Shown here in pieces: positions 1-64,000 of a stretch of 64,000 bases of DNA; positions within the stretch are counted from its first letter, which is position 1; each line of letters begins with the position of its first letter. The stretch is from Myroides profundi (GTDB taxonomy: Bacteria; Bacteroidota; Bacteroidia; Flavobacteriales; Flavobacteriaceae). The translations under genes were made by a program, and so were the position numbers. The notes under the pieces were generated by a model, which was not told the DNA's origin, ran no database searches, and was given only the letters and a program-made list of their open reading frames with translations. The DNA is taken from contig NZ_CP010817.1 in NCBI RefSeq assembly GCF_000833025.1, forward strand, positions 930,001 through 994,000, written 5' to 3'.

Positions 1-579
1 GAAGAGCGAAATAATGGCGCTAAGTACGCTATTAGTGTGATGGGGAGTATGAATCCGCATTTGCGTGATGTACCAGATTTTCAACATAAGTTATGGGATC
101 AATTGTTCATGATGTCTGAGTTTAAATTAGATGTTGATAGCCCATTTCCTATTGCAACACAAGAGACTATCTTTACAAAACCTGGTAAATTAGCCTATCC
201 TCAGAATCACCCTAAGTATAGATTTTATGGTAATAATATTACCTATATGATAAACAAGGCTATCGCTTGGGAAGATGGTGAGATGAAGGATGCCTTGATA
301 TTAGTGATCGCTAATCATATGAAGAAGAGTTATCTGAGTTGGAATAAAGAAACAGTGAAAGACGAAGTAATCTTCGAGCATCTATGTGAACTGTCTAATG
401 GAAAGATTAATTTATTTAAAAAAGAAGAAGAATTGTCTACTACTGCTAACTTAATGCAGGTAAATAAAAAGCAATCTAACAAAACGAATCACTCTAATAA
501 TCAAAAGAGTAATTCTAACAACAACAATAACAATAAGAAATATAAAAGTAATAACTATCATTCAAAAGGTAAGAAGTAA
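1..579 (+). CDS. DUF4290 family protein, 5' end outside the window
   Basis: The reading frame is open from base 1, so the true start lies upstream and only about the last 192 residues are present. The visible region has the DUF4290 signature (a VMGSMNPHLRDVPDF segment, then HKLWDQLFMMSEFKLDVDSP). The family is almost confined to Bacteroidota and has no known biochemical role. The last 40 residues are an Asn/Lys/Ser-rich, low-complexity tail that is probably disordered and basic. The TAA stop overlaps the ATG of murA by one base, so the two genes are probably translationally coupled. I infer no function beyond co-expression with cell-wall synthesis. Confidence 0.85.
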   Translation, partial: EERNNGAKYAISVMGSMNPHLRDVPDFQHKLWDQLFMMSEFKLDVDSPFPIATQETIFTKPGKLAYPQNHPKYRFYGNNITYMINKAIAWEDGEMKDALILVIANHMKKSYLSWNKETVKDEVIFEHLCELSNGKINLFKKEEELSTTANLMQVNKKQSNKTNHSNNQKSNSNNNNNNKKYKSNNYHSKGKK

Positions 580-1892
580 TGAGTACATTTAAGATTGAAG
601 GAGGTTTTAAGCTAAAAGGAGAGGTATATGCTCAGGGTGCTAAAAATGAGGCATTACAGATTTTATGTGCTGTCTTGTTAACACCAGAAAAAATTGTACT
701 CTCTAATATACCGGATATCATTGATATAAATAAATTAATAGAGTTATTAGGCAAATTAGGAGTTAAGATTGAAAAGTTAGGTCCTAATAAAATGTCATTT
801 CAAGCGGATGAGTTAGATTTAGATTATCTTATCTCAGATGATTTTAAGACAGATGGTAAAGCCTTAAGAGGATCTATTATGATGGTGGGACCTTTATTAG
901 CTCGTTTTGGAAAAGGATATATCCCAAAACCAGGAGGAGATAAGATAGGACGTAGAAGATTAGATACACATTTTGATGGGTTTATAAAATTAGGTGCTAC
1001 ATTTAGATATAATAGAGAAGAGTATTTTTATGGAGTAGAGGCAGAGAAGTTAGTAGGTGCTGATATGCTGTTAGATGAAGCATCTGTAACAGGAACTGCT
1101 AATATACTAATGGCTTCTGTATTAGCTGAAGGCGTGACTACTATCTATAATGCAGCCTGTGAGCCATATATCCAACAGCTGTGTAAAATGTTGAACTCTA
1201 TGGGAGCTAAGATCCAAGGTGTTGGGTCTAACTTACTGACTATAGAAGGAGTGACAGCACTAAAAGGTTGTGAGCATACGATGTTGCCAGATATGATAGA
1301 AATCGGTTCATGGATAGGGTTAGCAGCGATGACACAGAGTGAAATTACGATTAAGAACGTAGGTTGGGAGCACTTAGGTGTGATACCAAATACTTTTAGA
1401 AGACTTGGAATTACATTAGAGAAACGTGGAGATGATATTTATATTCCAGCTCATACAGATGGATATGAAATCCAAAACTTTATAGATGGTTCTATACTTA
1501 CTATAGCAGATGCGCCATGGCCAGGACTAACACCTGATTTGTTAAGTGTTATCTTAGTTGTAGCGACACAAGCTAGAGGAGAGGTATTAATCCACCAAAA
1601 GATGTTTGAGAGTAGATTATTCTTTGTGGATAAGCTAATTGACATGGGAGCTAAGATCATTTTATGTGATCCACATAGAGCTGTTATTATAGGACATGAC
1701 TTTAAGTCTCAGTTAAAGGCTACTAAGATGTCTTCTCCTGATATTCGTGCAGGTATATCTTTATTGATAGCTGCTCTATCTGCTAAGGGAGTAAGTGAGA
1801 TTCAAAATATAGAGCAAATAGATAGAGGATATGAAGCTATAGATGATAGACTACGTGCTCTAGGAGCTCATATAGAAAGAATAGAAGAATAG
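579..1892 (+). CDS. murA: UDP-N-acetylglucosamine 1-carboxyvinyltransferase
   Basis: Cytoplasmic first committed enzyme of peptidoglycan synthesis; transfers enolpyruvate from PEP to UDP-GlcNAc. The 437 residues match family length. The N-terminal QGAKNEAL segment holds the conserved Lys-Asn pair, and the C-terminal DIRAGISLLIAAL segment is typical of MurA. The catalytic loop reads KPGGDKIGRR, so residue 121 is Asp where the E. coli enzyme has Cys115, the residue alkylated by fosfomycin. Asp at this position is known in naturally resistant MurA enzymes such as that of Mycobacterium tuberculosis. Start overlaps the upstream DUF4290 stop by one base, and a strong terminator follows. Confidence 0.97.
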   Translation: MSTFKIEGGFKLKGEVYAQGAKNEALQILCAVLLTPEKIVLSNIPDIIDINKLIELLGKLGVKIEKLGPNKMSFQADELDLDYLISDDFKTDGKALRGSIMMVGPLLARFGKGYIPKPGGDKIGRRRLDTHFDGFIKLGATFRYNREEYFYGVEAEKLVGADMLLDEASVTGTANILMASVLAEGVTTIYNAACEPYIQQLCKMLNSMGAKIQGVGSNLLTIEGVTALKGCEHTMLPDMIEIGSWIGLAAMTQSEITIKNVGWEHLGVIPNTFRRLGITLEKRGDDIYIPAHTDGYEIQNFIDGSILTIADAPWPGLTPDLLSVILVVATQARGEVLIHQKMFESRLFFVDKLIDMGAKIILCDPHRAVIIGHDFKSQLKATKMSSPDIRAGISLLIAALSAKGVSEIQNIEQIDRGYEAIDDRLRALGAHIERIEE

Positions 1893-1910
1893 TATTAGAA
1901 TATATTATAA

Positions 1911-1940
1911 AGGACTAAGTCAAGCTTAGTCCTTTTTTTT
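1911..1940 (+). terminator. Rho-independent terminator after murA
   Basis: AGGACTAAG pairs with CTTAGTCCT across a 5-base loop, followed directly by eight T. Confidence 0.9.
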
Positions 1941-2458
1941 TGTGCTTTTTTGTAGTATATCTCTCTAGAGAGAGTTCTTAGTTGTAACCTTAATATTGAT
2001 TAAAAAGACGTTATAACAGTATTGTTTAAAAGTAATGCCAATAGGCATAAACAAGTTAAAGCGAAAATAGTGGTACTAGTATACGAGTTGTGATTTTAGT
2101 ATTTAGGAATAGATATAAGCGAAAGGCTTGCACTTTCTAGAGGTTTGCTAGGAGATTACTAGGGGTTTTCTTGCCTAGAAGGTGTTTTTGTCGAAGAAAT
2201 GTGCAAGAGATGTGCAAGCAATCTGCTAGTATACCAGAGCAAATTTTATTTATGACTCAATATACACTGAGAAGAATATACTTATATATGAATGTAGTTT
2301 TTCGATGTTTTAATAATCGGCTTTTTGAAGCTGTGGTTATTCTATACTTTGCGTAATTGTAGACAACTAAGAATTCACTAAGCTAAGCTCGTAAAGTAAG
2401 GATCTACATTAATAACGAGAGTCGTTCTTGCTGAATATCAAATACTAATAAAGTGTTA
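1941..2458. other. Intergenic region with a dispersed repeat copy
   Basis: About 520 bases between the convergent murA and the DUF5686 gene. It holds copy A of a 110-bp dispersed repeat (2125-2234). The rest shows no convincing coding frame, tRNA or terminator; a short open frame across the repeat looks accidental. Confidence 0.6.
2125..2234 (+). repeat. 110-bp dispersed structured repeat, copy A
   Basis: Nearly 90% identical over its first 82 bases, and recognisable over all 110, to the stretch at 50383-50492. Outer arms CTTGCAC (2127-2133) and GTGCAAG (2201-2207) are exact inverted repeats and extend with one bulge (TTTCT/AGAAA). Inner arms TTCTAG and CTAGAA form a second inverted repeat. 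Both copies end with GCTAGTATAC and sit in large gene-free spacers in the same orientation. Class unknown; a REP/MITE-like element or a structured RNA are both possible. Confidence 0.75.
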
Positions 2459-4951
2459 TTATTTTTGGATTAAGTCAAGTACTTTAATACCGAATACAAA
2501 ACCAAAATTCTTATAAGGTCCATTCGAAACAGTTTTAAAGAAGTCTATTCTAAAGGGTCTAAACTTTCCAAAACCAAAGTTGTTTAAGCCTATACTGTAT
2601 TCTCCATATACATCTTTATCAGGAACATTCAGCATATGGTATCCGACTACGATAGAATATCGGGTCTTATTTAATAGAGGAATTTTATTCATGATATACC
2701 CCCTGAAGTCGTGTTCTAGGTGAAATTCAACATAAGATTTATTTGTACTATATTCATAGTAGGGTAGTAAGTTGAATTGTTTGTTATATACAGCAGTAGA
2801 CCCTATAAAAGTCCTATTCCCATTGAAGTGTTTATAGTCAGTGAAAGCTATGTCATTTTGTTCAAGGTATTTTCCTGCAGCTAGCCCTATGTATAAGTTT
2901 CCTATTTTACCGATATTATCATTGTACTGCGTTGCAAATGATACAAAAGTATAGTTATAATTACTAGTTGTAGCATTCAATGTCTTATCTAATGTAAGTG
3001 ATATAATAGGATACTTAGAAGTCGGTAAATATTGTTTGTAATCTGGATAAGTGATTATTTTTTGGTCAAAGATTATGTTTAGCCCTAAGTTAAATTTAAA
3101 TATAGAATTATCTTTAAATGGTGCATTATCAAAATCCGTAGGATCTAATGGGTTATTAGAAGTAAAGTCCTTTTGTGGCGCAAATGGTGGGCTGTTAAGA
3201 CTATTGTTTAATGATCTTCTATGAGCATACTCTAATAAACCACTAAATTTAAATCTATTAAAAGCGTATTGTTCATACTTGATTTGAAGGTAACTTTTTT
3301 GAAAATACTTAGCGTAGTTTTTACCAAAATAAGCACTTGCAAATGAGTTAATAGGCGTTTTAATTGGATCATCTTGGTTAAACTGTAATATGGTACTACC
3401 ACCAGATAACGTGATTGTATTATAGTTTATCTGATTAAATATATGAGATGCATATCCTGATACTCTATATTTATTTTCGGAGATACCATAGTTGACGATT
3501 GTACCCAGTTTAGTTTGAGAGTAATCGTCTTTTACTTTTACATAGTCTAAGCCAGTAGTAACATTGAATCCTTGTACAGCATTAAATGCAAATGTGGATA
3601 AAAGTCCACGATAGGTAATAGCTGAGTTTTTATAAGAGTTTAAATGTTGATATCCTTTGATTAATTTGAATAAGGTGAAATTATTAGTTCTATTATCTAT
3701 AGAATCTAAAGTAACTTTTGTCGCTTCTTGTATTTTTATTTCTTGTTCATTAAAAGTAGCTATCTCTTTTTTTGACAAAGGATAGGGTCTGTTTTTTTCC
3801 CAATAGCTTTCTGGCTGATGTAAGAAATTGTTAGAATATTGGATTAATTCACTACTGAATTGTGATTTATTAATAGAGTTGTCTGTTTGGTAATTTGTAT
3901 AATGTGCTTTAAATGAACCTACATAGTCAAATACTAAGAATTTCCCTTTCAAGTATAGGTTTTGACTTTCTTTAAGATATAGATTTAGTAATGGATTATG
4001 CTTATACTGTTGAGTTATTACGACTTGTTTTACATTCTTTAATCCTACATTTTCTCCATTCATGGCAGCATACAGTTCTGTAATTTGCCATTTATCACTA
4101 GTGATTTTTATTTTACCTTCCATGATAGGCTCTCTATCTCTTTTAGGAGTAAAACCTATCGTATATATATCATTTCCTAAGGGATCAGTCTCTTTTTTCA
4201 GTAATTTAAAATAGTAATATGTCTTAGCATAGGACATCAGAGGAGATATTACATTGATCTGATTAGAAACGATTTTATCGTATAAATTAATATCACTATC
4301 TGTTGCTGTTAAGAAGAAAAGGTCTTTTGCTTTTCCTATTTCATTAAAGGCGATAACTTTTTCTTTTCCGTAATCTTCATTGAATACGGTTTGTTGAGAA
4401 GATAACTCTCCTAGATAGATAAAGTTATTTACATCTGTTATATCTAGTGAAGGGTCTAAATCTTTTCTTTTTTGTCCTAAGAATGTTTCTCTGCCTGATG
4501 CAAGTTGAAGATTACCTTTAGAATAATAGTCAAGTGTATATTTCTCTAAGTTATTCGTTTTTTTATGCGTACTAGCTAGATCCATAATGAAGATGGCATA
4601 TTCATCTTGTGGATTATCGTAGAAGATATCTGTTTCTTTTAAAGGAGTAAGGACTAATTCTAGCTTTTGTGCATTAGTTTTATTAGGAGTGTACTCTATC
4701 CTTCTAATTGTATAATCTTCTTTTTGAGCATAGATATATTGACCAGGTATTATAGCTATCTGAAACTCTCCATTCTGATTGGTAATAGTCTGTTTATCTG
4801 TTTTTTTTACAAATACTGTAGCATTCTCTATAGGATTACCATATAAGTCTATGACTTTACCAATTATGGTATTGTCTTGTGCATAACTACCACATATAGA
4901 TAGTATCACAATACATATAGTAGTAATATACTTAGAAAAGAGTTGTTTCAT
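2459..4951 (-). CDS. DUF5686 / carboxypeptidase-regulatory-like outer-membrane protein
   Basis: 830 residues. An N-terminal signal peptide ends ICGSYAQ. A carboxypeptidase-regulatory-like (CNA-B type) beta-sandwich follows at about residues 28-105 (GKVIDLYGNPIENATVFV). The rest is a long region rich in alternating beta strands with aromatic ends, typical of the DUF5686 family and probably an outer-membrane barrel. The order resembles TonB-dependent receptors, but I see no plug domain. The ATG overlaps the stop of aroQ by one base, so it is the second gene of an aroQ operon. Substrate and function are unknown. Confidence 0.85.
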   Translation of the reverse strand: MKQLFSKYITTICIVILSICGSYAQDNTIIGKVIDLYGNPIENATVFVKKTDKQTITNQNGEFQIAIIPGQYIYAQKEDYTIRRIEYTPNKTNAQKLELVLTPLKETDIFYDNPQDEYAIFIMDLASTHKKTNNLEKYTLDYYSKGNLQLASGRETFLGQKRKDLDPSLDITDVNNFIYLGELSSQQTVFNEDYGKEKVIAFNEIGKAKDLFFLTATDSDINLYDKIVSNQINVISPLMSYAKTYYYFKLLKKETDPLGNDIYTIGFTPKRDREPIMEGKIKITSDKWQITELYAAMNGENVGLKNVKQVVITQQYKHNPLLNLYLKESQNLYLKGKFLVFDYVGSFKAHYTNYQTDNSINKSQFSSELIQYSNNFLHQPESYWEKNRPYPLSKKEIATFNEQEIKIQEATKVTLDSIDNRTNNFTLFKLIKGYQHLNSYKNSAITYRGLLSTFAFNAVQGFNVTTGLDYVKVKDDYSQTKLGTIVNYGISENKYRVSGYASHIFNQINYNTITLSGGSTILQFNQDDPIKTPINSFASAYFGKNYAKYFQKSYLQIKYEQYAFNRFKFSGLLEYAHRRSLNNSLNSPPFAPQKDFTSNNPLDPTDFDNAPFKDNSIFKFNLGLNIIFDQKIITYPDYKQYLPTSKYPIISLTLDKTLNATTSNYNYTFVSFATQYNDNIGKIGNLYIGLAAGKYLEQNDIAFTDYKHFNGNRTFIGSTAVYNKQFNLLPYYEYSTNKSYVEFHLEHDFRGYIMNKIPLLNKTRYSIVVGYHMLNVPDKDVYGEYSIGLNNFGFGKFRPFRIDFFKTVSNGPYKNFGFVFGIKVLDLIQK

Positions 4952-5367
4952 TATAACTGTAAAGAAGCAATAGCTAAGTCGTAACTTTTAAGGCCAAAGC
5001 CTAATATTACTCCATGTGATACTGGTGATATATAAGAATGCTTTCTAAAATCTTCTCTCTTATGTGTATTAGAGATATGTACTTCGATGACTGGTGTTGT
5101 GATACCAGAGATAGCATCAGCTATAGCGATAGAGGTATGTGTGTACGCTCCTGCATTTAAGATAATAGCATCATAGCTAAAACCTACTTCATGGATCTTA
5201 TTAATTAGTTCTCCTTCTATATTAGACTGGTAGTACTCAAGTTCTACTTCAGGATAATTAGTCTTCAATACTTCAAAGTAATCTTCAAAAGAGGTGTGAC
5301 CATATACATCAGGTTCTCTTTTTCCTAGAAGATTCAGATTAGGACCATTTATAATTAATATTTTCAT
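4951..5367 (-). CDS. aroQ: 3-dehydroquinate dehydratase, type II
   Basis: Cytoplasmic third step of the shikimate pathway: 3-dehydroquinate to 3-dehydroshikimate. The 138 residues are typical of the small type II dodecameric enzyme. Visible signatures: INGPNLNLLGKREPDVYG at residues 5-22, with the catalytic Arg and Tyr region; NAGAYTHTSIAI in the middle; EVHISNTHKREDFR with the catalytic His. First gene of a two-gene minus operon with the DUF5686 protein, with a TATATTTG -7 box just upstream. Confidence 0.96.
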   Translation of the reverse strand: MKILIINGPNLNLLGKREPDVYGHTSFEDYFEVLKTNYPEVELEYYQSNIEGELINKIHEVGFSYDAIILNAGAYTHTSIAIADAISGITTPVIEVHISNTHKREDFRKHSYISPVSHGVILGFGLKSYDLAIASLQL

Positions 5368-5387
5368 GTAGTTTAATTTACTTCTGA

Positions 5388-5395
5388 CAAATATA
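5388..5395 (-). promoter_or_regulatory. -7 box TATATTTG for aroQ
   Basis: Matches the Bacteroidota TAnnTTTG element about 20 bases before the aroQ ATG; no clear -33 TTG. Confidence 0.55.
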
Positions 5396-5748
5396 TTATT
5401 TAATACTTAATCAGTTGCTTAAAAAAATATTTAATGCTTAGGATATAGTTTATATAGTGTTTTTATAAATAGCGTTTTTAGTTCTCTAAATATGTTTTAT
5501 GAGTGGTTTTGTGCTGTATATTTATGTTTTTATGTTAAAAGACACTATTTGTCTTTGTTTTTTTAGCGTATTATCAGAGAATAGTGGTTTGTTTGTGGTT
5601 GAAATAGGTTTATTTAACTTTTTTTTATGAAATGTTTTTAAATATATATAATGTTGTTAATTAGTGTGTTAGTGTTGTTATTTGAGTTTATGTGTTATGT
5701 AACTGTTATATTATCATTAAAAATTACATCACTATTGGTGATAGTCGC

Positions 5749-5756
5749 TACATTTG
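5749..5756 (+). promoter_or_regulatory. -7 box TACATTTG for the barrel gene
   Basis: Exact TAnnTTTG 29 bases before the ATG; no TTG at the usual distance. Confidence 0.5.
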
Positions 5757-5784
5757 AATTGTTAATTAAAAATAGCTTAAAAAC

Positions 5785-6450
5785 ATGAAAAAACTAGTAC
5801 TTTCATTAGTTGCAGTTGCAGCTTTCGGGTTCACTGCTAACGCACAAGAAACAGAAAAACCAACTTTCGGATTCCAAGAATCTAATGTATTCGTTGAAGG
5901 AGCTTTCCAAATTAATGACGTAACAGTTAAACCTAAGAACGGTGGATCTGATATCAAAACAACAGAATTTAACTTCACTCCAAAAGTAGGATATATGTTA
6001 TCTGATAAATTTGCTGTTGGTGTTGAATTAGGATTTGGAAAACTTGGTTTGAATAGTTTTGAAGGATTTGATGGAATTGAGGGTTTAAAAGGAGACCATG
6101 TTAATACAACATATGCAGGAGCATTTGGACGTTACTACTTCTTAGAAGTTGGAAGACGTTTTAAAACTTTTGCTGAAGTAGGTATTGGATATAATGAGGC
6201 AAAAATTAGAGGAGGAGTCGTTGATGTAAAAGCAACAGGTATTAAAACTGGAGTTACTGTTGGATTTAATTACTTTGTAACTGAGAAAATTGCTCTTGGA
6301 TTTAATATGGGAGATATCTTCTTTTACGAGAATTACAATGTTAAGACTGATGGAACAAAAGTTGCAACAGTTTCTAATACTAAATCTAACTTAAACATTT
6401 TCAATAACTTCTTTGATAATGCTAAGTTTAGTTTAACTTACAAATTCTAA
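5785..6450 (+). CDS. Outer-membrane beta-barrel protein (porin-like)
   Basis: 221 residues. A clear signal peptide ends GFTANAQ. The mature part has alternating short beta strands, Gly/aromatic-rich turns (GYMLSDKFAVGVELGFG) and a C-terminal Phe (SLTYKF), the usual outer-membrane insertion signal. It resembles small 8-stranded OmpA/OmpW-like barrels annotated as porin family in Bacteroidota. The codon pattern (many AAC, GGA, CCA) suggests high expression. Single-gene unit: own promoter and a strong terminator just after the stop. Ligand unknown. Confidence 0.85.
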   Translation: MKKLVLSLVAVAAFGFTANAQETEKPTFGFQESNVFVEGAFQINDVTVKPKNGGSDIKTTEFNFTPKVGYMLSDKFAVGVELGFGKLGLNSFEGFDGIEGLKGDHVNTTYAGAFGRYYFLEVGRRFKTFAEVGIGYNEAKIRGGVVDVKATGIKTGVTVGFNYFVTEKIALGFNMGDIFFYENYNVKTDGTKVATVSNTKSNLNIFNNFFDNAKFSLTYKF

Positions 6451-6477
6451 TTAGAATAAGAAACTTATTTGAATATA

Positions 6478-6507
6478 AAGAGCCTCTTTTTAGAGGCTCT
6501 TTTTTTG
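6478..6507 (+). terminator. Terminator after the barrel gene
   Basis: AGAGCCTCT and AGAGGCTCT with a TTTT loop, then a run of T. Confidence 0.92.
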
Positions 6508-6511
6508 TTTG

Positions 6512-6519
6512 TATATTTG
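6512..6519 (+). promoter_or_regulatory. -7 box TATATTTG for xerD
   Basis: Exact TAnnTTTG directly after the preceding terminator and 18 bases before the chosen xerD ATG. It argues against longer upstream starts. Confidence 0.55.
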
Positions 6520-6537
6520 GAATATAAAAAATGTGTT

Positions 6538-7452
6538 ATGGCTTCTGGGTATTGGGAAGGGTTTATTAAGATGTTTACAACTTATTTAAAGTTAGAGAGG
6601 GGGCTCTCGCCTAATTCGATAGAAAGTTACGAGTTAGATATTCGTAAGTTTATCGGGTATATAGAAGGGTATGATGAGCAAGTCTTATTAGAGGCTATTG
6701 ATGCAAGTGTGGTACAGGAGTTCTTATATAGTATTGCTGATATAGTTGCACCTACTACACAAGCGCGTATAATATCAGGATTAAAGAACTTTTTTAATTA
6801 CTTTATCTTAGAAGGTTATCTAAAGGTTTCTCCAGTAGAGTTGATAGAAACGCCTAAGACAGGCCGTAAATTACCTGATGTATTAAGTGTAGAAGAAATT
6901 GACATACTTATAGGGGCAATTGATCAATCTACACCAGAAGGCTTTAGAAATAAAGTGATGTTAGAAGTATTGTACAGTTGTGGCTTACGTGTAAGTGAAT
7001 TAGTAGGTCTTCGGTTATCTGATCTCTTTTTTGAAGAAGGGTTTATTCGTGTTATTGGTAAAGGGAGTAAGCATCGTTTTGTACCTATTGATCATAATAG
7101 TATGGAACTAATCGTATTGTATAATGATTCTATACGTTCCCATCAGGTAGTTAAGAAAGATAGTTCTGATATCTTGTTTTTGAATAGAAGAGGAGGGCAG
7201 TTAACTCGTGCTATGATATTTACTATTATTAAGCGTTTAGCTGTAGAAGTAGGTTTAGAGAAGAATATTAGTCCACATACTTTCAGACATTCCTTTGCTA
7301 CACATTTATTAGAGAATGGGGCTGATATAAGAGCTATTCAATTGATGCTAGGGCATGAGTCTATCACCACAACAGAAATATACACACATATTAGTACAGA
7401 GCGTTTGAGGTCGGTATTAGAAGAATTTCATCCACGTGCTGGTAAGATATAA
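6538..7452 (+). CDS. xerD: Site-specific tyrosine recombinase XerD/XerC
   Basis: Cytoplasmic recombinase that resolves chromosome dimers at dif during division. The start at 6538 gives about 304 residues, normal for XerD; an upstream in-frame start would lie inside the preceding terminator. N-terminal SAM-like core-binding domain at about residues 8-90 (LKLERGLSPNSIESYELD). The catalytic domain has the complete set: Arg in SCGLRVSELVGLRL, Lys in GKGSKHRFVPI, HTFRHSFATHLL (His-x-x-Arg), the GHESITTTEIYTH box and the nucleophile Tyr of IYTH. Whether this is XerC or XerD cannot be settled from one copy. Confidence 0.93.
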   Translation: MASGYWEGFIKMFTTYLKLERGLSPNSIESYELDIRKFIGYIEGYDEQVLLEAIDASVVQEFLYSIADIVAPTTQARIISGLKNFFNYFILEGYLKVSPVELIETPKTGRKLPDVLSVEEIDILIGAIDQSTPEGFRNKVMLEVLYSCGLRVSELVGLRLSDLFFEEGFIRVIGKGSKHRFVPIDHNSMELIVLYNDSIRSHQVVKKDSSDILFLNRRGGQLTRAMIFTIIKRLAVEVGLEKNISPHTFRHSFATHLLENGADIRAIQLMLGHESITTTEIYTHISTERLRSVLEEFHPRAGKI

Positions 7453-7486
7453 AAAAAGAGCTATTCGTTTGAATAGCTCTTTTTTG
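7451..7486. terminator. Bidirectional terminator between xerD and rny
   Basis: AGAGCTATTC / GAATAGCTCT with loop GTTT, flanked by A7 and T6, so it can serve both converging genes. Confidence 0.9.
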
Positions 7487-7502
7487 TGACTTGTAGTCTT
7501 TA

Positions 7503-9065
7503 TTATTTAGCAATATTGATTGCTCTAGTTTCTCTAATTACAGTAATCTTCACTTGACCTGGATAAGTCATCTCAGTTTGGATTTTTTGAGAGATATCGA
7601 AAGAAAGAGTAGCTGCCATTTCATCAGTTACTTTTTCACTTTCTACGATAACACGTAATTCACGTCCTGCTTGGATAGCATAAGCATTTTTAACTCCTCC
7701 GAATTCATTAGCTATACTTTCTAGATCTTTAAGACGTTGAATGTATGAATCCAGTACTTGGCGTCTAGCACCTGGTCTAGCACCAGAGATAGCATCACAT
7801 ACTTGGATAATCGGAGCGATTAATGTAGTCATTTCTATCTCATCGTGGTGAGCACCTATTGCATTACATACTTCAGGTTTCTCTCCATATTTTTCTGCCC
7901 ACTGCATACCTAGGATAGCGTGTGGTAATTCACTTTCTGTTTCTGGTACTTTACCGATATCGTGAAGTAATCCAGCACGTTTAGCTAACTTAACATTTAA
8001 GCCTAGCTCTGCTGCCATTAATCCACATAATTTAGCTACTTCACGTGAGTGTTGTAGTAAGTTTTGTCCATAAGAAGAACGGTATTTCATTCTACCTACT
8101 ATTTTGATTAGTTCAGGGTGTAGGCCGTGAATACCTAAATCAATAACAGTTCTCTTACCTATTTCGATAATTTCTTCATCGATTTGTTTAGTCGTCTTAG
8201 CCACTACTTCTTCGATACGAGCAGGGTGAATACGACCATCTGTTACTAATCTGTGTAGAGATAGACGAGCAATCTCTCTTCTAACAGGGTCAAAGCAAGA
8301 TAGGATAATAGCTTCAGGAGTATCATCTACGATGATTTCTACTCCAGTAGCAGCTTCTATAGCTCTAATGTTTCTACCTTCTCTACCGATGATTCTACCT
8401 TTTACATCATCAGACTCGATGTTGAATACAGATACACAGTTTTCTACAGCTTCTTCTGTACCGATGCGTTGAATAGTATTGATAATAATCTTTTTAGCCT
8501 CTTGTTGAGCTGTAAGTTTCGCTTCTTCGATAGTTTCTTGTATAGAAGCCATTGCATTTGCTTTTGCTTCATTTTTAAGACTCTCTACGATTTGAGCTTT
8601 TGCTTCCTCAGCTGTAAGACCAGAGATGATTTCTAATTGTTCTACTTGAGAACGGTGAAGTCTATCTACTTCTTCTTGTTTCTTTTCAATGATTTCAAGT
8701 TTAGTACTGTATTCAGCAAATTTTTTCTCACTTTCATCATTTGCTTTCTTTGCTTTAGCTAATTCACTCGAAATTTGAGATTCTTTATCTCTAGTTCTTT
8801 TCTCAGCCTCTGCCATCTTCTTATCACGAGCTAAGATTACTTGTTCATGTTCAGATTTTAACTCTATAAACTTTTCTTTAGCTTGTAATATTTTCTCTTT
8901 TTTAATTGCCTCTCCATCAGTCTTTGCATCACGCAATATCGTTTTGGCCTCGTTTTGAGCATTAGACAATATTGAGGAAGCATGGTTTTTTTCAAGGTAC
9001 TTCGCCACCATGAAGCCTATCGCAGCACCAAGTATTATTCCCCCAACGATCATTAGTATTTCCAT
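7503..9065 (-). CDS. rny: Ribonuclease Y
   Basis: Membrane-anchored endoribonuclease that starts mRNA decay. 520 residues, the standard length. One N-terminal transmembrane helix (residues 3-22, [17 protein letters not shown]), then a long Lys/Glu coiled coil to about residue 195. A KH domain follows with the [15 protein letters not shown] loop, then an HD phosphohydrolase domain with LLQHSREVA and the metal-binding [10 protein letters not shown]. The end is a conserved beta-rich segment ([15 protein letters not shown]). The 6S RNA gene lies upstream between it and zapA, the order known from other Bacteroidota. Confidence 0.97.
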
Positions 9066-9088
9066 AAATGTTTCTATAAATTATATAT

Positions 9089-9252
9089 AAAAAAAGCCCA
9101 CATTAGTTTGAGTCGCGTAAACTCTCTTATTAACAAGTTTTGAGTTAGCTTGCTTTTCAAGGATCTGCGCAAGGCAGCATGCTTTAGTTGCAAAGATTCA
9201 CCCATTTTAATTTGTTTGTGTTGAGTTTATCAAACAGTACTAATGTGAGCAG
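9089..9252 (-). ncRNA. ssrS: 6S RNA (SsrS)
   Basis: The zapA-rny spacer reads on the minus strand as a long, mostly closed hairpin. The 5' arm GCTCACATTAG (9250-9240) pairs with CTAATGTGGGC (9106-9096), followed by a T run that makes the end an intrinsic terminator. Next inward, GTTTGA pairs with TCAAAC and AAACTC with GAGTTT, leaving an asymmetric bubble and an apical stem. Length of about 160, the rod shape, and the location next to zapA (as in Proteobacteria) and before rny all fit 6S RNA, which binds the housekeeping RNA polymerase. The exact 5' end is inferred. Confidence 0.75.
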
Positions 9253-9284
9253 TATTTTTAGTATCTTATGTTAAGAACGAATTG

Positions 9285-9593
9285 TTATATTTTTTTAGAA
9301 AGTACACGATCTAAAGCTTCATCCAGCCTGATTAAACGTTCTACAGCTTTGTTATAACTATCTGTAGTGTCAATTGTTTTTTGTTCGTTTTGTGATGCGA
9401 ACTGTAACGCACACATCGCTAGAACATCTTGCTTATCTCTTACAGCATAGTTTTCCTCAAATTGATGTATCATTAAATCTATCTTCTTCGATGCCGATCG
9501 CAGTCCTTCCTCTTGCGAATAAGCCACCGTTAGTGGATATACTCTATCAGCTATAGATAGTTTTATTTTTAATTGTTCATCTTTTTGACTCAT
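9285..9593 (-). CDS. zapA: Cell division protein ZapA
   Basis: Cytoplasmic FtsZ-associated protein that promotes Z-ring bundling. 102 residues. The N-terminal beta region (KLSIADRVYPLTVAYSQEEGLR) is the typical ZapA head, followed by a helix with KKIDLMIHQFEE and a C-terminal coiled coil (DVLAMCALQFASQ). It lies 7 bases after a small coiled-coil gene on the same strand and directly before 6S RNA. Confidence 0.92.
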   Translation of the reverse strand: MSQKDEQLKIKLSIADRVYPLTVAYSQEEGLRSASKKIDLMIHQFEENYAVRDKQDVLAMCALQFASQNEQKTIDTTDSYNKAVERLIRLDEALDRVLSKKI

Positions 9594-9600
9594 ATTTCTC

Positions 9601-9891
9601 CTATTTTGTGAGATGAGCTATACACTGATCTATCTCTTTAATCAATGAATTTATCTTGAGTTTCGTATCTCTTCTATTCTCTTCACTGCCCAATAGTGAA
9701 TTTGCTAATTGTATCGATTCGTATTTCTTGTAAATAGAGTCTAATTGCTCTTCATTTTTCTGAATCTCTTTTTGAGCTTGCTCCAAACTAGTTTTTAACT
9801 GTTTGTTCTCTGCTTCCAAAACACTTAGCCTTTGCATAAGTTTAGCAAACTTTACCTCTAAAGAATTAATAATATCAGTTAGCTCGCTCAT
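9601..9891 (-). CDS. Small coiled-coil protein upstream of zapA
   Basis: 96 residues, almost entirely heptad-patterned helix (KLMQRLSVLEAENKQLKTSLEQ, then IQKNEEQLDSIYKKYES). No signal peptide or membrane segment. Co-transcribed with zapA (7-base gap) and preceded by a -7 box, so a role as a ZapA partner, like ZapB in gamma-proteobacteria, is plausible. This is an inference from shape and position; I see no clear ZapB homology. Confidence 0.75.
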   Translation of the reverse strand: MSELTDIINSLEVKFAKLMQRLSVLEAENKQLKTSLEQAQKEIQKNEEQLDSIYKKYESIQLANSLLGSEENRRDTKLKINSLIKEIDQCIAHLTK

Positions 9892-9918
9892 TATACTTGT
9901 TATTCACTATCCTTTCAA

Positions 9919-9926
9919 CAAAGTTA
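9919..9926 (-). promoter_or_regulatory. -7 box TAACTTTG for the zapA operon
   Basis: Exact TAnnTTTG 27 bases before the first ATG of the coiled-coil/zapA pair. Confidence 0.5.
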
Positions 9927-10078
9927 CAATTAGTATTTAAATTTAAAAAAGTTTTCTGTAAAAAAAAAGGTTATTTATCTTTTTCTTTAAACAGCTTTTA
10001 GCTATGTGTTTCATTTTTAGCGATAATACTATTTTTTCTAGGGTTATTATGTATTTTAGCAGAAATGTTTTAAAAATT

Positions 10079-11770
10079 ATGAAAGTAAGAATACTACCGA
10101 GTCTTTTTTTAAGTGTATTAGGAACTTTTGCATATGCGCAGAATACCGAACCCTTTGATAGTCCTTTAAATATAAGCATACATGCCTCAGGTAATTTTGG
10201 CGAGTTAAGAGGTACTCATTTCCATACAGGTCTTGATATAAAGACACAGCAGAGAATTGGTTTACCAGTTTATGCTCCAGCAGATGGTTATGTATCTCGT
10301 ATCAAAGTATCGACTTGGGGATACGGTAAGGCTCTGTATATTGATCATCCTAATGGACAGACTACTGTGTATGGGCATTTAGATTCTTATGCTGGTGATA
10401 TTGCTACTCTTGTTTTGAATAGACATTATTCAGAGAAGAACTTTGAGATAGAGATTTTTCCTCGTAAGAATGAAGTATTAGTTAAAAAAGGGCAAATCAT
10501 TGCATATACTGGGAATACAGGAGGATCAGGTGGTCCTCACCTTCACTATGAGATCCGTGACACGAAGACACAGAATATCATTAATCCTTTAAGAGAAGGA
10601 ATGGATAAATTGTTAACAGATACTCAAGCACCTACCGTTAATGGGCTTTATGTATACCCTGTTGGCGATGGAGCTATGGCTAATGATAGTGAGACTCCTC
10701 AGCAGTTATCTTATGTCACACAGACTGATGGTAGTTTTTTAACTTCTTCTGTGAAGGCAAGAGGAGATATTAGTTTTGGAATAGATATTCACGATACCGC
10801 TAATTTTAATACAAATAAGAATGGTGTGTATATGGTAGAGACTTTTGTGAATGGAAAGGCTTTATTTTCTTATAAATTTGATACTTTTTCTTTTTCTGAG
10901 ACGGGTTATGTTAATGCTTTAATTGACTATGAACGCTATGTTTCTACAAAGAAAAAAGTACAAAAACTATTTTATGAGAAATCTTATAACTTATCAGTTT
11001 TAAAAGTAGATCCTACTAAAGGAATTGTCACTGTTAAGAATGGGCAGAACTATAACTATAGTATTGTGTTGTCAGATTATCACGGGAATAAGAAAACGAT
11101 CAATATTCCTGTAGAATATACAGATGCTACTGCTAAAGTGAAGAAGTCAGAAGCAAAAGGAGAATACAAGATAGTTACAGATAGAGATTATATTTTTGAG
11201 AAGAAGAACGTAACAGTGAGTTTTCCTATTAAGACATTTTACAATGACTTTTTGATGGATATGTCTGTAGAAGATGATGTGTTAAAATTACACAAACCTG
11301 TTGTTCCTCTAGCTAAGAATATCCTTGTGTCATTTGACACGTCTTCTATGAATATCTCTAATCGTGATAAAGCATTTATTGCAAGAGTAGATGGAGGTAG
11401 AAGAGATTATTTTAAAACGACTAAGAAAGGTAATTTGTGGTCGATTTATACCAAGAGCTTTGGAGACTATAAGATCTTAGTGGATGAAAAAGCACCTGTT
11501 ATAGAGAAACCAAGTTTCACAGAAGGACAGTGGTTAACTAAAGAATCACAGATCTCTTTCTTGATTAAAGATGATCTATCAGGTATTAATACCATTACAG
11601 GTTTTATCAATGGCAATTGGATATTATTGGATTATGACTACAAGACACGTAAGATTGTTCATAAGTTTAGTGATGGCAAAGTAGTGACAGGTAGAAATGA
11701 TGTAGTTATAAAAGTAAAGGACAATGTAGGAAACGAAGGAGTCTTTGAATCACACTTCTTTAGAGGATAA
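10079..11770 (+). CDS. M23 family metallopeptidase (LytM-like)
   Basis: Exported peptidoglycan hydrolase-type protein. I chose the ATG at 10079 because it begins a good signal peptide (ILPSLFLSVLGTFAYAQ); about 563 residues. The N-terminal half holds the LytM/M23 domain with zinc motifs: HTGLD (first His and Asp, in GTHFHTGLDI) and the HLHYE His-x-His near residue 160 (GGSGGPHLHYEIRD). The remainder is a long beta-rich region without catalytic signatures, ending in an Ig-like segment (VVIKVKDNVGNEG). The metal site is complete, so it is probably active, but an activator role like EnvC/NlpD cannot be excluded. Confidence 0.88.
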   Translation: MKVRILPSLFLSVLGTFAYAQNTEPFDSPLNISIHASGNFGELRGTHFHTGLDIKTQQRIGLPVYAPADGYVSRIKVSTWGYGKALYIDHPNGQTTVYGHLDSYAGDIATLVLNRHYSEKNFEIEIFPRKNEVLVKKGQIIAYTGNTGGSGGPHLHYEIRDTKTQNIINPLREGMDKLLTDTQAPTVNGLYVYPVGDGAMANDSETPQQLSYVTQTDGSFLTSSVKARGDISFGIDIHDTANFNTNKNGVYMVETFVNGKALFSYKFDTFSFSETGYVNALIDYERYVSTKKKVQKLFYEKSYNLSVLKVDPTKGIVTVKNGQNYNYSIVLSDYHGNKKTINIPVEYTDATAKVKKSEAKGEYKIVTDRDYIFEKKNVTVSFPIKTFYNDFLMDMSVEDDVLKLHKPVVPLAKNILVSFDTSSMNISNRDKAFIARVDGGRRDYFKTTKKGNLWSIYTKSFGDYKILVDEKAPVIEKPSFTEGQWLTKESQISFLIKDDLSGINTITGFINGNWILLDYDYKTRKIVHKFSDGKVVTGRNDVVIKVKDNVGNEGVFESHFFRG

Positions 11771-11823
11771 CAGATCTCGTATTATTGTCTATAAAGCTTT
11801 GTTGAAAAAATGCTGAGCTAGTG

Positions 11824-11855
11824 TTGCGTATAGAAACACTAATTATGTATCTTTG
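11824..11855 (+). promoter_or_regulatory. Promoter of the lipoprotein gene
   Basis: TTG at 11824-11826, 21 bases, then TATCTTTG at 11848-11855; both Bacteroidota elements present 20 bases before the ATG. Confidence 0.65.
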
Positions 11856-11874
11856 AAGTATTAAATTTTCTATT

Positions 11875-12633
11875 ATGAAAGTAAGAATAACCCTGTTTTT
11901 AAGCGCATTAGTTTTAGTAACGGCTTGTAAACAAGAAGGCGAAAAACCAAAAGTTATTTATAAAGAAGACGGTACCTCTGCTGCTACGACTGAAGTAGTA
12001 AAAGAAAGAGACCGTTCAGAAGATATTCGCATTGCTGATCTTCCTATTCTGATGGGCAAATCAGATCACCTGATTCATCCTATAGGAGAGATTAGAGTAT
12101 ATAGCTATTCTTCTAAAAGTGGTATGAGTAAAGTAAACCAAACTTCTTATACCGTATCTAACTATGCGCCTTTTGAACTAACAGGGTATCTAGAGAACCT
12201 TATGTTCCAACATAAAGATTCTTTACAGATCAGACCATTAACAGATAAGAAAGTGCAGATACAGAATGTATCTTACCTTAATACAATAGCAGAGAAGACA
12301 AAGAAGAATATATTAGTATATAGCTTATTCGATGCAGATACGAATAGAGATGGTAAGGTAGACTCTAATGATATCAAGACCTTGTATATTAGTAGGGGAG
12401 ATGGTACACACTTTAAAAAGTTAAGTGCTGATCTGCATGAACTGTTAGATTGGACAGTTATTGATAGTCAGAATAGATTGTACTTTAGAACAATAGAAGA
12501 TATCAATAAGAATGGTGCTTTTGACAAAGATGATAATGTAAACTACTACTATATTGACTTGTTGAGTAAAGATTGGGAAGTCATCAGTTATGACCCACTT
12601 CATATCAATGCAGAAATAGAAGTAGATAAATAA
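11875..12633 (+). CDS. Lipoprotein with EF-hand-like calcium loops
   Basis: 252 residues. Type II signal peptide with lipobox LVTAC, so lipid-anchored in the envelope. The mature part has no family I can name. It carries two Asp-rich loops, DADTNRDGKVDSND and DINKNGAFDKDDN, which match the EF-hand/dockerin-type calcium-binding pattern. A beta-rich region with YISRGDGTHFKKLS lies between them. It has its own promoter and a terminator, so it is monocistronic. Function unknown. Confidence 0.85.
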   Translation: MKVRITLFLSALVLVTACKQEGEKPKVIYKEDGTSAATTEVVKERDRSEDIRIADLPILMGKSDHLIHPIGEIRVYSYSSKSGMSKVNQTSYTVSNYAPFELTGYLENLMFQHKDSLQIRPLTDKKVQIQNVSYLNTIAEKTKKNILVYSLFDADTNRDGKVDSNDIKTLYISRGDGTHFKKLSADLHELLDWTVIDSQNRLYFRTIEDINKNGAFDKDDNVNYYYIDLLSKDWEVISYDPLHINAEIEVDK

Positions 12634-12636
12634 AAA

Positions 12637-12666
12637 CAAAACTCGTGAATTACTTCACGAGTTTTC
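12637..12666. terminator. Bidirectional terminator
   Basis: AAAACTCGTGAA and TTCACGAGTTTT with a 4-base loop between the convergent lipoprotein and SRPBCC genes. Confidence 0.85.
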
Positions 12667-13083
12667 TTATGCCTTTTCAGCTCTGATTTTTAAAGCGATA
12701 TTCATAGCTTCAAAACCTTGTAGAGTTTCGGTTTGTAGTTTCTTTTTGAATAGGGGAACTAATATTCCACTGAAATCCTCTCTATGTATAAATAAACAAT
12801 GTTGCTCATCTAGCTGTTGTATTTCGAATTGATGATGTCCATCGAATATCCCTTTTATTCCTAATTTTCCTTTCCAACTAAGGAGTTGTTCTTTTTTATT
12901 TGTTAGAATTATAGGCTTAAACTTCATCGTAGGCAGGCTAATTTTGATTTGTCTTCCTACTATTGGCTTACCTGTGATGGATAGTATAAAAGGATTCCAT
13001 TCAGGATATTCAGAGAAGTTCATTAATACTTGCCATATTGCTTCCTTCGTAGCTTTAATTGTGATACTCGTTTCTATTGTCAT
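12667..13083 (-). CDS. SRPBCC (START-like) family protein
   Basis: 138 residues. Starts with ITIKATKEAIWQVLMNFSEYPEWNPF, the hallmark of polyketide-cyclase/START-like folds that bind hydrophobic ligands in a deep cavity. The end, LQTETLQGFEAMNIALK, is the long C-terminal helix. Cytoplasmic, no signal peptide. Ligand unknown. It stands apart from the cob genes upstream by about 87 bases. Confidence 0.85.
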   Translation of the reverse strand: MTIETSITIKATKEAIWQVLMNFSEYPEWNPFILSITGKPIVGRQIKISLPTMKFKPIILTNKKEQLLSWKGKLGIKGIFDGHHQFEIQQLDEQHCLFIHREDFSGILVPLFKKKLQTETLQGFEAMNIALKIRAEKA

Positions 13084-13169
13084 AAGATTGTAAATTAGAT
13101 AGACAAAGGTTGTATATCTCTATTTATCACCTCTTGACATTTATCAAGAAAAGTAATCAAGTAAGGGAG

Positions 13170-13730
13170 CTAGGCTTTCTGTAGAATAAAGTCATCCTGA
13201 GTAGTGGCTCCTAGATTAAAGTGAAAGACCTCATTATAATCCACAGGTACTTTAAAGGTGTTGTTGATTGGAGTTTGTAATAGGTAGTTCCACATACACC
13301 TTATTGGTCCTGCATGAGTGACTAGTAATACTTTTTTGTGATCTGTTGTTCTCAATTCATCTAAGAAAGAAGACACTCTATCTTGTACCATAGATAAGTT
13401 CTCTCCGTAAGGAGGACAAGTTTGTGCGAGGTTGTCCATCCAGTTTTGTAATTCATCTTTTGGTATTTCGTCCCACTTCTTCATCTCCCATTCTCCGAAG
13501 TTCATCTCTAAGAGTCTGTCATCCGTAGAGTACCACTGAGAGAAGTGATCCGCTATAAAAGTACACCTCTTTAGAGGACTAGAGATGACCGTGTCGATGT
13601 CATTTGGGATTTTATCTCTGAAGGTAGTTATTTCATCAGGATAGTCATTGAGTAGATTGACATCAGTCTGTCCATAACAGTGGCCAGGGGGAACGTCTAC
13701 TTTCGTATGACGGATTACAAAAATTTCCAT
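13170..13730 (-). CDS. cobC: Alpha-ribazole phosphatase (histidine phosphatase family)
   Basis: 186 residues. The N-terminal VIRHTKVDVPPGHCYGQTD carries the phosphohistidine RHx motif and is typical of CobC rather than glycolytic mutases. The second catalytic His is in VTHAGPIRCMW. In cobalamin assembly it removes the 5' phosphate of alpha-ribazole phosphate or cobalamin phosphate. It overlaps the end of cobS by 16 bases and closes the cobT-cobS-cobC operon, which supports the specific assignment over a generic phosphatase. Confidence 0.88.
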   Translation of the reverse strand: MEIFVIRHTKVDVPPGHCYGQTDVNLLNDYPDEITTFRDKIPNDIDTVISSPLKRCTFIADHFSQWYSTDDRLLEMNFGEWEMKKWDEIPKDELQNWMDNLAQTCPPYGENLSMVQDRVSSFLDELRTTDHKKVLLVTHAGPIRCMWNYLLQTPINNTFKVPVDYNEVFHFNLGATTQDDFILQKA

Positions 13731-14491
13731 AGTGTTAGTGTTGTTAAGTAAAATAAGACTTCACATATCTGCTGTATTGTGCCGAGACAGTCACCAGTGT
13801 ATCCGCCTATGTGTTTTTTAAAGTACATCGTCAGGTACATTTTACCAATGTAGCTAACAAAAAAAGCTATAATCAATAACCAGTTGTCAAATAGGATGTA
13901 AGGGACGATCGCTAGAATCAGAGAAAACAGTAAGGATGAATAAGACAGCTTTTGATTAGCCATCGGTTTAGATTTACTGTCATCTGTATCTCTTACATAT
14001 CGATGAGTATAGATAGCTGTAGCAGCGTGAAATCTACTCGTGATATGCCCATTTAGCATCACTACAAGCAAAAAGGAAGTAGATAACTCGGTAATATTAT
14101 GCAAGGCAAGAAACTTCAACAGAAGTAATAAGACAATACCGATGACACCATACGCTCCTATACGGCTATCTTTCATAATCGTCATAATCTTCTCCTTGCC
14201 ATATCCACCGCCAAAAGAATCACAGACATCTGTAAATCCATCTTCATGAAATGCCCCAGTCAGTAATACTGTACTCACCATAGAGAGTACGATAGCTATA
14301 TCTGCAGAGAATAAATAGGAGGTAGCCCAATAGACGAGTATTGCCATACCACCTACTAGATAACCTATCAGAGGAAAATATTTCTGAGACTTATTCATGA
14401 TCTCATGGCTATAAGGTACTTTAAAAGGAATAGGTATTCTCGTAAAGAACATGACAGCTGTCAGAAAGTAAGTGAGTTCTTTTCGGATCAT
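13715..14491 (-). CDS. cobS: Adenosylcobinamide-GDP ribazoletransferase
   Basis: Integral membrane cobalamin synthase joining AdoCbi-GDP to alpha-ribazole. 258 residues with about six hydrophobic segments. The family signature GAFHEDGFTDVCDSFGGGYGKEK (Asp-rich, metal-binding) lies near residue 80, and GGYTGDCLGTIQQ near residue 225 is the second conserved motif. The ATG overlaps the cobT stop (4 bases), and cobC starts inside its end. Confidence 0.95.
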   Translation of the reverse strand: MIRKELTYFLTAVMFFTRIPIPFKVPYSHEIMNKSQKYFPLIGYLVGGMAILVYWATSYLFSADIAIVLSMVSTVLLTGAFHEDGFTDVCDSFGGGYGKEKIMTIMKDSRIGAYGVIGIVLLLLLKFLALHNITELSTSFLLVVMLNGHITSRFHAATAIYTHRYVRDTDDSKSKPMANQKLSYSSLLFSLILAIVPYILFDNWLLIIAFFVSYIGKMYLTMYFKKHIGGYTGDCLGTIQQICEVLFYLTTLTLWKFL

Positions 14492-15492
14492 TTGTTAGAA
14501 ACATTTGCAGATTCGAAACTAGCCATTTCGTTTAAGAATGCGACAGCACTCTGTATAAGAGGATATGCTAGTGCACACCCAGTACCTTCTCCTAAGCGTA
14601 AGTTCATATCTAGAATTGCCTGTTCATTAAAAGAGCGAATCAATAAGTGATGACCTATCTCATCAGATTTATGGCAGAAGATTGCGTTATCAGTTATTTT
14701 TGGCTCTAAGTTAGCCGCGCATAAGAATGCACTCGATGCGATAAAGCCGTCTACTAATATGATCATATTATGTCTGTAAGCTTCTAGCATAGCAGCACAC
14801 ATCTGAGCGATCTCGTATCCTCCATATTGTTCTAGAGCATCTTTCGCATTCGCAGGTTTTGGATGAGTATTGATGATATTGGTAAGGATTTCTTTTTTTC
14901 TTTTTAACCCTTCATCATCTAGACCAGTTCCTCTCCCTACACATTTATCTATAGGTAGGTCTAATAGAGAACTCATCAGTAAAGAAGCAGAAGAAGTATT
15001 CCCTATTCCCATTTCTCCGAATCCTATAATATTAGTTCCTGTTGCAGCGATATCTCTCACTATTTGCTCTCCAGAACTGAAGCAGAACGCTAGTTCATCT
15101 TTAGTTATAGCAGGACCGGAGATCATATTATGTGTACCGTGACCAGCTTTAGCTTGGATTAAGTCAGGATGAGGGGCAAAGTCTTTACTCACACCAGCAT
15201 CTACTACTTTTAGATTGATGTTATGTTGCTTACAGAATACATTGATTGCAGCACCGTGATTTAGAAAGTTAAGCACCATCTGATAAGTGACTTCAGTAGG
15301 ATAAGCACTCACACCTTCTTTTGCTAACCCATGATCAGCCGCGAAGACGATGATGGTAGGAGCTACTAGATTAGGTGTTAGGGTCTGTTGTACCTTTCCT
15401 ATTTTATAAGCTATCTTTTCTAATAGTCCTAATGCTTGTAGAGGTTTTGTCTTTAAGTCTATCTTCGTTTGTAGTTGTTGTTCAAAATTCAT
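14488..15492 (-). CDS. cobT: Nicotinate-nucleotide-dimethylbenzimidazole phosphoribosyltransferase
   Basis: Activates the lower-ligand base of cobalamin as alpha-ribazole phosphate. About 334 residues, standard length. Motifs: FAADHGLAKEGVSAYP near residue 57, GFGEMGIGNTSSAS in the middle, the VGRGTGLDDEGLKRK loop, and LRLGEGTGCALA with the catalytic Glu near the end. The ATG at 15492 is preferred; a GTG 21 bases upstream sits at the likely transcription start. First gene of cobT-cobS-cobC. No cobU or corrinoid uptake gene is nearby, and I see no cobalamin riboswitch. Confidence 0.95.
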   Translation of the reverse strand: MNFEQQLQTKIDLKTKPLQALGLLEKIAYKIGKVQQTLTPNLVAPTIIVFAADHGLAKEGVSAYPTEVTYQMVLNFLNHGAAINVFCKQHNINLKVVDAGVSKDFAPHPDLIQAKAGHGTHNMISGPAITKDELAFCFSSGEQIVRDIAATGTNIIGFGEMGIGNTSSASLLMSSLLDLPIDKCVGRGTGLDDEGLKRKKEILTNIINTHPKPANAKDALEQYGGYEIAQMCAAMLEAYRHNMIILVDGFIASSAFLCAANLEPKITDNAIFCHKSDEIGHHLLIRSFNEQAILDMNLRLGEGTGCALAYPLIQSAVAFLNEMASFESANVSNK

Positions 15493-15514
15493 TTTTATAG
15501 TGTTTTGGTTCACA

Positions 15515-15522
15515 CAAATATA
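15515..15522 (-). promoter_or_regulatory. -7 box TATATTTG for cobTSC
   Basis: Exact TAnnTTTG 22 bases before the cobT ATG; the implied start of transcription excludes the upstream GTG as initiation codon. Confidence 0.6.
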
Positions 15523-15576
15523 GCAGAATTAGTATAGTTACCACAACGAAGAAGAAGGTTGGTTTAAATAACTTGA

Positions 15577-16161
15577 TTATCGAGGTTTTGTTGTTTTTTT
15601 TCTTATTCTACTCAGTGTTTCGGGTGTCATACCTAGCATAGATGCGATATACTGATGAGGCACTTCATTAAATAAGAAACCGAGTTGCTCCATGAAGTGT
15701 AGGTAGCGCTGCTCTGCTGTTAAAGAGATGAATTGAAATATTCTATTTTCCATCTGTGTGAAGCAATGACCGATGAAGTATCTTTCTTTTTCTGCCCAAT
15801 TAGGGATTTGTTTTGCTAACGTCTTGTATTCTGTAGAGGTAATCTGTAATGCTGTGACAGGCGTAAGAGCCTCTATTGTCCACTTAATAGGAGCGTCAAA
15901 TAACCAATTAGACAGATCAGTCATAAAGTAGCCCGCTCCACTGATCCACTGTGTGACCTCTTTATCATCTACTATAGCATAGATACGGATATACCCTTCT
16001 GTGATATAGTATAGAGGAGCACTCTTCTGAAGTGGAGTGATAATAGTCTCACCTCTATTGAATTGTATAGAAGAGAATAGTCCTTCTGCTATAGAAGTTT
16101 CTTCTGTAGAGAGTTGTAAGGATTGTTGTAATTGAATAGCTAATGACATAGATATAAACAT
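15577..16161 (-). CDS. Crp/Fnr family transcriptional regulator
   Basis: 194 residues. Cyclic-nucleotide-binding-type beta roll at about residues 15-115 (FNRGETIITPLQKSAPLYYITEGYIRIYA) and a C-terminal winged-helix motif (VPHQYIASMLGMTPETLSRIRKK). The Arg-Ala phosphate-binding pair of true cAMP receptors is not evident, and there are no Fe-S cysteines, so the effector is unknown. Many flavobacterial members of this group act as single-gene stress or efflux regulators. A second ATG at 16149 is an equally reasonable start. It directly follows a DUF4369 gene but is separated by a terminator. Confidence 0.87.
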   Translation of the reverse strand: MFISMSLAIQLQQSLQLSTEETSIAEGLFSSIQFNRGETIITPLQKSAPLYYITEGYIRIYAIVDDKEVTQWISGAGYFMTDLSNWLFDAPIKWTIEALTPVTALQITSTEYKTLAKQIPNWAEKERYFIGHCFTQMENRIFQFISLTAEQRYLHFMEQLGFLFNEVPHQYIASMLGMTPETLSRIRKKTTKPR

Positions 16162-16162
16162 A

Positions 16163-16192
16163 CAAAAAAAAACGCCTTATAGGCGTTTTTTG
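16163..16192 (-). terminator. Terminator after the DUF4369 gene
   Basis: AACGCCT/AGGCGTT with a 3-base loop; A-rich on one side, T-rich on the other, so active on either strand. Confidence 0.8.
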
Positions 16193-16193
16193 A

Positions 16194-16955
16194 TTATTCT
16201 TGAACTTCAGTAGTTGTATTCTGAGTAGTCGTCACTTGTGCTTCTGATTCTTTTCTCTCTTTGATATACTCATTAAGTTGCTTTCCGTATTTACGAGAAG
16301 TTACTTCAGGAGATAGAGAGTTATAGATCGTATCTAATAACTTAGTATGAGCATTGTATAAATCTGTCAATGCGATATAAGGACTCGCATCAGAGTCTTT
16401 ATGATTAATAGCAAAGTTTACAGCATTAAGATACTTTCTGATTGTAAGTTTCTTAGATAGATTATTAAGGCTATCTTTTTTAGCTGTGTTTTGTTCTTTT
16501 TCAGCATTAAAGATGTCTACTAATAAACCATTCTGTTTATCGATGATTAAAGAACGTGTTTTTAAGTATTCATCATACACCTCTTGAGACTTTGATCCTG
16601 TAACTTTAGCATCGTTATAGAAGTTCTTAAGAGTCGTGTTGATCGTCATCTGTCCTGGCTCTGCGAAGAACATAATTTGATTATCCTGAGAGTTAGAATG
16701 ACCACGGTCTAAGGTTAAATAGAATACTTCAGGAGAGTCAATATTTAAGTCAAACTTAAAGTTAGCATCTCCTTTTACATTTAATGAATCTATTGCTTTA
16801 AATACAGTATCTTGAATCTGAAATAGGTATAACTTACCTTGTTTAAATCCATCTACTTTACCTGTAACAGTAAGGTTGCCTTTAGTTTCCTCTTTATTAC
16901 AAGACACGAATAACGCTCCAGTAGCAAGTAAAAGAGCACAAACAATTTTTTTCAT
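16194..16955 (-). CDS. DUF4369 domain lipoprotein
   Basis: 253 residues. Signal peptide with lipobox LFVSC (Cys 19). The DUF4369 domain at about residues 26-120 (LTVTGKVDGFKQGKLYLFQIQD) is the N-terminal beta domain often fused to thioredoxin-like folds in Bacteroidota. Here no CxxC or thioredoxin domain follows, only a helical region and a Glu/Thr/Gln-rich tail. Probably periplasm-facing. It lies 4 bases after ybaB and is probably co-transcribed with it. Function unknown. Confidence 0.85.
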   Translation of the reverse strand: MKKIVCALLLATGALFVSCNKEETKGNLTVTGKVDGFKQGKLYLFQIQDTVFKAIDSLNVKGDANFKFDLNIDSPEVFYLTLDRGHSNSQDNQIMFFAEPGQMTINTTLKNFYNDAKVTGSKSQEVYDEYLKTRSLIIDKQNGLLVDIFNAEKEQNTAKKDSLNNLSKKLTIRKYLNAVNFAINHKDSDASPYIALTDLYNAHTKLLDTIYNSLSPEVTSRKYGKQLNEYIKERKESEAQVTTTQNTTTEVQE

Positions 16956-16959
16956 AATA

Positions 16960-17283
16960 TTATTTAAATAGATCTAGTCCAGGGATATTCGGCATTCCAT
17001 CTTTAGCTGCCGCAGCTAATTCTGCTTCATTGATAGCAGACGCTTTTTCGATAGCACGGTTAAGTACCATGACTAAGTAGTCTTCTAGTTGTTCTTTGTC
17101 CTCCATTAGTTCATCACTGATAGATAAAGAACGAATAGTTCTATTAGCAGTCATCGTCACTTGTAGTAACCCATCATTACTCTGATCATCTACTAATACG
17201 GTGTCTAATCTCTTCTTTGTTTCTTCTATCTTAGCTTGGGTCTCTTGTAGTTTACCCATCATGCCCATTAAGTCTCCAAACAT
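16960..17283 (-). CDS. YbaB/EbfC nucleoid-associated protein
   Basis: 107 residues, family length. N-terminal Met/Gly-rich start ([21 protein letters not shown]), a helix, then beta strands with [14 protein letters not shown] and a C-terminal long helix ending in Ala-rich [12 protein letters not shown], the conserved YbaB tail. Cytoplasmic dimer that binds DNA without strong specificity. Usually next to recR or dnaX; here it heads a pair with a DUF4369 lipoprotein. Confidence 0.93.
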
Positions 17284-17308
17284 GTTTAATACATTTTAGT
17301 TAGTGGCG

Positions 17309-17316
17309 CAAAAATA
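17309..17316 (-). promoter_or_regulatory. -7 box TATTTTTG for ybaB
   Basis: Exact TAnnTTTG 26 bases before the ybaB ATG. Confidence 0.5.
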
Positions 17317-17440
17317 TTAAAATCTTTTTAAGATAAATGATTTTGTTATAGAATAGTTAATAACAACTGATGGATATTCTATATTATAATAGTGTATGAG
17401 GGTATCTATCACTATCAAAATGCAGTAGTCAAACGGATAT

Positions 17441-17514
17441 AAAAAAAGTGACCTAGTTATTTGGGGGTAACTAGGTCACTTAAGAAAAAGAAAGTTTTGT
17501 TGTTTTTGTTGTGA
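17441..17514 (-). ncRNA. Candidate small RNA, sigma-54-type promoter to strong terminator
   Basis: No gene lies upstream of a perfect 14-bp terminator hairpin read on the minus strand (AAGTGACCTAGTTA at 17446-17459 with its complement at 17468-17481, then seven T). Reading back, the 5' region is unstructured and A/C-rich (ACAACAAAAACAACAAAAC), then comes a TTGGCACG-N-TGT promoter-like element. The predicted transcript is about 75 nt: an unpaired head able to base-pair with mRNAs plus a stable 3' hairpin. No RBS or open frame fits. The 5' end is inferred from promoter spacing. Confidence 0.6.
17446..17481 (-). terminator. Orphan terminator, minus strand
   Basis: Perfect 14-bp stem, 8-base loop, T7 only on the minus-strand 3' side, so it does not serve a plus-strand transcript. 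Confidence 0.85.
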
Positions 17515-17523
17515 TACGTAATT

Positions 17524-17540
17524 TACATATATCGTGCCAA
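17524..17540 (-). promoter_or_regulatory. Sigma-54-like promoter (-24/-12)
   Basis: On the minus strand TTGGCACG (17540-17533) followed by ATATATGTA. The GG (17538-17537) is exactly ten bases from the G of the -12 dinucleotide (17526), the sigma-54 spacing; the -12 C is T here. Confidence 0.55.
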
Positions 17541-17742
17541 AAAATATAAATACATGAAAATTTATGTTTTTTATTGAGATAATAAGTTGCTTATTTTTCT
17601 TTAAGTAGTTAATATGTCTTTTAAATAAAGGGATTAGAGAAGGTAAAGTATTTTATCAACACAGGTGGTGTAGGTATGATCTTTGTGTAGAAAAGTACAA
17701 TAAACTTAATCTAGGTCAAGTCTAGTAGAAGAGAATTAGTTC

Positions 17743-17750
17743 TAATTTTG
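17743..17750 (+). promoter_or_regulatory. -7 box TAATTTTG
   Basis: Exact TAnnTTTG 36 bases before the acetyltransferase ATG; no -33 TTG. Confidence 0.45.
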
Positions 17751-17786
17751 TAATAAAGTAGAATTAACCATGTAAACGTATAGGAT

Positions 17787-18104
17787 ATGAAAGAAGAATT
17801 TGTAAATTTAGAAGTAAATAAAAATGCTGATACTAACCGTTTTGAATTAACAGTAGATGGTCATACTGCATTTATAGATTATGCTGAAGAAGGTAATATT
17901 ATTAAACTTATTCATACAGAGAGCCCAGAAGAGCTAGCAGGTAGAGGAGTGGCTACTGCTCTAATCGAGAAGAGTCTGATGTATATAGAAGAGCATAACT
18001 ATGAGCTGTACCCATTATGTCCGTTAGTGTATGCTTATATTAAGCGTCATCCAGAATGGAAGAGAATAGTATCTGGAGCGTTTCCTGCATACGATAAACT
18101 ATAA
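17787..18104 (+). CDS. GNAT-type N-acetyltransferase (COG2388-like)
   Basis: 105 residues, the short single-domain GNAT form. The acetyl-CoA loop ELAGRGVATALIEKSL lies at residues 50-65; YPLCPLVYAYIKRHPEW follows, the C-terminal signature of the YidJ/GTLF1-like group. Acceptor unknown. Start codon has a clean 5' context and a -7 box upstream. The FMN reductase gene follows 13 bases later, so the two form an operon closed by a strong terminator. Confidence 0.88.
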   Translation: MKEEFVNLEVNKNADTNRFELTVDGHTAFIDYAEEGNIIKLIHTESPEELAGRGVATALIEKSLMYIEEHNYELYPLCPLVYAYIKRHPEWKRIVSGAFPAYDKL

Positions 18105-18117
18105 CAATAAATAAGCT

Positions 18118-18660
18118 ATGAGAATATTAGGATTTGCAGCAAGTACATCGAGTACTTCTATTAATAAAAAGTTAGTTGAGTATACCGTGCCTTTGTTTCC
18201 AGCAGGAGAAGTGGAAGTGATAGATCTGAATGATTATATAGTACCTCCATTTTCTGTAGATCAAGAGAAACAAGGTTTTCCAGAAGGAGCGAAGTTATTC
18301 TTAGAAAAGATAAAGCAGTCTGATGCTATCATCTGTTCTATGTCTGAACACAATCGCAACTGGACAGCATGCTTTAAAAACTTGTTTGATTGGTGTTCTA
18401 GAATAGAGTTAAAGCTATTCCAAGAGCGACCGATGTTCTTAATGTCTACTTCACCAGGAGGATATGGAGGTCAGAATTCATTAAACCTTGCTAAGACAGT
18501 GTTCCCTCAGTTTGGAGGACAAGTAAAGGACAGCTTTGCATTGCCTAAGTATTATGAAAATTTTGATGAGGTGAATGGTATTGTAAATAGTGAGCTCGCA
18601 GCAGAACTAAAAGAGAAAATCGAAAAGTATAGAAGTGAATTAAACGAAGTAGCTTTATAA
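18118..18660 (+). CDS. NADPH-dependent FMN reductase family protein
   Basis: 180 residues, flavodoxin-like fold. The FMN phosphate loop FAASTSSTSINKKLVEY starts at residue 6, and MSEHNRNWTACFKNLFDW and STSPGGYGGQNSL are the other conserved flavin-contact regions of the NADPH_FMN_red family. Probably a soluble azoreductase/quinone reductase-like enzyme for oxidative or electrophile stress; substrate not inferable. Second gene of the acetyltransferase operon. Confidence 0.9.
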   Translation: MRILGFAASTSSTSINKKLVEYTVPLFPAGEVEVIDLNDYIVPPFSVDQEKQGFPEGAKLFLEKIKQSDAIICSMSEHNRNWTACFKNLFDWCSRIELKLFQERPMFLMSTSPGGYGGQNSLNLAKTVFPQFGGQVKDSFALPKYYENFDEVNGIVNSELAAELKEKIEKYRSELNEVAL

Positions 18661-18690
18661 AGTAAGGCAATATACTTAGTAAATAATATA

Positions 18691-18724
18691 AAAGGTCAAA
18701 GAGATAATCTTTGACCTTTTTTTT
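18691..18724 (+). terminator. Terminator after the FMN reductase
   Basis: AAAGGTCAAAGA / TCTTTGACCTTT, loop GATAA, then T-rich. Confidence 0.92.
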
Positions 18725-18967
18725 GTTTTTTAAATTCTTTTTGGGGCCATTTATATACCTAAAAGTCTTTTTAGAAGGGATTTTTTTTGTTTTTCAGCCT
18801 ATTTTAATCGGTTTTGAACTGTTTAATTGAAAAAAGATATCTATTTTTTTTTAGCCTATTAACTGCTTTTTTTAATTTAAGTTGTTGATTATTAGAGTTT
18901 TGTTTGTTTTATGTGTGTTGTACCTCATTATGCACTATCCCTTCTTATCGTAGTATTTACGGGACTT

Positions 18968-19046
18968 GGAGCGAATTCCTTCGACAATTCATGGACAATA
19001 CCTCGAGATTAGTGGAGGGGAGGACTTGTTTGTCGAAGAATGCTCC
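18968..19046 (+). repeat. Inverted-repeat hairpin element
   Basis: GGAGCGAATTCCTTCGACA (18968-18986) faces TGTCGAAGAATGCTCC (19031-19046); the arms pair over about 16 positions with two small bulges, and TTTT follows. The right arm shares TGTCGAAG-AATG with the two 110-bp repeats at 2.1 and 50.4 kb, and a downstream TAG-ATGTGCT is also similar, so this may be a diverged relative. Confidence 0.5.
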
Positions 19047-19218
19047 TTTTATATATCAACTATTCTCCTAGGATGTGCTGTAAACAAAAGAATAGGATGA
19101 GAAGAGAATATTAGGTCATATAATAGAGGACGGTAGAAGAGATAAAGTGAAGTTTTAGCAGTGTAAGCATAGTAGTAAAGTTGCCTGAAAATCCTTTGTT
19201 AATCTAGGTTAAGTGGTT

Positions 19219-19248
19219 TTGGGAGAGGATGTGATAATTTTATACTTG
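19219..19248 (+). promoter_or_regulatory. Promoter far upstream of the hydrolase
   Basis: TTG at 19219-19221, then 19 bases, then TATACTTG (one mismatch to TAnnTTTG). Confidence 0.5.
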
Positions 19249-19448
19249 TAATCAGAAAGGGAGTTAGACTATCATTTATTGAATTTATAAAAGGCCTTAT
19301 AAATACAGTCTGTATTCTTTTTTTGTTACAGTGTATAGTATTTCATTTTCTTCTAGGGAACACTGTTTTATCTCCAATAAAAGAGATACTATAAGACAGA
19401 GAGATTAGAAGAGAATGTATCATGATTAAATAGTTAAAAAATAAAGTT

Positions 19449-20090
19449 ATGGCAAGTTTACCAATTAGAGACAAAAAACAAGATCACTTATTAACAGGTG
19501 AGAACGCAGCATTAATCGTTATTGATTATCAACCAGTACAAGTAAATTCTATCGCTTCTATGGATAGACAGTTACTATTAAACAATATTAGAGGAACTGT
19601 AAATGCAGCTAAACTGTATGATATGCCTATCATTCTATCTACAGTGAATGTGAAAACAGGATTAAATAAAGAGACTGTTCCTCAACTGAGAAAACATTTA
19701 GAAGGCGTGCCTTCTTATGATAGAACGACGATTAACTCATGGGAAGATAAGGAGTTCGTAGAGGCTGTAAAAGCTGCAGGTAGAAAAAAATTAATCATGA
19801 CAGCACTGTGGACAGAAGCATGTCTTACATTCCCAGTGATGGATGCGTTACAAGAGGGATATGAGGTATATATCGTGGTAGATGCTGTAGGAGGTACTTC
19901 TAAAGAGGCACATGATGCTGCGATTATGAGAATGGTACAGGCAGGTGCTAAACCAATTAGCGTAGTACAGTTATTCTGTGAATTACAACGTGACTGGAAT
20001 CGTACAGAAACTGCAGAAGGATTCATGAAGTTATTTACAGAACTAGGAGGTACAGCAGGTATTCAGTTTGGATACGATCTAGCGGAGTAA
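19449..20090 (+). CDS. Isochorismatase-like cysteine hydrolase (YcaC type)
   Basis: 213 residues, YcaC length. The catalytic set is visible: Asp in LIVIDYQPVQ (about residue 25) and the nucleophile Cys in TALWTEACLTFPVMDAL (about residue 124). The C-terminal extension with QLFCELQRDWNR is typical of YcaC-like homo-octamers rather than of pyrazinamidases. Substrate unknown for this subgroup. It sits alone, with a promoter about 200 bases upstream and structured sequence plus a terminator downstream. Confidence 0.9.
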   Translation: MASLPIRDKKQDHLLTGENAALIVIDYQPVQVNSIASMDRQLLLNNIRGTVNAAKLYDMPIILSTVNVKTGLNKETVPQLRKHLEGVPSYDRTTINSWEDKEFVEAVKAAGRKKLIMTALWTEACLTFPVMDALQEGYEVYIVVDAVGGTSKEAHDAAIMRMVQAGAKPISVVQLFCELQRDWNRTETAEGFMKLFTELGGTAGIQFGYDLAE

Positions 20091-20392
20091 TCCTTAGCTG
20101 TACATAGAGGTTAGAATACGCGTGTTTATTTACTTTTTTATTAGCGTTATAAGTCAATAACGCACGAGTTCTAATCGCTTTCAAAAAACGAGGTTTATAC
20201 ACACTGTAAGGTGTGGAGTTATTTAGTTATTCAGTTATTTTTGAAAAGGTCAGAGACGTATGTTTCTGACCTTTTCTCTTTTATAGGTGATTGATTGACA
20301 GTAAATAGCAAAGTTATTTTAGTGTTAATAGCTTAAAAGCTCTGTGGCGTTATCAATATATTTAGAACATAAAACATCTAATTAACGATATA
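20091..20392. other. Structured 3' region of the hydrolase gene
   Basis: 302 bases. Holds nested inverted repeats: GCGTTAT (20144-20150) with ATAACGC (20157-20163), flanked by TTAGAA and TTCTAA arms; then CACAC/GTGTG; then the terminator at 20244-20275. No coding frame. Confidence 0.5.
20244..20280 (+). terminator. Terminator after the hydrolase
   Basis: AAAAGGTCAGAGAC / GTTTCTGACCTTTT with loop GTAT; 14-bp stem with one wobble. Confidence 0.85.
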
Positions 20393-22093
20393 ATGAAGAA
20401 ATTTTTTGCACTGTTTACACTATTGATTTGTACTGTTTCTTTTGCTCAGCAAAGAGAGTTGAAAGAGGTAAGTTCTGAAAGTCTAATACATGTATGGGGA
20501 TTAGTCAAGTATAAACATCCTAATGTAAGTAGAGGTGGTTATGATATGGATCAAGAATTCTTAAAAGCATATACTACTATAGAAACGATAAAGAACGAAG
20601 AGGCTTTAAATACCTTCTTAAAGCAATGGATAAAACAGTTTGACTCTTCTAAACATCCTCTAAAAAAGGATGGTATTAAAGTAAGTGAAGATAAATTATT
20701 TACAGTTAATGCTAGGTTTGAATGGATAGACAGTGACCTCTATGATAAGGAATTAAAGTCTATTTTGACAGACTTAAAAGACAATACTAATTATGGTAAG
20801 TATTATCTAACTAATCGTAAAATATCTTCTATCGTAAAATTTGATCACGAAAAGGCGTTGCCTAATTTTAGCAATGGGAATGAAAGCCACCGTATGCTGT
20901 TTTTATCTTCTTTTTGGAATAGTATCCGTTATGGGAATGTGAATATATATCTAGCTGATACACCATGGGATGAGGTGTTGACTGAGTTTGTTCCGAGGTT
21001 TAATACGACTGAAGGAATAGAATTTGAGTATCTGAAAGATGAGCTTTTCGTAAAGTTAAATGATTCACATAGTGACTATCAAGCAAGCTATTATCTGAAT
21101 ACTAAAGTTAAACGTTTTAGTACCTATGGGACAAAAAATATAAATGACTCCTTAGTGATAACGACTATTTATGACCCTATCGAGGCTAAAGAGAGTAATA
21201 TAGAGCTAGGAGATGTGATTTTTAGAGTCGAAGGAAAGTCTGTAAAGGACTATAGAGAAAGTACAATAGGAAAATATGTAAGTGTATCTAATCCCAATTA
21301 TTTAAAAAGATTTGAGAGTTTTTATTTTCCTGCTTTAGGAGATCAAGAATCAATGACAGTAAGTATAAAAAAGAAAAGTGGAGAGATTATAGAAAGAACG
21401 GTTCCTCTATTAAAGGGAGAAGAGTTTAAGAATTTTAAAACAATAAAGTCACTTTTTAAAGAACAGAAAGCTCCTGAGTTAGGTGATGATATAGGATATC
21501 TTCATCTAGGTAGAGCGACAAAGAAAAGACTGAAGAGTTTCTTTAAGGCTAATAGTAGTAAGCAGAGCATTATCTTAGATCTACGTAATTATCCTGAGAA
21601 TATAAGCCCAGAGCTTATTACATCTTACCTATTACCTCATAGAACTACTTTTTTTAAAGCATTAGGTTGGTATGGGCCAGCGTTAGGAGAATGGGATAGT
21701 AAGGTGGGCATTGCTAAGATTATAGATCCTTTCAAGGCGGGCAATGAGAATAAGGATTATTATAAAGGAACTGTAGTCCTACTTGTGGATCATACTACGC
21801 TGAGTGCTGCTGAATATATGGGAATGGGGATTCAGCAGGCACCAAGATGTATCACTGTAGGTAAGCAGACTGGAGGCGCTGTGACTAATCGTGTACGGGT
21901 ACTTTTAAAAGATGATACTACAATAGACTTCTCAGGTTATGGCGCTTTCTACCCAAATGATAAAGAGTATAATGTTCACCGAAATGGTTTAAAGATAGAT
22001 CATATAGTACCTGAGTCTGCAAGTAACTATAATACGTATGGGATGATACAGTACGCAGTGGACTTAATTAATAAAAAGAGTTTAGGTAAGTAA
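20393..22093 (+). CDS. S41 family peptidase (C-terminal processing type), exported
   Basis: 566 residues. Signal peptide ending TVSFAQ. A helical N-terminal region (HVWGLVKYKHPNV) is followed by a PDZ-like segment (ESNIELGDVIFRVEGKSVKDY, about residue 270). The S41 catalytic core has IILDLRNYP and DHTTLSAAEYMGMGIQ with the presumed nucleophile Ser, and a conserved KQTGGA loop. Periplasmic or surface protease of the tail-specific family, related to tricorn-core peptidases. A second S41 gene follows about 100 bases later with its own promoter. Confidence 0.88.
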   Translation: MKKFFALFTLLICTVSFAQQRELKEVSSESLIHVWGLVKYKHPNVSRGGYDMDQEFLKAYTTIETIKNEEALNTFLKQWIKQFDSSKHPLKKDGIKVSEDKLFTVNARFEWIDSDLYDKELKSILTDLKDNTNYGKYYLTNRKISSIVKFDHEKALPNFSNGNESHRMLFLSSFWNSIRYGNVNIYLADTPWDEVLTEFVPRFNTTEGIEFEYLKDELFVKLNDSHSDYQASYYLNTKVKRFSTYGTKNINDSLVITTIYDPIEAKESNIELGDVIFRVEGKSVKDYRESTIGKYVSVSNPNYLKRFESFYFPALGDQESMTVSIKKKSGEIIERTVPLLKGEEFKNFKTIKSLFKEQKAPELGDDIGYLHLGRATKKRLKSFFKANSSKQSIILDLRNYPENISPELITSYLLPHRTTFFKALGWYGPALGEWDSKVGIAKIIDPFKAGNENKDYYKGTVVLLVDHTTLSAAEYMGMGIQQAPRCITVGKQTGGAVTNRVRVLLKDDTTIDFSGYGAFYPNDKEYNVHRNGLKIDHIVPESASNYNTYGMIQYAVDLINKKSLGK

Positions 22094-22162
22094 GACAAAC
22101 TGCTAAAGAGTGTTTTTTTAGATTAATTAAAAATATTCTTTACAAGAGGTTAGTTAAGTTGT

Positions 22163-22170
22163 TATATTTG
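22163..22170 (+). promoter_or_regulatory. -7 box TATATTTG for the second S41 gene
   Basis: Exact TAnnTTTG 27 bases before the ATG. Confidence 0.55.
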
Positions 22171-22197
22171 CTTTTTGATATTTAAATAAATAAAAAC

Positions 22198-23661
22198 ATG
22201 ATAAAACTTCGAGGTATTATAGTAATAATGGTTTTATTTTTACAGGTTTTTGCATTTGGGCAGAAGAAAGTGAAAGATTTTACCAAAGAGAATTACTTAG
22301 CTGATTTTGATTTTATAGTTACGGCAATAAAAGAACAGCATCCTAATCCATTTCGATTTATAACAGAAAAAGAATTTGATAAGAAGGTAAAGGAACTACG
22401 TCATACTTTAGAGAAGAAGCCGATTTTAGAGAATTTTGTCTTATGTAACCCTGTTACATTAATACGTGATGCTCATTCAAGTATTGAGATGGATGATATT
22501 ATTTATGAGGATTATATCAAGGTAAGTAATTTCTTTCCTGTCGCTACTAGTGTATATGACAATAGAGTGTTCGTTAATCAGTACACTTTAGATATCCCGA
22601 TAGGAGCTGAGATTATCAAAGTAAATAATATCAGTACGGCAGAGCTATTAAATAAGATACCAAATAAGGTAGACGGAGGAGTAGAAGCTAGTTCTAATAA
22701 GAATTTCTCTAATTATGCTTCTTTAATATTTCCAGAAGCTAAGGAGTTCATTATCGAGTATAAAGAGACTGTAGAGGCAGCCCCTAAGACGATAACGCTG
22801 AAAGCAGTGAACTTTAATGACTATGAATATCATGCTCAGAAGAGTGTTCTACCACTGAGTACTGTTGCCTTCTCTAAAGGAATCTATGGATATCCATTAG
22901 ATGATGATACTTATATTTTGAAAATTACTACATTCAGTGTATCAGAGACATATGCTTATTATATCTTGAACAACGTATTTCAAGACATCAAAGACAAGAA
23001 TATTAAAAAGCTAGTAGTTGATATCCGTGATAATGGAGGAGGTTTATTGTCTAATATTCCTTTGTTTTATTCTTTTATTAGTCCAGAGAAGAGCTTTAAG
23101 AATATTTATAAATATGCGACTAGAGTTCCTAAAGTGAATATGAAAGAGAATTTATTAGATGGAAATGGGAAGTTGGCAAATACAGCTGATATTATTAGCC
23201 AAGATAACTTTATGAGTCAGCGATTTGATTATAATGAAGAAGATCAGTTTTATTATGGAAACAGTCGTCTAGATGATTCTTATGTAGAGAATTACCCACA
23301 GGATAAAAATGCGTTTACAGGTAAAGTAGTTTTATTGTCAAATAATAATACTGTATCAGCAGCAGCTTATTTTGCACATTTGTTCCAATTGAATAAGCGT
23401 GGTGATATCGTAGGTCAGGAGACTAGAAGCTGTAGTGATTTCACAACAGCAGCTTGGTTTTTAAGTTATAAATTACCGAATACAGAATCTATATTATCAC
23501 TGCCTAGGAGTGAGGTGTTCTTTAATGCGATAGCGAATAAAGATCGCACTTGTAGAGGAGTATTGCCTAATCATACTATTAAAGCAGATGATTTTCAAAA
23601 GGGATTACAGCAAGCACAAGATGCTGAGATGAATTTAGCATTAGAGCTCTTGAAGAAATAG
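22198..23661 (+). CDS. S41 family peptidase, exported
   Basis: 487 residues. Signal peptide FLQVFAFGQ. The N-terminal helical part has FIVTAIKEQHPNPFRF, typical of S41 peptidases of Bacteroidota. The core has LVVDIRDNGGG (strand before the catalytic loop) and LLSNNNTVSAAAYFAH with the nucleophile Ser, then VGQETRSCSDFTTAAW. The PDZ domain is weak or missing. It belongs to a different subgroup from the preceding S41 gene (little similarity outside the core), so this is not a recent duplication. Confidence 0.87.
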   Translation: MIKLRGIIVIMVLFLQVFAFGQKKVKDFTKENYLADFDFIVTAIKEQHPNPFRFITEKEFDKKVKELRHTLEKKPILENFVLCNPVTLIRDAHSSIEMDDIIYEDYIKVSNFFPVATSVYDNRVFVNQYTLDIPIGAEIIKVNNISTAELLNKIPNKVDGGVEASSNKNFSNYASLIFPEAKEFIIEYKETVEAAPKTITLKAVNFNDYEYHAQKSVLPLSTVAFSKGIYGYPLDDDTYILKITTFSVSETYAYYILNNVFQDIKDKNIKKLVVDIRDNGGGLLSNIPLFYSFISPEKSFKNIYKYATRVPKVNMKENLLDGNGKLANTADIISQDNFMSQRFDYNEEDQFYYGNSRLDDSYVENYPQDKNAFTGKVVLLSNNNTVSAAAYFAHLFQLNKRGDIVGQETRSCSDFTTAAWFLSYKLPNTESILSLPRSEVFFNAIANKDRTCRGVLPNHTIKADDFQKGLQQAQDAEMNLALELLKK

Positions 23662-23681
23662 AGATTAATACAATGATATAG

Positions 23682-23715
23682 AAAAGCCAAAGATGAGAGT
23701 CTTTGGCTTTTTTGT
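23682..23715 (+). terminator. Terminator after the S41 pair
   Basis: AAAAGCCAAAGA / TCTTTGGCTTTT, loop TGAGAG, then T. Confidence 0.92.
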
Positions 23716-23801
23716 TTCTACTCAGTTGAGTCAATAAGTGGACGAGTAGGTCATTAGTATTCATTTAAATCATGCTAACATTTATTTAAATATTAAAACC
23801 T

Positions 23802-23809
23802 TACTTTTG
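23802..23809 (+). promoter_or_regulatory. -7 box TACTTTTG for the S9 peptidase
   Basis: Exact TAnnTTTG 17 bases before the ATG at 23827, which fits that start rather than the TTG at 23821. Confidence 0.55.
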
Positions 23810-23826
23810 TGTTTTAACATTTGAAA

Positions 23827-25887
23827 ATGAATAAAGATATACAAGCGCCAATAGCTACAGTGAAACCTCACGAGCTAACAGCACACAATCATACACGTAT
23901 CGATAACTATTTCTGGTTAAACGATAGAGAAGATCAAGAAGTGATCGATTACCTAAATGCTGAGAATGCATACTACGAAGGACAGACTGCACATACTAAG
24001 GCTTTTCAAGCAGACTTGTTTGAAGAGATGAAGAGCAGAATAAAAGAAGACGATAGTTCTGTACCTTATTTCTACAATGGATATTATTATATCACTCGAT
24101 TTGAGAAAGGAAAAGATTACCCTATATTTTCTCGTAAACAAGGAAGCTTAGAGGCTGATGAAGAGATCATGTTTGACTGTAATGTGATGGCAGAAGGGCA
24201 CTCTTATTTTCATTTAAGAGGAATTAATGTATCAGAAGATAACCAATGGGTAGCTTTTGGGGTAGATACTGTATCTCGTAGAGAATACACACTGCAAGTA
24301 AAGAACTTAGTGACAGGAGAAATATCTCCTATCTCGATAGAGAAAACAACAGGTAGTTCTACTTGGGCTGCTGATAATAAGACTCTGTTTTACTCTCGTA
24401 AAGATGAGGTAACACTGCGTGCAGATAAAATCTATAAACACAAATTAGGAACTGCTATCACAGAGGATGTGATGGTGTACTTCGAAGAGGATGATACTTT
24501 TGATACTCATATTTTTAAAGAGAAATCGCGCAAGTATCTAGTGATAGGAAGTGAGAGTACGCTGACAAGTGAGTACAGAATCTTAGAGTCTCATAATCCT
24601 GATGGAGAGTTTAGGGTATTCCAAGAGAGAGTGCGCGAGGTAGAGTATAATATCTCACACTATGATGGACATTTCTATATCATGACAAATCTAGATGAGG
24701 CAGATAACTTTAAGTTGATGCGTTGTCCTGAGGACAAGACTGCTGTGGAGCATTGGGTAGAGCTTATACCTCACAGAGAAGAGGTACTGTTAGAAGGAGT
24801 GGACATCTTTAAAGATTATTTAGTGATCTCAGAGCGATCTAACGGATTAGTTCATTTGAAGATTCAACCTTGGGATGATAGCCAAGAGGCATATTATCTA
24901 CCATTTGACAGTGAAACATATAATGCGTATACAGGTACGAATTTAGACTTCGATACAGAGATACTACGCTATGGATACCAATCTATGAATACGCCTTCTT
25001 CTGTAATCGACTTTAATATGCGTACGCGTGAGAAAGAAGTGAAGAAGGAACAAGAAGTATTAGGGACTTTCGACAAGAATAATTATGTAGAAGAACGAAT
25101 CTGGGCAACTGCAAAAGACGGGGTGAAAATACCGATGTCTATCGTGTATAAAAAGGGGATGAAGAAAGATGGTACTAATCCATTCTTACAATATGCGTAT
25201 GGATCATACGGATATTCGATGGAGCCTTATTTCTCTACTACTCGTCTAAGCTTATTAGATAGAGGATTTATCTATGCGATAGCGCATATTCGCGGAGGTG
25301 AAGATATGGGACGTCAATGGTATGAAGAAGGTAAGCTATTAGAGAAGTGGAATACATTTGACGATTTTATCGCTTGTTCAGAGCACGTGATTGCTGAAGG
25401 ATATACTTCTCCAGAACATTTATATGCTGAAGGTGGTTCTGCTGGAGGTTTATTAATGGGAGTAGTGGTGAATAAACGCCCTGATTTATACAATGGAGTT
25501 ATTGCTCAAGTACCTTTCGTAGATGTGATGACGACTATGCTGGATGATACAATACCATTGACAACAGGAGAGTATGATGAATGGGGAAATCCGAATGAGA
25601 AAGAGTATTATGACTATATGCTGTCTTATTCTCCAATAGATAATGTAGTCGCTCAAGATTATCCGAATATGTATGTATCAACAGGGTTACATGATTCTCA
25701 AGTGCAATACTGGGAGCCAGCGAAGTGGGTAGCGAAGTTACGCGTGATGAAAACGAATGATAAGCAACTGTATTTAGACACGAATATGGAGGCAGGACAT
25801 GGAGGAGCTTCAGGACGTTTTGAGGCTTTAAAAGAGGTCGCAAAAGAGTTTGCTTTCATGTTCGATTTAGAAGGGATAAAAGAGTAG
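23827..25887 (+). CDS. S9 family serine peptidase (oligopeptidase B-like)
   Basis: About 686 residues, standard for prolyl oligopeptidase/oligopeptidase B. No signal peptide, so cytoplasmic. An N-terminal beta-propeller (HNHTRIDNYFWLNDRED is the conserved start) is followed by an alpha/beta-hydrolase domain with nucleophile Ser in AEGGSAGGLLMG, Asp in STGLHDSQV and His in EAGHGGASGRFE. The acidic residues that give oligopeptidase B its Arg/Lys preference sit around the ...DDTIPLTTGEYDEWGNP loop, which favours PtrB. Degrades short peptides. The ATG at 23827 is chosen over a TTG two codons upstream. Confidence 0.92.
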   Translation: MNKDIQAPIATVKPHELTAHNHTRIDNYFWLNDREDQEVIDYLNAENAYYEGQTAHTKAFQADLFEEMKSRIKEDDSSVPYFYNGYYYITRFEKGKDYPIFSRKQGSLEADEEIMFDCNVMAEGHSYFHLRGINVSEDNQWVAFGVDTVSRREYTLQVKNLVTGEISPISIEKTTGSSTWAADNKTLFYSRKDEVTLRADKIYKHKLGTAITEDVMVYFEEDDTFDTHIFKEKSRKYLVIGSESTLTSEYRILESHNPDGEFRVFQERVREVEYNISHYDGHFYIMTNLDEADNFKLMRCPEDKTAVEHWVELIPHREEVLLEGVDIFKDYLVISERSNGLVHLKIQPWDDSQEAYYLPFDSETYNAYTGTNLDFDTEILRYGYQSMNTPSSVIDFNMRTREKEVKKEQEVLGTFDKNNYVEERIWATAKDGVKIPMSIVYKKGMKKDGTNPFLQYAYGSYGYSMEPYFSTTRLSLLDRGFIYAIAHIRGGEDMGRQWYEEGKLLEKWNTFDDFIACSEHVIAEGYTSPEHLYAEGGSAGGLLMGVVVNKRPDLYNGVIAQVPFVDVMTTMLDDTIPLTTGEYDEWGNPNEKEYYDYMLSYSPIDNVVAQDYPNMYVSTGLHDSQVQYWEPAKWVAKLRVMKTNDKQLYLDTNMEAGHGGASGRFEALKEVAKEFAFMFDLEGIKE

Positions 25888-25904
25888 TCTCTTTGTTTTT
25901 TTAG

Positions 25905-25912
25905 TAAATTTG
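25905..25912 (+). promoter_or_regulatory. -7 box TAAATTTG for the cysteine synthase
   Basis: Exact TAnnTTTG 56 bases before the ATG. Confidence 0.45.
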
Positions 25913-25968
25913 TTAGATAACAGTGGTAGATGAGATAAAGAACATCTATCCATAGTAAATAAGATATT

Positions 25969-27000
25969 ATGAAAGAAGAAATTCAAGCGTATGATAATGT
26001 ATTGGCTCTTGTAGGGAAAACGCCAATTGTAAAATTGAGTAAAGCAACAAAAGAGTTAAAAGGGAATTTCTATGGTAAAGTAGAAGCTTTCAGTGCTGGA
26101 CAATCTGCAAAAGATAGAATAGCAATGCACATTATCGAGGCAGCTGAGAAAAAAGGAATATTAAAGCCAGGTAGTACTATCGTAGAGACTACATCAGGGA
26201 ATACAGGATTTAGTATTGCGATGGTGAGTGCTATTAAGGGATATAAATGTATCTTATCTGTGAGTGATAAGTCTTCTCCTGATAAGATAGATATGCTACG
26301 TGCGATGGGAGCTACAGTATATGTATGTCCTGCTAATGTAGCGGCTGATGACCCTCGTTCATACTATGAGGTAGCTAAGACGGTGCAGAAAGAAACGCCA
26401 AACTCTATTTATATCAATCAATATTTTAATGAGTTAAATACAGAGGCTCATTATCTATCTACAGGACCTGAGATATGGGAGCAAACAGGAGGTAAGATTA
26501 CACACTTCGTATGTTGTTCTGGTACGGGAGGTACTATCTCTGGTACAGCTCGTTTCTTAAAAGAGATGAATCCAAATATTCAAATCTTAGGTGTAGATGC
26601 TTATGGTTCTGTATTAAAGAAATATCACGAGACAGGAGAGCTAGATCCTAATGAGATCGCTCCTTATAAGATAGAAGGATTAGGAAAGAACTTAATTCCA
26701 ACTGCTACGGACTTCTCTGTTATCGATAAGTTTATGAAAGTAACAGATAAAGATGCTGCACAAACAGCACGTGAGTTGGCACGTACAGAGGGATTATTCT
26801 TAGGATATACTTCAGGTGCTGTACTACAAGCTACAAGACAATATGCTGCAGAAGGAGCATTTGACGAGAATAGTGTAGTAGTTATGTTATTCCCAGACCA
26901 CGGTTCACGTTATATGAGTAAGATCTATAGCGATGCATGGATGGAGCAACAAGGCTTCTTAGATGGAGAACCTAAAAATGAGATTACTTATATTAAGTAA
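25969..27000 (+). CDS. Cysteine synthase family PLP enzyme
   Basis: 343 residues, fold type II PLP enzyme. PLP Lys is residue 48 in [10 protein letters not shown]; the substrate loop [12 protein letters not shown] lies near residue 70, and the PLP phosphate loop [13 protein letters not shown] near residue 182. It lacks a C-terminal CBS regulatory pair. The group includes O-acetylserine sulfhydrylase and cystathionine beta-synthase; the [15 protein letters not shown] segment is nearer to CBS-like members. Exact substrate is unsettled. Monocistronic, with terminator. Confidence 0.88.
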
Positions 27001-27020
27001 TTTGATCTACTAAAATATAG

Positions 27021-27053
27021 AAAAACACCTCTCTTCGGATGAGGTGTTTTTTT
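27021..27053 (+). terminator. Terminator after the cysteine synthase
   Basis: AAAAACACCTC / GAGGTGTTTTT with a 9-base loop. The stem sequence recurs at 27871-27898. Confidence 0.9.
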
Positions 27054-27087
27054 ATTTTTGGTAGTTATGGAATTGTTTTTATATCCT

Positions 27088-27111
27088 TGATAGTATCATA
27101 TGATACTATCA
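27088..27111. repeat. Perfect 24-bp palindrome, copy 1
   Basis: Half-site TGATAGTATCAT followed directly by its reverse complement, with no spacer. Identical copy at 27905-27928. AATGTCTAT follows both copies, and the same terminator stem precedes both. Confidence 0.9.
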
Positions 27112-27176
27112 CAAAGTTCAATGTCTATTTATTTTCTGTATCTTAGAGATGTAAATATTCTTTAAATCAGTTTATT

Positions 27177-27584
27177 ATGAGAAAGTCTGTATTTTTCGTT
27201 TTGTTAGTTCTTATTGGGGTGAGTTGTAGATCTAAGCAAGTATTAGAAAACAAGGTAACTACTGTGAATGAGATAGGAACTTTTGAGTATGGATATACAC
27301 CTGAGAATCCTATAAAAGTAGGAGGGATTAAGGATAATAGAGGACCACAGAATCAAATAGAGTATTTAAAGGATTTGACTGATTTAGAAGGAAATAATTT
27401 ATCTTTCTACAGAGTAGGTAGTTGTTGTCATTTTGACACTCCTAATGGACTGTTTAACGGTAGAGGAGTACTCGATATATATGCAGTTTATATAAAGGGA
27501 AAACAAGATACTGTTCGTCTTTATTTAAACCTATATGATGAGGATAAGTTATATGCACCACGAGGATTTAAATTTAAATTGTAA
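27177..27584 (+). CDS. Small lipoprotein of unknown function
   Basis: 135 residues. Signal peptide with lipobox IGVSC. The mature part has a Cys pair in YRVGSCCHFDTPNGL and a conserved-looking end (GVLDIYAVYIKGKQDTVRLYLNLYDEDK). Related flavobacterial proteins are sometimes labelled 2-dehydro-3-deoxyphosphooctonate aldolase, but a 135-residue lipoprotein cannot be that enzyme and the label should be ignored. It sits in a small island between two palindrome copies, beside an orphan antitoxin gene. Confidence 0.8.
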   Translation: MRKSVFFVLLVLIGVSCRSKQVLENKVTTVNEIGTFEYGYTPENPIKVGGIKDNRGPQNQIEYLKDLTDLEGNNLSFYRVGSCCHFDTPNGLFNGRGVLDIYAVYIKGKQDTVRLYLNLYDEDKLYAPRGFKFKL

Positions 27585-27611
27585 TTTTTTTATGAATGTT
27601 AATTTTTTGGT

Positions 27612-27627
27612 CTAATACTTGTATTAG
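27612..27627. promoter_or_regulatory. 16-bp palindrome before the antitoxin gene
   Basis: CTAATAC-TT-GTATTAG, 21 bases before the antitoxin ATG. Its position is right for an autoregulatory operator; Phd/YefM proteins bind palindromes in their own promoters. Confidence 0.5.
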
Positions 27628-27648
27628 TATCTTCAAAAGATTAAAAAA

Positions 27649-27828
27649 ATGAATAAAGTAATCAGTTTTAGTGACTTTACAGAGGATGTAACTACTTATG
27701 TAGACTATGTAATGGACAGTGGTAATGAGTTAATCGTAAATGAAAACGAACATAATGGAATCGTAATTATTCCTATCGAAGAATATAATTCATTAAAAGG
27801 TATTGACTGTGAGTTATCATCAAATTAA
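27649..27828 (+). CDS. Orphan Phd/YefM-type antitoxin
   Basis: A 59-residue frame: begins MNKVISFSDFTEDVTTYVDY and continues through VNENEHNGIVIIPIEEYNSL. This is the Phd/YefM antitoxin pattern: an N-terminal strand-helix that binds DNA, the beta strand with the N/G turn, and the EEYNSL helix start. The usual toxin (RelE/YoeB/Doc type) should follow or overlap the stop, but only 40 bases and a terminator do. It may act on a toxin encoded elsewhere, or the toxin was lost. The ATG follows an A-rich leader with a 16-bp palindrome over the promoter region. Confidence 0.78.
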   Translation: MNKVISFSDFTEDVTTYVDYVMDSGNELIVNENEHNGIVIIPIEEYNSLKGIDCELSSN

Positions 27829-27870
27829 AGAGATTAGGTAAACAGCTTGTAATAAGAAACGTTTTAGACA

Positions 27871-27900
27871 AAAAAACACCTCATTAGAGGTGTTTTTTTA
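27871..27900 (+). terminator. Terminator after the antitoxin
   Basis: AAAAAACACCTC / GAGGTGTTTTTT, loop ATTA; the same stem as the terminator at 27021. Confidence 0.92.
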
Positions 27901-27904
27901 TAGG

Positions 27905-27928
27905 TGATAGTATCATATGATACTATCA
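27905..27928. repeat. Perfect 24-bp palindrome, copy 2
   Basis: Identical to 27088-27111 and again followed by AATGTCTAT; 817 bases separate the two copies. Confidence 0.9.
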
Positions 27929-27974
27929 ATGTCTATAATCTAGAATAGAAAAGGACAATAGATGAGGTAGTCCC

Positions 27975-28127
27975 TTATTTTTTGTCTTTAGGTAGATTAA
28001 ATATAATAGCAATTATAAAGAATCCTATTCCTGTAATGGTTGGAGGTAACATATCATTGTTTAATCCTAAAAAAATAAGATAACCTCCTAGAATAGCAAG
28101 TAATACAGATAGTGATATTTTTAGCAT
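27975..28127 (-). CDS. Small two-helix membrane protein
   Basis: 50 residues: a first hydrophobic helix (ISLSVLLAILGGYLIFLG), a short NNDMLPP turn, a second helix (TGIGFFIIAIIF) and a basic tail NLPKDKK. An intact frame with ATG and a natural stop and this regular two-helix pattern support a real gene. It lies about 85 bases downstream of the SulP transporter on the same strand and could be co-transcribed. No family recognised. Confidence 0.6.
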   Translation of the reverse strand: MLKISLSVLLAILGGYLIFLGLNNDMLPPTITGIGFFIIAIIFNLPKDKK

Positions 28128-28212
28128 AATAATAGTGTTTTTTAAAATTGTAGTGGTTTAAACTCAAATATAAAGAATTAACTCTGATAATAGGCTACTG
28201 GAATATATCAAT

Positions 28213-29718
28213 CTAATTGTTTTCTAATAAGTTACTGTTGAAAAGCTTAGAATTGATTAACAATCTTTTGCTTTCAGCATTGACATTGATAAGTAAGATT
28301 TGTTTGTTTTGTTCTTGATATTTATCGATTAGCTTTTTCAAAGCTTCTATAGCAGACATATCTACTATTCTAGATTCTTTAAAATCTAAGTATACCACAG
28401 GAGTGTCTGTAAGAGGAGTAAATTTCTCAATAAAAGAAGTGGTACTCCCAAAGAATAATGGACCATAAATAGCGTAGACTTTATTGCCGTGAGGGTCAAA
28501 AGATTTTCTAGCTCGTATACGTATGGCATTGTCCCAAGCAAATACTAAAGCAGAAACGATTACACCGATTAGTACAGCTAAGGCTAAGTTATGTGTGATT
28601 ACAATAATAATAGTAACTAGAAATAAAACAAAGATATCGGCTTTAGGCATTCTGGTCACTAACTGAAAGGATACCCACTTAAATGTAGTAATCGCGACAA
28701 TCATCATCACTCCTACTAATGCAGCTATAGGTATCTGTTCAATGATAGGAGCGCCAACTAATATAATGGCTAAGATGGTAAGCGAGCCAATAATAGCAGC
28801 TAGTCTACTTCTAGCTCCTGCATCTAAGTTAACTAAAGTCTGTGCTATCATGGCACAACCTCCCATACCTCCAAAGAATCCATTTGTGATATTAGCTATA
28901 CCTTGGGCAATAGATTCTTTATTACTATTTCCTTTTGTATTGGTGATTTCGTCTACGATACTTAAGGTTAGTAAAGATTCTACTAAACCTACTCCTGCCA
29001 TAACCAGAGAAAAGGGCAAGATGATCTGTAAAGTCTCTAGTGTAAAAGGGAGTGAAGGAATATGAAAGCTAGGTAAGCTACCACTGATATGAGCGATGTC
29101 CATAACTTTTCGAGTGTCTACTTGGAAGAAAAACACAACTGCTGTAGTTACAATTATAGCAACAAGAGTAGCAGGTACTTTTTTAGTGATTTTAGGAAAG
29201 ATAGTTACAACTAGTATGGTTAATAGGGTTAATCCTATCATTATGTATAGAGCCATTCCGCTAAGCCATGTATTAACTCCCTCTATATCAATTTTGAATT
29301 GGGCTATTTGTGCAAAGAATATTACAATAGCTAATCCATTCAAGAACCCATACATGACAGGCTGAGGTATGAATCGTACAAACCTTCCTAACTTAAGCAC
29401 TCCTACTAATACTTGTATAATACCAGCTAATACTACTGCTGCGAATAAGTACTCTATTCCATACATAGCAATAAGTGATATCATGACAATGATAGTAGCA
29501 CCAGCTCCTCCTGAGACCATACCTGGTCTTCCTCCAAAAACAGCTGTTATAATCCCCATAAGAAAGGCAGCGTATAATCCTGTTAATGGATGTAAGCCAG
29601 CTAGTATGGCAAAAGACAGTGATTCTGGTATCATGGTCATAGCTACGGTTAGACCGGCTAGTATTTCACTTTGAATTCTGATGTTTTGATTTTGGAAACC
29701 AAATAAGCGTTGTAACAT
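28213..29718 (-). CDS. SulP family inorganic anion transporter with STAS domain
   Basis: 501 residues. Inner-membrane transporter with the SulP start (GLTVAMTMIPESLSFAILAGLHPLTGLYAAF), about 10-12 hydrophobic segments (residues 20-400), and a C-terminal STAS domain from about residue 410 (YAIYGPLFFGSTTSF, then VYLDFKESRIVDMSAIEAL). The FGGMGGCAMIAQTLVN motif near residue 280 is conserved in SulP/BicA-like members. Substrate could be sulfate or bicarbonate; nothing nearby decides it, and there are no sulfur-assimilation genes adjacent. Confidence 0.9.
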   Translation of the reverse strand: MLQRLFGFQNQNIRIQSEILAGLTVAMTMIPESLSFAILAGLHPLTGLYAAFLMGIITAVFGGRPGMVSGGAGATIIVMISLIAMYGIEYLFAAVVLAGIIQVLVGVLKLGRFVRFIPQPVMYGFLNGLAIVIFFAQIAQFKIDIEGVNTWLSGMALYIMIGLTLLTILVVTIFPKITKKVPATLVAIIVTTAVVFFFQVDTRKVMDIAHISGSLPSFHIPSLPFTLETLQIILPFSLVMAGVGLVESLLTLSIVDEITNTKGNSNKESIAQGIANITNGFFGGMGGCAMIAQTLVNLDAGARSRLAAIIGSLTILAIILVGAPIIEQIPIAALVGVMMIVAITTFKWVSFQLVTRMPKADIFVLFLVTIIIVITHNLALAVLIGVIVSALVFAWDNAIRIRARKSFDPHGNKVYAIYGPLFFGSTTSFIEKFTPLTDTPVVYLDFKESRIVDMSAIEALKKLIDKYQEQNKQILLINVNAESKRLLINSKLFNSNLLENN

Positions 29719-29940
29719 TTAATAGATGTTTAGAAGGTGTAAAAGTAAGGTATAAATGATAAAGTTATATTTATTGAAACAATAGAAATTATGCTTTAAA
29801 GTCAATGGAAGTGTGATATGCTTACTATAATGTATGATTGTAAATAATGAATAAAAACACACTTGTTAAAAAAAGATTAAAAAATAATGTAACATAATTA
29901 TACTTTTTGCTACTTATGATATAGAACCAAAAATGTGATT

Positions 29941-30816
29941 ATGAAATTAGTTATTAAAAACTTGAACAAGACCTATAAAAATGGGGTTAAGGCAATAGAT
30001 AATTTAGATTTAGAGATAGGAGCAGGGATGTTTGGTCTGCTAGGGCCTAACGGAGCTGGTAAGTCATCTCTGATGCGTACCATCGCTACTCTTCAAAAAC
30101 CAGATAGTGGAACAATTCACTTCGGCGATATCAATATATTAGAACAACAAAGTGAGTTCAGAAAACTATTAGGTTACTTACCACAAGATTTCGGTGTATA
30201 TCCTAATATGTCAGCAGTAGATCTATTAGATTATTTCGCTCGATTAAAAGGGATATCAAAAGCTACTGAAAGAAAGGAAATAGTAACGAAAGTATTAGAG
30301 GTAACGAATCTTTATGAAGTTCGTCGTAAAAGTGTGAGTGGATATTCAGGTGGTATGAAACAACGCTTTGGGATTGCTCAATTGTTATTAAATGATCCAA
30401 AGTTAATCATAGTAGACGAACCTACAGCTGGACTAGATCCTGCAGAGAGACACCGCTTCTTAAATGTACTTAGAGAGATCGGTAATAATAATACAGTGAT
30501 ATTCTCGACTCATATCGTAGATGATGTAAATGAGCTATGTCATGAGATGGCTATTCTAAATGGAGGAAATCTATTAGAAAGAAGTACACCTAAGCAAGCT
30601 GAACAGAAGTTGGAAGGTAAGATCTGGACTAGAGAAACTACTCGTGAAGTAGCAGAAGAACTGAATAAGGAGCTTATGATACTGTCTGGAAAATATAATC
30701 AAGATAATAAGCTAAACATTAGAGTGTATTCAGAGGATTCGCTTACAGAAGCAGGTTTTGTATCAGTACAGCCAAGTTTAGAAGATGTTTATTTTGTGGC
30801 ACTTAAAAACGGATAA
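29941..30816 (+). CDS. ABC transporter ATP-binding protein
   Basis: About 292 residues. Walker A GLLGPNGAGKSSL near residue 32, Q-loop YLPQDFGVYP, signature SGYSGGMKQRFGIAQ, Walker B LIIVDEPTAGLDP, H-loop FSTHIV. The C-terminal 70 residues are an extension with no clear fold. The ATG at 29941 is preferred to a GTG two codons upstream. The next gene starts 3 bases after the stop and encodes the permease/peptidase partner, so the two form one transporter. Confidence 0.93.
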   Translation: MKLVIKNLNKTYKNGVKAIDNLDLEIGAGMFGLLGPNGAGKSSLMRTIATLQKPDSGTIHFGDINILEQQSEFRKLLGYLPQDFGVYPNMSAVDLLDYFARLKGISKATERKEIVTKVLEVTNLYEVRRKSVSGYSGGMKQRFGIAQLLLNDPKLIIVDEPTAGLDPAERHRFLNVLREIGNNNTVIFSTHIVDDVNELCHEMAILNGGNLLERSTPKQAEQKLEGKIWTRETTREVAEELNKELMILSGKYNQDNKLNIRVYSEDSLTEAGFVSVQPSLEDVYFVALKNG

Positions 30817-30819
30817 ACG

Positions 30820-33800
30820 ATGTTTGGAACTATTTTTTCATTTGAAATAAAACGCTGGTTAAAGAACTGGGTATTTTATCTATACCTAGTGTTATTCTTT
30901 TTGCTAGGTTTTTTAAGTATGGCTAGTGCCGTTGGAGTTTTTGATATAGTGAAAGTAACGTCAAGTTCTCTAATGAAGTTTAATTCACCTTATGTATTGG
31001 CTAATTTTATAGAAGGTTTTAATAATTTACTTTATTTCTTATTTCCTTCTATTATAGGAGCTTCTATTTATAGAGATTTTCGTTATGAAGTACATCATAT
31101 TCTATTCTCGTATCCTTTTTCTAAAAGAGAATATTTAGCAGGAAAATTCTTAAGTTCATTTTTAGTAACCTTATTAATTAGTTTAACGATAGGTGTTGGT
31201 ATATTCCTAGCGACGTTACTACCGTGGGCTAATACTAATTTATTAGGAGAGAATGTGCTTTGGAGTTATGTACAGGTGTATTTATTGACCATTATTCCTA
31301 ATATGATATTCTTTGGTAGTATTGTATTTGTTGTAGTGACAATGTCTAGAAGTGTGTATATCGGTTTTGTCTCTATGGTGATCTTATTGATTATACAAGG
31401 GATAATAGGGGGCTTAGGACATGATATGGATAATAAAGAATTAGTTGCTTTATTAGATCCTTCAGGAAGTTCGGCTTTAAGATATTATACTGAGTACTGG
31501 ACAGTGGATGAAATAAACAATAATAATCTTCCTATAGAAAAGTGGTATCTATTAAATAGAGGAATTTGGTTAGCGGTATCTTTATTGTTCTTAGGAGGTC
31601 TTGCAAAGTTCTTTACGTTTACACAGCAAGCATTTACTTTTAGTAGAAAGTCTAAGAAATCTGAACGCGTAACGAAGAATAATTTCGGAGGAATAGTGCG
31701 TATTGAATTACCTAAGGTTAGCTATAACTTTTCATTAGGAACACAATGGAGTAATATATTTAGTTTTGCTAAAGGAGAGATAAAATATCTAGCTAAGAAT
31801 AAAGTGTTTATGATCCTAGTAGGATTAGGTATTTTAATGATGTTGTTAGTCTCTTCTTCAGCGACTTCTTTATATGGAACCACAGTATATCCAATAACTC
31901 GCTTAATGTTAGGAATACCAGGATCTACATTTCAGTTGGTCATCATCATTATTACTTTCTTAGGAGCTGGATTACTAGTGCATAGAGGAAAGTTGTCAAG
32001 AATGGACTTATTAATAGATGCTACGCCAACTCCTAACTATGTATTTTTCTTTTCTAAGCTTTTTAGTCTGATCGTAGTACAGTTATTCTTGTTATTAGTG
32101 ATTATGATAGGAGGGATTATTGTACAAATACACAATGGTTATTACAACTTTGAGATAGGACTATATTTTAAAGAGTTAATAGGAATAAGTTGGATATGGT
32201 ATATGATTTGGGCAGGTTTAGCTATTGCGGTTCAAACTTATTTTAGAAACTATCTAGTAGGCTTCTTTGTTTTATTTGTGTTCTTCTTATTTGGAGGACA
32301 ATTGTCAAAGTTAGGTATTGAGCAACGTATCTTCTTTTTTAATAAACTACCAGGAACACCCTATTCTGATATGAATGGTTTTGGTTCTAACTTAAGTAGA
32401 TATTATATCTATGCTCTTTATTGGGTAATGTTTATTATTTCATTAAGTGGATTGACATTATTGTTCTGGAGAAGAGGTATAGTGAATAATTTGAAAGAGA
32501 GATTATATTTTGCTAGAAAAAGAGTTAACAAAGGTATAGTAAGTGTTATTGTACTTTTTGGTATAGGATTCTTTAGTTTAGGTGGATATCTATACTATGA
32601 AAATACTGTATTAAATAAGTATACTTCAGAAAAAGAAGATGAATTATTAACAGTAGAGTATGAAAAGACTTACAAGAAGTACGAGAATATGATTCTTCCT
32701 CGTATTATAGATATTAAAGTAGATTTCGATTTATATCCAGCGCAAGGGGACTTTTTAGCAAAAGGACAGTATGTACTAGAGAACAAGAATGAGAAAGCCG
32801 TAGATAGTCTTTATGTAAACTATGTTAAAAAATATATTAATACCATTACTGTTGATGGAGCAAAAGAAGTATTAAATGATACTGTGATTGGTATTAGATT
32901 ATATAAATTAACTAAGCCTTTAGCTCATGGAGAGAAATTGGTGTTTAAGTTTGAAGTAAAGAATAAAGAAAATACCGCTATTCGCAGTAATTCTTCTGTA
33001 CTAGAGAATGGTACATTCATTAATAATGGTGAGTTGTTTCCTTCTTTCGGATATATAAGTAGAGGTGAATTATCAGATGATGAGGTGCGTAAAAAGTATG
33101 GTCTAAAACCAAAAGAGCGCATGGCTGAGCAAACAGATAAGAAAGCATTACAAAATACTTATATAAGTTCTGACTCAGATTGGGTAACATTTGAAACTAC
33201 TGTAAGTACATCAGCAGATCAAATAGCGATAGCTCCTGGATACCTACAGAAAGAGTGGACAGAAGGGGGGAGACGCTATTTCCATTATAAAATGGATCAG
33301 AAAATGCTGAATTTCTATGCTTATAATTCTGCTAGATATGAAGTGAAACGCGATAAATGGAATGATATTAATATAGAGGTGTATTATCATAAAGGGCATG
33401 AATATAATATTGATCGCATGGTAAATGGAGTGAAGAAGTCCCTAGCTTATTATGAGAAAGAATTTAGTCCATACCAACATAAACAAGTTCGTATTATTGA
33501 ATTTCCTAGTTCAATGGGATCTTTTGCACAGTCATTTGCGAATACAATACCATTCTCAGAAGCTATTGGATTTATTGCTAAAGTAGATGAAGAGGCAGAT
33601 AATAAGGTAGATTATCCATTCGCAGTAACTTCACATGAGGTAGCGCACCAATGGTGGGGGCATCAAGTGATAGGGGCTTATGTCCAAGGTGCAACGATGT
33701 TGTCTGAGAGTTTAGCTGAATATAGTTCTTTAAAAGTATTAGAAGCAGAATATGGAAAAGGACAGATGCGTAAGTTCTTGAAAGAAGCATTAGATAGATA

Positions 33801-34503
33801 CTTAGGAGGACGTAGTGGTGAGAGTAAAAAAGAAAAAGCATTGATGTATAATGAAAACCAACAGTATATCCATTATCAAAAGGGCTCTTTAGTATTCTAC
33901 ACGATGAGTGATTATCTGGGAGATAAGCAGCTTAATGATGTTTTAAAAGGATATATTAAAAAGGTAGCTTTTCAAGATGCTCCTTATACTACTGCATCTG
34001 AGTTAGTAGCGGATATTAAAGAGGCAACTCCTGACTCACTGAAATACTTAGTTAAGGATATGTTTGAGACAATTACTTTATATGACAATTACATAGATAA
34101 AGCAGAAGTGAAAAAGTTAGACAATGGTAAGTATGAAGTGAAAATTAAAGCTATCGTAAGTAAATATAGAGCTGATGATAAAGGAGAAAAGAGCTATACG
34201 GATACAACGACTAAGTCTGGTTCTGATCTGAATACACGTGTCTACAAATCGGATAAAGGAGTAGAAATTAAATCACTTCCATTAGCAGATTATATAGAAA
34301 TAGGGATTTTTGCACAAGAGGATGTAAAAGACAAGTCTAAAAATAGTAAAGAGAAAGTCTTATATCTGAAAAAAGTAAAAGTATCAGATATTATGAATGA
34401 TTTTACTATTATAGTAGACGAGAAACCAACAGAGGTTGGTATCGATCCATATAATAAGTTGATCGACACAAGATCTTATGATAATAGAAAAGGTGTAAAT
34501 TAA
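30820..34503 (+). CDS. ABC-2 permease fused to an M1 aminopeptidase domain
   Basis: 1227 residues. The first 600 hold two ABC-2-type permease units with about 12 hydrophobic segments (FEIKRWLKNWVFYLYLVLFF at the start; a second set from about residue 325). After a further helix near residue 585 comes a periplasmic-type region with an M1 gluzincin domain: HEVAH (residues 939-943), His ligands for zinc, with a following Glu in MLSESLAEYSS as the likely third ligand. Such fusions are a recognised Bacteroidota architecture. Probably an exporter coupled to peptide cleavage at the outer face; substrate unknown. Confidence 0.88.
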   Translation: MFGTIFSFEIKRWLKNWVFYLYLVLFFLLGFLSMASAVGVFDIVKVTSSSLMKFNSPYVLANFIEGFNNLLYFLFPSIIGASIYRDFRYEVHHILFSYPFSKREYLAGKFLSSFLVTLLISLTIGVGIFLATLLPWANTNLLGENVLWSYVQVYLLTIIPNMIFFGSIVFVVVTMSRSVYIGFVSMVILLIIQGIIGGLGHDMDNKELVALLDPSGSSALRYYTEYWTVDEINNNNLPIEKWYLLNRGIWLAVSLLFLGGLAKFFTFTQQAFTFSRKSKKSERVTKNNFGGIVRIELPKVSYNFSLGTQWSNIFSFAKGEIKYLAKNKVFMILVGLGILMMLLVSSSATSLYGTTVYPITRLMLGIPGSTFQLVIIIITFLGAGLLVHRGKLSRMDLLIDATPTPNYVFFFSKLFSLIVVQLFLLLVIMIGGIIVQIHNGYYNFEIGLYFKELIGISWIWYMIWAGLAIAVQTYFRNYLVGFFVLFVFFLFGGQLSKLGIEQRIFFFNKLPGTPYSDMNGFGSNLSRYYIYALYWVMFIISLSGLTLLFWRRGIVNNLKERLYFARKRVNKGIVSVIVLFGIGFFSLGGYLYYENTVLNKYTSEKEDELLTVEYEKTYKKYENMILPRIIDIKVDFDLYPAQGDFLAKGQYVLENKNEKAVDSLYVNYVKKYINTITVDGAKEVLNDTVIGIRLYKLTKPLAHGEKLVFKFEVKNKENTAIRSNSSVLENGTFINNGELFPSFGYISRGELSDDEVRKKYGLKPKERMAEQTDKKALQNTYISSDSDWVTFETTVSTSADQIAIAPGYLQKEWTEGGRRYFHYKMDQKMLNFYAYNSARYEVKRDKWNDINIEVYYHKGHEYNIDRMVNGVKKSLAYYEKEFSPYQHKQVRIIEFPSSMGSFAQSFANTIPFSEAIGFIAKVDEEADNKVDYPFAVTSHEVAHQWWGHQVIGAYVQGATMLSESLAEYSSLKVLEAEYGKGQMRKFLKEALDRYLGGRSGESKKEKALMYNENQQYIHYQKGSLVFYTMSDYLGDKQLNDVLKGYIKKVAFQDAPYTTASELVADIKEATPDSLKYLVKDMFETITLYDNYIDKAEVKKLDNGKYEVKIKAIVSKYRADDKGEKSYTDTTTKSGSDLNTRVYKSDKGVEIKSLPLADYIEIGIFAQEDVKDKSKNSKEKVLYLKKVKVSDIMNDFTIIVDEKPTEVGIDPYNKLIDTRSYDNRKGVN

Positions 34504-34508
34504 TATAT

Positions 34509-34541
34509 AGGGAAGGGATTTAATTATCTCTTCCCTTTTTT
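34509..34541 (+). terminator. Terminator after the ABC/M1 operon
   Basis: AGGGAAG and CTTCCCT arms with inner GAT/ATC pairing, then T7. Confidence 0.8.
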
Positions 34542-34548
34542 TGACATA

Positions 34549-34588
34549 AAAAAAAGAGACTGTACATTGTACAATCTCTTTTTTTATA
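34549..34588 (-). terminator. Terminator after rplS
   Basis: AAGAGA-c-TGTAC / GTACA-a-TCTCTT with A- and T-rich flanks; oriented for minus-strand rplS. Confidence 0.75.
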
Positions 34589-34604
34589 ACTCTTAGAAAG
34601 TTGA

Positions 34605-34955
34605 TTATCTTCTTCTTTCTTTGATTTTTGCTTTTTTACCAGTAAGCTCTCTGAAGTAGAAGATACGAGCTCTACGTACTTTACCTCTTTGATTAACTTC
34701 GATTTTTTCTAAAGCTGGCATGTTGATTGGGAAGATACGCTCTACACCTACGTTACCTGACATTTTACGGATAGTAAAAGTTTCAGTAGTACCGTGTCCT
34801 CTTCTTTGGATAACTACACCTTTAAAGAACTGAGTTCTTTTTTTGTCACCCTCTTTAATTTCGTAGTAAACAGTGATAGTATCTCCTGCGTTGAATTGAG
34901 GAAAATCTTTTTTTGCAACTAATTCGTCTTGAACGAATTTCATTAAATCTGCCAT
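34605..34955 (-). CDS. rplS: 50S ribosomal protein L19
   Basis: Ribosomal large-subunit protein at the 30S-50S interface. 116 residues, full length. FNAGDTITVYYEIKEGDKKRTQFFKGVVIQ near residue 20 and the basic C-terminus GKVRRARIFYFRELTGKKAKIKERRR are the L19 signature. It lies downstream of trmD as in most bacteria, but about 185 bases apart, with its own promoter and a structured leader. Confidence 0.98.
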   Translation of the reverse strand: MADLMKFVQDELVAKKDFPQFNAGDTITVYYEIKEGDKKRTQFFKGVVIQRRGHGTTETFTIRKMSGNVGVERIFPINMPALEKIEVNQRGKVRRARIFYFRELTGKKAKIKERRR

Positions 34956-35024
34956 TGTAATAATGTATAAAAGTTATTTTTCAGAACAACATACACGGAC
35001 CTCGCCAGAGGTTGGTCTAAAATC
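34956..35024 (-). promoter_or_regulatory. Candidate L19 autoregulatory leader
   Basis: From the promoter at 35037 the rplS transcript has about 70 bases of leader containing the hairpin ACCTC-TGGC-GAGGT, within a larger GACC...GGTC stem. Ribosomal leader motifs for L19 have been proposed in flavobacteria, and the place and shape fit; I could not compare with a covariance model. Confidence 0.5.
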
Positions 35025-35029
35025 GAGTG

Positions 35030-35037
35030 CAAATATA
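35030..35037 (-). promoter_or_regulatory. -7 box TATATTTG for rplS
   Basis: Exact TAnnTTTG on the minus strand, defining a leader start near 35024. Confidence 0.55.
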
Positions 35038-35140
35038 AAAAATAAAACAGAATAATAAGTGATTATTTTTAATAAATAACTACTTGTTATTCTGTTTGTT
35101 ATTAAAGTATTGTTTACTTTATAAATGAAAAATATTATAT

Positions 35141-35824
35141 TTAATCTTCTCTTTCTAATAAATCTGGTCTTCTTGTTTTAGTGTGTTCATAAGCCATATC
35201 TTCTCTCCATTTATCTATAGCAGCGAAGTTTCCACTTAGTAATACATCCGGAACTTTCCAACCCTTATATTCAGAAGGTCTAGTATATATAGGAGGGGCT
35301 AATAAGTTATCTTGAAAGCTATCAGTCAATGCTGAAGTTTCATTAGAAAGTACGCCTGGGATAAGACGGATAATAGCATCACATAAGATAGCAGCTCCTA
35401 ACTCTCCACCAGACAATACATAATCTCCTATAGAAATCTCTTTTGTGATGAAATGGTCTCGTACACGTTGGTCTACTCCTTTATAGTGTCCACATAGAAT
35501 GATAATGTTCTTAAGCATAGACATTCCATTGGCCATTTGTTGATTTAAAGTTTCGCCATCAGGAGTCATATAGATTACTTCATCATATTCTCTCTCTGCT
35601 TTTAATGCAGTAATACATTTATCTATTGGTTCTACACTCATAACCATTCCAGCACCACCACCGAATTGATAATCATCTACATTCTTATGCTTATTAGTAC
35701 TATAATCACGTAAATTGTGAAAATGTACTTCTACTAATCCTTTCTCTATTGCTCTTTTTAGGATTGAGGCTTGAAAAGGACTCTCTATTAATTCTGGTAA
35801 AACGGAAATAATGTCTATGCGCAT
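35141..35824 (-). CDS. trmD: tRNA (guanine-N1)-methyltransferase
   Basis: Methylates G37 of tRNAs next to the anticodon using SAM; essential for reading-frame maintenance. 227 residues, SPOUT fold with trefoil knot. Visible: [18 protein letters not shown] start, [14 protein letters not shown], and the SAM-binding knot region [12 protein letters not shown] plus [15 protein letters not shown]. Ends near KTRRPDLL, the standard TrmD C-terminus. A full -33/-7 promoter lies upstream. Confidence 0.98.
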
Positions 35825-35844
35825 AATGACTTTTGATATTTTGG

Positions 35845-35875
35845 CAAATGTACAATTGTATTCTGTAACCTACAA
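35845..35875 (-). promoter_or_regulatory. Promoter of trmD
   Basis: On the minus strand TTG (35875-35873), 20 bases, TACATTTG (35852-35845), about 20 bases before the ATG. Confidence 0.65.
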
Positions 35876-35882
35876 AATTGTA

Positions 35883-36215
35883 TTAGTGAGCTTGACTTTT
35901 TGAAAAAAGCTGAATGATTAAGACTCCTGCAATTATAAATGCTATCCCAATCAAGGCTGGTGTGTCTAGTTTTTGTTTATATAAAAAATAAGCAGCTATA
36001 GTTACCAATACAATTCCAATACCTGACCATAAAGCATAAGCAATACCAATAGGGATAGTACGCAAGGTCAAGCTTAATAAGTAAAAAGCACCTGCATAGC
36101 CTAATAAGGTAATCGCTGTAGGAATAAGCTTAGTAAAACCTTCACTAGCTTTAAGTGTCGTTGTGGCTATAGTCTCTAAGAGTATAGCAAGAAGTAAGAA
36201 TAGTATATTCTTCAT
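35883..36215 (-). CDS. Small multidrug resistance (SMR) family efflux protein
   Basis: 110 residues with four transmembrane helices. The essential charged residue is Glu14-type in LLLAILLETIATT, helix 1; the second signature is YALWSGIGIVLVT with the conserved Trp, typical of QacE/EmrE/SugE members. Proton antiporter for quaternary ammonium or other cationic compounds. The ATG at 36215 is chosen; a longer frame would start upstream of the promoter and lacks SMR similarity. Same strand as trmD, about 60 bases upstream. Confidence 0.9.
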   Translation of the reverse strand: MKNILFLLLAILLETIATTTLKASEGFTKLIPTAITLLGYAGAFYLLSLTLRTIPIGIAYALWSGIGIVLVTIAAYFLYKQKLDTPALIGIAFIIAGVLIIQLFSKSQAH

Positions 36216-36225
36216 TTTTTTACTG

Positions 36226-36233
36226 CAAAAATA
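36226..36233 (-). promoter_or_regulatory. -7 box TATTTTTG for the SMR gene
   Basis: Exact TAnnTTTG only 10 bases from the ATG at 36215, so the 5' leader would be at most a few bases. Confidence 0.55.
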
Positions 36234-36475
36234 GTTTTTTATTAGGTCTATTGAAATCATCTAAAGTAAAATACCTTACGATTTATGAATTGTTCAGTAC
36301 TTTATTAGAAGGAATGGCATATAGCTTGTTAGAATGTAATTATGAGTAGTAGAAACTAAGTTCTATGATAGTCATGAGTCTAAATAAAATAAATAGACTG
36401 TTGTAATACTTCTAATTTTACTGTAAAAATTATAATTTCTTACGCTAGCTTAAGATTTCTACATCTGAATTAGTC

Positions 36476-36483
36476 TAAATTTG
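36476..36483 (+). promoter_or_regulatory. -7 box TAAATTTG for the MFS gene
   Basis: Exact TAnnTTTG ending 5 bases before the ATG, which implies a leaderless transcript. Confidence 0.5.
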
Positions 36484-36488
36484 TATCT

Positions 36489-37646
36489 ATGAGTTTATCA
36501 AAATCAAATGTGCTATTTATGGCAGCGATTACAGGACTAATCATTGCTAATTTATATTATTGTCAACCATTAATTCCTTTGATATCAGAAGAATTTGGTG
36601 TCTCAGAAGCTTCAGCAGGGACACTTACTTATCTGACACAAGCAGGATATGCTGTCGGGATGTTTTTAATGATTCCTTTAGGTGATATGCTTGAAAGGAA
36701 AAAGCAAATTATTATAACAACGATATTTGCTACTATTGCTTTGGCGCTAACTGCAGTTGTTCAAAATTTCTTTTTATTACAGATCATTAGTTTTGTATTA
36801 GGAGCGACCTCTATTGTCCCTCAGCTAGTCTTGCCATTAGCTGCTAGTTTATCTTCCGATGAACAGCGTGGAAAAGTAATCGGAACAGTAGTGAGTGGAT
36901 TACTTATAGGGATACTGTTTTCTAGAACGCTTAGTGGCTTTGTAGGTGTGTGGTTAGGATGGCGAGGTATGTTTTGGATAGCTACTATAGTAAGTGTTAT
37001 TATCGTAATCATGATTCAAATTAGATTACCATATAATAAACCTACTTTTAATGGAAAGGTGAAAGACTTATATAAATCTCTTTTTGTCCTAATAAAAGAA
37101 CAACCTGTATTAAGAGAATCAACAGGAGTGACAGCTTTAGCTTTTGCCCAGTTTGGTACTTTTTGGACTACGATGGTATTACTTTTACACAATGAGCCTT
37201 TCGGATATGATTCAGCTGTAATAGGAGCATTCGGACTGATTGGAGCATGTGGTGCTTTTGCAGCTCCTTTAGTAGGAAAAATAGGGGGAGCAGGAGGAGC
37301 TAGAAAGTTGATATTATATGGCATATTCATGACATTCATAAGTTTTGTTATATTTTATTTTTCAGGTGCCTCAGTGATAGGACTTATTATTGGTATTGTT
37401 TTGATAGACTTAGGATTACAGACTATACATGTGTCTAATCAAACGCGTATTTATTCTCTTTTACCAGAGGCTCGTAATAGATTAAATACTGTCTATATGT
37501 CATTTAGTTTCCTTGGAACTGCTTTTGGCTCGGCTTTTGGACTATATTTGTGGAAGTTTTTTGGATGGAGTGGAGTATGTATAGGAGGTATGTGTTTAGC
37601 ATTATTATCTCTAGTAGTATATCTTGCTGCAAATAAGAAATCATAA
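36489..37646 (+). CDS. Major facilitator superfamily transporter
   Basis: 385 residues, 12 predicted transmembrane helices in two six-helix halves. First-half MFS signature between helices 2 and 3: PLGDMLERKKQI (G-x-L-x-D-R-x-x-R/K type). N-terminus ITGLIIANLYYCQPLIPLISEEFGVSEASAGTLTYLTQ matches drug:H+ antiporters of the YnfM/ arabinose-efflux type. Likely exports a small molecule; substrate unknown. Divergent from the SMR gene. Confidence 0.9.
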   Translation: MSLSKSNVLFMAAITGLIIANLYYCQPLIPLISEEFGVSEASAGTLTYLTQAGYAVGMFLMIPLGDMLERKKQIIITTIFATIALALTAVVQNFFLLQIISFVLGATSIVPQLVLPLAASLSSDEQRGKVIGTVVSGLLIGILFSRTLSGFVGVWLGWRGMFWIATIVSVIIVIMIQIRLPYNKPTFNGKVKDLYKSLFVLIKEQPVLRESTGVTALAFAQFGTFWTTMVLLLHNEPFGYDSAVIGAFGLIGACGAFAAPLVGKIGGAGGARKLILYGIFMTFISFVIFYFSGASVIGLIIGIVLIDLGLQTIHVSNQTRIYSLLPEARNRLNTVYMSFSFLGTAFGSAFGLYLWKFFGWSGVCIGGMCLALLSLVVYLAANKKS

Positions 37647-37705
37647 AAGAAAGAATTAGTCTTAAGACTAAGTGAAGTAATTCAAAAACGATAAAAATTA
37701 GAACA

Positions 37706-38638
37706 ATGGAAAACGGTATTTACGCTAAGTTCAACACATCAAAAGGAGCAATATTAGTAAAGCTTACAGAAGAATTAACACCTGGTACAGTTGGTAACTT
37801 CGTAGCTTTAGCAGAAGGTAATTTAGAAAATAGTGCACGTCCACAAGGGAAACCTTATTATGACGGTCTTAAGTTTCACAGAGTTATTCCTGACTTTATG
37901 ATCCAAGGAGGTTGTCCATTAGGTCAAGGTTCTGGAGGTCCAGGTTATAAATTTGATGATGAGTTCCACCCAGCTTTAAGACATGATGGTCCTGGAGTAT
38001 TATCTATGGCTAATGCAGGTCCTGGTACTAACGGATCTCAGTTCTTTATTACGCATGTTGCTACACCTTGGTTAGATGGTAAACATACTGTTTTTGGTAA
38101 AGTTGTTGAAGGACAAGATATCGTAGATGCAGTTGCACAAGGAGATATTTTAGAGTCTGTAGAGATTGTAAGAGTAGGAGAGACTGCTGAGAAATGGAAT
38201 GCTATTGAAGCTTTCAGAACTTTCGAAGGAGCTAGAGAAAAAAGAGAAGCTGAAGCGAAAAAAGCAGCATTAGTAGAAGTAGAGAAGCTATCTGCTGGTT
38301 TTGAAGAAACTCCAAGTGGATTAAGATATCAAATGATTGTTAAAGGTACAGGTAAGAAAGCAGAGAAAGGAAAAACTGTTTCTGTACACTACAAAGGTGC
38401 TTTAGCAAATGGACAAGAGTTTGATAGCTCTTATAAAAGAAAAAAACCTATTGAATTCCCATTAGGACAAGGTTATGTAATCGAAGGATGGGACGAAGGA
38501 ATTGCTTTATTAAACGTTGGAGATAAAGCTAGATTTGTTATCCCTTCTTACTTAGGATATGGAGAAGCTGGTGCAGGTGGGGTTATTCCTCCAAATGCTA
38601 CTTTAGTATTTGACGTAGAGTTAATGGACGTAAAATAA
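37706..38638 (+). CDS. Cyclophilin-FKBP fusion peptidyl-prolyl isomerase
   Basis: 310 residues with two PPIase domains. Residues 1-160 are cyclophilin: [13 protein letters not shown] (catalytic Arg), [12 protein letters not shown] and [11 protein letters not shown]. After a Glu/Lys-rich helical linker ([19 protein letters not shown]) residues 205-310 are [36 protein letters not shown] and [21 protein letters not shown]. No signal peptide, so cytosolic. Dual-family immunophilins with this cyclophilin-first order are known from flavobacteria. Both active sites look complete. Confidence 0.93.
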
Positions 38639-38648
38639 TAAGTTATAT

Positions 38649-38683
38649 AAAAACTCTCAACTTACAGTTGGGAGTTTTTTGTT
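38649..38683 (+). terminator. Terminator after the PPIase gene
   Basis: AAAACTCTCAAC / GTTGGGAGTTTT, loop TTACA. Confidence 0.88.
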
Positions 38684-38699
38684 TAAATGATTACATTTT

Positions 38700-39638
38700 A
38701 TGAAAGAGGATTTCTTAGCTTGTTTAGAACGTATTCGACCGTATGCACGTTATACTCCAATTATGGAGTCTGGTCAAATAGAAAACTTTTTAGGTAACGA
38801 TTTGTACTTTAAGTGTGAGAATTTTCAACGTGCAGGTGCATTTAAGATGAGAGGAGCAGCCAATGCTATTCTTCAGTTAACAGATGATCAGAGAGCAAAA
38901 GGAGTAATCACTCACTCTTCTGGTAACTTTGCTCAGGCTTTAGCTCTTGCAGCTAAATACCTTGGAGTGAAATGTTATATCGTAATGCCTAAAGACGCTC
39001 CTGATGTTAAGCGTAATGCTGTGATAGCTTATGGAGGAGAGATTATGGATTGTATTGCGACATTAGAGTCTCGAGAACGTATTTGTAATCAAGTAATAGA
39101 GGATACAGGAGCGACATTTATACATGCATCTAATAATAAAGATGTTATTATGGGACAAGGTACTGCTGCTATGGAATTGTTAGAAGCTTACCCTGATCTA
39201 GATGTTATCATCACTCCAGTAGGTGGAGGAGGCCTAATTGCAGGTACTGCATTAGCAGCAAAAGCTTTTGGTAAGGAGACTATAGAGGTAATAGGAGGTG
39301 AGCCTTTAGAAGCTGACGATGCCTATCGTTCTTTAATGAGTGGGCAGATCGAGTGTAATGAGACTACAGATACTATAGCTGATGGTTTGCGCACCCAGTT
39401 AGGCGATATTACATTCCCTATTATTAAAGATCATGTTTCTAAGATTATACGTGTACGAGAAAATGAAATTATTAGTTCTATGCGTTTGATATGGGAACGT
39501 ATGAAGATTGTTGTAGAACCAAGTAGTGCTGTTGCTTTAGCAGTATTAATAAAAGAAAGACCTTCTTTTGCAGGAAAGAAAGTAGGTATAATTCTTTCAG
39601 GAGGTAATGTAGATTTGAATAATTTACCTTTCGAATAA
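38700..39638 (+). CDS. PLP-dependent threonine/serine dehydratase or serine racemase
   Basis: 312 residues, fold type II. PLP Lys in NFQRAGAFKMRGAANA (about residue 49); substrate loop SSGNFAQALALA; glycine loop PVGGGGLIAGTALA; C-terminal SGGNVDLNNL with the Ser-Gly-Gly-Asn PLP contact. No ACT domain, so not the long biosynthetic IlvA. Length and PDAPDVKRNAVIAYGGEI fit catabolic threonine dehydratase and serine racemase, which cannot be separated by sequence alone. Confidence 0.9.
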   Translation: MKEDFLACLERIRPYARYTPIMESGQIENFLGNDLYFKCENFQRAGAFKMRGAANAILQLTDDQRAKGVITHSSGNFAQALALAAKYLGVKCYIVMPKDAPDVKRNAVIAYGGEIMDCIATLESRERICNQVIEDTGATFIHASNNKDVIMGQGTAAMELLEAYPDLDVIITPVGGGGLIAGTALAAKAFGKETIEVIGGEPLEADDAYRSLMSGQIECNETTDTIADGLRTQLGDITFPIIKDHVSKIIRVRENEIISSMRLIWERMKIVVEPSSAVALAVLIKERPSFAGKKVGIILSGGNVDLNNLPFE

Positions 39639-39644
39639 ATCATT

Positions 39645-39678
39645 AAAAAAGGGTGTCAAACTAATGACACCCTTTTTT
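39645..39678. terminator. Bidirectional terminator
   Basis: AAAAAAGGGTGTCA / TGACACCCTTTTTT with a 6-base loop, between convergent genes. Confidence 0.93.
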
Positions 39679-40582
39679 ATATCGGTTTCTTTTTTAGAGC
39701 AGGAAGTTTTATTTCTTTTCTACCGAAGTAAAGTCCAGCTACGATTAGTATACCTCCTAATATCTGTAAGATACCTAATACTTCATCATCTAATAATCCC
39801 CAACAGAAAGCTACTAAAGGCATTAGTAGGGACACAGAAGAGGCAAAGCTAGCATTTGTTTCATGTATTAGTTTATAATAATAAATATTAGCTAAGGCAC
39901 TGCCGAATAGAGCTAATAGAAATACAAAACCAAGTCCTTTTAACGCTTCAGGATGTTCACCTATGGTTTGAAAGAAGCCTGATGATACCAATACGATTAA
40001 AGCAGGTATAAGTAAGACTAGTTCTATAAATGCTGTCCAGACAATAGGAGGAATATTGCCCATGTATTTCTGAGTCAATAGACCACTATAAGCATACATT
40101 AAGGAAGCGATTACTAATAATAAATGATAGAACCAATCATCAGATACAAGACCTGTAGAGTCTGGAGATTGTAATAATAAAATGACTCCAATAAAAGACA
40201 GAATAACTCCTGTGACTTCCCCTAGATGAGTTTTGTACTTAAAGAATAAAACACCTAATACAATTACGAATATTGACATTAAGGCATTTAATATTCCTGC
40301 GATAGAACTATCTAGGTGTACTTCTGCTATTGGGAATAAAAACATAGGAATAAAGCTTCCTACTAGAGCAGTAAGAAACAACCAGTGAAATGTTTTCTTA
40401 GGTAATTTTTTAATATGCTTTAGAGAAATAGGCAACAAGAATAAACCTGCAAAAGTAATTCTAAGTGCACCTACTTGTATAGGAGTGAAATATTCTAAAC
40501 CTCGTTTGATAAGGATAAAAGACGATCCCCATATTAAGGAAAGGATAATGAGTGTTACCCAATGTTTTAGTTTAAGTTTCAA
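39677..40582 (-). CDS. EamA/DMT family transporter
   Basis: 301 residues with ten hydrophobic segments in two EamA repeats. LSLIWGSSFILIKRGLEYFTPIQVGALRI at the start is the conserved first repeat; the second begins near ASLMYAYSGLLTQKYMG. Inner-membrane drug/metabolite exporter, probably of amino acids or a metabolite. The Lys-rich C-terminus (KEIKLPALKKKPI) faces the cytoplasm by the positive-inside rule. Stands alone on its strand. Confidence 0.9.
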   Translation of the reverse strand: MKLKLKHWVTLIILSLIWGSSFILIKRGLEYFTPIQVGALRITFAGLFLLPISLKHIKKLPKKTFHWLFLTALVGSFIPMFLFPIAEVHLDSSIAGILNALMSIFVIVLGVLFFKYKTHLGEVTGVILSFIGVILLLQSPDSTGLVSDDWFYHLLLVIASLMYAYSGLLTQKYMGNIPPIVWTAFIELVLLIPALIVLVSSGFFQTIGEHPEALKGLGFVFLLALFGSALANIYYYKLIHETNASFASSVSLLMPLVAFCWGLLDDEVLGILQILGGILIVAGLYFGRKEIKLPALKKKPI

Positions 40583-40621
40583 GGCGTTTATTATTATGTT
40601 GTTTTGATAGGGCTAATATAA

Positions 40622-40655
40622 AAAAAGACCACAATAACTTTGTGGTCTTTTATAT
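40622..40655 (-). terminator. Terminator after the glutamate-synthase-like gene
   Basis: AAAAGACCACAA / TTGTGGTCTTTT, 5-base loop; T-rich on the minus side. Confidence 0.82.
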
Positions 40656-40676
40656 AAACGAAGCTTAGTCAGCTTA

Positions 40677-42230
40677 CTATTTTACTTTTCTAGTATCTAA
40701 GTTACCGAAATACATTTCTTGGAAACTTTTGATCACTCCGTGGTCAATACGTTTGTAGAATGTTTTAGGGTTAACTTCTTGAGTGTTTTCATATCCACAA
40801 GCACTGATGAATTCACCTAAAGCTTTCATTGTGTTTTTATGGAAGTTAGCAACACGCATTCTCTTGTCTGTAACGTCTAATCCTTTGTATAAGGTCTCAT
40901 CTTGAGTTGCAATACCTACTGGACAGTGACCACTATCACATTGTAGAGCTTGGATACATCCTAATGCGAACATCATACCACGAGCACTATAACAAGCATC
41001 TGCACCTAAAGCCATTGTTTTAGCAATGTCAAAAGCAGAGATAATACGTCCTGAAGCAAGTAATTTTATTTTATCTCTTAATCCGTTTTCGATTAATGTT
41101 TTATTAGCGAATACTAAAGCATCATTTAATGCCATACCCATGTAGTCAATAAACTCTAATGGTGCAGCTCCTGTTCCTCCTTCAGCACCATCGATAGTGA
41201 TAAAGTCAGGGTGAATACCTGTTTCAACCATTGCAGCTACGATATCTAAGAACTCATCTTTCTTACCAATACAGATTTTAAAACCAATTGGTTTACCATT
41301 AGATAGTTTTCTTAATCTAGCGATGAAGTGAACTAATTCAGTAGGATTAGAGAAAGCTGTATGTCCTGATGGAGAGTGTACTGTAGTGTGAGGAGTAATA
41401 CTACGGATTTTAGAAATCTCAACTGTATTTTTCTCAGCAGGTAAAAGACCTCCGTGACCAGGTTTAGCTCCTTGAGATAATTTAAGCTCAATCATTTTTA
41501 CCTCTGGGTAGTTAGAACGCTCTTCGAATAAAGTATCGTCAAAGAAACCTTTTTCATTACGACATCCAAAGTATCCAGTACCGATTTGCCAAATTAAATC
41601 TCCTCCAGAACGGTGGTATTGACTAATACCTCCTTCTCCTGTATTGTGTGCAAAACCACCAATCTTAGCTCCTTCGTTAAGAGCAGTAATAGCTTTTTTA
41701 CTTAAAGCACCATAACTCATCGCACTAATGTTGTAAACACTTGCACTATAAGGTTGGCTACATAAGTCACTACCGATAGTAGTTCTAAAATTTGTATCTG
41801 ATATATGTTTAGGGTATACTGAGTGAGAAGCCCATTCGTAACCGATACGGTTAGGGTCATCTTGCATACCAAAAGAAACAGTTTGTTTCTCGTTTTTTGC
41901 TCTTTGATAAACAATAGAACGCTCACGTCTATTGAATGGTTTACCGTCTAATTCTCCTTCCCAAAAGTACTGACGCATCTCTGGTCTGATTGATTCAAAC
42001 ATATATCTGAATCGTGCAAAAATTGGGTAGTTTTTACGAATTGTATGTTTGTTTTGTATTTTGTCGATTATAGCAAGTGTTGCAAGAAAACCTGAAATAA
42101 CGATATTTACTATACTAGCAGTTGATTGGTACAATACAAATGAAGTAATTGCGTAAATAAGGTAAAGGAAAACGATAGCCATCGTTAATTGTCCAAATGT
42201 AAACCGATTTAAAAATTTTTTGTGAAACAT
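40677..42230 (-). CDS. FMN-binding glutamate synthase family protein, membrane-anchored
   Basis: 517 residues. Two N-terminal transmembrane helices (FGQLTMAIVFLYLIYAITSF and VNIVISGFLATLAIID), then a stand-alone glutamate synthase central/FMN domain: SAMSYGALSKKAITALNEGA, KPGHGGLLPAEKN, DGAEGGTGAAPLEFIDYMGM (FMN phosphate), and GCIQALQCDSGHCPVGIATQ with the three Cys of a [3Fe-4S] site. It lacks the N-terminal amidotransferase and the small GltD subunit, so it is not a normal ammonia-assimilating GOGAT. The real substrate is unknown. A -7 box lies about 150 bases upstream. Confidence 0.9.
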   Translation of the reverse strand: MFHKKFLNRFTFGQLTMAIVFLYLIYAITSFVLYQSTASIVNIVISGFLATLAIIDKIQNKHTIRKNYPIFARFRYMFESIRPEMRQYFWEGELDGKPFNRRERSIVYQRAKNEKQTVSFGMQDDPNRIGYEWASHSVYPKHISDTNFRTTIGSDLCSQPYSASVYNISAMSYGALSKKAITALNEGAKIGGFAHNTGEGGISQYHRSGGDLIWQIGTGYFGCRNEKGFFDDTLFEERSNYPEVKMIELKLSQGAKPGHGGLLPAEKNTVEISKIRSITPHTTVHSPSGHTAFSNPTELVHFIARLRKLSNGKPIGFKICIGKKDEFLDIVAAMVETGIHPDFITIDGAEGGTGAAPLEFIDYMGMALNDALVFANKTLIENGLRDKIKLLASGRIISAFDIAKTMALGADACYSARGMMFALGCIQALQCDSGHCPVGIATQDETLYKGLDVTDKRMRVANFHKNTMKALGEFISACGYENTQEVNPKTFYKRIDHGVIKSFQEMYFGNLDTRKVK

Positions 42231-42376
42231 AAAATAGAATTTTAATGCAATCTTTTGTTGTTTAGTTTGTAATAGAATTAGCGTTTATTTTGTTATTCTT
42301 TTTCATAAGTTATTTTATGAAGATTGCCCTAATTTCTTAGTCTCAAATCAATCAATACCTTATGAAATTTACGAAG

Positions 42377-42384
42377 CAAAGGTA
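42377..42384 (-). promoter_or_regulatory. -7 box TACCTTTG
   Basis: Exact TAnnTTTG on the minus strand, 147 bases before the glutamate-synthase-like ATG; implies a long untranslated leader. Confidence 0.4.
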
Positions 42385-42523
42385 GCAAAGATTTTGAATT
42401 TACCTCGTTTTTGTAATTATAATTTTGTGAATATAAAGCCTTGAAAATATCATATTGATAATTTAATACTAATTTACTACTAGTACTTTGAAAATATGCT
42501 ATTTATCCTTTGATTATATACAC

Positions 42524-43783
42524 TTATTTCAATTTTATATCTATTATCTTATTCTTGTTTTTAAACTGTTCGCTATAGATACTTTGTTTCCCTGATGTAA
42601 AATAGGCTACAAAGCATACTACTGCTAGTAATATAGCATATTCTATGCCAAAAAGTTCTATTCCCATAAATGTACAAGCGAGAGGTGTTTTAGTAGCTCC
42701 TGCAAAAACAGCTACAAAGCCTAAAGCAGCCATAAGACTTATAGGTAAGCCTATATAGATAGAGAGAAAACTACCTAGTGTTGCTCCTATGAAGAATAGA
42801 GGTGTCACTTCGCCTCCTTTAAAGCCCGAGCCTAAGATTAATGTGGTGAATGCTATTTTTAGTATAAATACTTCCCAACTCATGGAAGTAGTAAAAGATT
42901 CTACGATTGTTGGAACACCGAGTCCTAAGTAGCTTTCATTACCTATGGTATGGATTAATAGTATAAAGAGTAATGCTCCTATAAATGGTCTTAGGGGAGG
43001 GTAGGTGATTGTTGTTGTAAAAAGCTTTCCCCATTTTTGTAAACACAGGATGAATAAATAAGCTGCTAGACCGAAGACGACTCCTACTACAACACATTTC
43101 AGTAGGGTAATCATCATATCTGAGACAGGTACATCCACAGTATATATAGTATGATGTATTCCCCAGGCGATACAAGTGTAGTGACTTATATAAGCTGTCA
43201 GTACAACAGGCAATAGACTATGAAGTTTAAAATTTCTTAGAAGCATTAATTCAAATGCAAAGAAAATGCCTGCTATAGGAGTACCAAATACAGAGGCAAA
43301 TCCAGCACTAACTCCCATCAGTAGAATAGTCTTTCTAGCCTCAGCACCTAGATGTAAATATTTACCAAGCTGATCTGCTATAGTACCTCCCATTTGCACA
43401 GCAGTGCCTTCACGACCTGCAGAACCTCCAAAGAGATGAGTAACCCAAGTCCCTAACAGTACTAAAGGAAACATTCTGAAGGGTATTGTTTTAGAAGGGG
43501 TGTGATATTCTGTTATGATTAGGTTGTTACCTTGATTAGCTTCTTTGCCGTAGTAGTGATATAATAATCCTATTATAAATCCACCAATAGGTAAACCGTA
43601 TAATAAGTAAGTGTGTGTACTCCTTATTGCTGTCACCTTTTCTAATACATATAGAAACAGTGCAGATATACTACCTATTAATATCCCCGAGAGTAAGATA
43701 ACAATGAACCATCTTATCAGTAGAGAAAAAGAAATGTTTTTTGGATTAAAGGCTTGTTTAAAGCTTGAGAAATTAAAATGCAT
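42524..43783 (-). CDS. CLC-type fluoride/proton antiporter (CLC-F)
   Basis: 419 residues with about 10-12 membrane helices. The gating Glu lies in GSAGREGTAVQMGG (Glu 125); Thr instead of Pro after it (GREGT) marks the CLC-F branch. Where chloride CLCs have GSGIP, this protein has QGNNLII (residues 84-90), lacking the chloride-coordinating Ser, again typical of CLC-F. A third motif, GSGFKGGEVTPLFF, is also CLC-F-like. Together with a fluoride riboswitch directly upstream, the role is export of fluoride from the cytoplasm in exchange for protons. Confidence 0.93.
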   Translation of the reverse strand: MHFNFSSFKQAFNPKNISFSLLIRWFIVILLSGILIGSISALFLYVLEKVTAIRSTHTYLLYGLPIGGFIIGLLYHYYGKEANQGNNLIITEYHTPSKTIPFRMFPLVLLGTWVTHLFGGSAGREGTAVQMGGTIADQLGKYLHLGAEARKTILLMGVSAGFASVFGTPIAGIFFAFELMLLRNFKLHSLLPVVLTAYISHYTCIAWGIHHTIYTVDVPVSDMMITLLKCVVVGVVFGLAAYLFILCLQKWGKLFTTTITYPPLRPFIGALLFILLIHTIGNESYLGLGVPTIVESFTTSMSWEVFILKIAFTTLILGSGFKGGEVTPLFFIGATLGSFLSIYIGLPISLMAALGFVAVFAGATKTPLACTFMGIELFGIEYAILLAVVCFVAYFTSGKQSIYSEQFKNKNKIIDIKLK

Positions 43784-43817
43784 AGTCTATCATTCAGTTT
43801 TACGTTAGTATACTATT

Positions 43818-43876
43818 ATGTTAGACGTCATCAGCATTCTATAGAGAAGCGGTTCGAGGCAGACATCATTGCCCAT
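43818..43876 (-). promoter_or_regulatory. Fluoride riboswitch (crcB motif)
   Basis: Read on the minus strand the leader shows the crcB-motif blocks in order: GGGCAATGA, GCC, GAACCGC and GCTGATGACGTCTAAC. P1 is GGGC/GCCT, P2 is GATGTC paired with GACGTC (one wobble), and P3 is GC-TTCT with AGAA-T-GC. All match the fluoride aptamer topology. It starts about 13 bases after the TACCTTTG promoter and ends about 35 bases before the CLC-F ATG. Fluoride binding should raise CLC-F expression. Confidence 0.92.
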
Positions 43877-43888
43877 GATTTAATAAGT

Positions 43889-43896
43889 CAAAGGTA
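43889..43896 (-). promoter_or_regulatory. Promoter -7 box TACCTTTG for the riboswitch-CLC-F transcript
   Basis: Exact TAnnTTTG on the minus strand placed just before the aptamer; it abuts the T tract of the preceding terminator. Confidence 0.7.
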
Positions 43897-43928
43897 AAAA
43901 AAAAGTCCAAGCTAAAGAACTCGGACCT
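43896..43928 (-). terminator. Terminator after the DUF3276 gene
   Basis: On the minus strand GTCCGAG / CTTGGAC (one mismatch), then T9. It insulates the riboswitch promoter from upstream transcription. Confidence 0.85.
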
Positions 43929-43949
43929 ATTTTATTTTGTGTGTTTCTA

Positions 43950-44309
43950 TTAAATATCGTCAAAACTAACATCAGTAAATGAATTTACCTCATTCTCTGA
44001 CTGATATTCTTTTTTGAAATCTTTTTGATGTCTCTCAGAAATAACTTCTTCTCCCTTGTGATCTACTACGAATTGAGTCATCTCATCTAAAATCTCTCTA
44101 AAAGCACCGAAATCTTCTTTGTATAAATAGATTTTGTGTTTTTTAAAGTGAAAAGATCCATCTTCTTCCGTGAACTTTTTACTCTCAGTAATTGTTATGT
44201 AATAGTCATCTGCCTTTGTAGATCTAACATCAAAGAAATAAGTTCTTCTACCCGCTCTTAGTACTTTTGAAAAAATTTCTTCTTTTTCTAACATTTCGTT
44301 ATCTCTCAT
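43950..44309 (-). CDS. DUF3276 / PUR-alpha-like nucleic-acid-binding protein
   Basis: 119 residues. The PUR-like fold region EEIFSKVLRAGRRTYFFDVRSTKADDYYITITESKK is the conserved DUF3276 start, followed by HFKKHKIYLYKEDFGAFREILDEM. Related to the Borrelia BpuR and eukaryotic Pur-alpha single-domain proteins that bind DNA and RNA. The acidic C-terminal tail is not conserved. Common in Bacteroidota; probable regulatory or RNA-binding role. Confidence 0.9.
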   Translation of the reverse strand: MRDNEMLEKEEIFSKVLRAGRRTYFFDVRSTKADDYYITITESKKFTEEDGSFHFKKHKIYLYKEDFGAFREILDEMTQFVVDHKGEEVISERHQKDFKKEYQSENEVNSFTDVSFDDI

Positions 44310-44385
44310 AATTCCTTCTTATCAATTAATTGATTTGTTCATATAGCATTCAAAAGTCTAAAAAAAAACCTAATAAACCAACTAT

Positions 44386-46137
44386 TTATAACAATTCTTT
44401 TTCATTTAATTGTTTTTGGTACAACTCTCTATAGTACCCGTCAGTATTAATAAGTTCGTTGTGTGTACCCTGTTCTACGATTTGACCATTGTCTAGCACG
44501 ATTATTTGGTCTGCATTCTTAGCAGAAGAAACTCTGTGCGTGACAATTAGTGTCGTGATTTCTTTGCTGTGTTCTTCTAGATTTTGTAGTATTTTCTCTT
44601 CAGTTTCTGTATCTACAGCAGATAATGCATCGTCTAAAATTAGTATAGGAGCGTCTTTTATCAACGCTCTAGCGATAGAAACACGTTGTTTCTGACCTCC
44701 AGATAGTGTAAGCCCTCTTTCTCCTAGTGTTGTGTTATATCCTTCATTGAATTGAGTGATATTATCGTGTACAACAGCCTTTTTAGCTACTTCGATGATT
44801 TCTTCTTCAGTAGCATCTTCTTTACCGAATCTAATATTATTACTGATTGTATCTGAGAATAAGAAAGCATCTTGAGGTACTACAGCGATACTATTTCTCA
44901 GGTCTTTTAGATTACAGTCCTTAATAGGTGTATTATCTATATAGATATTTCCGCTAGTGACATCATACATTCTACTGATTAGCGTAAGTAGAGTAGACTT
45001 ACCAGAACCCGTTTTACCTAATATAGCAAGTGTTTTTCCTTTTTCTAAAGTGAATGATACATTCTTTAGAGCTTGTATGCCAGTGTCTTCATAAGTGTAT
45101 GACACATTGTCAAAGGTGATATTCCCTTCTACATTAGTCTGGTTTGGATTTGTATTGTATATCTCAGGTTGTTCATTTAAGAATTCATTGATACGCTTTT
45201 GAGAAGCTTCTGCTTCTTGGATCATTGAAGATACCCAACCAATAGAAGCAATAGGCCATGTCAGCATATTAATGTATAGGATAAACTGAGCGATGATACC
45301 GATATCAGGGATACTACCATTAAAGAACATTAAGGCTCCGACAGCAATCACCACTAAGTTACTCAACCCGATTAAGAAGATCATCAGAGGGGCTATTAAA
45401 GCACTAGACTTCGCTAAGTTTAAGTATTTGTCTTTACTCTCTTGTGTTAGTGTTCTAAACTCGTTTTGCTTTTCTTGTTCTATAGAATAAGCTTTGATTA
45501 CTCTTATTCCAGAGAACATCTCTTGTGAGAATGTAGTTAGTTTAGATAAGTTAGCTTGGAAGATAGAACTTCTCTCGTTAATCTGTTTGCTTAATTTGTA
45601 GATAAAATATCCAAGCAAAGGAAGTGGTACTAACGAATACAGGGTTAACTGTGGAGAGATTAAGTACATCTGTGTCAATACTACCGCAAAACGGATTAAT
45701 GTATTGATAGAGTACATCACTGCTGGTCCTACATACTGTCTTACTTTACCTACATCTTCGCTGATGCGGTTCATTAAGTCTCCAGTTCTATTTCTTTTAT
45801 AGAAACTCTGAGACAACACCTCATAATGTTTAAAGACATCATTCTTTAAGTCAAACTCGATATGACGTGACATCACGATCAGTGTTTGTCTCATTAAGAA
45901 GGTTAAGAATCCTGCTATTAAGGTAGTGATTAGTATCCACAGAATATTATTTAGTAGGATAGAGGTCACTTCTCCTTTATCGAAGACAGTCATCTGTTCT
46001 AGTGTACGGATAGAGTCCCCGACTAGTTTAGGGGTGTATAATGTAAATATCTGTGCTACTATGGTAATAATAATACCTATTAAGAAACGATATTTATATT
46101 TATAGAAATACTTATTTAATTGACTTAATGCGCTCAT
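44386..46137 (-). CDS. ABC exporter, fused permease-ATPase (MsbA-like)
   Basis: 583 residues, half-transporter. Six transmembrane helices in residues 15-310, then the ATPase: Walker A LGKTGSGKSTL, Q-loop VVPQDAFLFSD, signature TLSGGQKQRVSIARAL, Walker B ILILDDALSAVD, H-loop THRVSS. Works as a homodimer or with a partner not seen here. Could export lipid or drugs; nothing decides the substrate. Its leader holds a 7-bp inverted repeat right after the -7 box. Confidence 0.93.
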   Translation of the reverse strand: MSALSQLNKYFYKYKYRFLIGIIITIVAQIFTLYTPKLVGDSIRTLEQMTVFDKGEVTSILLNNILWILITTLIAGFLTFLMRQTLIVMSRHIEFDLKNDVFKHYEVLSQSFYKRNRTGDLMNRISEDVGKVRQYVGPAVMYSINTLIRFAVVLTQMYLISPQLTLYSLVPLPLLGYFIYKLSKQINERSSIFQANLSKLTTFSQEMFSGIRVIKAYSIEQEKQNEFRTLTQESKDKYLNLAKSSALIAPLMIFLIGLSNLVVIAVGALMFFNGSIPDIGIIAQFILYINMLTWPIASIGWVSSMIQEAEASQKRINEFLNEQPEIYNTNPNQTNVEGNITFDNVSYTYEDTGIQALKNVSFTLEKGKTLAILGKTGSGKSTLLTLISRMYDVTSGNIYIDNTPIKDCNLKDLRNSIAVVPQDAFLFSDTISNNIRFGKEDATEEEIIEVAKKAVVHDNITQFNEGYNTTLGERGLTLSGGQKQRVSIARALIKDAPILILDDALSAVDTETEEKILQNLEEHSKEITTLIVTHRVSSAKNADQIIVLDNGQIVEQGTHNELINTDGYYRELYQKQLNEKELL

Positions 46138-46183
46138 ACTTGGGATAAATGCTATATAGAAGCATTTTTAATAATTGATAAAA

Positions 46184-46206
46184 CTAGACAAAAAAAGCTT
46201 GTCTAG
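46184..46206. promoter_or_regulatory. Inverted repeat in the ABC exporter leader
   Basis: CTAGACA-(9)-TGTCTAG, between the -7 box at 46219-46212 (minus) and the ATG; a possible operator or leader hairpin. Confidence 0.4.
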
Positions 46207-46211
46207 CTTTG

Positions 46212-46219
46212 CAAAGATA
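46212..46219 (-). promoter_or_regulatory. -7 box TATCTTTG for the ABC exporter
   Basis: Exact TAnnTTTG on the minus strand, 75 bases before the ATG. Confidence 0.5.
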
Positions 46220-46305
46220 AAGGATTATTAGAGATCCTAAATTTTAGAGTTTTAAATAAATTATTAAAATTCAAGTTAAATTATATAGTTCTATTAAATT
46301 TCTGA

Positions 46306-46335
46306 TTTGATTAAAAGTATATTTTTATACCTTTG
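46306..46335 (+). promoter_or_regulatory. Promoter of the nusB operon
   Basis: TTTG (46306-46309), 18 bases, TACCTTTG (46328-46335); a full Bacteroidota promoter about 54 bases before the ATG. Confidence 0.75.
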
Positions 46336-46388
46336 CCCTCGTTATACAAACAACATATAATTTATTTTTTTTAAAGTTCTTAAGTAGC

Positions 46389-47330
46389 ATGTTAAACAGA
46401 AGACACATTCGTATAAAGGTTATGCAAACGCTTTATGCAATGCAACAAAGTAATTCTGAACAAATTCAGTCAGGAGAAAAGTTTCTAATCAATAGTATAG
46501 AGAATATACAAGATCTATACTTATTAATGATTACAACCTTAGTAGAGATTAGAAAAAAAGAAGTCGAGTATATCTCCTTAGCACAAAAAAAACATTTAGC
46601 TACTGCCGCAGAACGAAACCCAAGCAAGCGTTTTATCGAGAACAGAGTTCTAGACCTATTAGAAAGCTCTACTTCTATATCGAATAAGATAGAGGAGAAG
46701 AAGATTACTACATGGCAAGTACATGATAACTATATCCAAATGTTATTGGATGAAGTGAAAGAGAGTACTTTCTTTAAAGCTTATATGGCTAAGAGTGAAG
46801 TGACTTTTGAAGATGATCGTCAGTTCGTATGTGACATCTTTACAGAAGTTATCGCGCCTAATGAGAAGATCTATGAGTTCTTAGAAGACAGTAAGTTGAC
46901 TTGGTTAGACGATATTCCTGTGGTGAATACCATGATCCAAAAACAACTTCGCAAGTTAAAAGAAAGAGATGTACAGTTCATTGTACCTAAGGTTTATAAA
47001 GATTCAGAAGACCAAGAGTTTGCTATTAATCTTTATAGAAAGACGATTTTAAACTTTGCGGAATTAACGAAAGAGTTTGAAGATAAAACACCTAACTGGG
47101 ATCCTGAGCGTATTGCAGAATTAGACACAATTGTCTTGAGAATGGCTATCTGTGAATTCTTGAAGTTTAGCTCTATTCCAGTAAAAGTGACAATTAATGA
47201 ATATTTAGAGATTGCAAAAGAGTATTCTACTGCAAAAAGTAGTATTTTTATCAATGGAGTTTTAGATAATATTTCTAAAGCGTATAACGATGAGAATAGA
47301 CTTAATAAAATCGGGAAAGGATTGCTATAA
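46389..47330 (+). CDS. nusB: Transcription antitermination factor NusB, long form
   Basis: 313 residues, about twice the E. coli length but normal for Bacteroidota. The start MLNRRHIRIKVMQTLYAMQQS is the RNA-binding Arg-rich helix of NusB. The NusB fold proper is in the C-terminal half (WDPERIAELDTIVLRMAICEFL, then NEYLEIAKEYSTAKSSIFINGVLDNI). Acts with NusA/NusE in rRNA antitermination. First gene of nusB-DUF1573-yajC. Confidence 0.96.
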   Translation: MLNRRHIRIKVMQTLYAMQQSNSEQIQSGEKFLINSIENIQDLYLLMITTLVEIRKKEVEYISLAQKKHLATAAERNPSKRFIENRVLDLLESSTSISNKIEEKKITTWQVHDNYIQMLLDEVKESTFFKAYMAKSEVTFEDDRQFVCDIFTEVIAPNEKIYEFLEDSKLTWLDDIPVVNTMIQKQLRKLKERDVQFIVPKVYKDSEDQEFAINLYRKTILNFAELTKEFEDKTPNWDPERIAELDTIVLRMAICEFLKFSSIPVKVTINEYLEIAKEYSTAKSSIFINGVLDNISKAYNDENRLNKIGKGLL

Positions 47331-47354
47331 CCTTTCTACACTAAGTAAAGAACT

Positions 47355-47804
47355 ATGAGAAAAATTTTATTATTAACATTAGGGTTAGCTTTTACAGTAG
47401 TTTCTTGTAAAGAGAATAATGCTGCTTCTAGCTTGATTGACAGAGAGAATGCTGCTAAAGTAGAGAGCTCTAAAACTAATGGAGAGTATCCAGAGATTGT
47501 TTTTGACAGAACAGTACATGATTTCGGTAATATTGCAAATAATGAATCTGTAACTACTGAGATCGAACTAAAGAATACAGGAAAAGCTGATTTAGTTATT
47601 ATTAATGCTACAGCATCTTGTGGATGTACAGTTCCCGAATATCAAAAAACACCTATTAAACCAGGAGAAACTTCTAAATTAACTGTTAAGTTTCAAACAG
47701 GGGCAGAAGGACAACAACAAAAAACAGTAACTTTGGTTACAAATACAAAAAAAGGAAATGAGACACTTACGATTAAAGCTAACGTAGGTCTTCGTAGTAA
47801 TTAA
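47355..47804 (+). CDS. DUF1573 lipoprotein
   Basis: 149 residues. Lipobox TVVSC, so a lipid-anchored envelope protein. The DUF1573 Ig-like (ASH-type) beta-sandwich is clear: FDRTVHDFGNIANNESVTTEIELKNTG, then the invariant ASCGCTVPEY and KPGETSKLTVKFQT. Function unknown; the nusB-DUF1573-yajC order is conserved in Bacteroidota, hinting at a role near the Sec translocon. 24 bases after nusB and 20 before yajC. Confidence 0.93.
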   Translation: MRKILLLTLGLAFTVVSCKENNAASSLIDRENAAKVESSKTNGEYPEIVFDRTVHDFGNIANNESVTTEIELKNTGKADLVIINATASCGCTVPEYQKTPIKPGETSKLTVKFQTGAEGQQQKTVTLVTNTKKGNETLTIKANVGLRSN

Positions 47805-47824
47805 TAATCTATAAATAATACCAA

Positions 47825-48100
47825 ATGGAAAATTTACAACAATTTTTACCTATAGTTTTAATGTTCGTGGTAATCTATTTCTTAATGATTCGCCCACAAC
47901 AAAAGAAAATGAAACAAGAGAAAGCTTATGAAGCTAGTATTAAAGTAGGTGATCGTATTGTTACTAAGTCTGGAATTCACGGTAGAATCAATGAATTACA
48001 CGAAACTACAGTAATTATCGAGACGATGGCTGGTAAGTTACAAATGGAGCGCTCTGCGATCTCTATGGAAATGAGTCAAAAATTAAATGAGAAAAAGTAA
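47825..48100 (+). CDS. yajC: Preprotein translocase subunit YajC
   Basis: 91 residues. One transmembrane helix (LPIVLMFVVIYFLMIRPQQKK) with the invariant RPQQKK, then a small soluble domain with GDRIVTKSGIHGRINELHETTVIIETM. Accessory subunit of the SecDF-YajC complex. Last gene of the nusB operon; a bidirectional terminator follows. Confidence 0.96.
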   Translation: MENLQQFLPIVLMFVVIYFLMIRPQQKKMKQEKAYEASIKVGDRIVTKSGIHGRINELHETTVIIETMAGKLQMERSAISMEMSQKLNEKK

Positions 48101-48115
48101 TTCTCATTACACTAT

Positions 48116-48153
48116 AAAAAAAGCGTTATCAATATATTGATAACGCTTTTTTT
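48116..48153. terminator. Bidirectional terminator between yajC and gap
   Basis: AAGCGTTATCAAT / ATTGATAACGCTT with A7 and T7 flanks. Confidence 0.93.
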
Positions 48154-48175
48154 ATGTCTTTTTTTTCGATAAAAA

Positions 48176-49183
48176 TTACTTTTTAATCTTTTCGAAGTAA
48201 GTAATCAAGTCTATTAACCTAGAAGAATAACCAATTTCGTTGTCATACCATCCTACTACTTTTACCATCTTGTCTAAGACAGAAGTTAGTTGAGAATCGA
48301 ATAGACACGAGTTTGTATTCCCTAAGATATCTACAGAGACTATAGGGTCTGTAGTATAAGCTAAGATACCTTTTAGCTCTCCTTCTGCCGCTTTTTTGAA
48401 TGCAGCATTGATTTCCTCTATTTCTACTTTTCTTTTGACGATACAAGTAATATCTGTTAGTGATCCATCTGGTACAGGTACTCGGATACCACCACCACCT
48501 ATATTGCCTTCGTATTCAGGAAATATTTTGGTCAGTGCCTTTGCAGCTCCTGTAGTAGTAGGTACTATAGACTGAGCAGCACCTCTAGCTCTTCTCAGAT
48601 CTTTATGAGGTTGATCATGTAGGCTCTGATCAGTAGTATAAGAGTGTACAGTAGTGATATAAGCATGTTCTATACCACATAATTCTTTAATTACTTTGAC
48701 CATAGGAGCAGCATTGTTAGTCGTACAGCTCGCATTAGAGATGATAAGCTCTTCTCCAGTCAAGATATTGTGATTCACACCGAGTACGATAGTCTTGATG
48801 ACATTGTCTTCTGGTGGTACAGATAAGATGACACGTTTAGCTCCTTGCTGGATATGTTGTTCTAATAAGGTATAGGTTTTTCTACGTCCAGTAGCTTCTA
48901 TGACATAGTCTATATCTAACGTTTTCCAGTCTAGACCAGATATCTCACTTTCTCTAAAGAATGCTATTTTCTTACCTGCTACGATGATATGGTCCTTGTC
49001 ATAACTTACCTCTTTATTCAGTATACCATGTATACTATCATATTTTAGTAGGTGAGACATGGTCTGCGTATCAGCCAGATCATTTATAGCAACTACCTCT
49101 ATGGTAGGATGATCTAAAAGGAGTTTAAAAAGGTTACGGCCAATACGACCAAAACCATTTATTGCTATTTTTATTTTACTCAT
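48176..49183 (-). CDS. gap: Type I glyceraldehyde-3-phosphate dehydrogenase
   Basis: 335 residues. NAD-binding start INGFGRIGRNLFKLL; adenine/ribose contact AINDLADTQTMSHLLKYDS; catalytic Cys in ISNASCTTNNAAPM (about residue 152); His in AYITTVHSYTTDQ; end WYDNEIGYSSRLIDLI. Glycolytic or gluconeogenic, cytoplasmic. The Asn-Asp-Leu after the second strand points to NAD rather than NADP. Separated from upstream lipA by a GC-rich terminator. Confidence 0.96.
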   Translation of the reverse strand: MSKIKIAINGFGRIGRNLFKLLLDHPTIEVVAINDLADTQTMSHLLKYDSIHGILNKEVSYDKDHIIVAGKKIAFFRESEISGLDWKTLDIDYVIEATGRRKTYTLLEQHIQQGAKRVILSVPPEDNVIKTIVLGVNHNILTGEELIISNASCTTNNAAPMVKVIKELCGIEHAYITTVHSYTTDQSLHDQPHKDLRRARGAAQSIVPTTTGAAKALTKIFPEYEGNIGGGGIRVPVPDGSLTDITCIVKRKVEIEEINAAFKKAAEGELKGILAYTTDPIVSVDILGNTNSCLFDSQLTSVLDKMVKVVGWYDNEIGYSSRLIDLITYFEKIKK

Positions 49184-49198
49184 AAGTGTAAAAAGAAG

Positions 49199-49222
49199 AA
49201 GGTCGCGGAGAACGCGACCTTA
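49199..49222 (-). terminator. Terminator after lipA
   Basis: AAGGTCGCG / CGCGACCTT with a 5-base loop, T-rich on the minus side; GC-rich for this genome. Confidence 0.85.
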
Positions 49223-49228
49223 TTTATA

Positions 49229-50101
49229 TTATAAAAGGTGTTTTTGCGCTCGGTAAGATGAGCGAACTAAGGCACCACTTTCTACGTGTCTGAATCCTAA
49301 TTCTAGCCCTATCTTTTCGTATTTCTCGAATTGCTCAGGAGTGATAAACTCTTTTACAGGCAAGTGCTTTTTACTAGGTTGTAGGTATTGACCTATCGTT
49401 AGTACATCTAGGTTTACAGCTCTAAGGTCATGCATAGTCTGGATTACCTCTTCTTCTGTTTCTCCTAACCCTAACATGATACCTGATTTAGTTCTATTGA
49501 TTCCCTTTTCTTTTAGGTATCTAAGTACTTCTAAGCTTCGGTCATATTTAGCCTGAATACGCACTTCACGAGTTAGTCTTCTAACAGTTTCCATATTATG
49601 AGATACAATCTCAGGATTAACCTCTATGATTCTATCGATATTTCTCTCTATTCCTTGGAAGTCTGGTATCAGTGTTTCCATTGTAGTTCCAGGGCTGATT
49701 CTTCTTACTGCTTGTACAGTTTCTGCCCAGATAATAGACCCACCATCTTTAAGGTCATCTCTATCCACGCTAGTGATAACAGCATGTTTGATAGACATTA
49801 ATTTGATAGAGCGAGCTACTTTCTCAGGTTCATCCCAGTCTACTGTTTCTGGTCGTCCTGTTTTTACCCCACAGAATCCACAAGAACGCGTACAGATATT
49901 TCCTAATATCATGAATGTAGCAGTTCCTTCTCCCCAACATTCTCCCATATTAGGGCAACTACCTGAGGTACAAATTGTGTTTAGTTTATACTTATCCACT
50001 AAACCTCTAAGTTCAGTGTACTTCTTCCCAGTAGGAAGTTTCACACGAAGCCATTTTGGTTTAGCTTTAGGTTCTATATTTGAGTCTAAGATTGTGTCCA
50101 T
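49229..50101 (-). CDS. lipA: Lipoyl synthase
   Basis: 290 residues, radical SAM enzyme that inserts two sulfurs into octanoyl groups on E2/GcvH proteins. The auxiliary cluster Cys are in [12 protein letters not shown] (about residues 44-55), the radical SAM CxxxCxxC in [10 protein letters not shown] (about residue 72), and the C-terminal RSSYRAQ supplies the Ser ligand of the auxiliary cluster. Cytoplasmic. A -7 box lies just upstream; no lipB in this window. Confidence 0.97.
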
Positions 50102-50121
50102 AGTTTGAATTTATGAAAGTA

Positions 50122-50129
50122 CAAATATA
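50122..50129 (-). promoter_or_regulatory. -7 box TATATTTG for lipA
   Basis: Exact TAnnTTTG 20 bases before the ATG on the minus strand. Confidence 0.55.
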
Positions 50130-50233
50130 CTTATTCTTAAGAGTTATACATTATTAATATATGCTAAAAGTTATCGCGCTGTCAGAGAATCGTGATCTGA
50201 GACTTTATACTAGCGTATTTCTATTCGCAATGT

Positions 50234-50377
50234 CTTTCTGAGTCTGTGAAGAATTCCACCCTGTACATCCTCTCTAGTAGTTATTCAGAGCTTATGAAGA
50301 ATCCCATTCTACATATCCACTCTTATTGTTATTCTGCGCTTACTAAGAATCTCATCCTATAAATCTGTTCTTGATGT
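50234..50377 (+). repeat. 48-bp tandem repeat, three diverged units
   Basis: Units at 50234-50281, 50282-50329 and 50330-50377, each exactly 48 bases. Shared core in unit 2: TTCAGAGCTTATGAAGAAT, with the other units differing at several positions. The core resembles the intergenic TTCTGAGC...GAAGAATCTC-type repeats seen in many bacterial genomes. It ends just before copy B of the dispersed repeat. Confidence 0.7.
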
Positions 50378-50382
50378 CGTTT

Positions 50383-50492
50383 GGCTTGCACTTTCTAGGG
50401 GTTTGCTAGGAGTTTCCTTGGGGTTTCCTTGCCTAGAAGGCCATTTTGTCGAAGGAATGTGCAAGAATACCCCTAGCAATGTGCTAGTATAC
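50383..50492 (+). repeat. 110-bp dispersed structured repeat, copy B
   Basis: Same length and orientation as 2125-2234. Differences are scattered, mainly in the middle loop and after the GTGCAAG arm. The inner inverted repeat TTCTAGG/CCTAGAA is perfect here. Confidence 0.75.
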
Positions 50493-50923
50493 TAAGATGA
50501 AATAGAAATATTAGCTAGTGAGAACTATAAGGTGATGATGAGTATGTACTAACAGTAGTTTTACTAACCAGAACAACAAACTTTAAGACAAAAAAAATAA
50601 AAGTAGTGTTTGTATAATTTTGGCTGTTATTCCATTGAAAAATAACAAGACAGGCTAGAATATGATAGCCGTATAGTTTCTTTATTTTTTAAATAGTCTA
50701 CGAAAAGGTTAGGAGATATTTTTTAGATTGATAAAAAAAGTAATGTTTTTTTGTATTAAGAGCAAGGAGTTTAAGGAACAGTTCTATTTAATTATTAAAT
50801 GTGAATTATTTAAAATAAAAAGTTTATTGCTGATGTAAATTTAGTTATTTGTAAAAAACACAGTAGAAATTTGTGTAAAATGCGGAGAAAATATATATTC
50901 GCTATTATTTATTTTACAACATA

Positions 50924-52279
50924 ATGGAAGATCAAATTAGAGAGACACCTGCAGACAAGTGGATTGCAAAACCCATGAGTAGATTCATGAGCAAATCTAC
51001 ATCTGGTGGGGTAGTATTATTTTTAGCTGCTGTATTTGCTATTTTTATGGCAAATTCACAATGGGCAGATGCTTACATGAGTTTTTGGGATGATAACCAT
51101 ATTGGGTTTTCATTAAATGATATGACTTTAAACCACTCTTTAAAACATTGGGTGAATGATGGTCTGATGGCTATTTTCTTCTTTGTGGTTGGTTTAGAAT
51201 TAAAACGTGAGTTAACTACTGGAGAATTATCATCTCCTAAGAAGGCGATGTTACCTATTATCGCTGCTATCGGTGGTATGGCTGTACCAGCTCTAGTATA
51301 TACTGTATTTAATGGTGGAACAGATTCTGCGCATGGTTGGGGAATCCCGATGGCTACAGATATTGCCTTTGCATTAGGAGTATTATATTTATTAGGTGAT
51401 AAAGTACCTACTTCGTTAAAAGTGTTTTTGACAGCTTTAGCGATTGCGGATGACTTAGGAGCGGTATTAGTTATCGCTATGTTCTATACAAGTGACTTAT
51501 CTCTAGCTAATCTAGGTATGGGATTAGGGTTCTTCGGATTATTAGTAATCAGTAATCTAGTGGGAATTAGAAACACGATATACTACGCGATCATCGGTAT
51601 CGGTGGAGTGTGGTTATGCTTCTTATTATCAGGAGTACACGCTACTATCGCAGCAGTATTAGCGGCATTCGCTATTCCGAGTACAGCGAGAGTACACGAG
51701 TCATACTTCGTTGCAAAATTAAATAAATTAAGAGACCGTTTCAGCAAAATAGATCCAGACGATAAGATTCCTAACCTTACAGGAGATCAGATGGAATGTG
51801 TGCACGATATTAAAGATTTAGCTACGGACGCGTTACCAGCTTCTATTCGTTTAGAGCACAGTATGCATAATTTCGTGGCATTCTTTGTGATGCCAGTGTT
51901 TGCATTAGCTAATGCCGCTATTCCGATTAGCTTAGGAGATGGAGGATTAAGTGCGGTAACACTTGGTGTTGCATTTGGTTTATTAGTTGGAAAAGTGTTA
52001 GGAGTATCTGGACTAACAGCGTTATTAATCAAACTTAAAGTGGTAGCCATGCCTAAGGGAATGACTTATCTTAACCTATTAGGATTAGGATTCTTAGCAG
52101 CTATTGGATTCACGATGTCGTTATTCGTTACTGAGTTAGCATTTGATATTAATATACATCCAGAGTTCCCAGATCAAGCAAAATTAGGTATTCTAATTGC
52201 TTCAGGTCTTGGAGGTATCATAGGATATGTATTGCTATTTATGTGTGGTAAGAAAACGGGAGTTCAAGAAGAAGTCTAG
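50924..52279 (+). CDS. nhaA: Na+/H+ antiporter NhaA
   Basis: 451 residues, longer than the 388 of E. coli NhaA. About 12 membrane helices. The essential Asp pair is in ALAIADDLGAVLVIAMFY; WVNDGLMAIFFFVVGLELKREL is the conserved helix 2-4 start. Extra length comes from a hydrophilic stretch of about 60 residues (ESYFVAKLNKLRDRFSKIDP and following) between helices 8 and 9, common in Bacteroidota NhaA. Exports Na+ for protons at alkaline pH. An 822-base upstream spacer; no recognisable riboswitch. Confidence 0.96.
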   Translation: MEDQIRETPADKWIAKPMSRFMSKSTSGGVVLFLAAVFAIFMANSQWADAYMSFWDDNHIGFSLNDMTLNHSLKHWVNDGLMAIFFFVVGLELKRELTTGELSSPKKAMLPIIAAIGGMAVPALVYTVFNGGTDSAHGWGIPMATDIAFALGVLYLLGDKVPTSLKVFLTALAIADDLGAVLVIAMFYTSDLSLANLGMGLGFFGLLVISNLVGIRNTIYYAIIGIGGVWLCFLLSGVHATIAAVLAAFAIPSTARVHESYFVAKLNKLRDRFSKIDPDDKIPNLTGDQMECVHDIKDLATDALPASIRLEHSMHNFVAFFVMPVFALANAAIPISLGDGGLSAVTLGVAFGLLVGKVLGVSGLTALLIKLKVVAMPKGMTYLNLLGLGFLAAIGFTMSLFVTELAFDINIHPEFPDQAKLGILIASGLGGIIGYVLLFMCGKKTGVQEEV

Positions 52280-52302
52280 TGATGATACTATAAAAATATA
52301 AG

Positions 52303-52334
52303 GCTCTGTAAATTAATTTTTACAGAGCTTTTTT
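52303..52334 (+). terminator. Terminator after nhaA
   Basis: GCTCTGTAAA / TTTACAGAGC, 6-base loop, then T6. Confidence 0.88.
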
Positions 52335-52371
52335 ATTAATTAAAATGTAGTAGATGGTACTTAACAAATAC

Positions 52372-52379
52372 TATATTTG
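52372..52379 (+). promoter_or_regulatory. -7 box TATATTTG for the ABC-F gene
   Basis: Exact TAnnTTTG 33 bases before the ATG at 52413; excludes the frame's upstream TTG start. Confidence 0.6.
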
Positions 52380-52412
52380 CAACTTAATTCAAAAACAGAT
52401 ATACAGAGTTAC

Positions 52413-54044
52413 ATGATTACAGTTAACGATATTTCAGTTCAGTTTGGTGGTACTACTTTATTTAGTGGTGTCAATTTTTCAATTAATGAAAACGACAAGA
52501 TTGCTCTTATGGGAAAAAATGGAGCAGGAAAATCTACTTTATTAAAGATAGTAGCAGGTGTGAATAAACCTTCAACTGGGAATATATCAGCACCTAGAGA
52601 AGCTGTTATAGCCTATCTTCCACAGCACTTATTGACAGAAGATAACTGTACTGTAATGGAAGAAGCTTCTAAGGCGTATGCGAGTATATTCTCTATGAAA
52701 AAAGAAATCGATGAGCTTAATGAAGAGTTGACTGTTCGTACAGACTATGAGAGTGATGCTTATATGAAGTTGATCGAGCGTGTATCTGAGTTAAGTGAGA
52801 AGTTCTACTCTATTGAAGAAGTGAACTATGAAGCAGAGGTAGAAAAGATATTAAAAGGATTAGGTTTTACGAGAGAGGATTTTACAAGACCTACTTCTGA
52901 GTTTAGTGGAGGATGGAGAATGCGTATCGAGTTAGCAAAAATCTTGTTACAAAAACCAGATTTGATTTTACTAGATGAGCCTACGAACCACATGGATATT
53001 GAGAGTATTCAGTGGTTAGAAGATTTCTTAATCAATCAAGCTAAAGCGGTAATGGTTATTTCTCACGACCGTGCTTTCGTAGATAATATTACCAATCGTA
53101 CAATCGAAGTAACGATGGGTAAAATCTATGATTATAAAGCGAAGTATTCTGACTATTTAGTATTGCGTCAAGATAGACGTGCTCATCAGCTAAAAGCGTA
53201 TGAGGAGCAACAAAAGATGATTGCAGAAACTACAGAATTTATTGAGCGCTTTAAAGGGACGTATTCTAAGACATTACAGGTGCAGTCTCGTGTGAAGATG
53301 CTAGAGAAACTAGAAATCATAGAGGTAGATGAAGTAGATAACTCTGCTCTTAGACTGAAGTTTCCTCCTGCAGCACGTTCTGGTCAATATCCAGTAGTAG
53401 TGAACGAATTATCTAAATCGTATGGAGATCATGTTGTATTTAAAAATGCGAGTATAGTAGTAGAGCGTGGACAGAAAGTATCTTTCGTAGGAAAGAACGG
53501 GGAAGGTAAGTCTACTATGATCAAAGCTATTATGAAAGAAATAGAGTTCGAAGGAAGCTTAGAGATAGGACATAATGTACAGATCGGTTACTTCGCACAG
53601 AACCAGGCTTCTTTATTAGATGAGGATTTGACTATCTTCGAGACAGTAGATAGAATAGCAGAAGGAGATATCAGAACACAGATCAAAAATATCTTAGGAG
53701 CATTTATGTTCTCAGGTGATGATATTCATAAGAAAGTAAAAGTATTATCTGGAGGAGAGAAGACACGTCTAGCAATGGTAAAACTATTATTAGAACCTTA
53801 TAACGTATTGATTCTGGATGAGCCTACTAACCACTTAGATATGAAGACTAAGGATATCATTAAGGCTGCTTTAAAAGAGTTCGAAGGGACTGTGATCCTA
53901 GTATCACACGACCGTGACTTTTTAGATGGTCTTGCAGAGAAGGTATTTGAGTTTGGAAATAAGAGAGTATTAGAACATTTTGAAGATATCAAAGGATTCT
54001 TAGAAATGAAGAAGATGGAAAATCTTAGAGAAATAGAAAAATAA
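52413..54044 (+). CDS. ABC-F family ATPase (translation factor type)
   Basis: About 543 residues, two ATPase domains without membrane segments. First: Walker A LMGKNGAGKSTL, signature EFSGGWRMRIELAKILL, Walker B LILLDEPTNHMD. A charged linker (YEEQQKMIAETTEFIERFKG) follows, with the P-site-tRNA-interacting region, then a second set: FVGKNGEGKSTM, LSGGEKTRLAMVKLLL and VLILDEPTNHLD. Soluble ribosome-associated ATPase of the EttA/Uup/YbiT group. Start chosen at the ATG after a strong -7 box. Not obviously an antibiotic-resistance subtype. Confidence 0.94.
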   Translation: MITVNDISVQFGGTTLFSGVNFSINENDKIALMGKNGAGKSTLLKIVAGVNKPSTGNISAPREAVIAYLPQHLLTEDNCTVMEEASKAYASIFSMKKEIDELNEELTVRTDYESDAYMKLIERVSELSEKFYSIEEVNYEAEVEKILKGLGFTREDFTRPTSEFSGGWRMRIELAKILLQKPDLILLDEPTNHMDIESIQWLEDFLINQAKAVMVISHDRAFVDNITNRTIEVTMGKIYDYKAKYSDYLVLRQDRRAHQLKAYEEQQKMIAETTEFIERFKGTYSKTLQVQSRVKMLEKLEIIEVDEVDNSALRLKFPPAARSGQYPVVVNELSKSYGDHVVFKNASIVVERGQKVSFVGKNGEGKSTMIKAIMKEIEFEGSLEIGHNVQIGYFAQNQASLLDEDLTIFETVDRIAEGDIRTQIKNILGAFMFSGDDIHKKVKVLSGGEKTRLAMVKLLLEPYNVLILDEPTNHLDMKTKDIIKAALKEFEGTVILVSHDRDFLDGLAEKVFEFGNKRVLEHFEDIKGFLEMKKMENLREIEK

Positions 54045-54050
54045 AATAGC

Positions 54051-54085
54051 AAAAGAGCAATCAGTAAGGATTGCTCTTTTTTTAT
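54051..54085 (+). terminator. Terminator after the ABC-F gene
   Basis: AAAAGAGCAATC / GATTGCTCTTTT, loop AGTAAG, then T. Confidence 0.92.
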
Positions 54086-54417
54086 ACTCTAAAGTTTAGT
54101 TTTTGAATACTGGTAAAGTGGCACATATTTTGAGTTTTATTATTTTTATAGAATAGTTGTATTCTAAGTAGATAAGTAGAGTTAAATATAGGTAACGGAT
54201 TGAGTATTATAGTGATGAGTTTAATGTCTTGTAGACTGTCTCTAGTGTATATGTTTTACTCGATAAACAACACAGCTATATTGTGTACTGCTTATTGCTA
54301 AAAAGAGCGTTTAATCATTTTTAATTGTATTAAAAAAGTTTAAATTTATAGGTAATTTTACGTAAAATATAATATTAGGAGTATAGTCTCTATATTTGCA
54401 ATATATAAATAGAAAGT
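54086..54417. other. Intergenic region upstream of the export operon
   Basis: About 330 bases with no coding frame. Holds a weak sigma-54-like site (TGGCAC-N5-TTGAG at 54119-54133, plus strand) and the operon -7 box at 54391. Confidence 0.5.
54391..54398 (+). promoter_or_regulatory. -7 box TATATTTG for the tolC-type operon
   Basis: Exact TAnnTTTG 20 bases before the ATG. Confidence 0.6.
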
Positions 54418-55812
54418 ATGTTCATGAAGCGATTAGATTTAAGGGATTATTTCTCTGTAGTAGGAGGAATATTATTCTTTATAGGTATGTCTAGTTCTGT
54501 GTATGCACAGGAGAGTCTGTCATTTACAGATGCGTATAATAAGATGTATCAAGATAATAGTCTTATTAAGGCAGTAGAGAAACAGGAAGAAGTACACCAT
54601 TATAAATGGCAAGCTACTAAGGGGCTACGCTATCCTTCTGTGCGTGCTTTCGGAGGAGGACTATATCTTAGCAAATCGTTAGGAGTAGATCTAAATGGGT
54701 TAAAGAATGGAATAGGAGATTTCATTCATTTACCTAATCCAGATGTCTTAGGTAATTGGTCTAAGTCATTTAATAAAAAAGATATGGTCTTCGGTGGGTT
54801 TATGGCTACTTGGCCTCTTTATACAGGAGGAAAGATTAATGCTGCTATAAAGGCACATGAGATAGAGAGTAAAATAGGAGAGAAAGAGTTAGAAAAAACG
54901 AAGAATAAGTTAATCACTGAATTAGCACAGCGCTATTATTCTGTGAAGTTAGCTGAAGAAGCTGTGGCTGTAAGAAGAACAGTCTTAGAGGGGATGAATA
55001 AACATCTACACGATGCGACTAAGCTAGAGGAACACGGTATGATAGCAGCTGTAGAAAAGATGAGTGCTGATGTGGCGGTATCAGAAGCTAATAGACAGCT
55101 AGATGGAGCGCTAAAAGATGCTAAATTAGCAAGGTTAGCCTTAGCAAATACATTAGAAGTAGATGAAGTAACAGCTACGTTAGACAGTGATTTCTTTTCG
55201 ATACCTCAGTTAGAGAACGTTGATTTCTTTCAGGGTTCTGCTGTAGAAAATTATCCAGAACTACAAAAATTAGTATTGCAAAAAGAGCTAGCTGATCAAG
55301 GGGTTAAAGTAAAGCAATCTGCTAATTATCCAACAGTATTTGGATTCGGACAAACAATATTAGCACATAATAACCCTATCTTAATAGGAGAGAAAGATAG
55401 TAAGCCGTGGGTAGTAGGGATAGGTGTTAGTTATACGTTATTCGAAGGATTTAAAAACAAGAATGAGATTAAAGCTGCTAAAGCAACTAGAGAAAGCGTA
55501 GAATTATTCGAAACAAAAGCGAAGAGTGATGTGAAGATGCTAGTAGCTAAGCTGTATCAAGATATTCAAAAACAGGAAGATCAGATTAAGAATCTTAATG
55601 TACAAGAGAAATTAGCAGTGGAGTATCTACGTGTTAGAACTAAAGCATTCTCAGAAGGTTTTGCAACATCAACAGAGGTAGTGGATGCTGAGATGAATCT
55701 GTCTGGTGTAAGACTAATGAAACTACAAGCCAATTATAATTATGCTATAGGGGTGGCATCCCTTTTCGAAGTAGCAGGATTAAGTCATGATTTTTTACAA
55801 TACACAAAATAA
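54418..55812 (+). CDS. TolC family outer-membrane efflux protein
   Basis: 464 residues. Signal peptide ends SSSVYAQ. Two repeats of long helices and beta strands characteristic of TolC: SLSFTDAYNKMYQDNSLIKAVE opens the first, and GVSYTLFEGFKNKNEIKAAKA the second (the outer-membrane strand plus helix), ending TSTEVVDAEMNLSGVRLMKLQANYNYA. Forms the trimeric exit duct of a tripartite exporter. First gene of a four-gene operon with HlyD and two permeases. Confidence 0.9.
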   Translation: MFMKRLDLRDYFSVVGGILFFIGMSSSVYAQESLSFTDAYNKMYQDNSLIKAVEKQEEVHHYKWQATKGLRYPSVRAFGGGLYLSKSLGVDLNGLKNGIGDFIHLPNPDVLGNWSKSFNKKDMVFGGFMATWPLYTGGKINAAIKAHEIESKIGEKELEKTKNKLITELAQRYYSVKLAEEAVAVRRTVLEGMNKHLHDATKLEEHGMIAAVEKMSADVAVSEANRQLDGALKDAKLARLALANTLEVDEVTATLDSDFFSIPQLENVDFFQGSAVENYPELQKLVLQKELADQGVKVKQSANYPTVFGFGQTILAHNNPILIGEKDSKPWVVGIGVSYTLFEGFKNKNEIKAAKATRESVELFETKAKSDVKMLVAKLYQDIQKQEDQIKNLNVQEKLAVEYLRVRTKAFSEGFATSTEVVDAEMNLSGVRLMKLQANYNYAIGVASLFEVAGLSHDFLQYTK

Positions 55813-55827
55813 TATAAGCTTTAAAAG

Positions 55828-56814
55828 ATGAAAAATAAAGTTGTAAGTGCAATGGTTGCTATCGTTATAGTGCTTTTAATTTTAATTATATCACTATGGT
55901 ATATGAGTGCACCATCAGAATCCTATATTCAAGGACAGGTAGATGCTACACAGATTAATGTGGCTTCTAAGATACCTGGACGTGTAGAAGATATTTTAGT
56001 AAAGGAGGGACAACAAGTTAAAGCTGGGGAGTTATTATTAAAAATAAGCACTCCTGAGATAGATGCTAAACTACTACAGGCAGAATCAGCTAAACAGGCT
56101 GCACAAGCTATGGATGCTAAAGCAAATAAAGGAGCAAGAGGTGAAGAAGTCTCTGCGACTTATAATATGTGGCAACAAGCAAAAGCTGGAGCAGAGTTAG
56201 CAGAGAAGACTTATAATCGTGTAGAGAATTTATATAAAGAGAAAGTAGTACCAGCTCAAAAAAGAGATGAGGCATATACACAGTTTAAGGCTTCACAAGA
56301 AGTAGAGAAAGCGGCTTATGCTAAGTATCAAATGGTACAAAAAGGAGCTCGTGTAGAGGATAAAGCTGCAGCATTAGCTATGGTAGGACAGGCACAAGGT
56401 GCTGTAAATGAAGTGTTGTCTCTGAAAGGAGAAGGTGATGTAAAAGCTCCACAACAAGGAGAAGTATTGACTATCATGCCTAATAAAGGTGAGATAGTGA
56501 ATTCTGGTTACCCAGTGGTTAATCTAGTAGATTTGTCAGATGTATGGGTATATTTCAATATCAAAGAGAACCTAATGCCTAAGTTTAAGATGGGAAGCAA
56601 GTTTACTGCTAAATTCCCTGCTCTAGGGGATGAGATGGTAGAACTAGAAGTACAGTATATCGCTGCTCAAGGGGATTATGCTACTTGGACTGCTACGAAA
56701 ACAAAAGGTGATTTTGATATGAAAACATTCTTAATTAAAGCTTACCCAACTAAGAAGGTAGAAGGTCTTAGACCAGGTATGAGTGCTTTAGTATTAGAAA
56801 GTAGTTTGAAATAG
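55828..56814 (+). CDS. HlyD-family periplasmic adaptor
   Basis: 328 residues. One N-terminal membrane helix, then the lipoyl-like half-motif GQVDATQINVASKIPGRVEDILVKEGQQVKAGELLLKI (residues 35-75), a helical hairpin and the closing barrel (VKAPQQGEVLTIMPNKGEIV, then GMSALVLESS). Links the permeases to the TolC-type duct. 15 bases after the TolC gene. Confidence 0.92.
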   Translation: MKNKVVSAMVAIVIVLLILIISLWYMSAPSESYIQGQVDATQINVASKIPGRVEDILVKEGQQVKAGELLLKISTPEIDAKLLQAESAKQAAQAMDAKANKGARGEEVSATYNMWQQAKAGAELAEKTYNRVENLYKEKVVPAQKRDEAYTQFKASQEVEKAAYAKYQMVQKGARVEDKAAALAMVGQAQGAVNEVLSLKGEGDVKAPQQGEVLTIMPNKGEIVNSGYPVVNLVDLSDVWVYFNIKENLMPKFKMGSKFTAKFPALGDEMVELEVQYIAAQGDYATWTATKTKGDFDMKTFLIKAYPTKKVEGLRPGMSALVLESSLK

Positions 56815-56822
56815 AAGATGTA

Positions 56823-57992
56823 ATGACTAAAACAGGTTTTTTATCTATATTTATTAGTGAGTGTAAAAGGATGTTTACATCACCGCGGTTGCTTGTCTTG
56901 ATGATAGGTGTACCTGTGATGTTATTCTATTTTTATTCGTCACTGCTGAGTCAAGGGATTTCACGAGATCTCCCAGTTACTTTATTAGATTTAGATAAAA
57001 GTAAATTGTCTCGTCAGTTAGGGCGTATGATTGATGCTACAGCTAGTATGGACATTGCTTATGAGGTAAGTGATGCGCTAGAAGGTCAGCAGACGATTAG
57101 AAGAGGAGATTCTTTTGCTCTAATTATTATACCAAAGGATTTTCAGAAGAATGCTCAGAAAGGCGTTTATACTAATGTAGTGTGTTACTATAATGGGCAA
57201 TATCTATTGCCTGCAGGACTAATACAAAGAGACTTCCAGATGGTAGCCGGTAATCTAGCAGCTGGGGCAAAGATTATAAGTTTACAACAGAGTGGACTGA
57301 TGTCAGAACAGGCTGTAGCTACTGTAGTTCCTACAGGGACGAATAGTCATGTACTGTACAATCCTTATACAAGTTATGGATACTATCTGACACTTGCTTT
57401 TATGCCGATGTCATTTCAGATTATTATTATGGTCATCTCTATCTATGTTTTTGGATCTGTGTTGAGATATAATAAAGGAAAAGAATTATTAGAACAGAGT
57501 AATGATAAGGTATTCGTAGCGGTGATAAGTAGAATATTACCCTATACATTATTGTTCTGTTTAATGGGGTTCATGATGAATAGTTTACTTTATTACCGAA
57601 TCGGAGTTCCTTTTAAAGGAAACTTCTTCGTTATTAATTTATTCTTCTGTTCTTTCGTAGTGGTATGTCAGAGTATGGCCTTCTTTATGGCTTCTATTAT
57701 GTCTAGCCTTAGAACAGCATTGACTATAGGAGGATCTTATGCAGCTCTAGCCTTTTCTTTTGCTGGATATACATTCCCACCAGAAGGGATGAGCGCATTC
57801 ATAAGAGGGTTTAATTATATTTTTCCATTCCACTCTTATATGCGTTTTACAGTTGATTATGCTATTAAAGGATTTCAATATAATAATACACAACAGAATT
57901 ACATCATTACACTTGCGATATTTGTATGTGTAGGATTGTTGTGTATCCCATTGTACTATAAAAAATTGAAGAAAGGAGGATACGATGTTTAA
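56823..57992 (+). CDS. ABC-2 type permease subunit 1
   Basis: 389 residues. One N-terminal helix (LLVLMIGVPVMLFYFYSSLL), a large periplasmic domain with ISRDLPVTLLDLDKSKLSRQ and RMIDATASMDIAYEVSDA, then a five-helix C-terminal membrane domain (SFQIIIMVISIYVFGSVL onward). This is the YhhJ/YbhR-like ABC-2 architecture. It overlaps the second permease by 8 bases. No ATPase is encoded in the operon. Confidence 0.88.
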   Translation: MTKTGFLSIFISECKRMFTSPRLLVLMIGVPVMLFYFYSSLLSQGISRDLPVTLLDLDKSKLSRQLGRMIDATASMDIAYEVSDALEGQQTIRRGDSFALIIIPKDFQKNAQKGVYTNVVCYYNGQYLLPAGLIQRDFQMVAGNLAAGAKIISLQQSGLMSEQAVATVVPTGTNSHVLYNPYTSYGYYLTLAFMPMSFQIIIMVISIYVFGSVLRYNKGKELLEQSNDKVFVAVISRILPYTLLFCLMGFMMNSLLYYRIGVPFKGNFFVINLFFCSFVVVCQSMAFFMASIMSSLRTALTIGGSYAALAFSFAGYTFPPEGMSAFIRGFNYIFPFHSYMRFTVDYAIKGFQYNNTQQNYIITLAIFVCVGLLCIPLYYKKLKKGGYDV

Positions 57993-59184
57993 AGGTCTAA
58001 TAGCTAACTTCGCTTTAATTACAGAAGCGTGTAAACGAGAGTTTAAACTAATCTTTTCGGATTCGGCTGTAGTGATGTCCTATATGCTATCTTTTATGTT
58101 AGTAGGATTTTTCTACTCTTATGTTTATTCACATGAGAACTTTGATGACTTACCTGTAGCAATTGTAGATCACGATCAGGCTAAGTTAGGGCAACAGGTT
58201 AGTAGAATGATAGATGCTACACATCAGTTAAAGGTAGTGTATCATACAAGTGATTTTGATGCGGCTAAGGAAGTATATGATAAAGGTGAAATTAGAGGTA
58301 TTATTATGATACCAAAGGATTTTACTCGTGATATGCAAAAGGGAGAAGTACCATCTATCTCTGTATATGCAGATGCGTCTTATATGCTCTATTATAAGCA
58401 AACTATAGGAGCTGTGATGGTCTCTATGGGAACGTTCAATGCGCAAGTAGAAGTGAACAAGGCAATGGCTAAAAGTACGCCAATGGATCAGGCTATTGCT
58501 ACTAGACGTCCATTTAATGTCACAGCTGTACCTCTTTATAATATTAATGTAGGATATGCTACATTCGTTATCCCAGTAGTGTTTATCATTGCGTTACAAA
58601 CATTACAATTAACAGGTATGGGGATTATGGGAGGAACACTTCGTCAGAATGGGATGTTTGCTCAGGTCTTCTCTTATGCTGAAAAAAGACGTTTTAGCAA
58701 TGTTTTTTTAACTTTAGGAAGAGCCTTGACTTATTTGATTATTTCAATGATATTACTTTTAGTAGGATTGCTTATTATCATGCATGTTTATAATTTGCCC
58801 CAACGAGGAAATATATTTGAGATTATGGTCTTTTTGATTCCTGTTATCTTGTCTATTACCTTTATGGGAATGACTTTAGTCAACTTCTTTAAAAGAAGAG
58901 AAGAGGCGATTATGAGTGTTACGGTATTCTCTATTCCAGCTCTAATGCTTAGTGGTACTTCATGGCCTACAATAGCCTTTCCAGCTTGGATAAAAGGTGT
59001 TTCTGTATTGGTACCAAGTACGTTAGGAGTAAAAGGATTTATATCTCTTACACAGTTCGGAGCATCACTGACAGAAATTAGCGATGTCTTTATTAAAATG
59101 TGGGGTATTTGTATTTTTTATTTTATCTTTGCAGTCTGGACCAACAGAAGGTTAAGACAAACGAAAACAACTAATTCAATATAG
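57985..59184 (+). CDS. ABC-2 type permease subunit 2
   Basis: 399 residues, paralogous to the preceding gene: the same layout and matching periplasmic segments (LPVAIVDHDQAKLGQQVSRM then IDATHQLKVVYHTSD). Conserved ABC-2 end near SIPALMLSGTSWPTIAFPAWI. Probably forms a heterodimer with subunit 1. Like its neighbour it needs an ATPase that must come from elsewhere or be absent. Confidence 0.88.
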   Translation: MFKGLIANFALITEACKREFKLIFSDSAVVMSYMLSFMLVGFFYSYVYSHENFDDLPVAIVDHDQAKLGQQVSRMIDATHQLKVVYHTSDFDAAKEVYDKGEIRGIIMIPKDFTRDMQKGEVPSISVYADASYMLYYKQTIGAVMVSMGTFNAQVEVNKAMAKSTPMDQAIATRRPFNVTAVPLYNINVGYATFVIPVVFIIALQTLQLTGMGIMGGTLRQNGMFAQVFSYAEKRRFSNVFLTLGRALTYLIISMILLLVGLLIIMHVYNLPQRGNIFEIMVFLIPVILSITFMGMTLVNFFKRREEAIMSVTVFSIPALMLSGTSWPTIAFPAWIKGVSVLVPSTLGVKGFISLTQFGASLTEISDVFIKMWGICIFYFIFAVWTNRRLRQTKTTNSI

Positions 59185-59203
59185 CTTTAGAGCTAATAAA
59201 ATT

Positions 59204-59236
59204 AAAAAAGCAGAAGTATTTACTTCTGCTTTTTTG
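59204..59236 (+). terminator. Terminator after the export operon
   Basis: AAAAAAGCAGAAGTA / TACTTCTGCTTTTTT, 2-base loop. Confidence 0.92.
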
Positions 59237-59243
59237 TTATAAT

Positions 59244-59940
59244 TTAATGTTTTAGATTAGGATGTTGATTAAGTAAACGTTCTTTAAATCGTATTCCCAT
59301 CACTCTACCTTTACCTAAAATATCTGTAATAGATGAAGAAGAATCAGAAAGAGGGATTCCTTGAGTACCATTAGTTACTCTATCAAAGAATATAATTTCA
59401 ATGTTTTTACCATCTTTTTCAAATACTAGTTTATTACTTACTTTATTTCCTGTAGTAGCCAACATTCTAGTTGTTTTATCTACATTGCTTAGTGGAGTGA
59501 TTTTAGCTCTTTTTAGTTGACTACTAGTTATCGTAAAAAAGTCAGACTGCTCACCTTCTATAAAAAGGATGTAGTGAATGTCTTCACCTACTAATACTAA
59601 ATAAGCTGCATTGGCTGCTTGTGTATAACGTGCTCTCACACCTATTAATCCCCAGCCTAACACTTTTAACCCAGTAAATAAGGTGCTTTTAGTCTTAGAC
59701 GTTAAATTAGTGATGTAAGCACATTCAGTAAAAGCATCAATTTTCTCATGTGGAAAACGTTTTACTAGTGGGCTGTAAATACGTTGAAGTAACTCTTCTT
59801 GAAATTCTTCACTCTTAGCAACCATATTCGGGCTTTCGTATTCTTTTATGGAGTTTTTACCCCCTTTTATGTAACATAAAAGCATAGAAATAACTACCTC
59901 CAAAAACAAGGACTATAACAACAATTATTATAGGATTCAT
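59244..59940 (-). CDS. Protein of unknown function, apparent frameshift near the 5' end
   Basis: The natural ATG at 59940 begins MNPIIIVVIVLVFGGSYFYA, an excellent membrane anchor, continuing FMLHKRG, then a stop after 27 codons. In the next frame the main body runs from the same place (KNSIKEYESPNMVAKSEEFQEEL to the stop at 59244, about 205 further residues). The switch is at a run of five G on the coding strand (59864-59860): with four G the two parts join as HKRGKNSIKEYE. Either this is a sequencing or real frameshift, or phase variation. The body has a beta-rich region (AAYLVLVGEDIHYILFIEG) but no family I recognise. Confidence 0.65.
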
Positions 59941-60029
59941 AGTAATATAATTTTAATTAATTTAAAGTGTTAAAATTAACTAAATTGCTATGTTATTGTG
60001 TGGTGTTGTTTGTTTTAATGTGGTTTTAA

Positions 60030-60869
60030 TTAGTTTTTTATATTTAATTTGTATATTCCTGATTCGTTCTTGTCATTATCAGGGTCCTCACATAGTAAGA
60101 ATTCTAAGTTTTTTCCTTCTTGACTATATAAAGTTAATCCTTCGAATTTATGTGTGTTACTTATGGTTAGTGTCTTTTCTACTTTTAATTTTTTGGTATC
60201 TATACGTCCTAGTATAGTTCCTTTTATTTCTCCATCAGCATAGGTTGATTGACCATCTTCTGCAGCAGCTAAGAAGTATATCTTGTCTTCTACTTTAATA
60301 GCGTCTGTAAAGCTAGTCTGTACTTTATTAAGTTTTGGTAATTTGATAGGCGTATAAGTGATTTGAAAATCATTTAGAATATTGTTACCCTTTACTACGA
60401 ATACTCCATTAGCACCTTTAGGTCCATTTCCTCGATTAAAGAAATACCATAGATCGTTGTCAAAAATTACACCTTCTATATTAAAGTCCGCTTCACTTAG
60501 ATTAGCAAAACTCTTCATAGAATCATATAGTATGTCTAGTTCGTTTTCTGAAAGGACTTCGTGCGTCAGTCCGTTTACTTCTACTAAGTTTATTCTATTC
60601 GGTTTAGAGCCAGAACCAAAAATATAGTAGTTTAACCCATCTGTAGTGATTGCTTCATAATCAGGTTTAATAGCTTTCTCTATATTCTCTTGACTTAGAT
60701 TGTCACTTGATAAAGACGTTTTATAAAGATGATTATTCTCTAAACTATAGTGATAGAAGTAAGTGGAGTTGTCAGAAATGATATGGAGTTGGTTGTCATT
60801 ATACACTAAGCCAGATGCAGCTCCAATGCCTAATATCTGAAAAAGTAGTTCAAGTGCAATTTGTTTCAT
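60030..60869 (-). CDS. DUF6929-like beta-propeller protein
   Basis: 279 residues, no signal peptide. ELLFQILGIGAASGLVYNDNQLHIISDNSTYFYHY and repeated beta blades (GLNYYIFGSGSKPNRINLV, VIFDNDLWYFFNRGNG, KIYFLAAAEDGQST) resemble Bacteroidota proteins assigned to DUF6929. Probably a five- or six-blade propeller, possibly a lactonase-like or sensor protein. Assignment to the family is from memory of its pattern. Function unknown. Alone on its strand. Confidence 0.6.
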   Translation of the reverse strand: MKQIALELLFQILGIGAASGLVYNDNQLHIISDNSTYFYHYSLENNHLYKTSLSSDNLSQENIEKAIKPDYEAITTDGLNYYIFGSGSKPNRINLVEVNGLTHEVLSENELDILYDSMKSFANLSEADFNIEGVIFDNDLWYFFNRGNGPKGANGVFVVKGNNILNDFQITYTPIKLPKLNKVQTSFTDAIKVEDKIYFLAAAEDGQSTYADGEIKGTILGRIDTKKLKVEKTLTISNTHKFEGLTLYSQEGKNLEFLLCEDPDNDKNESGIYKLNIKN

Positions 60870-60939
60870 GGAATAAATATTATATAAAAGCTGAGTAAAT
60901 TAAAATAAAATAGTAATTTAAGCTTAAAAATTTCTGAGA

Positions 60940-61815
60940 ATGAATATAGAAGAAAAATATAGAATAGACAACAAAGTTGAATTAGAAAAATTATCAACTG
61001 TACCTGATTTGAATTTATCAATGACGAAGGCATTTCGAAAAGTAGAAAAACTGAGTCGTAACTTAGGTAAGTTTCAGGATGTGATGTATGCTCATAATCG
61101 TTATAGCGTATTAATCTGTATACAAGGAATGGATACTGCTGGAAAAGACAGTTTGATTAGAGAAGTTTTTAAAGCTTTTAACGCTAGAGGGGTAGTGGTA
61201 CAAAGTTTTAAGAAACCTACGTCTTATGAATTAGAGCATGATTATATATGGAGGCATTATGTGACCTTGCCTGAGAGAGGGAAGTTTACTGTGTTTAATC
61301 GTAGTCATTATGAGAATGTATTGATTTCTAGAGTTCACCCACAAGTAGTTTTAAATGAAAGAATACCCGGTATTAATAAAGCAGAAGATATAACAGAAGA
61401 GTTTTGGGACAAACGTTATGAAGAGATAAATAACTTTGAGAAACATATTAGTAATAATGGAGTAATAGTCTTGAAGTTCTTTTTGCACTTAAGTAAGAAG
61501 GAGCAGAAGAAAAGAATATTACGTCGATTAGAAAAAGAAAAACACAATTGGAAGTTTGAGCCTAGTGATATTAAAGAAAGAGAGTATTGGGATGACTATC
61601 AAAAGTATTATGAAGAGGCTATTAATAGGACATCTACAGCAGAATGCCCATGGTATGTATTACCTGCTGATGATAAGGCTTATTGTCGTTATGTGTTTGC
61701 TAAGATATTAGAAGAAGTATTTAATAAATATGACGATATCAAATTACCTAAACTAGACCCTGAGATTCAAAAGGATCTGGATATGTATATTGAGAAATTA
61801 AAAAATGAAGAGTAA
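60940..61815 (+). CDS. Polyphosphate kinase 2 family protein
   Basis: 291 residues. Walker A-like IQGMDTAGKDSLIREVF (residues 61-77), lid region SFKKPTSYELEHDYIWRHY, Walker B-like FNRSHYENVLISRVHP. One PPK2 domain, the size of nucleotide-phosphorylating PPK2 enzymes (class I-III); the class cannot be fixed. Uses polyphosphate to phosphorylate NDP or NMP. Cytoplasmic. Single gene. Confidence 0.92.
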   Translation: MNIEEKYRIDNKVELEKLSTVPDLNLSMTKAFRKVEKLSRNLGKFQDVMYAHNRYSVLICIQGMDTAGKDSLIREVFKAFNARGVVVQSFKKPTSYELEHDYIWRHYVTLPERGKFTVFNRSHYENVLISRVHPQVVLNERIPGINKAEDITEEFWDKRYEEINNFEKHISNNGVIVLKFFLHLSKKEQKKRILRRLEKEKHNWKFEPSDIKEREYWDDYQKYYEEAINRTSTAECPWYVLPADDKAYCRYVFAKILEEVFNKYDDIKLPKLDPEIQKDLDMYIEKLKNEE

Positions 61816-61881
61816 ATAAAGTTTATAGATTCCCCACTTACTATAGATTGGTTTATAATAATCATATAAAGAGGTAAAAGG

Positions 61882-62460
61882 ATGAAAAGAAAGATAGTTA
61901 TTCTGATAAACACATTGATGTTACTTATTGTATTGGGGTGTAAGGATACCGATAAGAGGAAGGAGGTCGCTGTAGAAACCAATATGGTGGAAGAAAAAGA
62001 GGAGACAGTAGAAGAAGAGTATATAGGTAATAATGATGAGGATTCCTTTGTTCTCTCACCTGATCATGAAGTAAATTCGATTAAAGTTGATTTTGATGGA
62101 GATGGAAAAGAGGAGTTATTCGAAATATTCAAAGGAGGAGGATATGAGAATTATGCTATAATAATTACTTGGGGCAATGGTGAGAAACATATAATAGGCT
62201 CTATTGATGGAGCAACACATTATGAACTCATTCCACAATGGGAGATTCTATGGATGCAAAGAATATCTGTTGTGGAGAAAGGAACAGTTTTATTTGACTA
62301 TATAGATGGTGAGGGAAATTATAGAAATGAAGAAGATGTTCCAGAAAGTGAAAAAGTTATTTTAAAGAACGAAGGACTATCGATAGGTGTAGGAGATTCT
62401 TGTGGTAGTGGTATACTATATTGGGAAGAAGGGGAATATAAATGGTTTCAAACAAGTTAA
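61882..62460 (+). CDS. Lipoprotein of unknown function
   Basis: 192 residues. Lipobox LIVLGC, then an acidic Glu-rich stretch (residues 25-55). The body has VDFDGDGKEELFEIFKGGGYENY, an FG-GAP/VCBS-like calcium-loop pattern (DxDGDGxxE), and a Cys in VGDSCGSGI. No named family. It lies 66 bases after the PPK2 gene on the same strand without a terminator between. Confidence 0.75.
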   Translation: MKRKIVILINTLMLLIVLGCKDTDKRKEVAVETNMVEEKEETVEEEYIGNNDEDSFVLSPDHEVNSIKVDFDGDGKEELFEIFKGGGYENYAIIITWGNGEKHIIGSIDGATHYELIPQWEILWMQRISVVEKGTVLFDYIDGEGNYRNEEDVPESEKVILKNEGLSIGVGDSCGSGILYWEEGEYKWFQTS

Positions 62461-62465
62461 TATGT

Positions 62466-62497
62466 AAAGCCAATTCTAATACTAGAATTGGCTTTAT
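62466..62497 (+). terminator. Terminator after the lipoprotein gene
   Basis: AAAGCCAATTCTA / TAGAATTGGCTTT, loop ATAC. Confidence 0.85.
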
Positions 62498-62512
62498 TGT
62501 TCAGTTATGTTT

Positions 62513-63040
62513 CTATTTCTTTTTGCTTTTCTTTTTTAAAGAAAATCCGTAGGCTACACGGACAGCAAGTTGATCAGTGTTATAATCATTGTAGTTCTCA
62601 TAACGAAGACTTACATCTACATAGCGATTAGCAAAACCGATAGATGGTGACCAAATAAAGGTATTTCCCATTCCTGAGTGAGTACCGATACCTGCTCCTA
62701 ATTCTCCCATAGCATAGATGTTTTTGTTTAAAAACTGTTTAAATCCTGCTTTTATTGGAACTAATCCTAAATCTCCTTCATCTCCATTAAATAAATGAGT
62801 ATAACCTGAAGTTAAAGTAAATGAGGTTTTTTGACTAACGTCATATTGGATTCTAGCATCTACACCAAGTGCAGCATCATATTTAGAATCTAAAGGCATA
62901 CCTCCGTTTAGACCAAAACCTACTCTAAATCCCTTAGGATAATAAGGCTTGTCTTTCTTTTGAGCTGCAGCTGGCATTGCAACTAAAATAGCACTTAGTG
63001 CTAACACTGTAAGTGAAATTTTTTTAGTGAGTTTAATCAT
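62513..63040 (-). CDS. Small outer-membrane beta-barrel protein
   Basis: The ATG at 63040 gives 175 residues with a signal peptide (ISLTVLALSAILVAMPAAAQ). Alternating strands follow (FRVGFGLNGGMPLDSKY, ASFTLTSGYTHLF type), as in small 8-strand barrels. After the last strand (VRVAYGFSL) comes an unusual basic tail, KKKSKKK, instead of a terminal Phe. A longer frame from a TTG upstream is less likely. Confidence 0.82.
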   Translation of the reverse strand: MIKLTKKISLTVLALSAILVAMPAAAQKKDKPYYPKGFRVGFGLNGGMPLDSKYDAALGVDARIQYDVSQKTSFTLTSGYTHLFNGDEGDLGLVPIKAGFKQFLNKNIYAMGELGAGIGTHSGMGNTFIWSPSIGFANRYVDVSLRYENYNDYNTDQLAVRVAYGFSLKKKSKKK

Positions 63041-63157
63041 GAGGATTGTGTCTTTATTTTGTTGTTTGAGAAAAATATACTGCAATAAACTTGCCGTTTG
63101 AAAAGACGTTTTTGTTTATTCGCGTAATTAAGAGGACGAGTTTCCGTATACAGTAGT

Positions 63158-63165
63158 TATATTTG
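63158..63165 (+). promoter_or_regulatory. -7 box TATATTTG for the MATE gene
   Basis: Exact TAnnTTTG 15 bases before the ATG at 63181. Confidence 0.55.
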
Positions 63166-63180
63166 CAAAAAAATTTTAAA

Positions 63181-64000
63181 TGAATTTATCTATTTATTAT
63201 AAAGAATTTGGGTATAATATACGTTTAGCTTATCCTATTATATTAGCTATGTTAGGACATACTGTAGTGGGGGTAATAGATAACATATTAGTTGGAAAGA
63301 TAGGAGCTACAGAATTAGCAGCAGCTTCTTTAGCGAATAGTTTTGTTTTTATTGGAGTAGCCTTAGGTGTCGGATTTTCAACAGCTTTGACTCCTTTAGT
63401 AGCACATAGTGATGCTGCTAATGACACAGAAGACGGACGCTCTGTTTTTATTAATGGCTTGTTTTTATGTACTACAGTAGGATTGGTTTTATTTGCTTTG
63501 ATTTACCTTTGTAAGCCTTTATTGGTTTACATGGGACAGCCTGAGGAAGTTGTTTTATTAGCCCGACCTTTCTTAGATATTGTTGCTTTATCATTGATTC
63601 CTTTAGTGATGTATCAAGCTTATAAGCAATTTGCAGATGGAAAATCAAAGACAAAAAACGCTATGTATGCAACATTAATAACCAATATTACTAATTTAAT
63701 ATTGAGTTATTCATTAATACATGGTGTGTGGTTATTCCCCAAATTGGGGATGATAGGTGCAGCTTATGGTACACTTATTGCTCGTATAGTGATGTTGGTA
63801 TATATGCATTTTGCTCTTCATAAACAGGATATTTTTAAGCCATTTATGAGTAATCTTAAATTTAATGAAGTTAAAAAAGAAATGCTGAATAAGATTACAA
63901 AAATAGGTATTCCTTCAGGAATGATGAGTTTCTTTGAAGTGGCACTTTTTGTAGGTGCAGTATGGTTATCTGGAATGATAGGTACAGAGGCACAGGCTGC
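63181..64000 (+). CDS. MATE family efflux transporter, 3' end outside the window
   Basis: Open from the ATG at 63181 to the window end (273 codons, no stop). Begins MNLSIYYKEFGYNIRLAYPI and continues through GHTVVGVIDNILVGKIGATELAAASLANS, the first MATE repeat motif, with MYQAYKQFADGKSKTKNAMYA as the inter-repeat region. About seven transmembrane helices so far. Exports cationic drugs or metabolites with Na+ or H+. The remainder lies beyond base 64000. Confidence 0.92.

Follow-up and report, generated by a model that had tools for sequence, protein, structure and literature searches.

A duplicated candidate small-RNA gene of Myroides with a sigma-54-type promoter and its own terminator

The window analysed here is a 64,000-nt stretch of the Myroides profundi genome, and its minus strand reads, from 17545 to 17441, as a complete small-RNA gene. 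Judging from the nucleotide sequence, we put at roughly 0.7 the probability that this element is a stand-alone sigma-54-type sRNA with its own terminator, which would base-pair in trans through an open 5′ half. We are highly confident that it represents a real sRNA gene, and antisense action in trans is favoured with rather less assurance; "trans-acting" is the likeliest mode, and the target is putative. As far as our searches reach, the element would belong to a new sRNA family of a known kind. Its transcription, its dependence on sigma-54 and its base pairing are what we infer. The significance of the element is its conservation and duplication, not the box by itself.

In the proposed mechanism, the stand-alone gene would give rise to a non-coding RNA of ~75 nt, which would start from a sigma-54-type (−24/−12) promoter and stop at its own terminator. 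Given this type of promoter, expression would be expected only once an enhancer-binding activator fires. The RNA would consist of an unstructured, open 5′ half (~33 nt) and the terminator hairpin. The element and its surroundings are laid out as follows.

17526–17541, minus strand: −24/−12-type box TTTGGCACGATATATG, with its GG at 17538-17537 and the −12 G at 17526
17515–17525, minus strand: non-conserved spacer from the box to the predicted start, which the sequence places at 17514
17482–17514, minus strand: unpaired leader UCACAACAAAAACAACAAAACUUUCUUUUUCUU of 33 nt, A/C-rich and then C/U-rich, the proposed seed
17446–17481, minus strand: intrinsic terminator hairpin of 14 bp with a C-rich loop, from the terminator scan and the fold
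17441–17445, minus strand: U tract of the terminator, from the sequence
17309–17316, minus strand: TAnnTTTG-type housekeeping −7 box TATTTTTG, ~25 nt before ybaB, recognised by eye
16960–17283, minus strand: ybaB, the downstream neighbour (product presumably a YbaB/EbfC-like protein), which served to find orthologous loci
17787–18104, plus strand: short divergent open reading frame, GNAT-like (product taken to be a short GNAT-like acetyltransferase)

The initial annotation had described a perfect 14-bp terminator on the minus strand with no gene upstream on that strand, and the terminator scan and the list of open reading frames confirm both points. The hairpin (17481-17446, minus strand) has 14 contiguous pairs and an 8-nt loop and is followed by T, and no minus-strand open reading frame of at least 40 aa was found between the element and 18545. 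When 3 kb were scanned, 7 terminator-like sites were found (shuffled sequence: 1.1 ± 1.0), some of them on both strands. The predicted 77-nt RNA (17514-17438) folds at −19.7 kcal/mol (z = −7.5), a value equalled by none of 200 shuffles, and its predicted start at 17514 agrees with the one proposed in the initial annotation. The enclosed stretch had also been called A/C-rich and unpaired. It is indeed unpaired, since the leader has no predicted pairing in any of five folded sequences save for one stem-adjacent base in one of them, but only its first half is A/C-rich, the second half being C/U-rich. No AUG occurs in the predicted RNA in 12 of the 15 copies described below, the window copy among them.

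The M. profundi genome (G000) is a single 4.06-Mb contig, and the nearest named relative that we found is Myroides odoratimimus, with a YbaB that is 100% identical. A DNA search of 60 genomes returned the locus itself and a second locus in the same genome (G000:C1:46191-46293, 87% identical over query positions 22-132). Three other genomes gave a single short match each; by eye, two of these fall on the box plus flanking sequence and the third on AT-rich sequence. Among 12 ybaB loci examined, the element was present in M. odoratimimus, M. marinus and Myroides sp. N17-2 and in none of the other nine. Searches with a covariance model built from five sequences (R1) brought the total to 15 copies, distributed over 10 genomes: G000, G060, G061, G063 and G205 have two apiece, and G062, G064, G065, G070 and G266 have a single one. 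Six of the ten carriers are named Myroides species or strains, and one is a metagenome-assembled genome assigned to the family. No Rfam family fits the element, and the plasmid collection held no match to 17300-17780.

This count was kept strict. In a 26-genome set, R1 found clear copies in eight genomes, and the weak matches that stood alone in G068 and G071, together with a weak third match in G061, were left out. A genus sample of 398 genomes contained eight with a match at E ≤ 0.01, including G316, which lacks the box and was likewise not counted. Genomes present under two handles were counted once on the basis of identical coordinates (G063/G344, G062/G240, G065/G378 and G070/G020). We also set aside L096, L101 and L108, where there is no box near the match, and L206, L207 and L209, which by eye resemble gene-end terminators. 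A match in Myroides sp. 1354 (L095, E 0.028) was left out too; with its box, AAAAACAACAAAC and terminator, it may be a diverged copy.

Comparison of the copies revealed which bases of the box are constant. The GG at −24 is present in 14 of the 15 (L109 has AG), and the −12 G follows exactly ten bases later in every one. This ten-base spacing had already been noted for the window copy and holds in the window sequence (box core TTGGCACGATATATG, 17540-17526, minus strand), while the −12 dinucleotide there has been corrected to GT from GC. Across the copies, the −12 dinucleotide is GT in 10, GA in 4 and GC in 1, and the canonical C is thus missing in 14 of 15. As the canonical GC is mostly unmet, we use the label "sigma-54-type" rather than "consensus sigma-54 promoter". 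The motif TTGGCAC-N6-TG is not enriched, occurring 10 times in the genome, as does its reversed control. For TGGYAC-N6-TG, the window has three occurrences, with 1.28 expected, and 14 of 100 shuffles also reach three. Upstream of 573 ortholog pairs, 13 conserved box-like sites were found against 3 to 8 for five control patterns, and most of the 13 resembled coding sequence. A search for activator sites, in which the 220 nt upstream of 10 copies were aligned, showed only short AT-rich similarity near the box.

We consider it quite probable that sigma-54 is the sigma factor of the sRNA gene. There is a smaller chance that the sRNA stands alone but that another sigma factor, housekeeping or ECF-type, reads TTTGGCACG. 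The absence of the −12 C from nearly all copies would fit such a factor, as would an exact TAnnTTTG overlapping TTTGG in 3 of 15 copies (L090, L091 and L104), which by eye is also present in the groES box. That TA, however, is absent from most copies, whose constants are the GG and the G ten bases on, and a start there would place the non-conserved spacer inside the RNA. At the position expected for a housekeeping promoter, an exact TAnnTTTG is absent from all copies, the best having 1 to 4 mismatches (1 in L093). A further point against another sigma factor comes from Flavobacterium psychrophilum, where groESL, along with dnaK, clpB and the RNA Rfp36, stands in the selection listed with a sigma-54 motif (PMC9723704).

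On the side of the sigma-54 machinery, rpoN is present in the M. profundi genome and in every one of the 21 genomes tested; since 16 of these have one of two RNA units (the second is described below) and 5 have no clear copy, its presence is non-discriminating. Genes with a sigma-54 activator domain gave 12 matches in the M. profundi genome, four of them strong; by eye, three of the four have a receiver domain, and one, ~3 kb from groES, has none. Upstream of groES-groEL in this genome lies the box CTTTGGCACACTTTATGCC, which is of similar type, with GC at −12. The activator gene without a receiver domain (L113, G000:C1:3657378), ~3 kb from the groESL box, is a candidate activator of stress promoters. 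In F. psychrophilum, the start of a probable sigma-54 regulator is likewise listed ~3 kb from the groES start (PMC9723704). Near 60030 of G000:C1 (L168), another −24/−12 box with GC, TTATGGTACATTTTTTGCC, stands 53 bases ahead of a protein whose beginning is signal-like, and this box is conserved in G205.

For the mode of action, we searched for Hfq and for targets. The best match to Hfq in the M. profundi genome, with one Pfam model, scored 12.3 bits (cut-off 27) and contained internal stops, and the same model does match the control genome of Bacteroides ihuae. As no Hfq was found and the 5′ half is open, the nearest worked-out model is that of GibS and FopS in Bacteroides, and the open 5′ half of the element's RNA would likewise pair in trans with mRNAs near their start codons. 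FopS and GibS of Bacteroides thetaiotaomicron are both described as pairing through their 5′ part near start codons, and their open 5′ seed followed by a terminator resembles the fold of the element (PMC11697453, PMC7366714). According to the same descriptions, FopS has a housekeeping promoter and 14 copies and GibS has another motif, whereas the element has a sigma-54-type box and one or two copies per genome. In Rfam 15, a release that may not include FopS, the element had no FopS match at the gathering score, nor with the E-value limit relaxed to 10.

The leader was compared with 345 start regions (400 kb), and its mean pairing was no stronger than that of shuffled RNA; the lowest 1% was slightly stronger, and was equalled by control sites 200 nt inside genes. 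Similarly, 511 orthologous start regions, which came from 573 reciprocal-best pairs in 0.8 Mb of each of two genomes (about a fifth), gave no overall excess of pairing, as 5 to 38 of 38 shuffles reached the observed count depending on the threshold. The best conserved duplex of the 511 lies upstream of bamA, with 16 contiguous pairs and −19.9 and −20.0 kcal/mol in the two species, against −14.9 kcal/mol for the next best; none of 40 dinucleotide shuffles and 2 of 40 mononucleotide shuffles were as good. This duplex emerged after the first look, on widening the search window from 50 to 70 bases, and the site lies within the end of the upstream gene, in the codons of what we take to be uppS. As a target, bamA failed the co-variation test, since its site does not track the sRNA in distant species. 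Against the local sRNA of distant carriers, the site pairs at −12.1 (G266), −12.1 (G062), −11.7 (G070) and −7.6 kcal/mol (G064), and in G064 the site is perfect and the sRNA is changed. Pairing reaches −16.8 kcal/mol in G063, from the two-copy clade, and −13.9 and −13.7 kcal/mol against the window sRNA in G069 and G071, which have no clear copy.

Three further candidates were rejected. Upstream of trxA there is a perfect 10-base complement, but it is itself a TAnnTTTG promoter box, which is kept in changed form also in species without a clear copy, and it was discarded for that reason. The same problem applies to the gene at 752821, where the complement overlaps TAATTTTG. A TerC-type gene matching the C-rich loop was set aside, as the site is presumably a riboswitch core.

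CrcZ-type RNAs of Pseudomonas soak up a protein, and the element's RNA might in the same manner sequester one through a repeated AAN/ACAA motif instead of pairing with mRNAs, which we think unlikely. The leader does consist of AAC/AAA triplets in most copies, and no target stands out overall, both of which would suit sequestration. On the other hand, no Hfq lies above the cut-off in the M. profundi genome, so the known receptor of AAN/ACAA motifs seems to be missing, and the C/U-rich half is conserved as well.

We then considered how the hairpin has changed between copies. In the 15 copies aligned to the covariance model, a fit that favours the structure, 11 of the 14 pairs have changed on both sides and 95.7% of cells pair. 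On each of five measures, all 500 shuffles of this alignment fell short, and pairing dropped to 16-52% when the partner was shifted by 1-3 columns. An unfitted alignment of five sequences has 3 of 14 pairs changed on both sides with 100% pairing; here, four of the measures were reached by 4 to 21 of 500 shuffles, and the pair-type count by all 500. Between the two copies of the same genome, taken over five genomes, identical cells amount to 77 of 80 in the box, 24 of 60 in the spacer and 145 of 155 in the leader, with one-base indels within the leader between copies. The conserved leader begins where a −24/−12 promoter would start transcription. Such segment-wise conservation is the pattern expected of a promoter, an untranscribed spacer and an RNA. 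The initial annotation had named a lack of conservation in related genomes as an argument against the element; instead, all 15 copies, spread over 10 genomes, retain box, leader and hairpin as a unit, and their stems show compensatory changes. A functionless repeated DNA element or terminator remnant could account for two copies in some genomes, but is very improbable given the segment-wise conservation and the compensatory stem changes from M. phaeus to M. odoratimimus.

The copies of this probable sRNA gene occupy two genomic sites. Ten of the 15 lie between an nrdA-like gene and sufD (names that we take from the look of the sequences), and five lie upstream of ybaB, like the window copy. 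The nrdA-like gene is upstream on the same strand, with 256 to 1194 nt between its end and the box; sufD is downstream on the opposite strand. Since the nrdA-sufD site is occupied in all 10 genomes and the ybaB copy is additional, in five only, the nrdA-sufD copy is likely the ancestor and the window copy a duplicate. Of 26 genomes in which 900 nt of sufD flank were searched by pattern, 10 showed a copy and 16 did not; in Myroides odoratus and strains 1354, WP-1 and NP-2, the neighbour of sufD is a different gene, and no copy was seen at this site. Two copies per genome, found in one Myroides clade, might provide a higher dose or two promoters feeding one regulon. That the element is instead a 5′ attenuator or leader of ybaB, with no separate RNA, is scarcely credible: it does lie on the same strand upstream of ybaB in all five genomes with that copy (254 to 431 nt separate its TGG from the start codon), but ten of the 15 copies are elsewhere, convergent to sufD, and a TAnnTTTG-type box precedes ybaB in all five element-bearing loci and, by eye, near the start in relatives that keep ybaB without the element, so that ybaB seems to have its own promoter and the element to be dispensable as its leader.

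In Proteobacteria, the sigma-54-dependent sRNAs Qrr, GlmY/GlmZ and CrcZ lie behind a −24/−12 promoter, often in several copies, and work with Hfq or RapZ; their structures differ. By description and by the Rfam scan, they are set apart from the element. The flavobacterial 6S-Flavo RNA (RF01685) is also in the window (9119-9226, minus strand), where it differs from the element in sequence and place and gives no match to it. Other Rfam matches in the window are a fluoride riboswitch (43815-43882, minus strand) and an L19 leader (34987-35014, minus strand). Within the same bacterial family, the putative regulatory RNA Rfp36 of F. psychrophilum is likewise a new RNA with a start listed with a sigma-54-type motif, and the sigma-54-linked regulatory RNAs in flavobacteria that the initial annotation mentioned fit this one listed case (PMC9723704). 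Rfp36 is likened to the element by description, not by sequence, and the 398-genome genus sample (7 matches plus the uncounted G316) may lack F. psychrophilum. In the open-licence literature, judged by title, we found no relevant report on Myroides small RNAs and, beyond the F. psychrophilum paper, nothing relevant on sigma-54 or RpoN together with sRNAs in flavobacteria. As far as the literature was searched, few flavobacterial small RNAs have been described. Because the probable sRNA gene is compact and conserved, has two copies and an inducible-type promoter, and its genome yielded no Hfq, simple deletions could be used to seek both switch and target, the switch candidates being rpoN plus one of the four activators.

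When a model of all 15 sequences was run against 397 Flavobacteriaceae genomes, it returned its own copies and weak matches in six other genomes. Three of these resemble gene-end terminators, and three are a different conserved unit, in which a TTTGGCACG...TG box is followed by the body TTTTTGGTTAGTTGTTG and then by a terminator; in each of these three, a GHMP-kinase-like gene lies directly before the unit. With a model built from these three sequences, the second unit turned up in 6 of the 397 genomes, from three genera (L205, L208, L210, L269, L270 and L271, around 1500-1620). The box is present in all six, with GT after the ten bases in five and GC in one, and the exact body in four; the consensus is a TTTGGCA[CT]G...TG box, the body TTTTTGGTTAGTT[GA]TTG or close to it, and a terminator. 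By its body sequence the second unit is a separate family, and it is probably another sigma-54-type sRNA family. The folded structure of its model (R3) was poor, so the unit rests on sequence and not on covariation.

The second unit, although unrelated, shares the promoter layout, which suggests that control of sRNAs by sigma-54-type promoters recurs in Flavobacteriaceae. Enterobacteria have sigma-E sRNAs in their stress response. As a tentative and rather speculative extension, Flavobacteriaceae might possess a layer of sigma-54-switched, terminator-ended sRNAs, from several unrelated families and working without Hfq, as the stress-response counterpart of these sigma-E sRNAs. Its members would be the Myroides family with its clade-specific second copy, the GHMP-kinase-adjacent unit in small-genome relatives, and perhaps more in the M. 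profundi genome.

Two gene ends among the excluded matches (L207 and L209) carry CAAC[GA]AACTTTCT before the terminator, near the leader motif of the sRNA; the likeness may have arisen by chance, through selection by the model, or may reflect a shared 3′-UTR seed. In the M. profundi genome near 2777600 (L129, 1519-1345, minus strand), a TTTTTTGGCACAGCATTTG box is followed by ~540 nt with no same-strand open reading frame of at least 50 aa; by eye there is a hairpin with a T run downstream, where the terminator scan lists none. Near 4053600 (L134, 1518-1372, minus strand), a TTTTTGGCACGATACTTG box lies 26 nt past a gene end, with a 14-pair terminator ~100 nt further on, and this is possibly a further RNA of sigma-54-type layout in the same genome.
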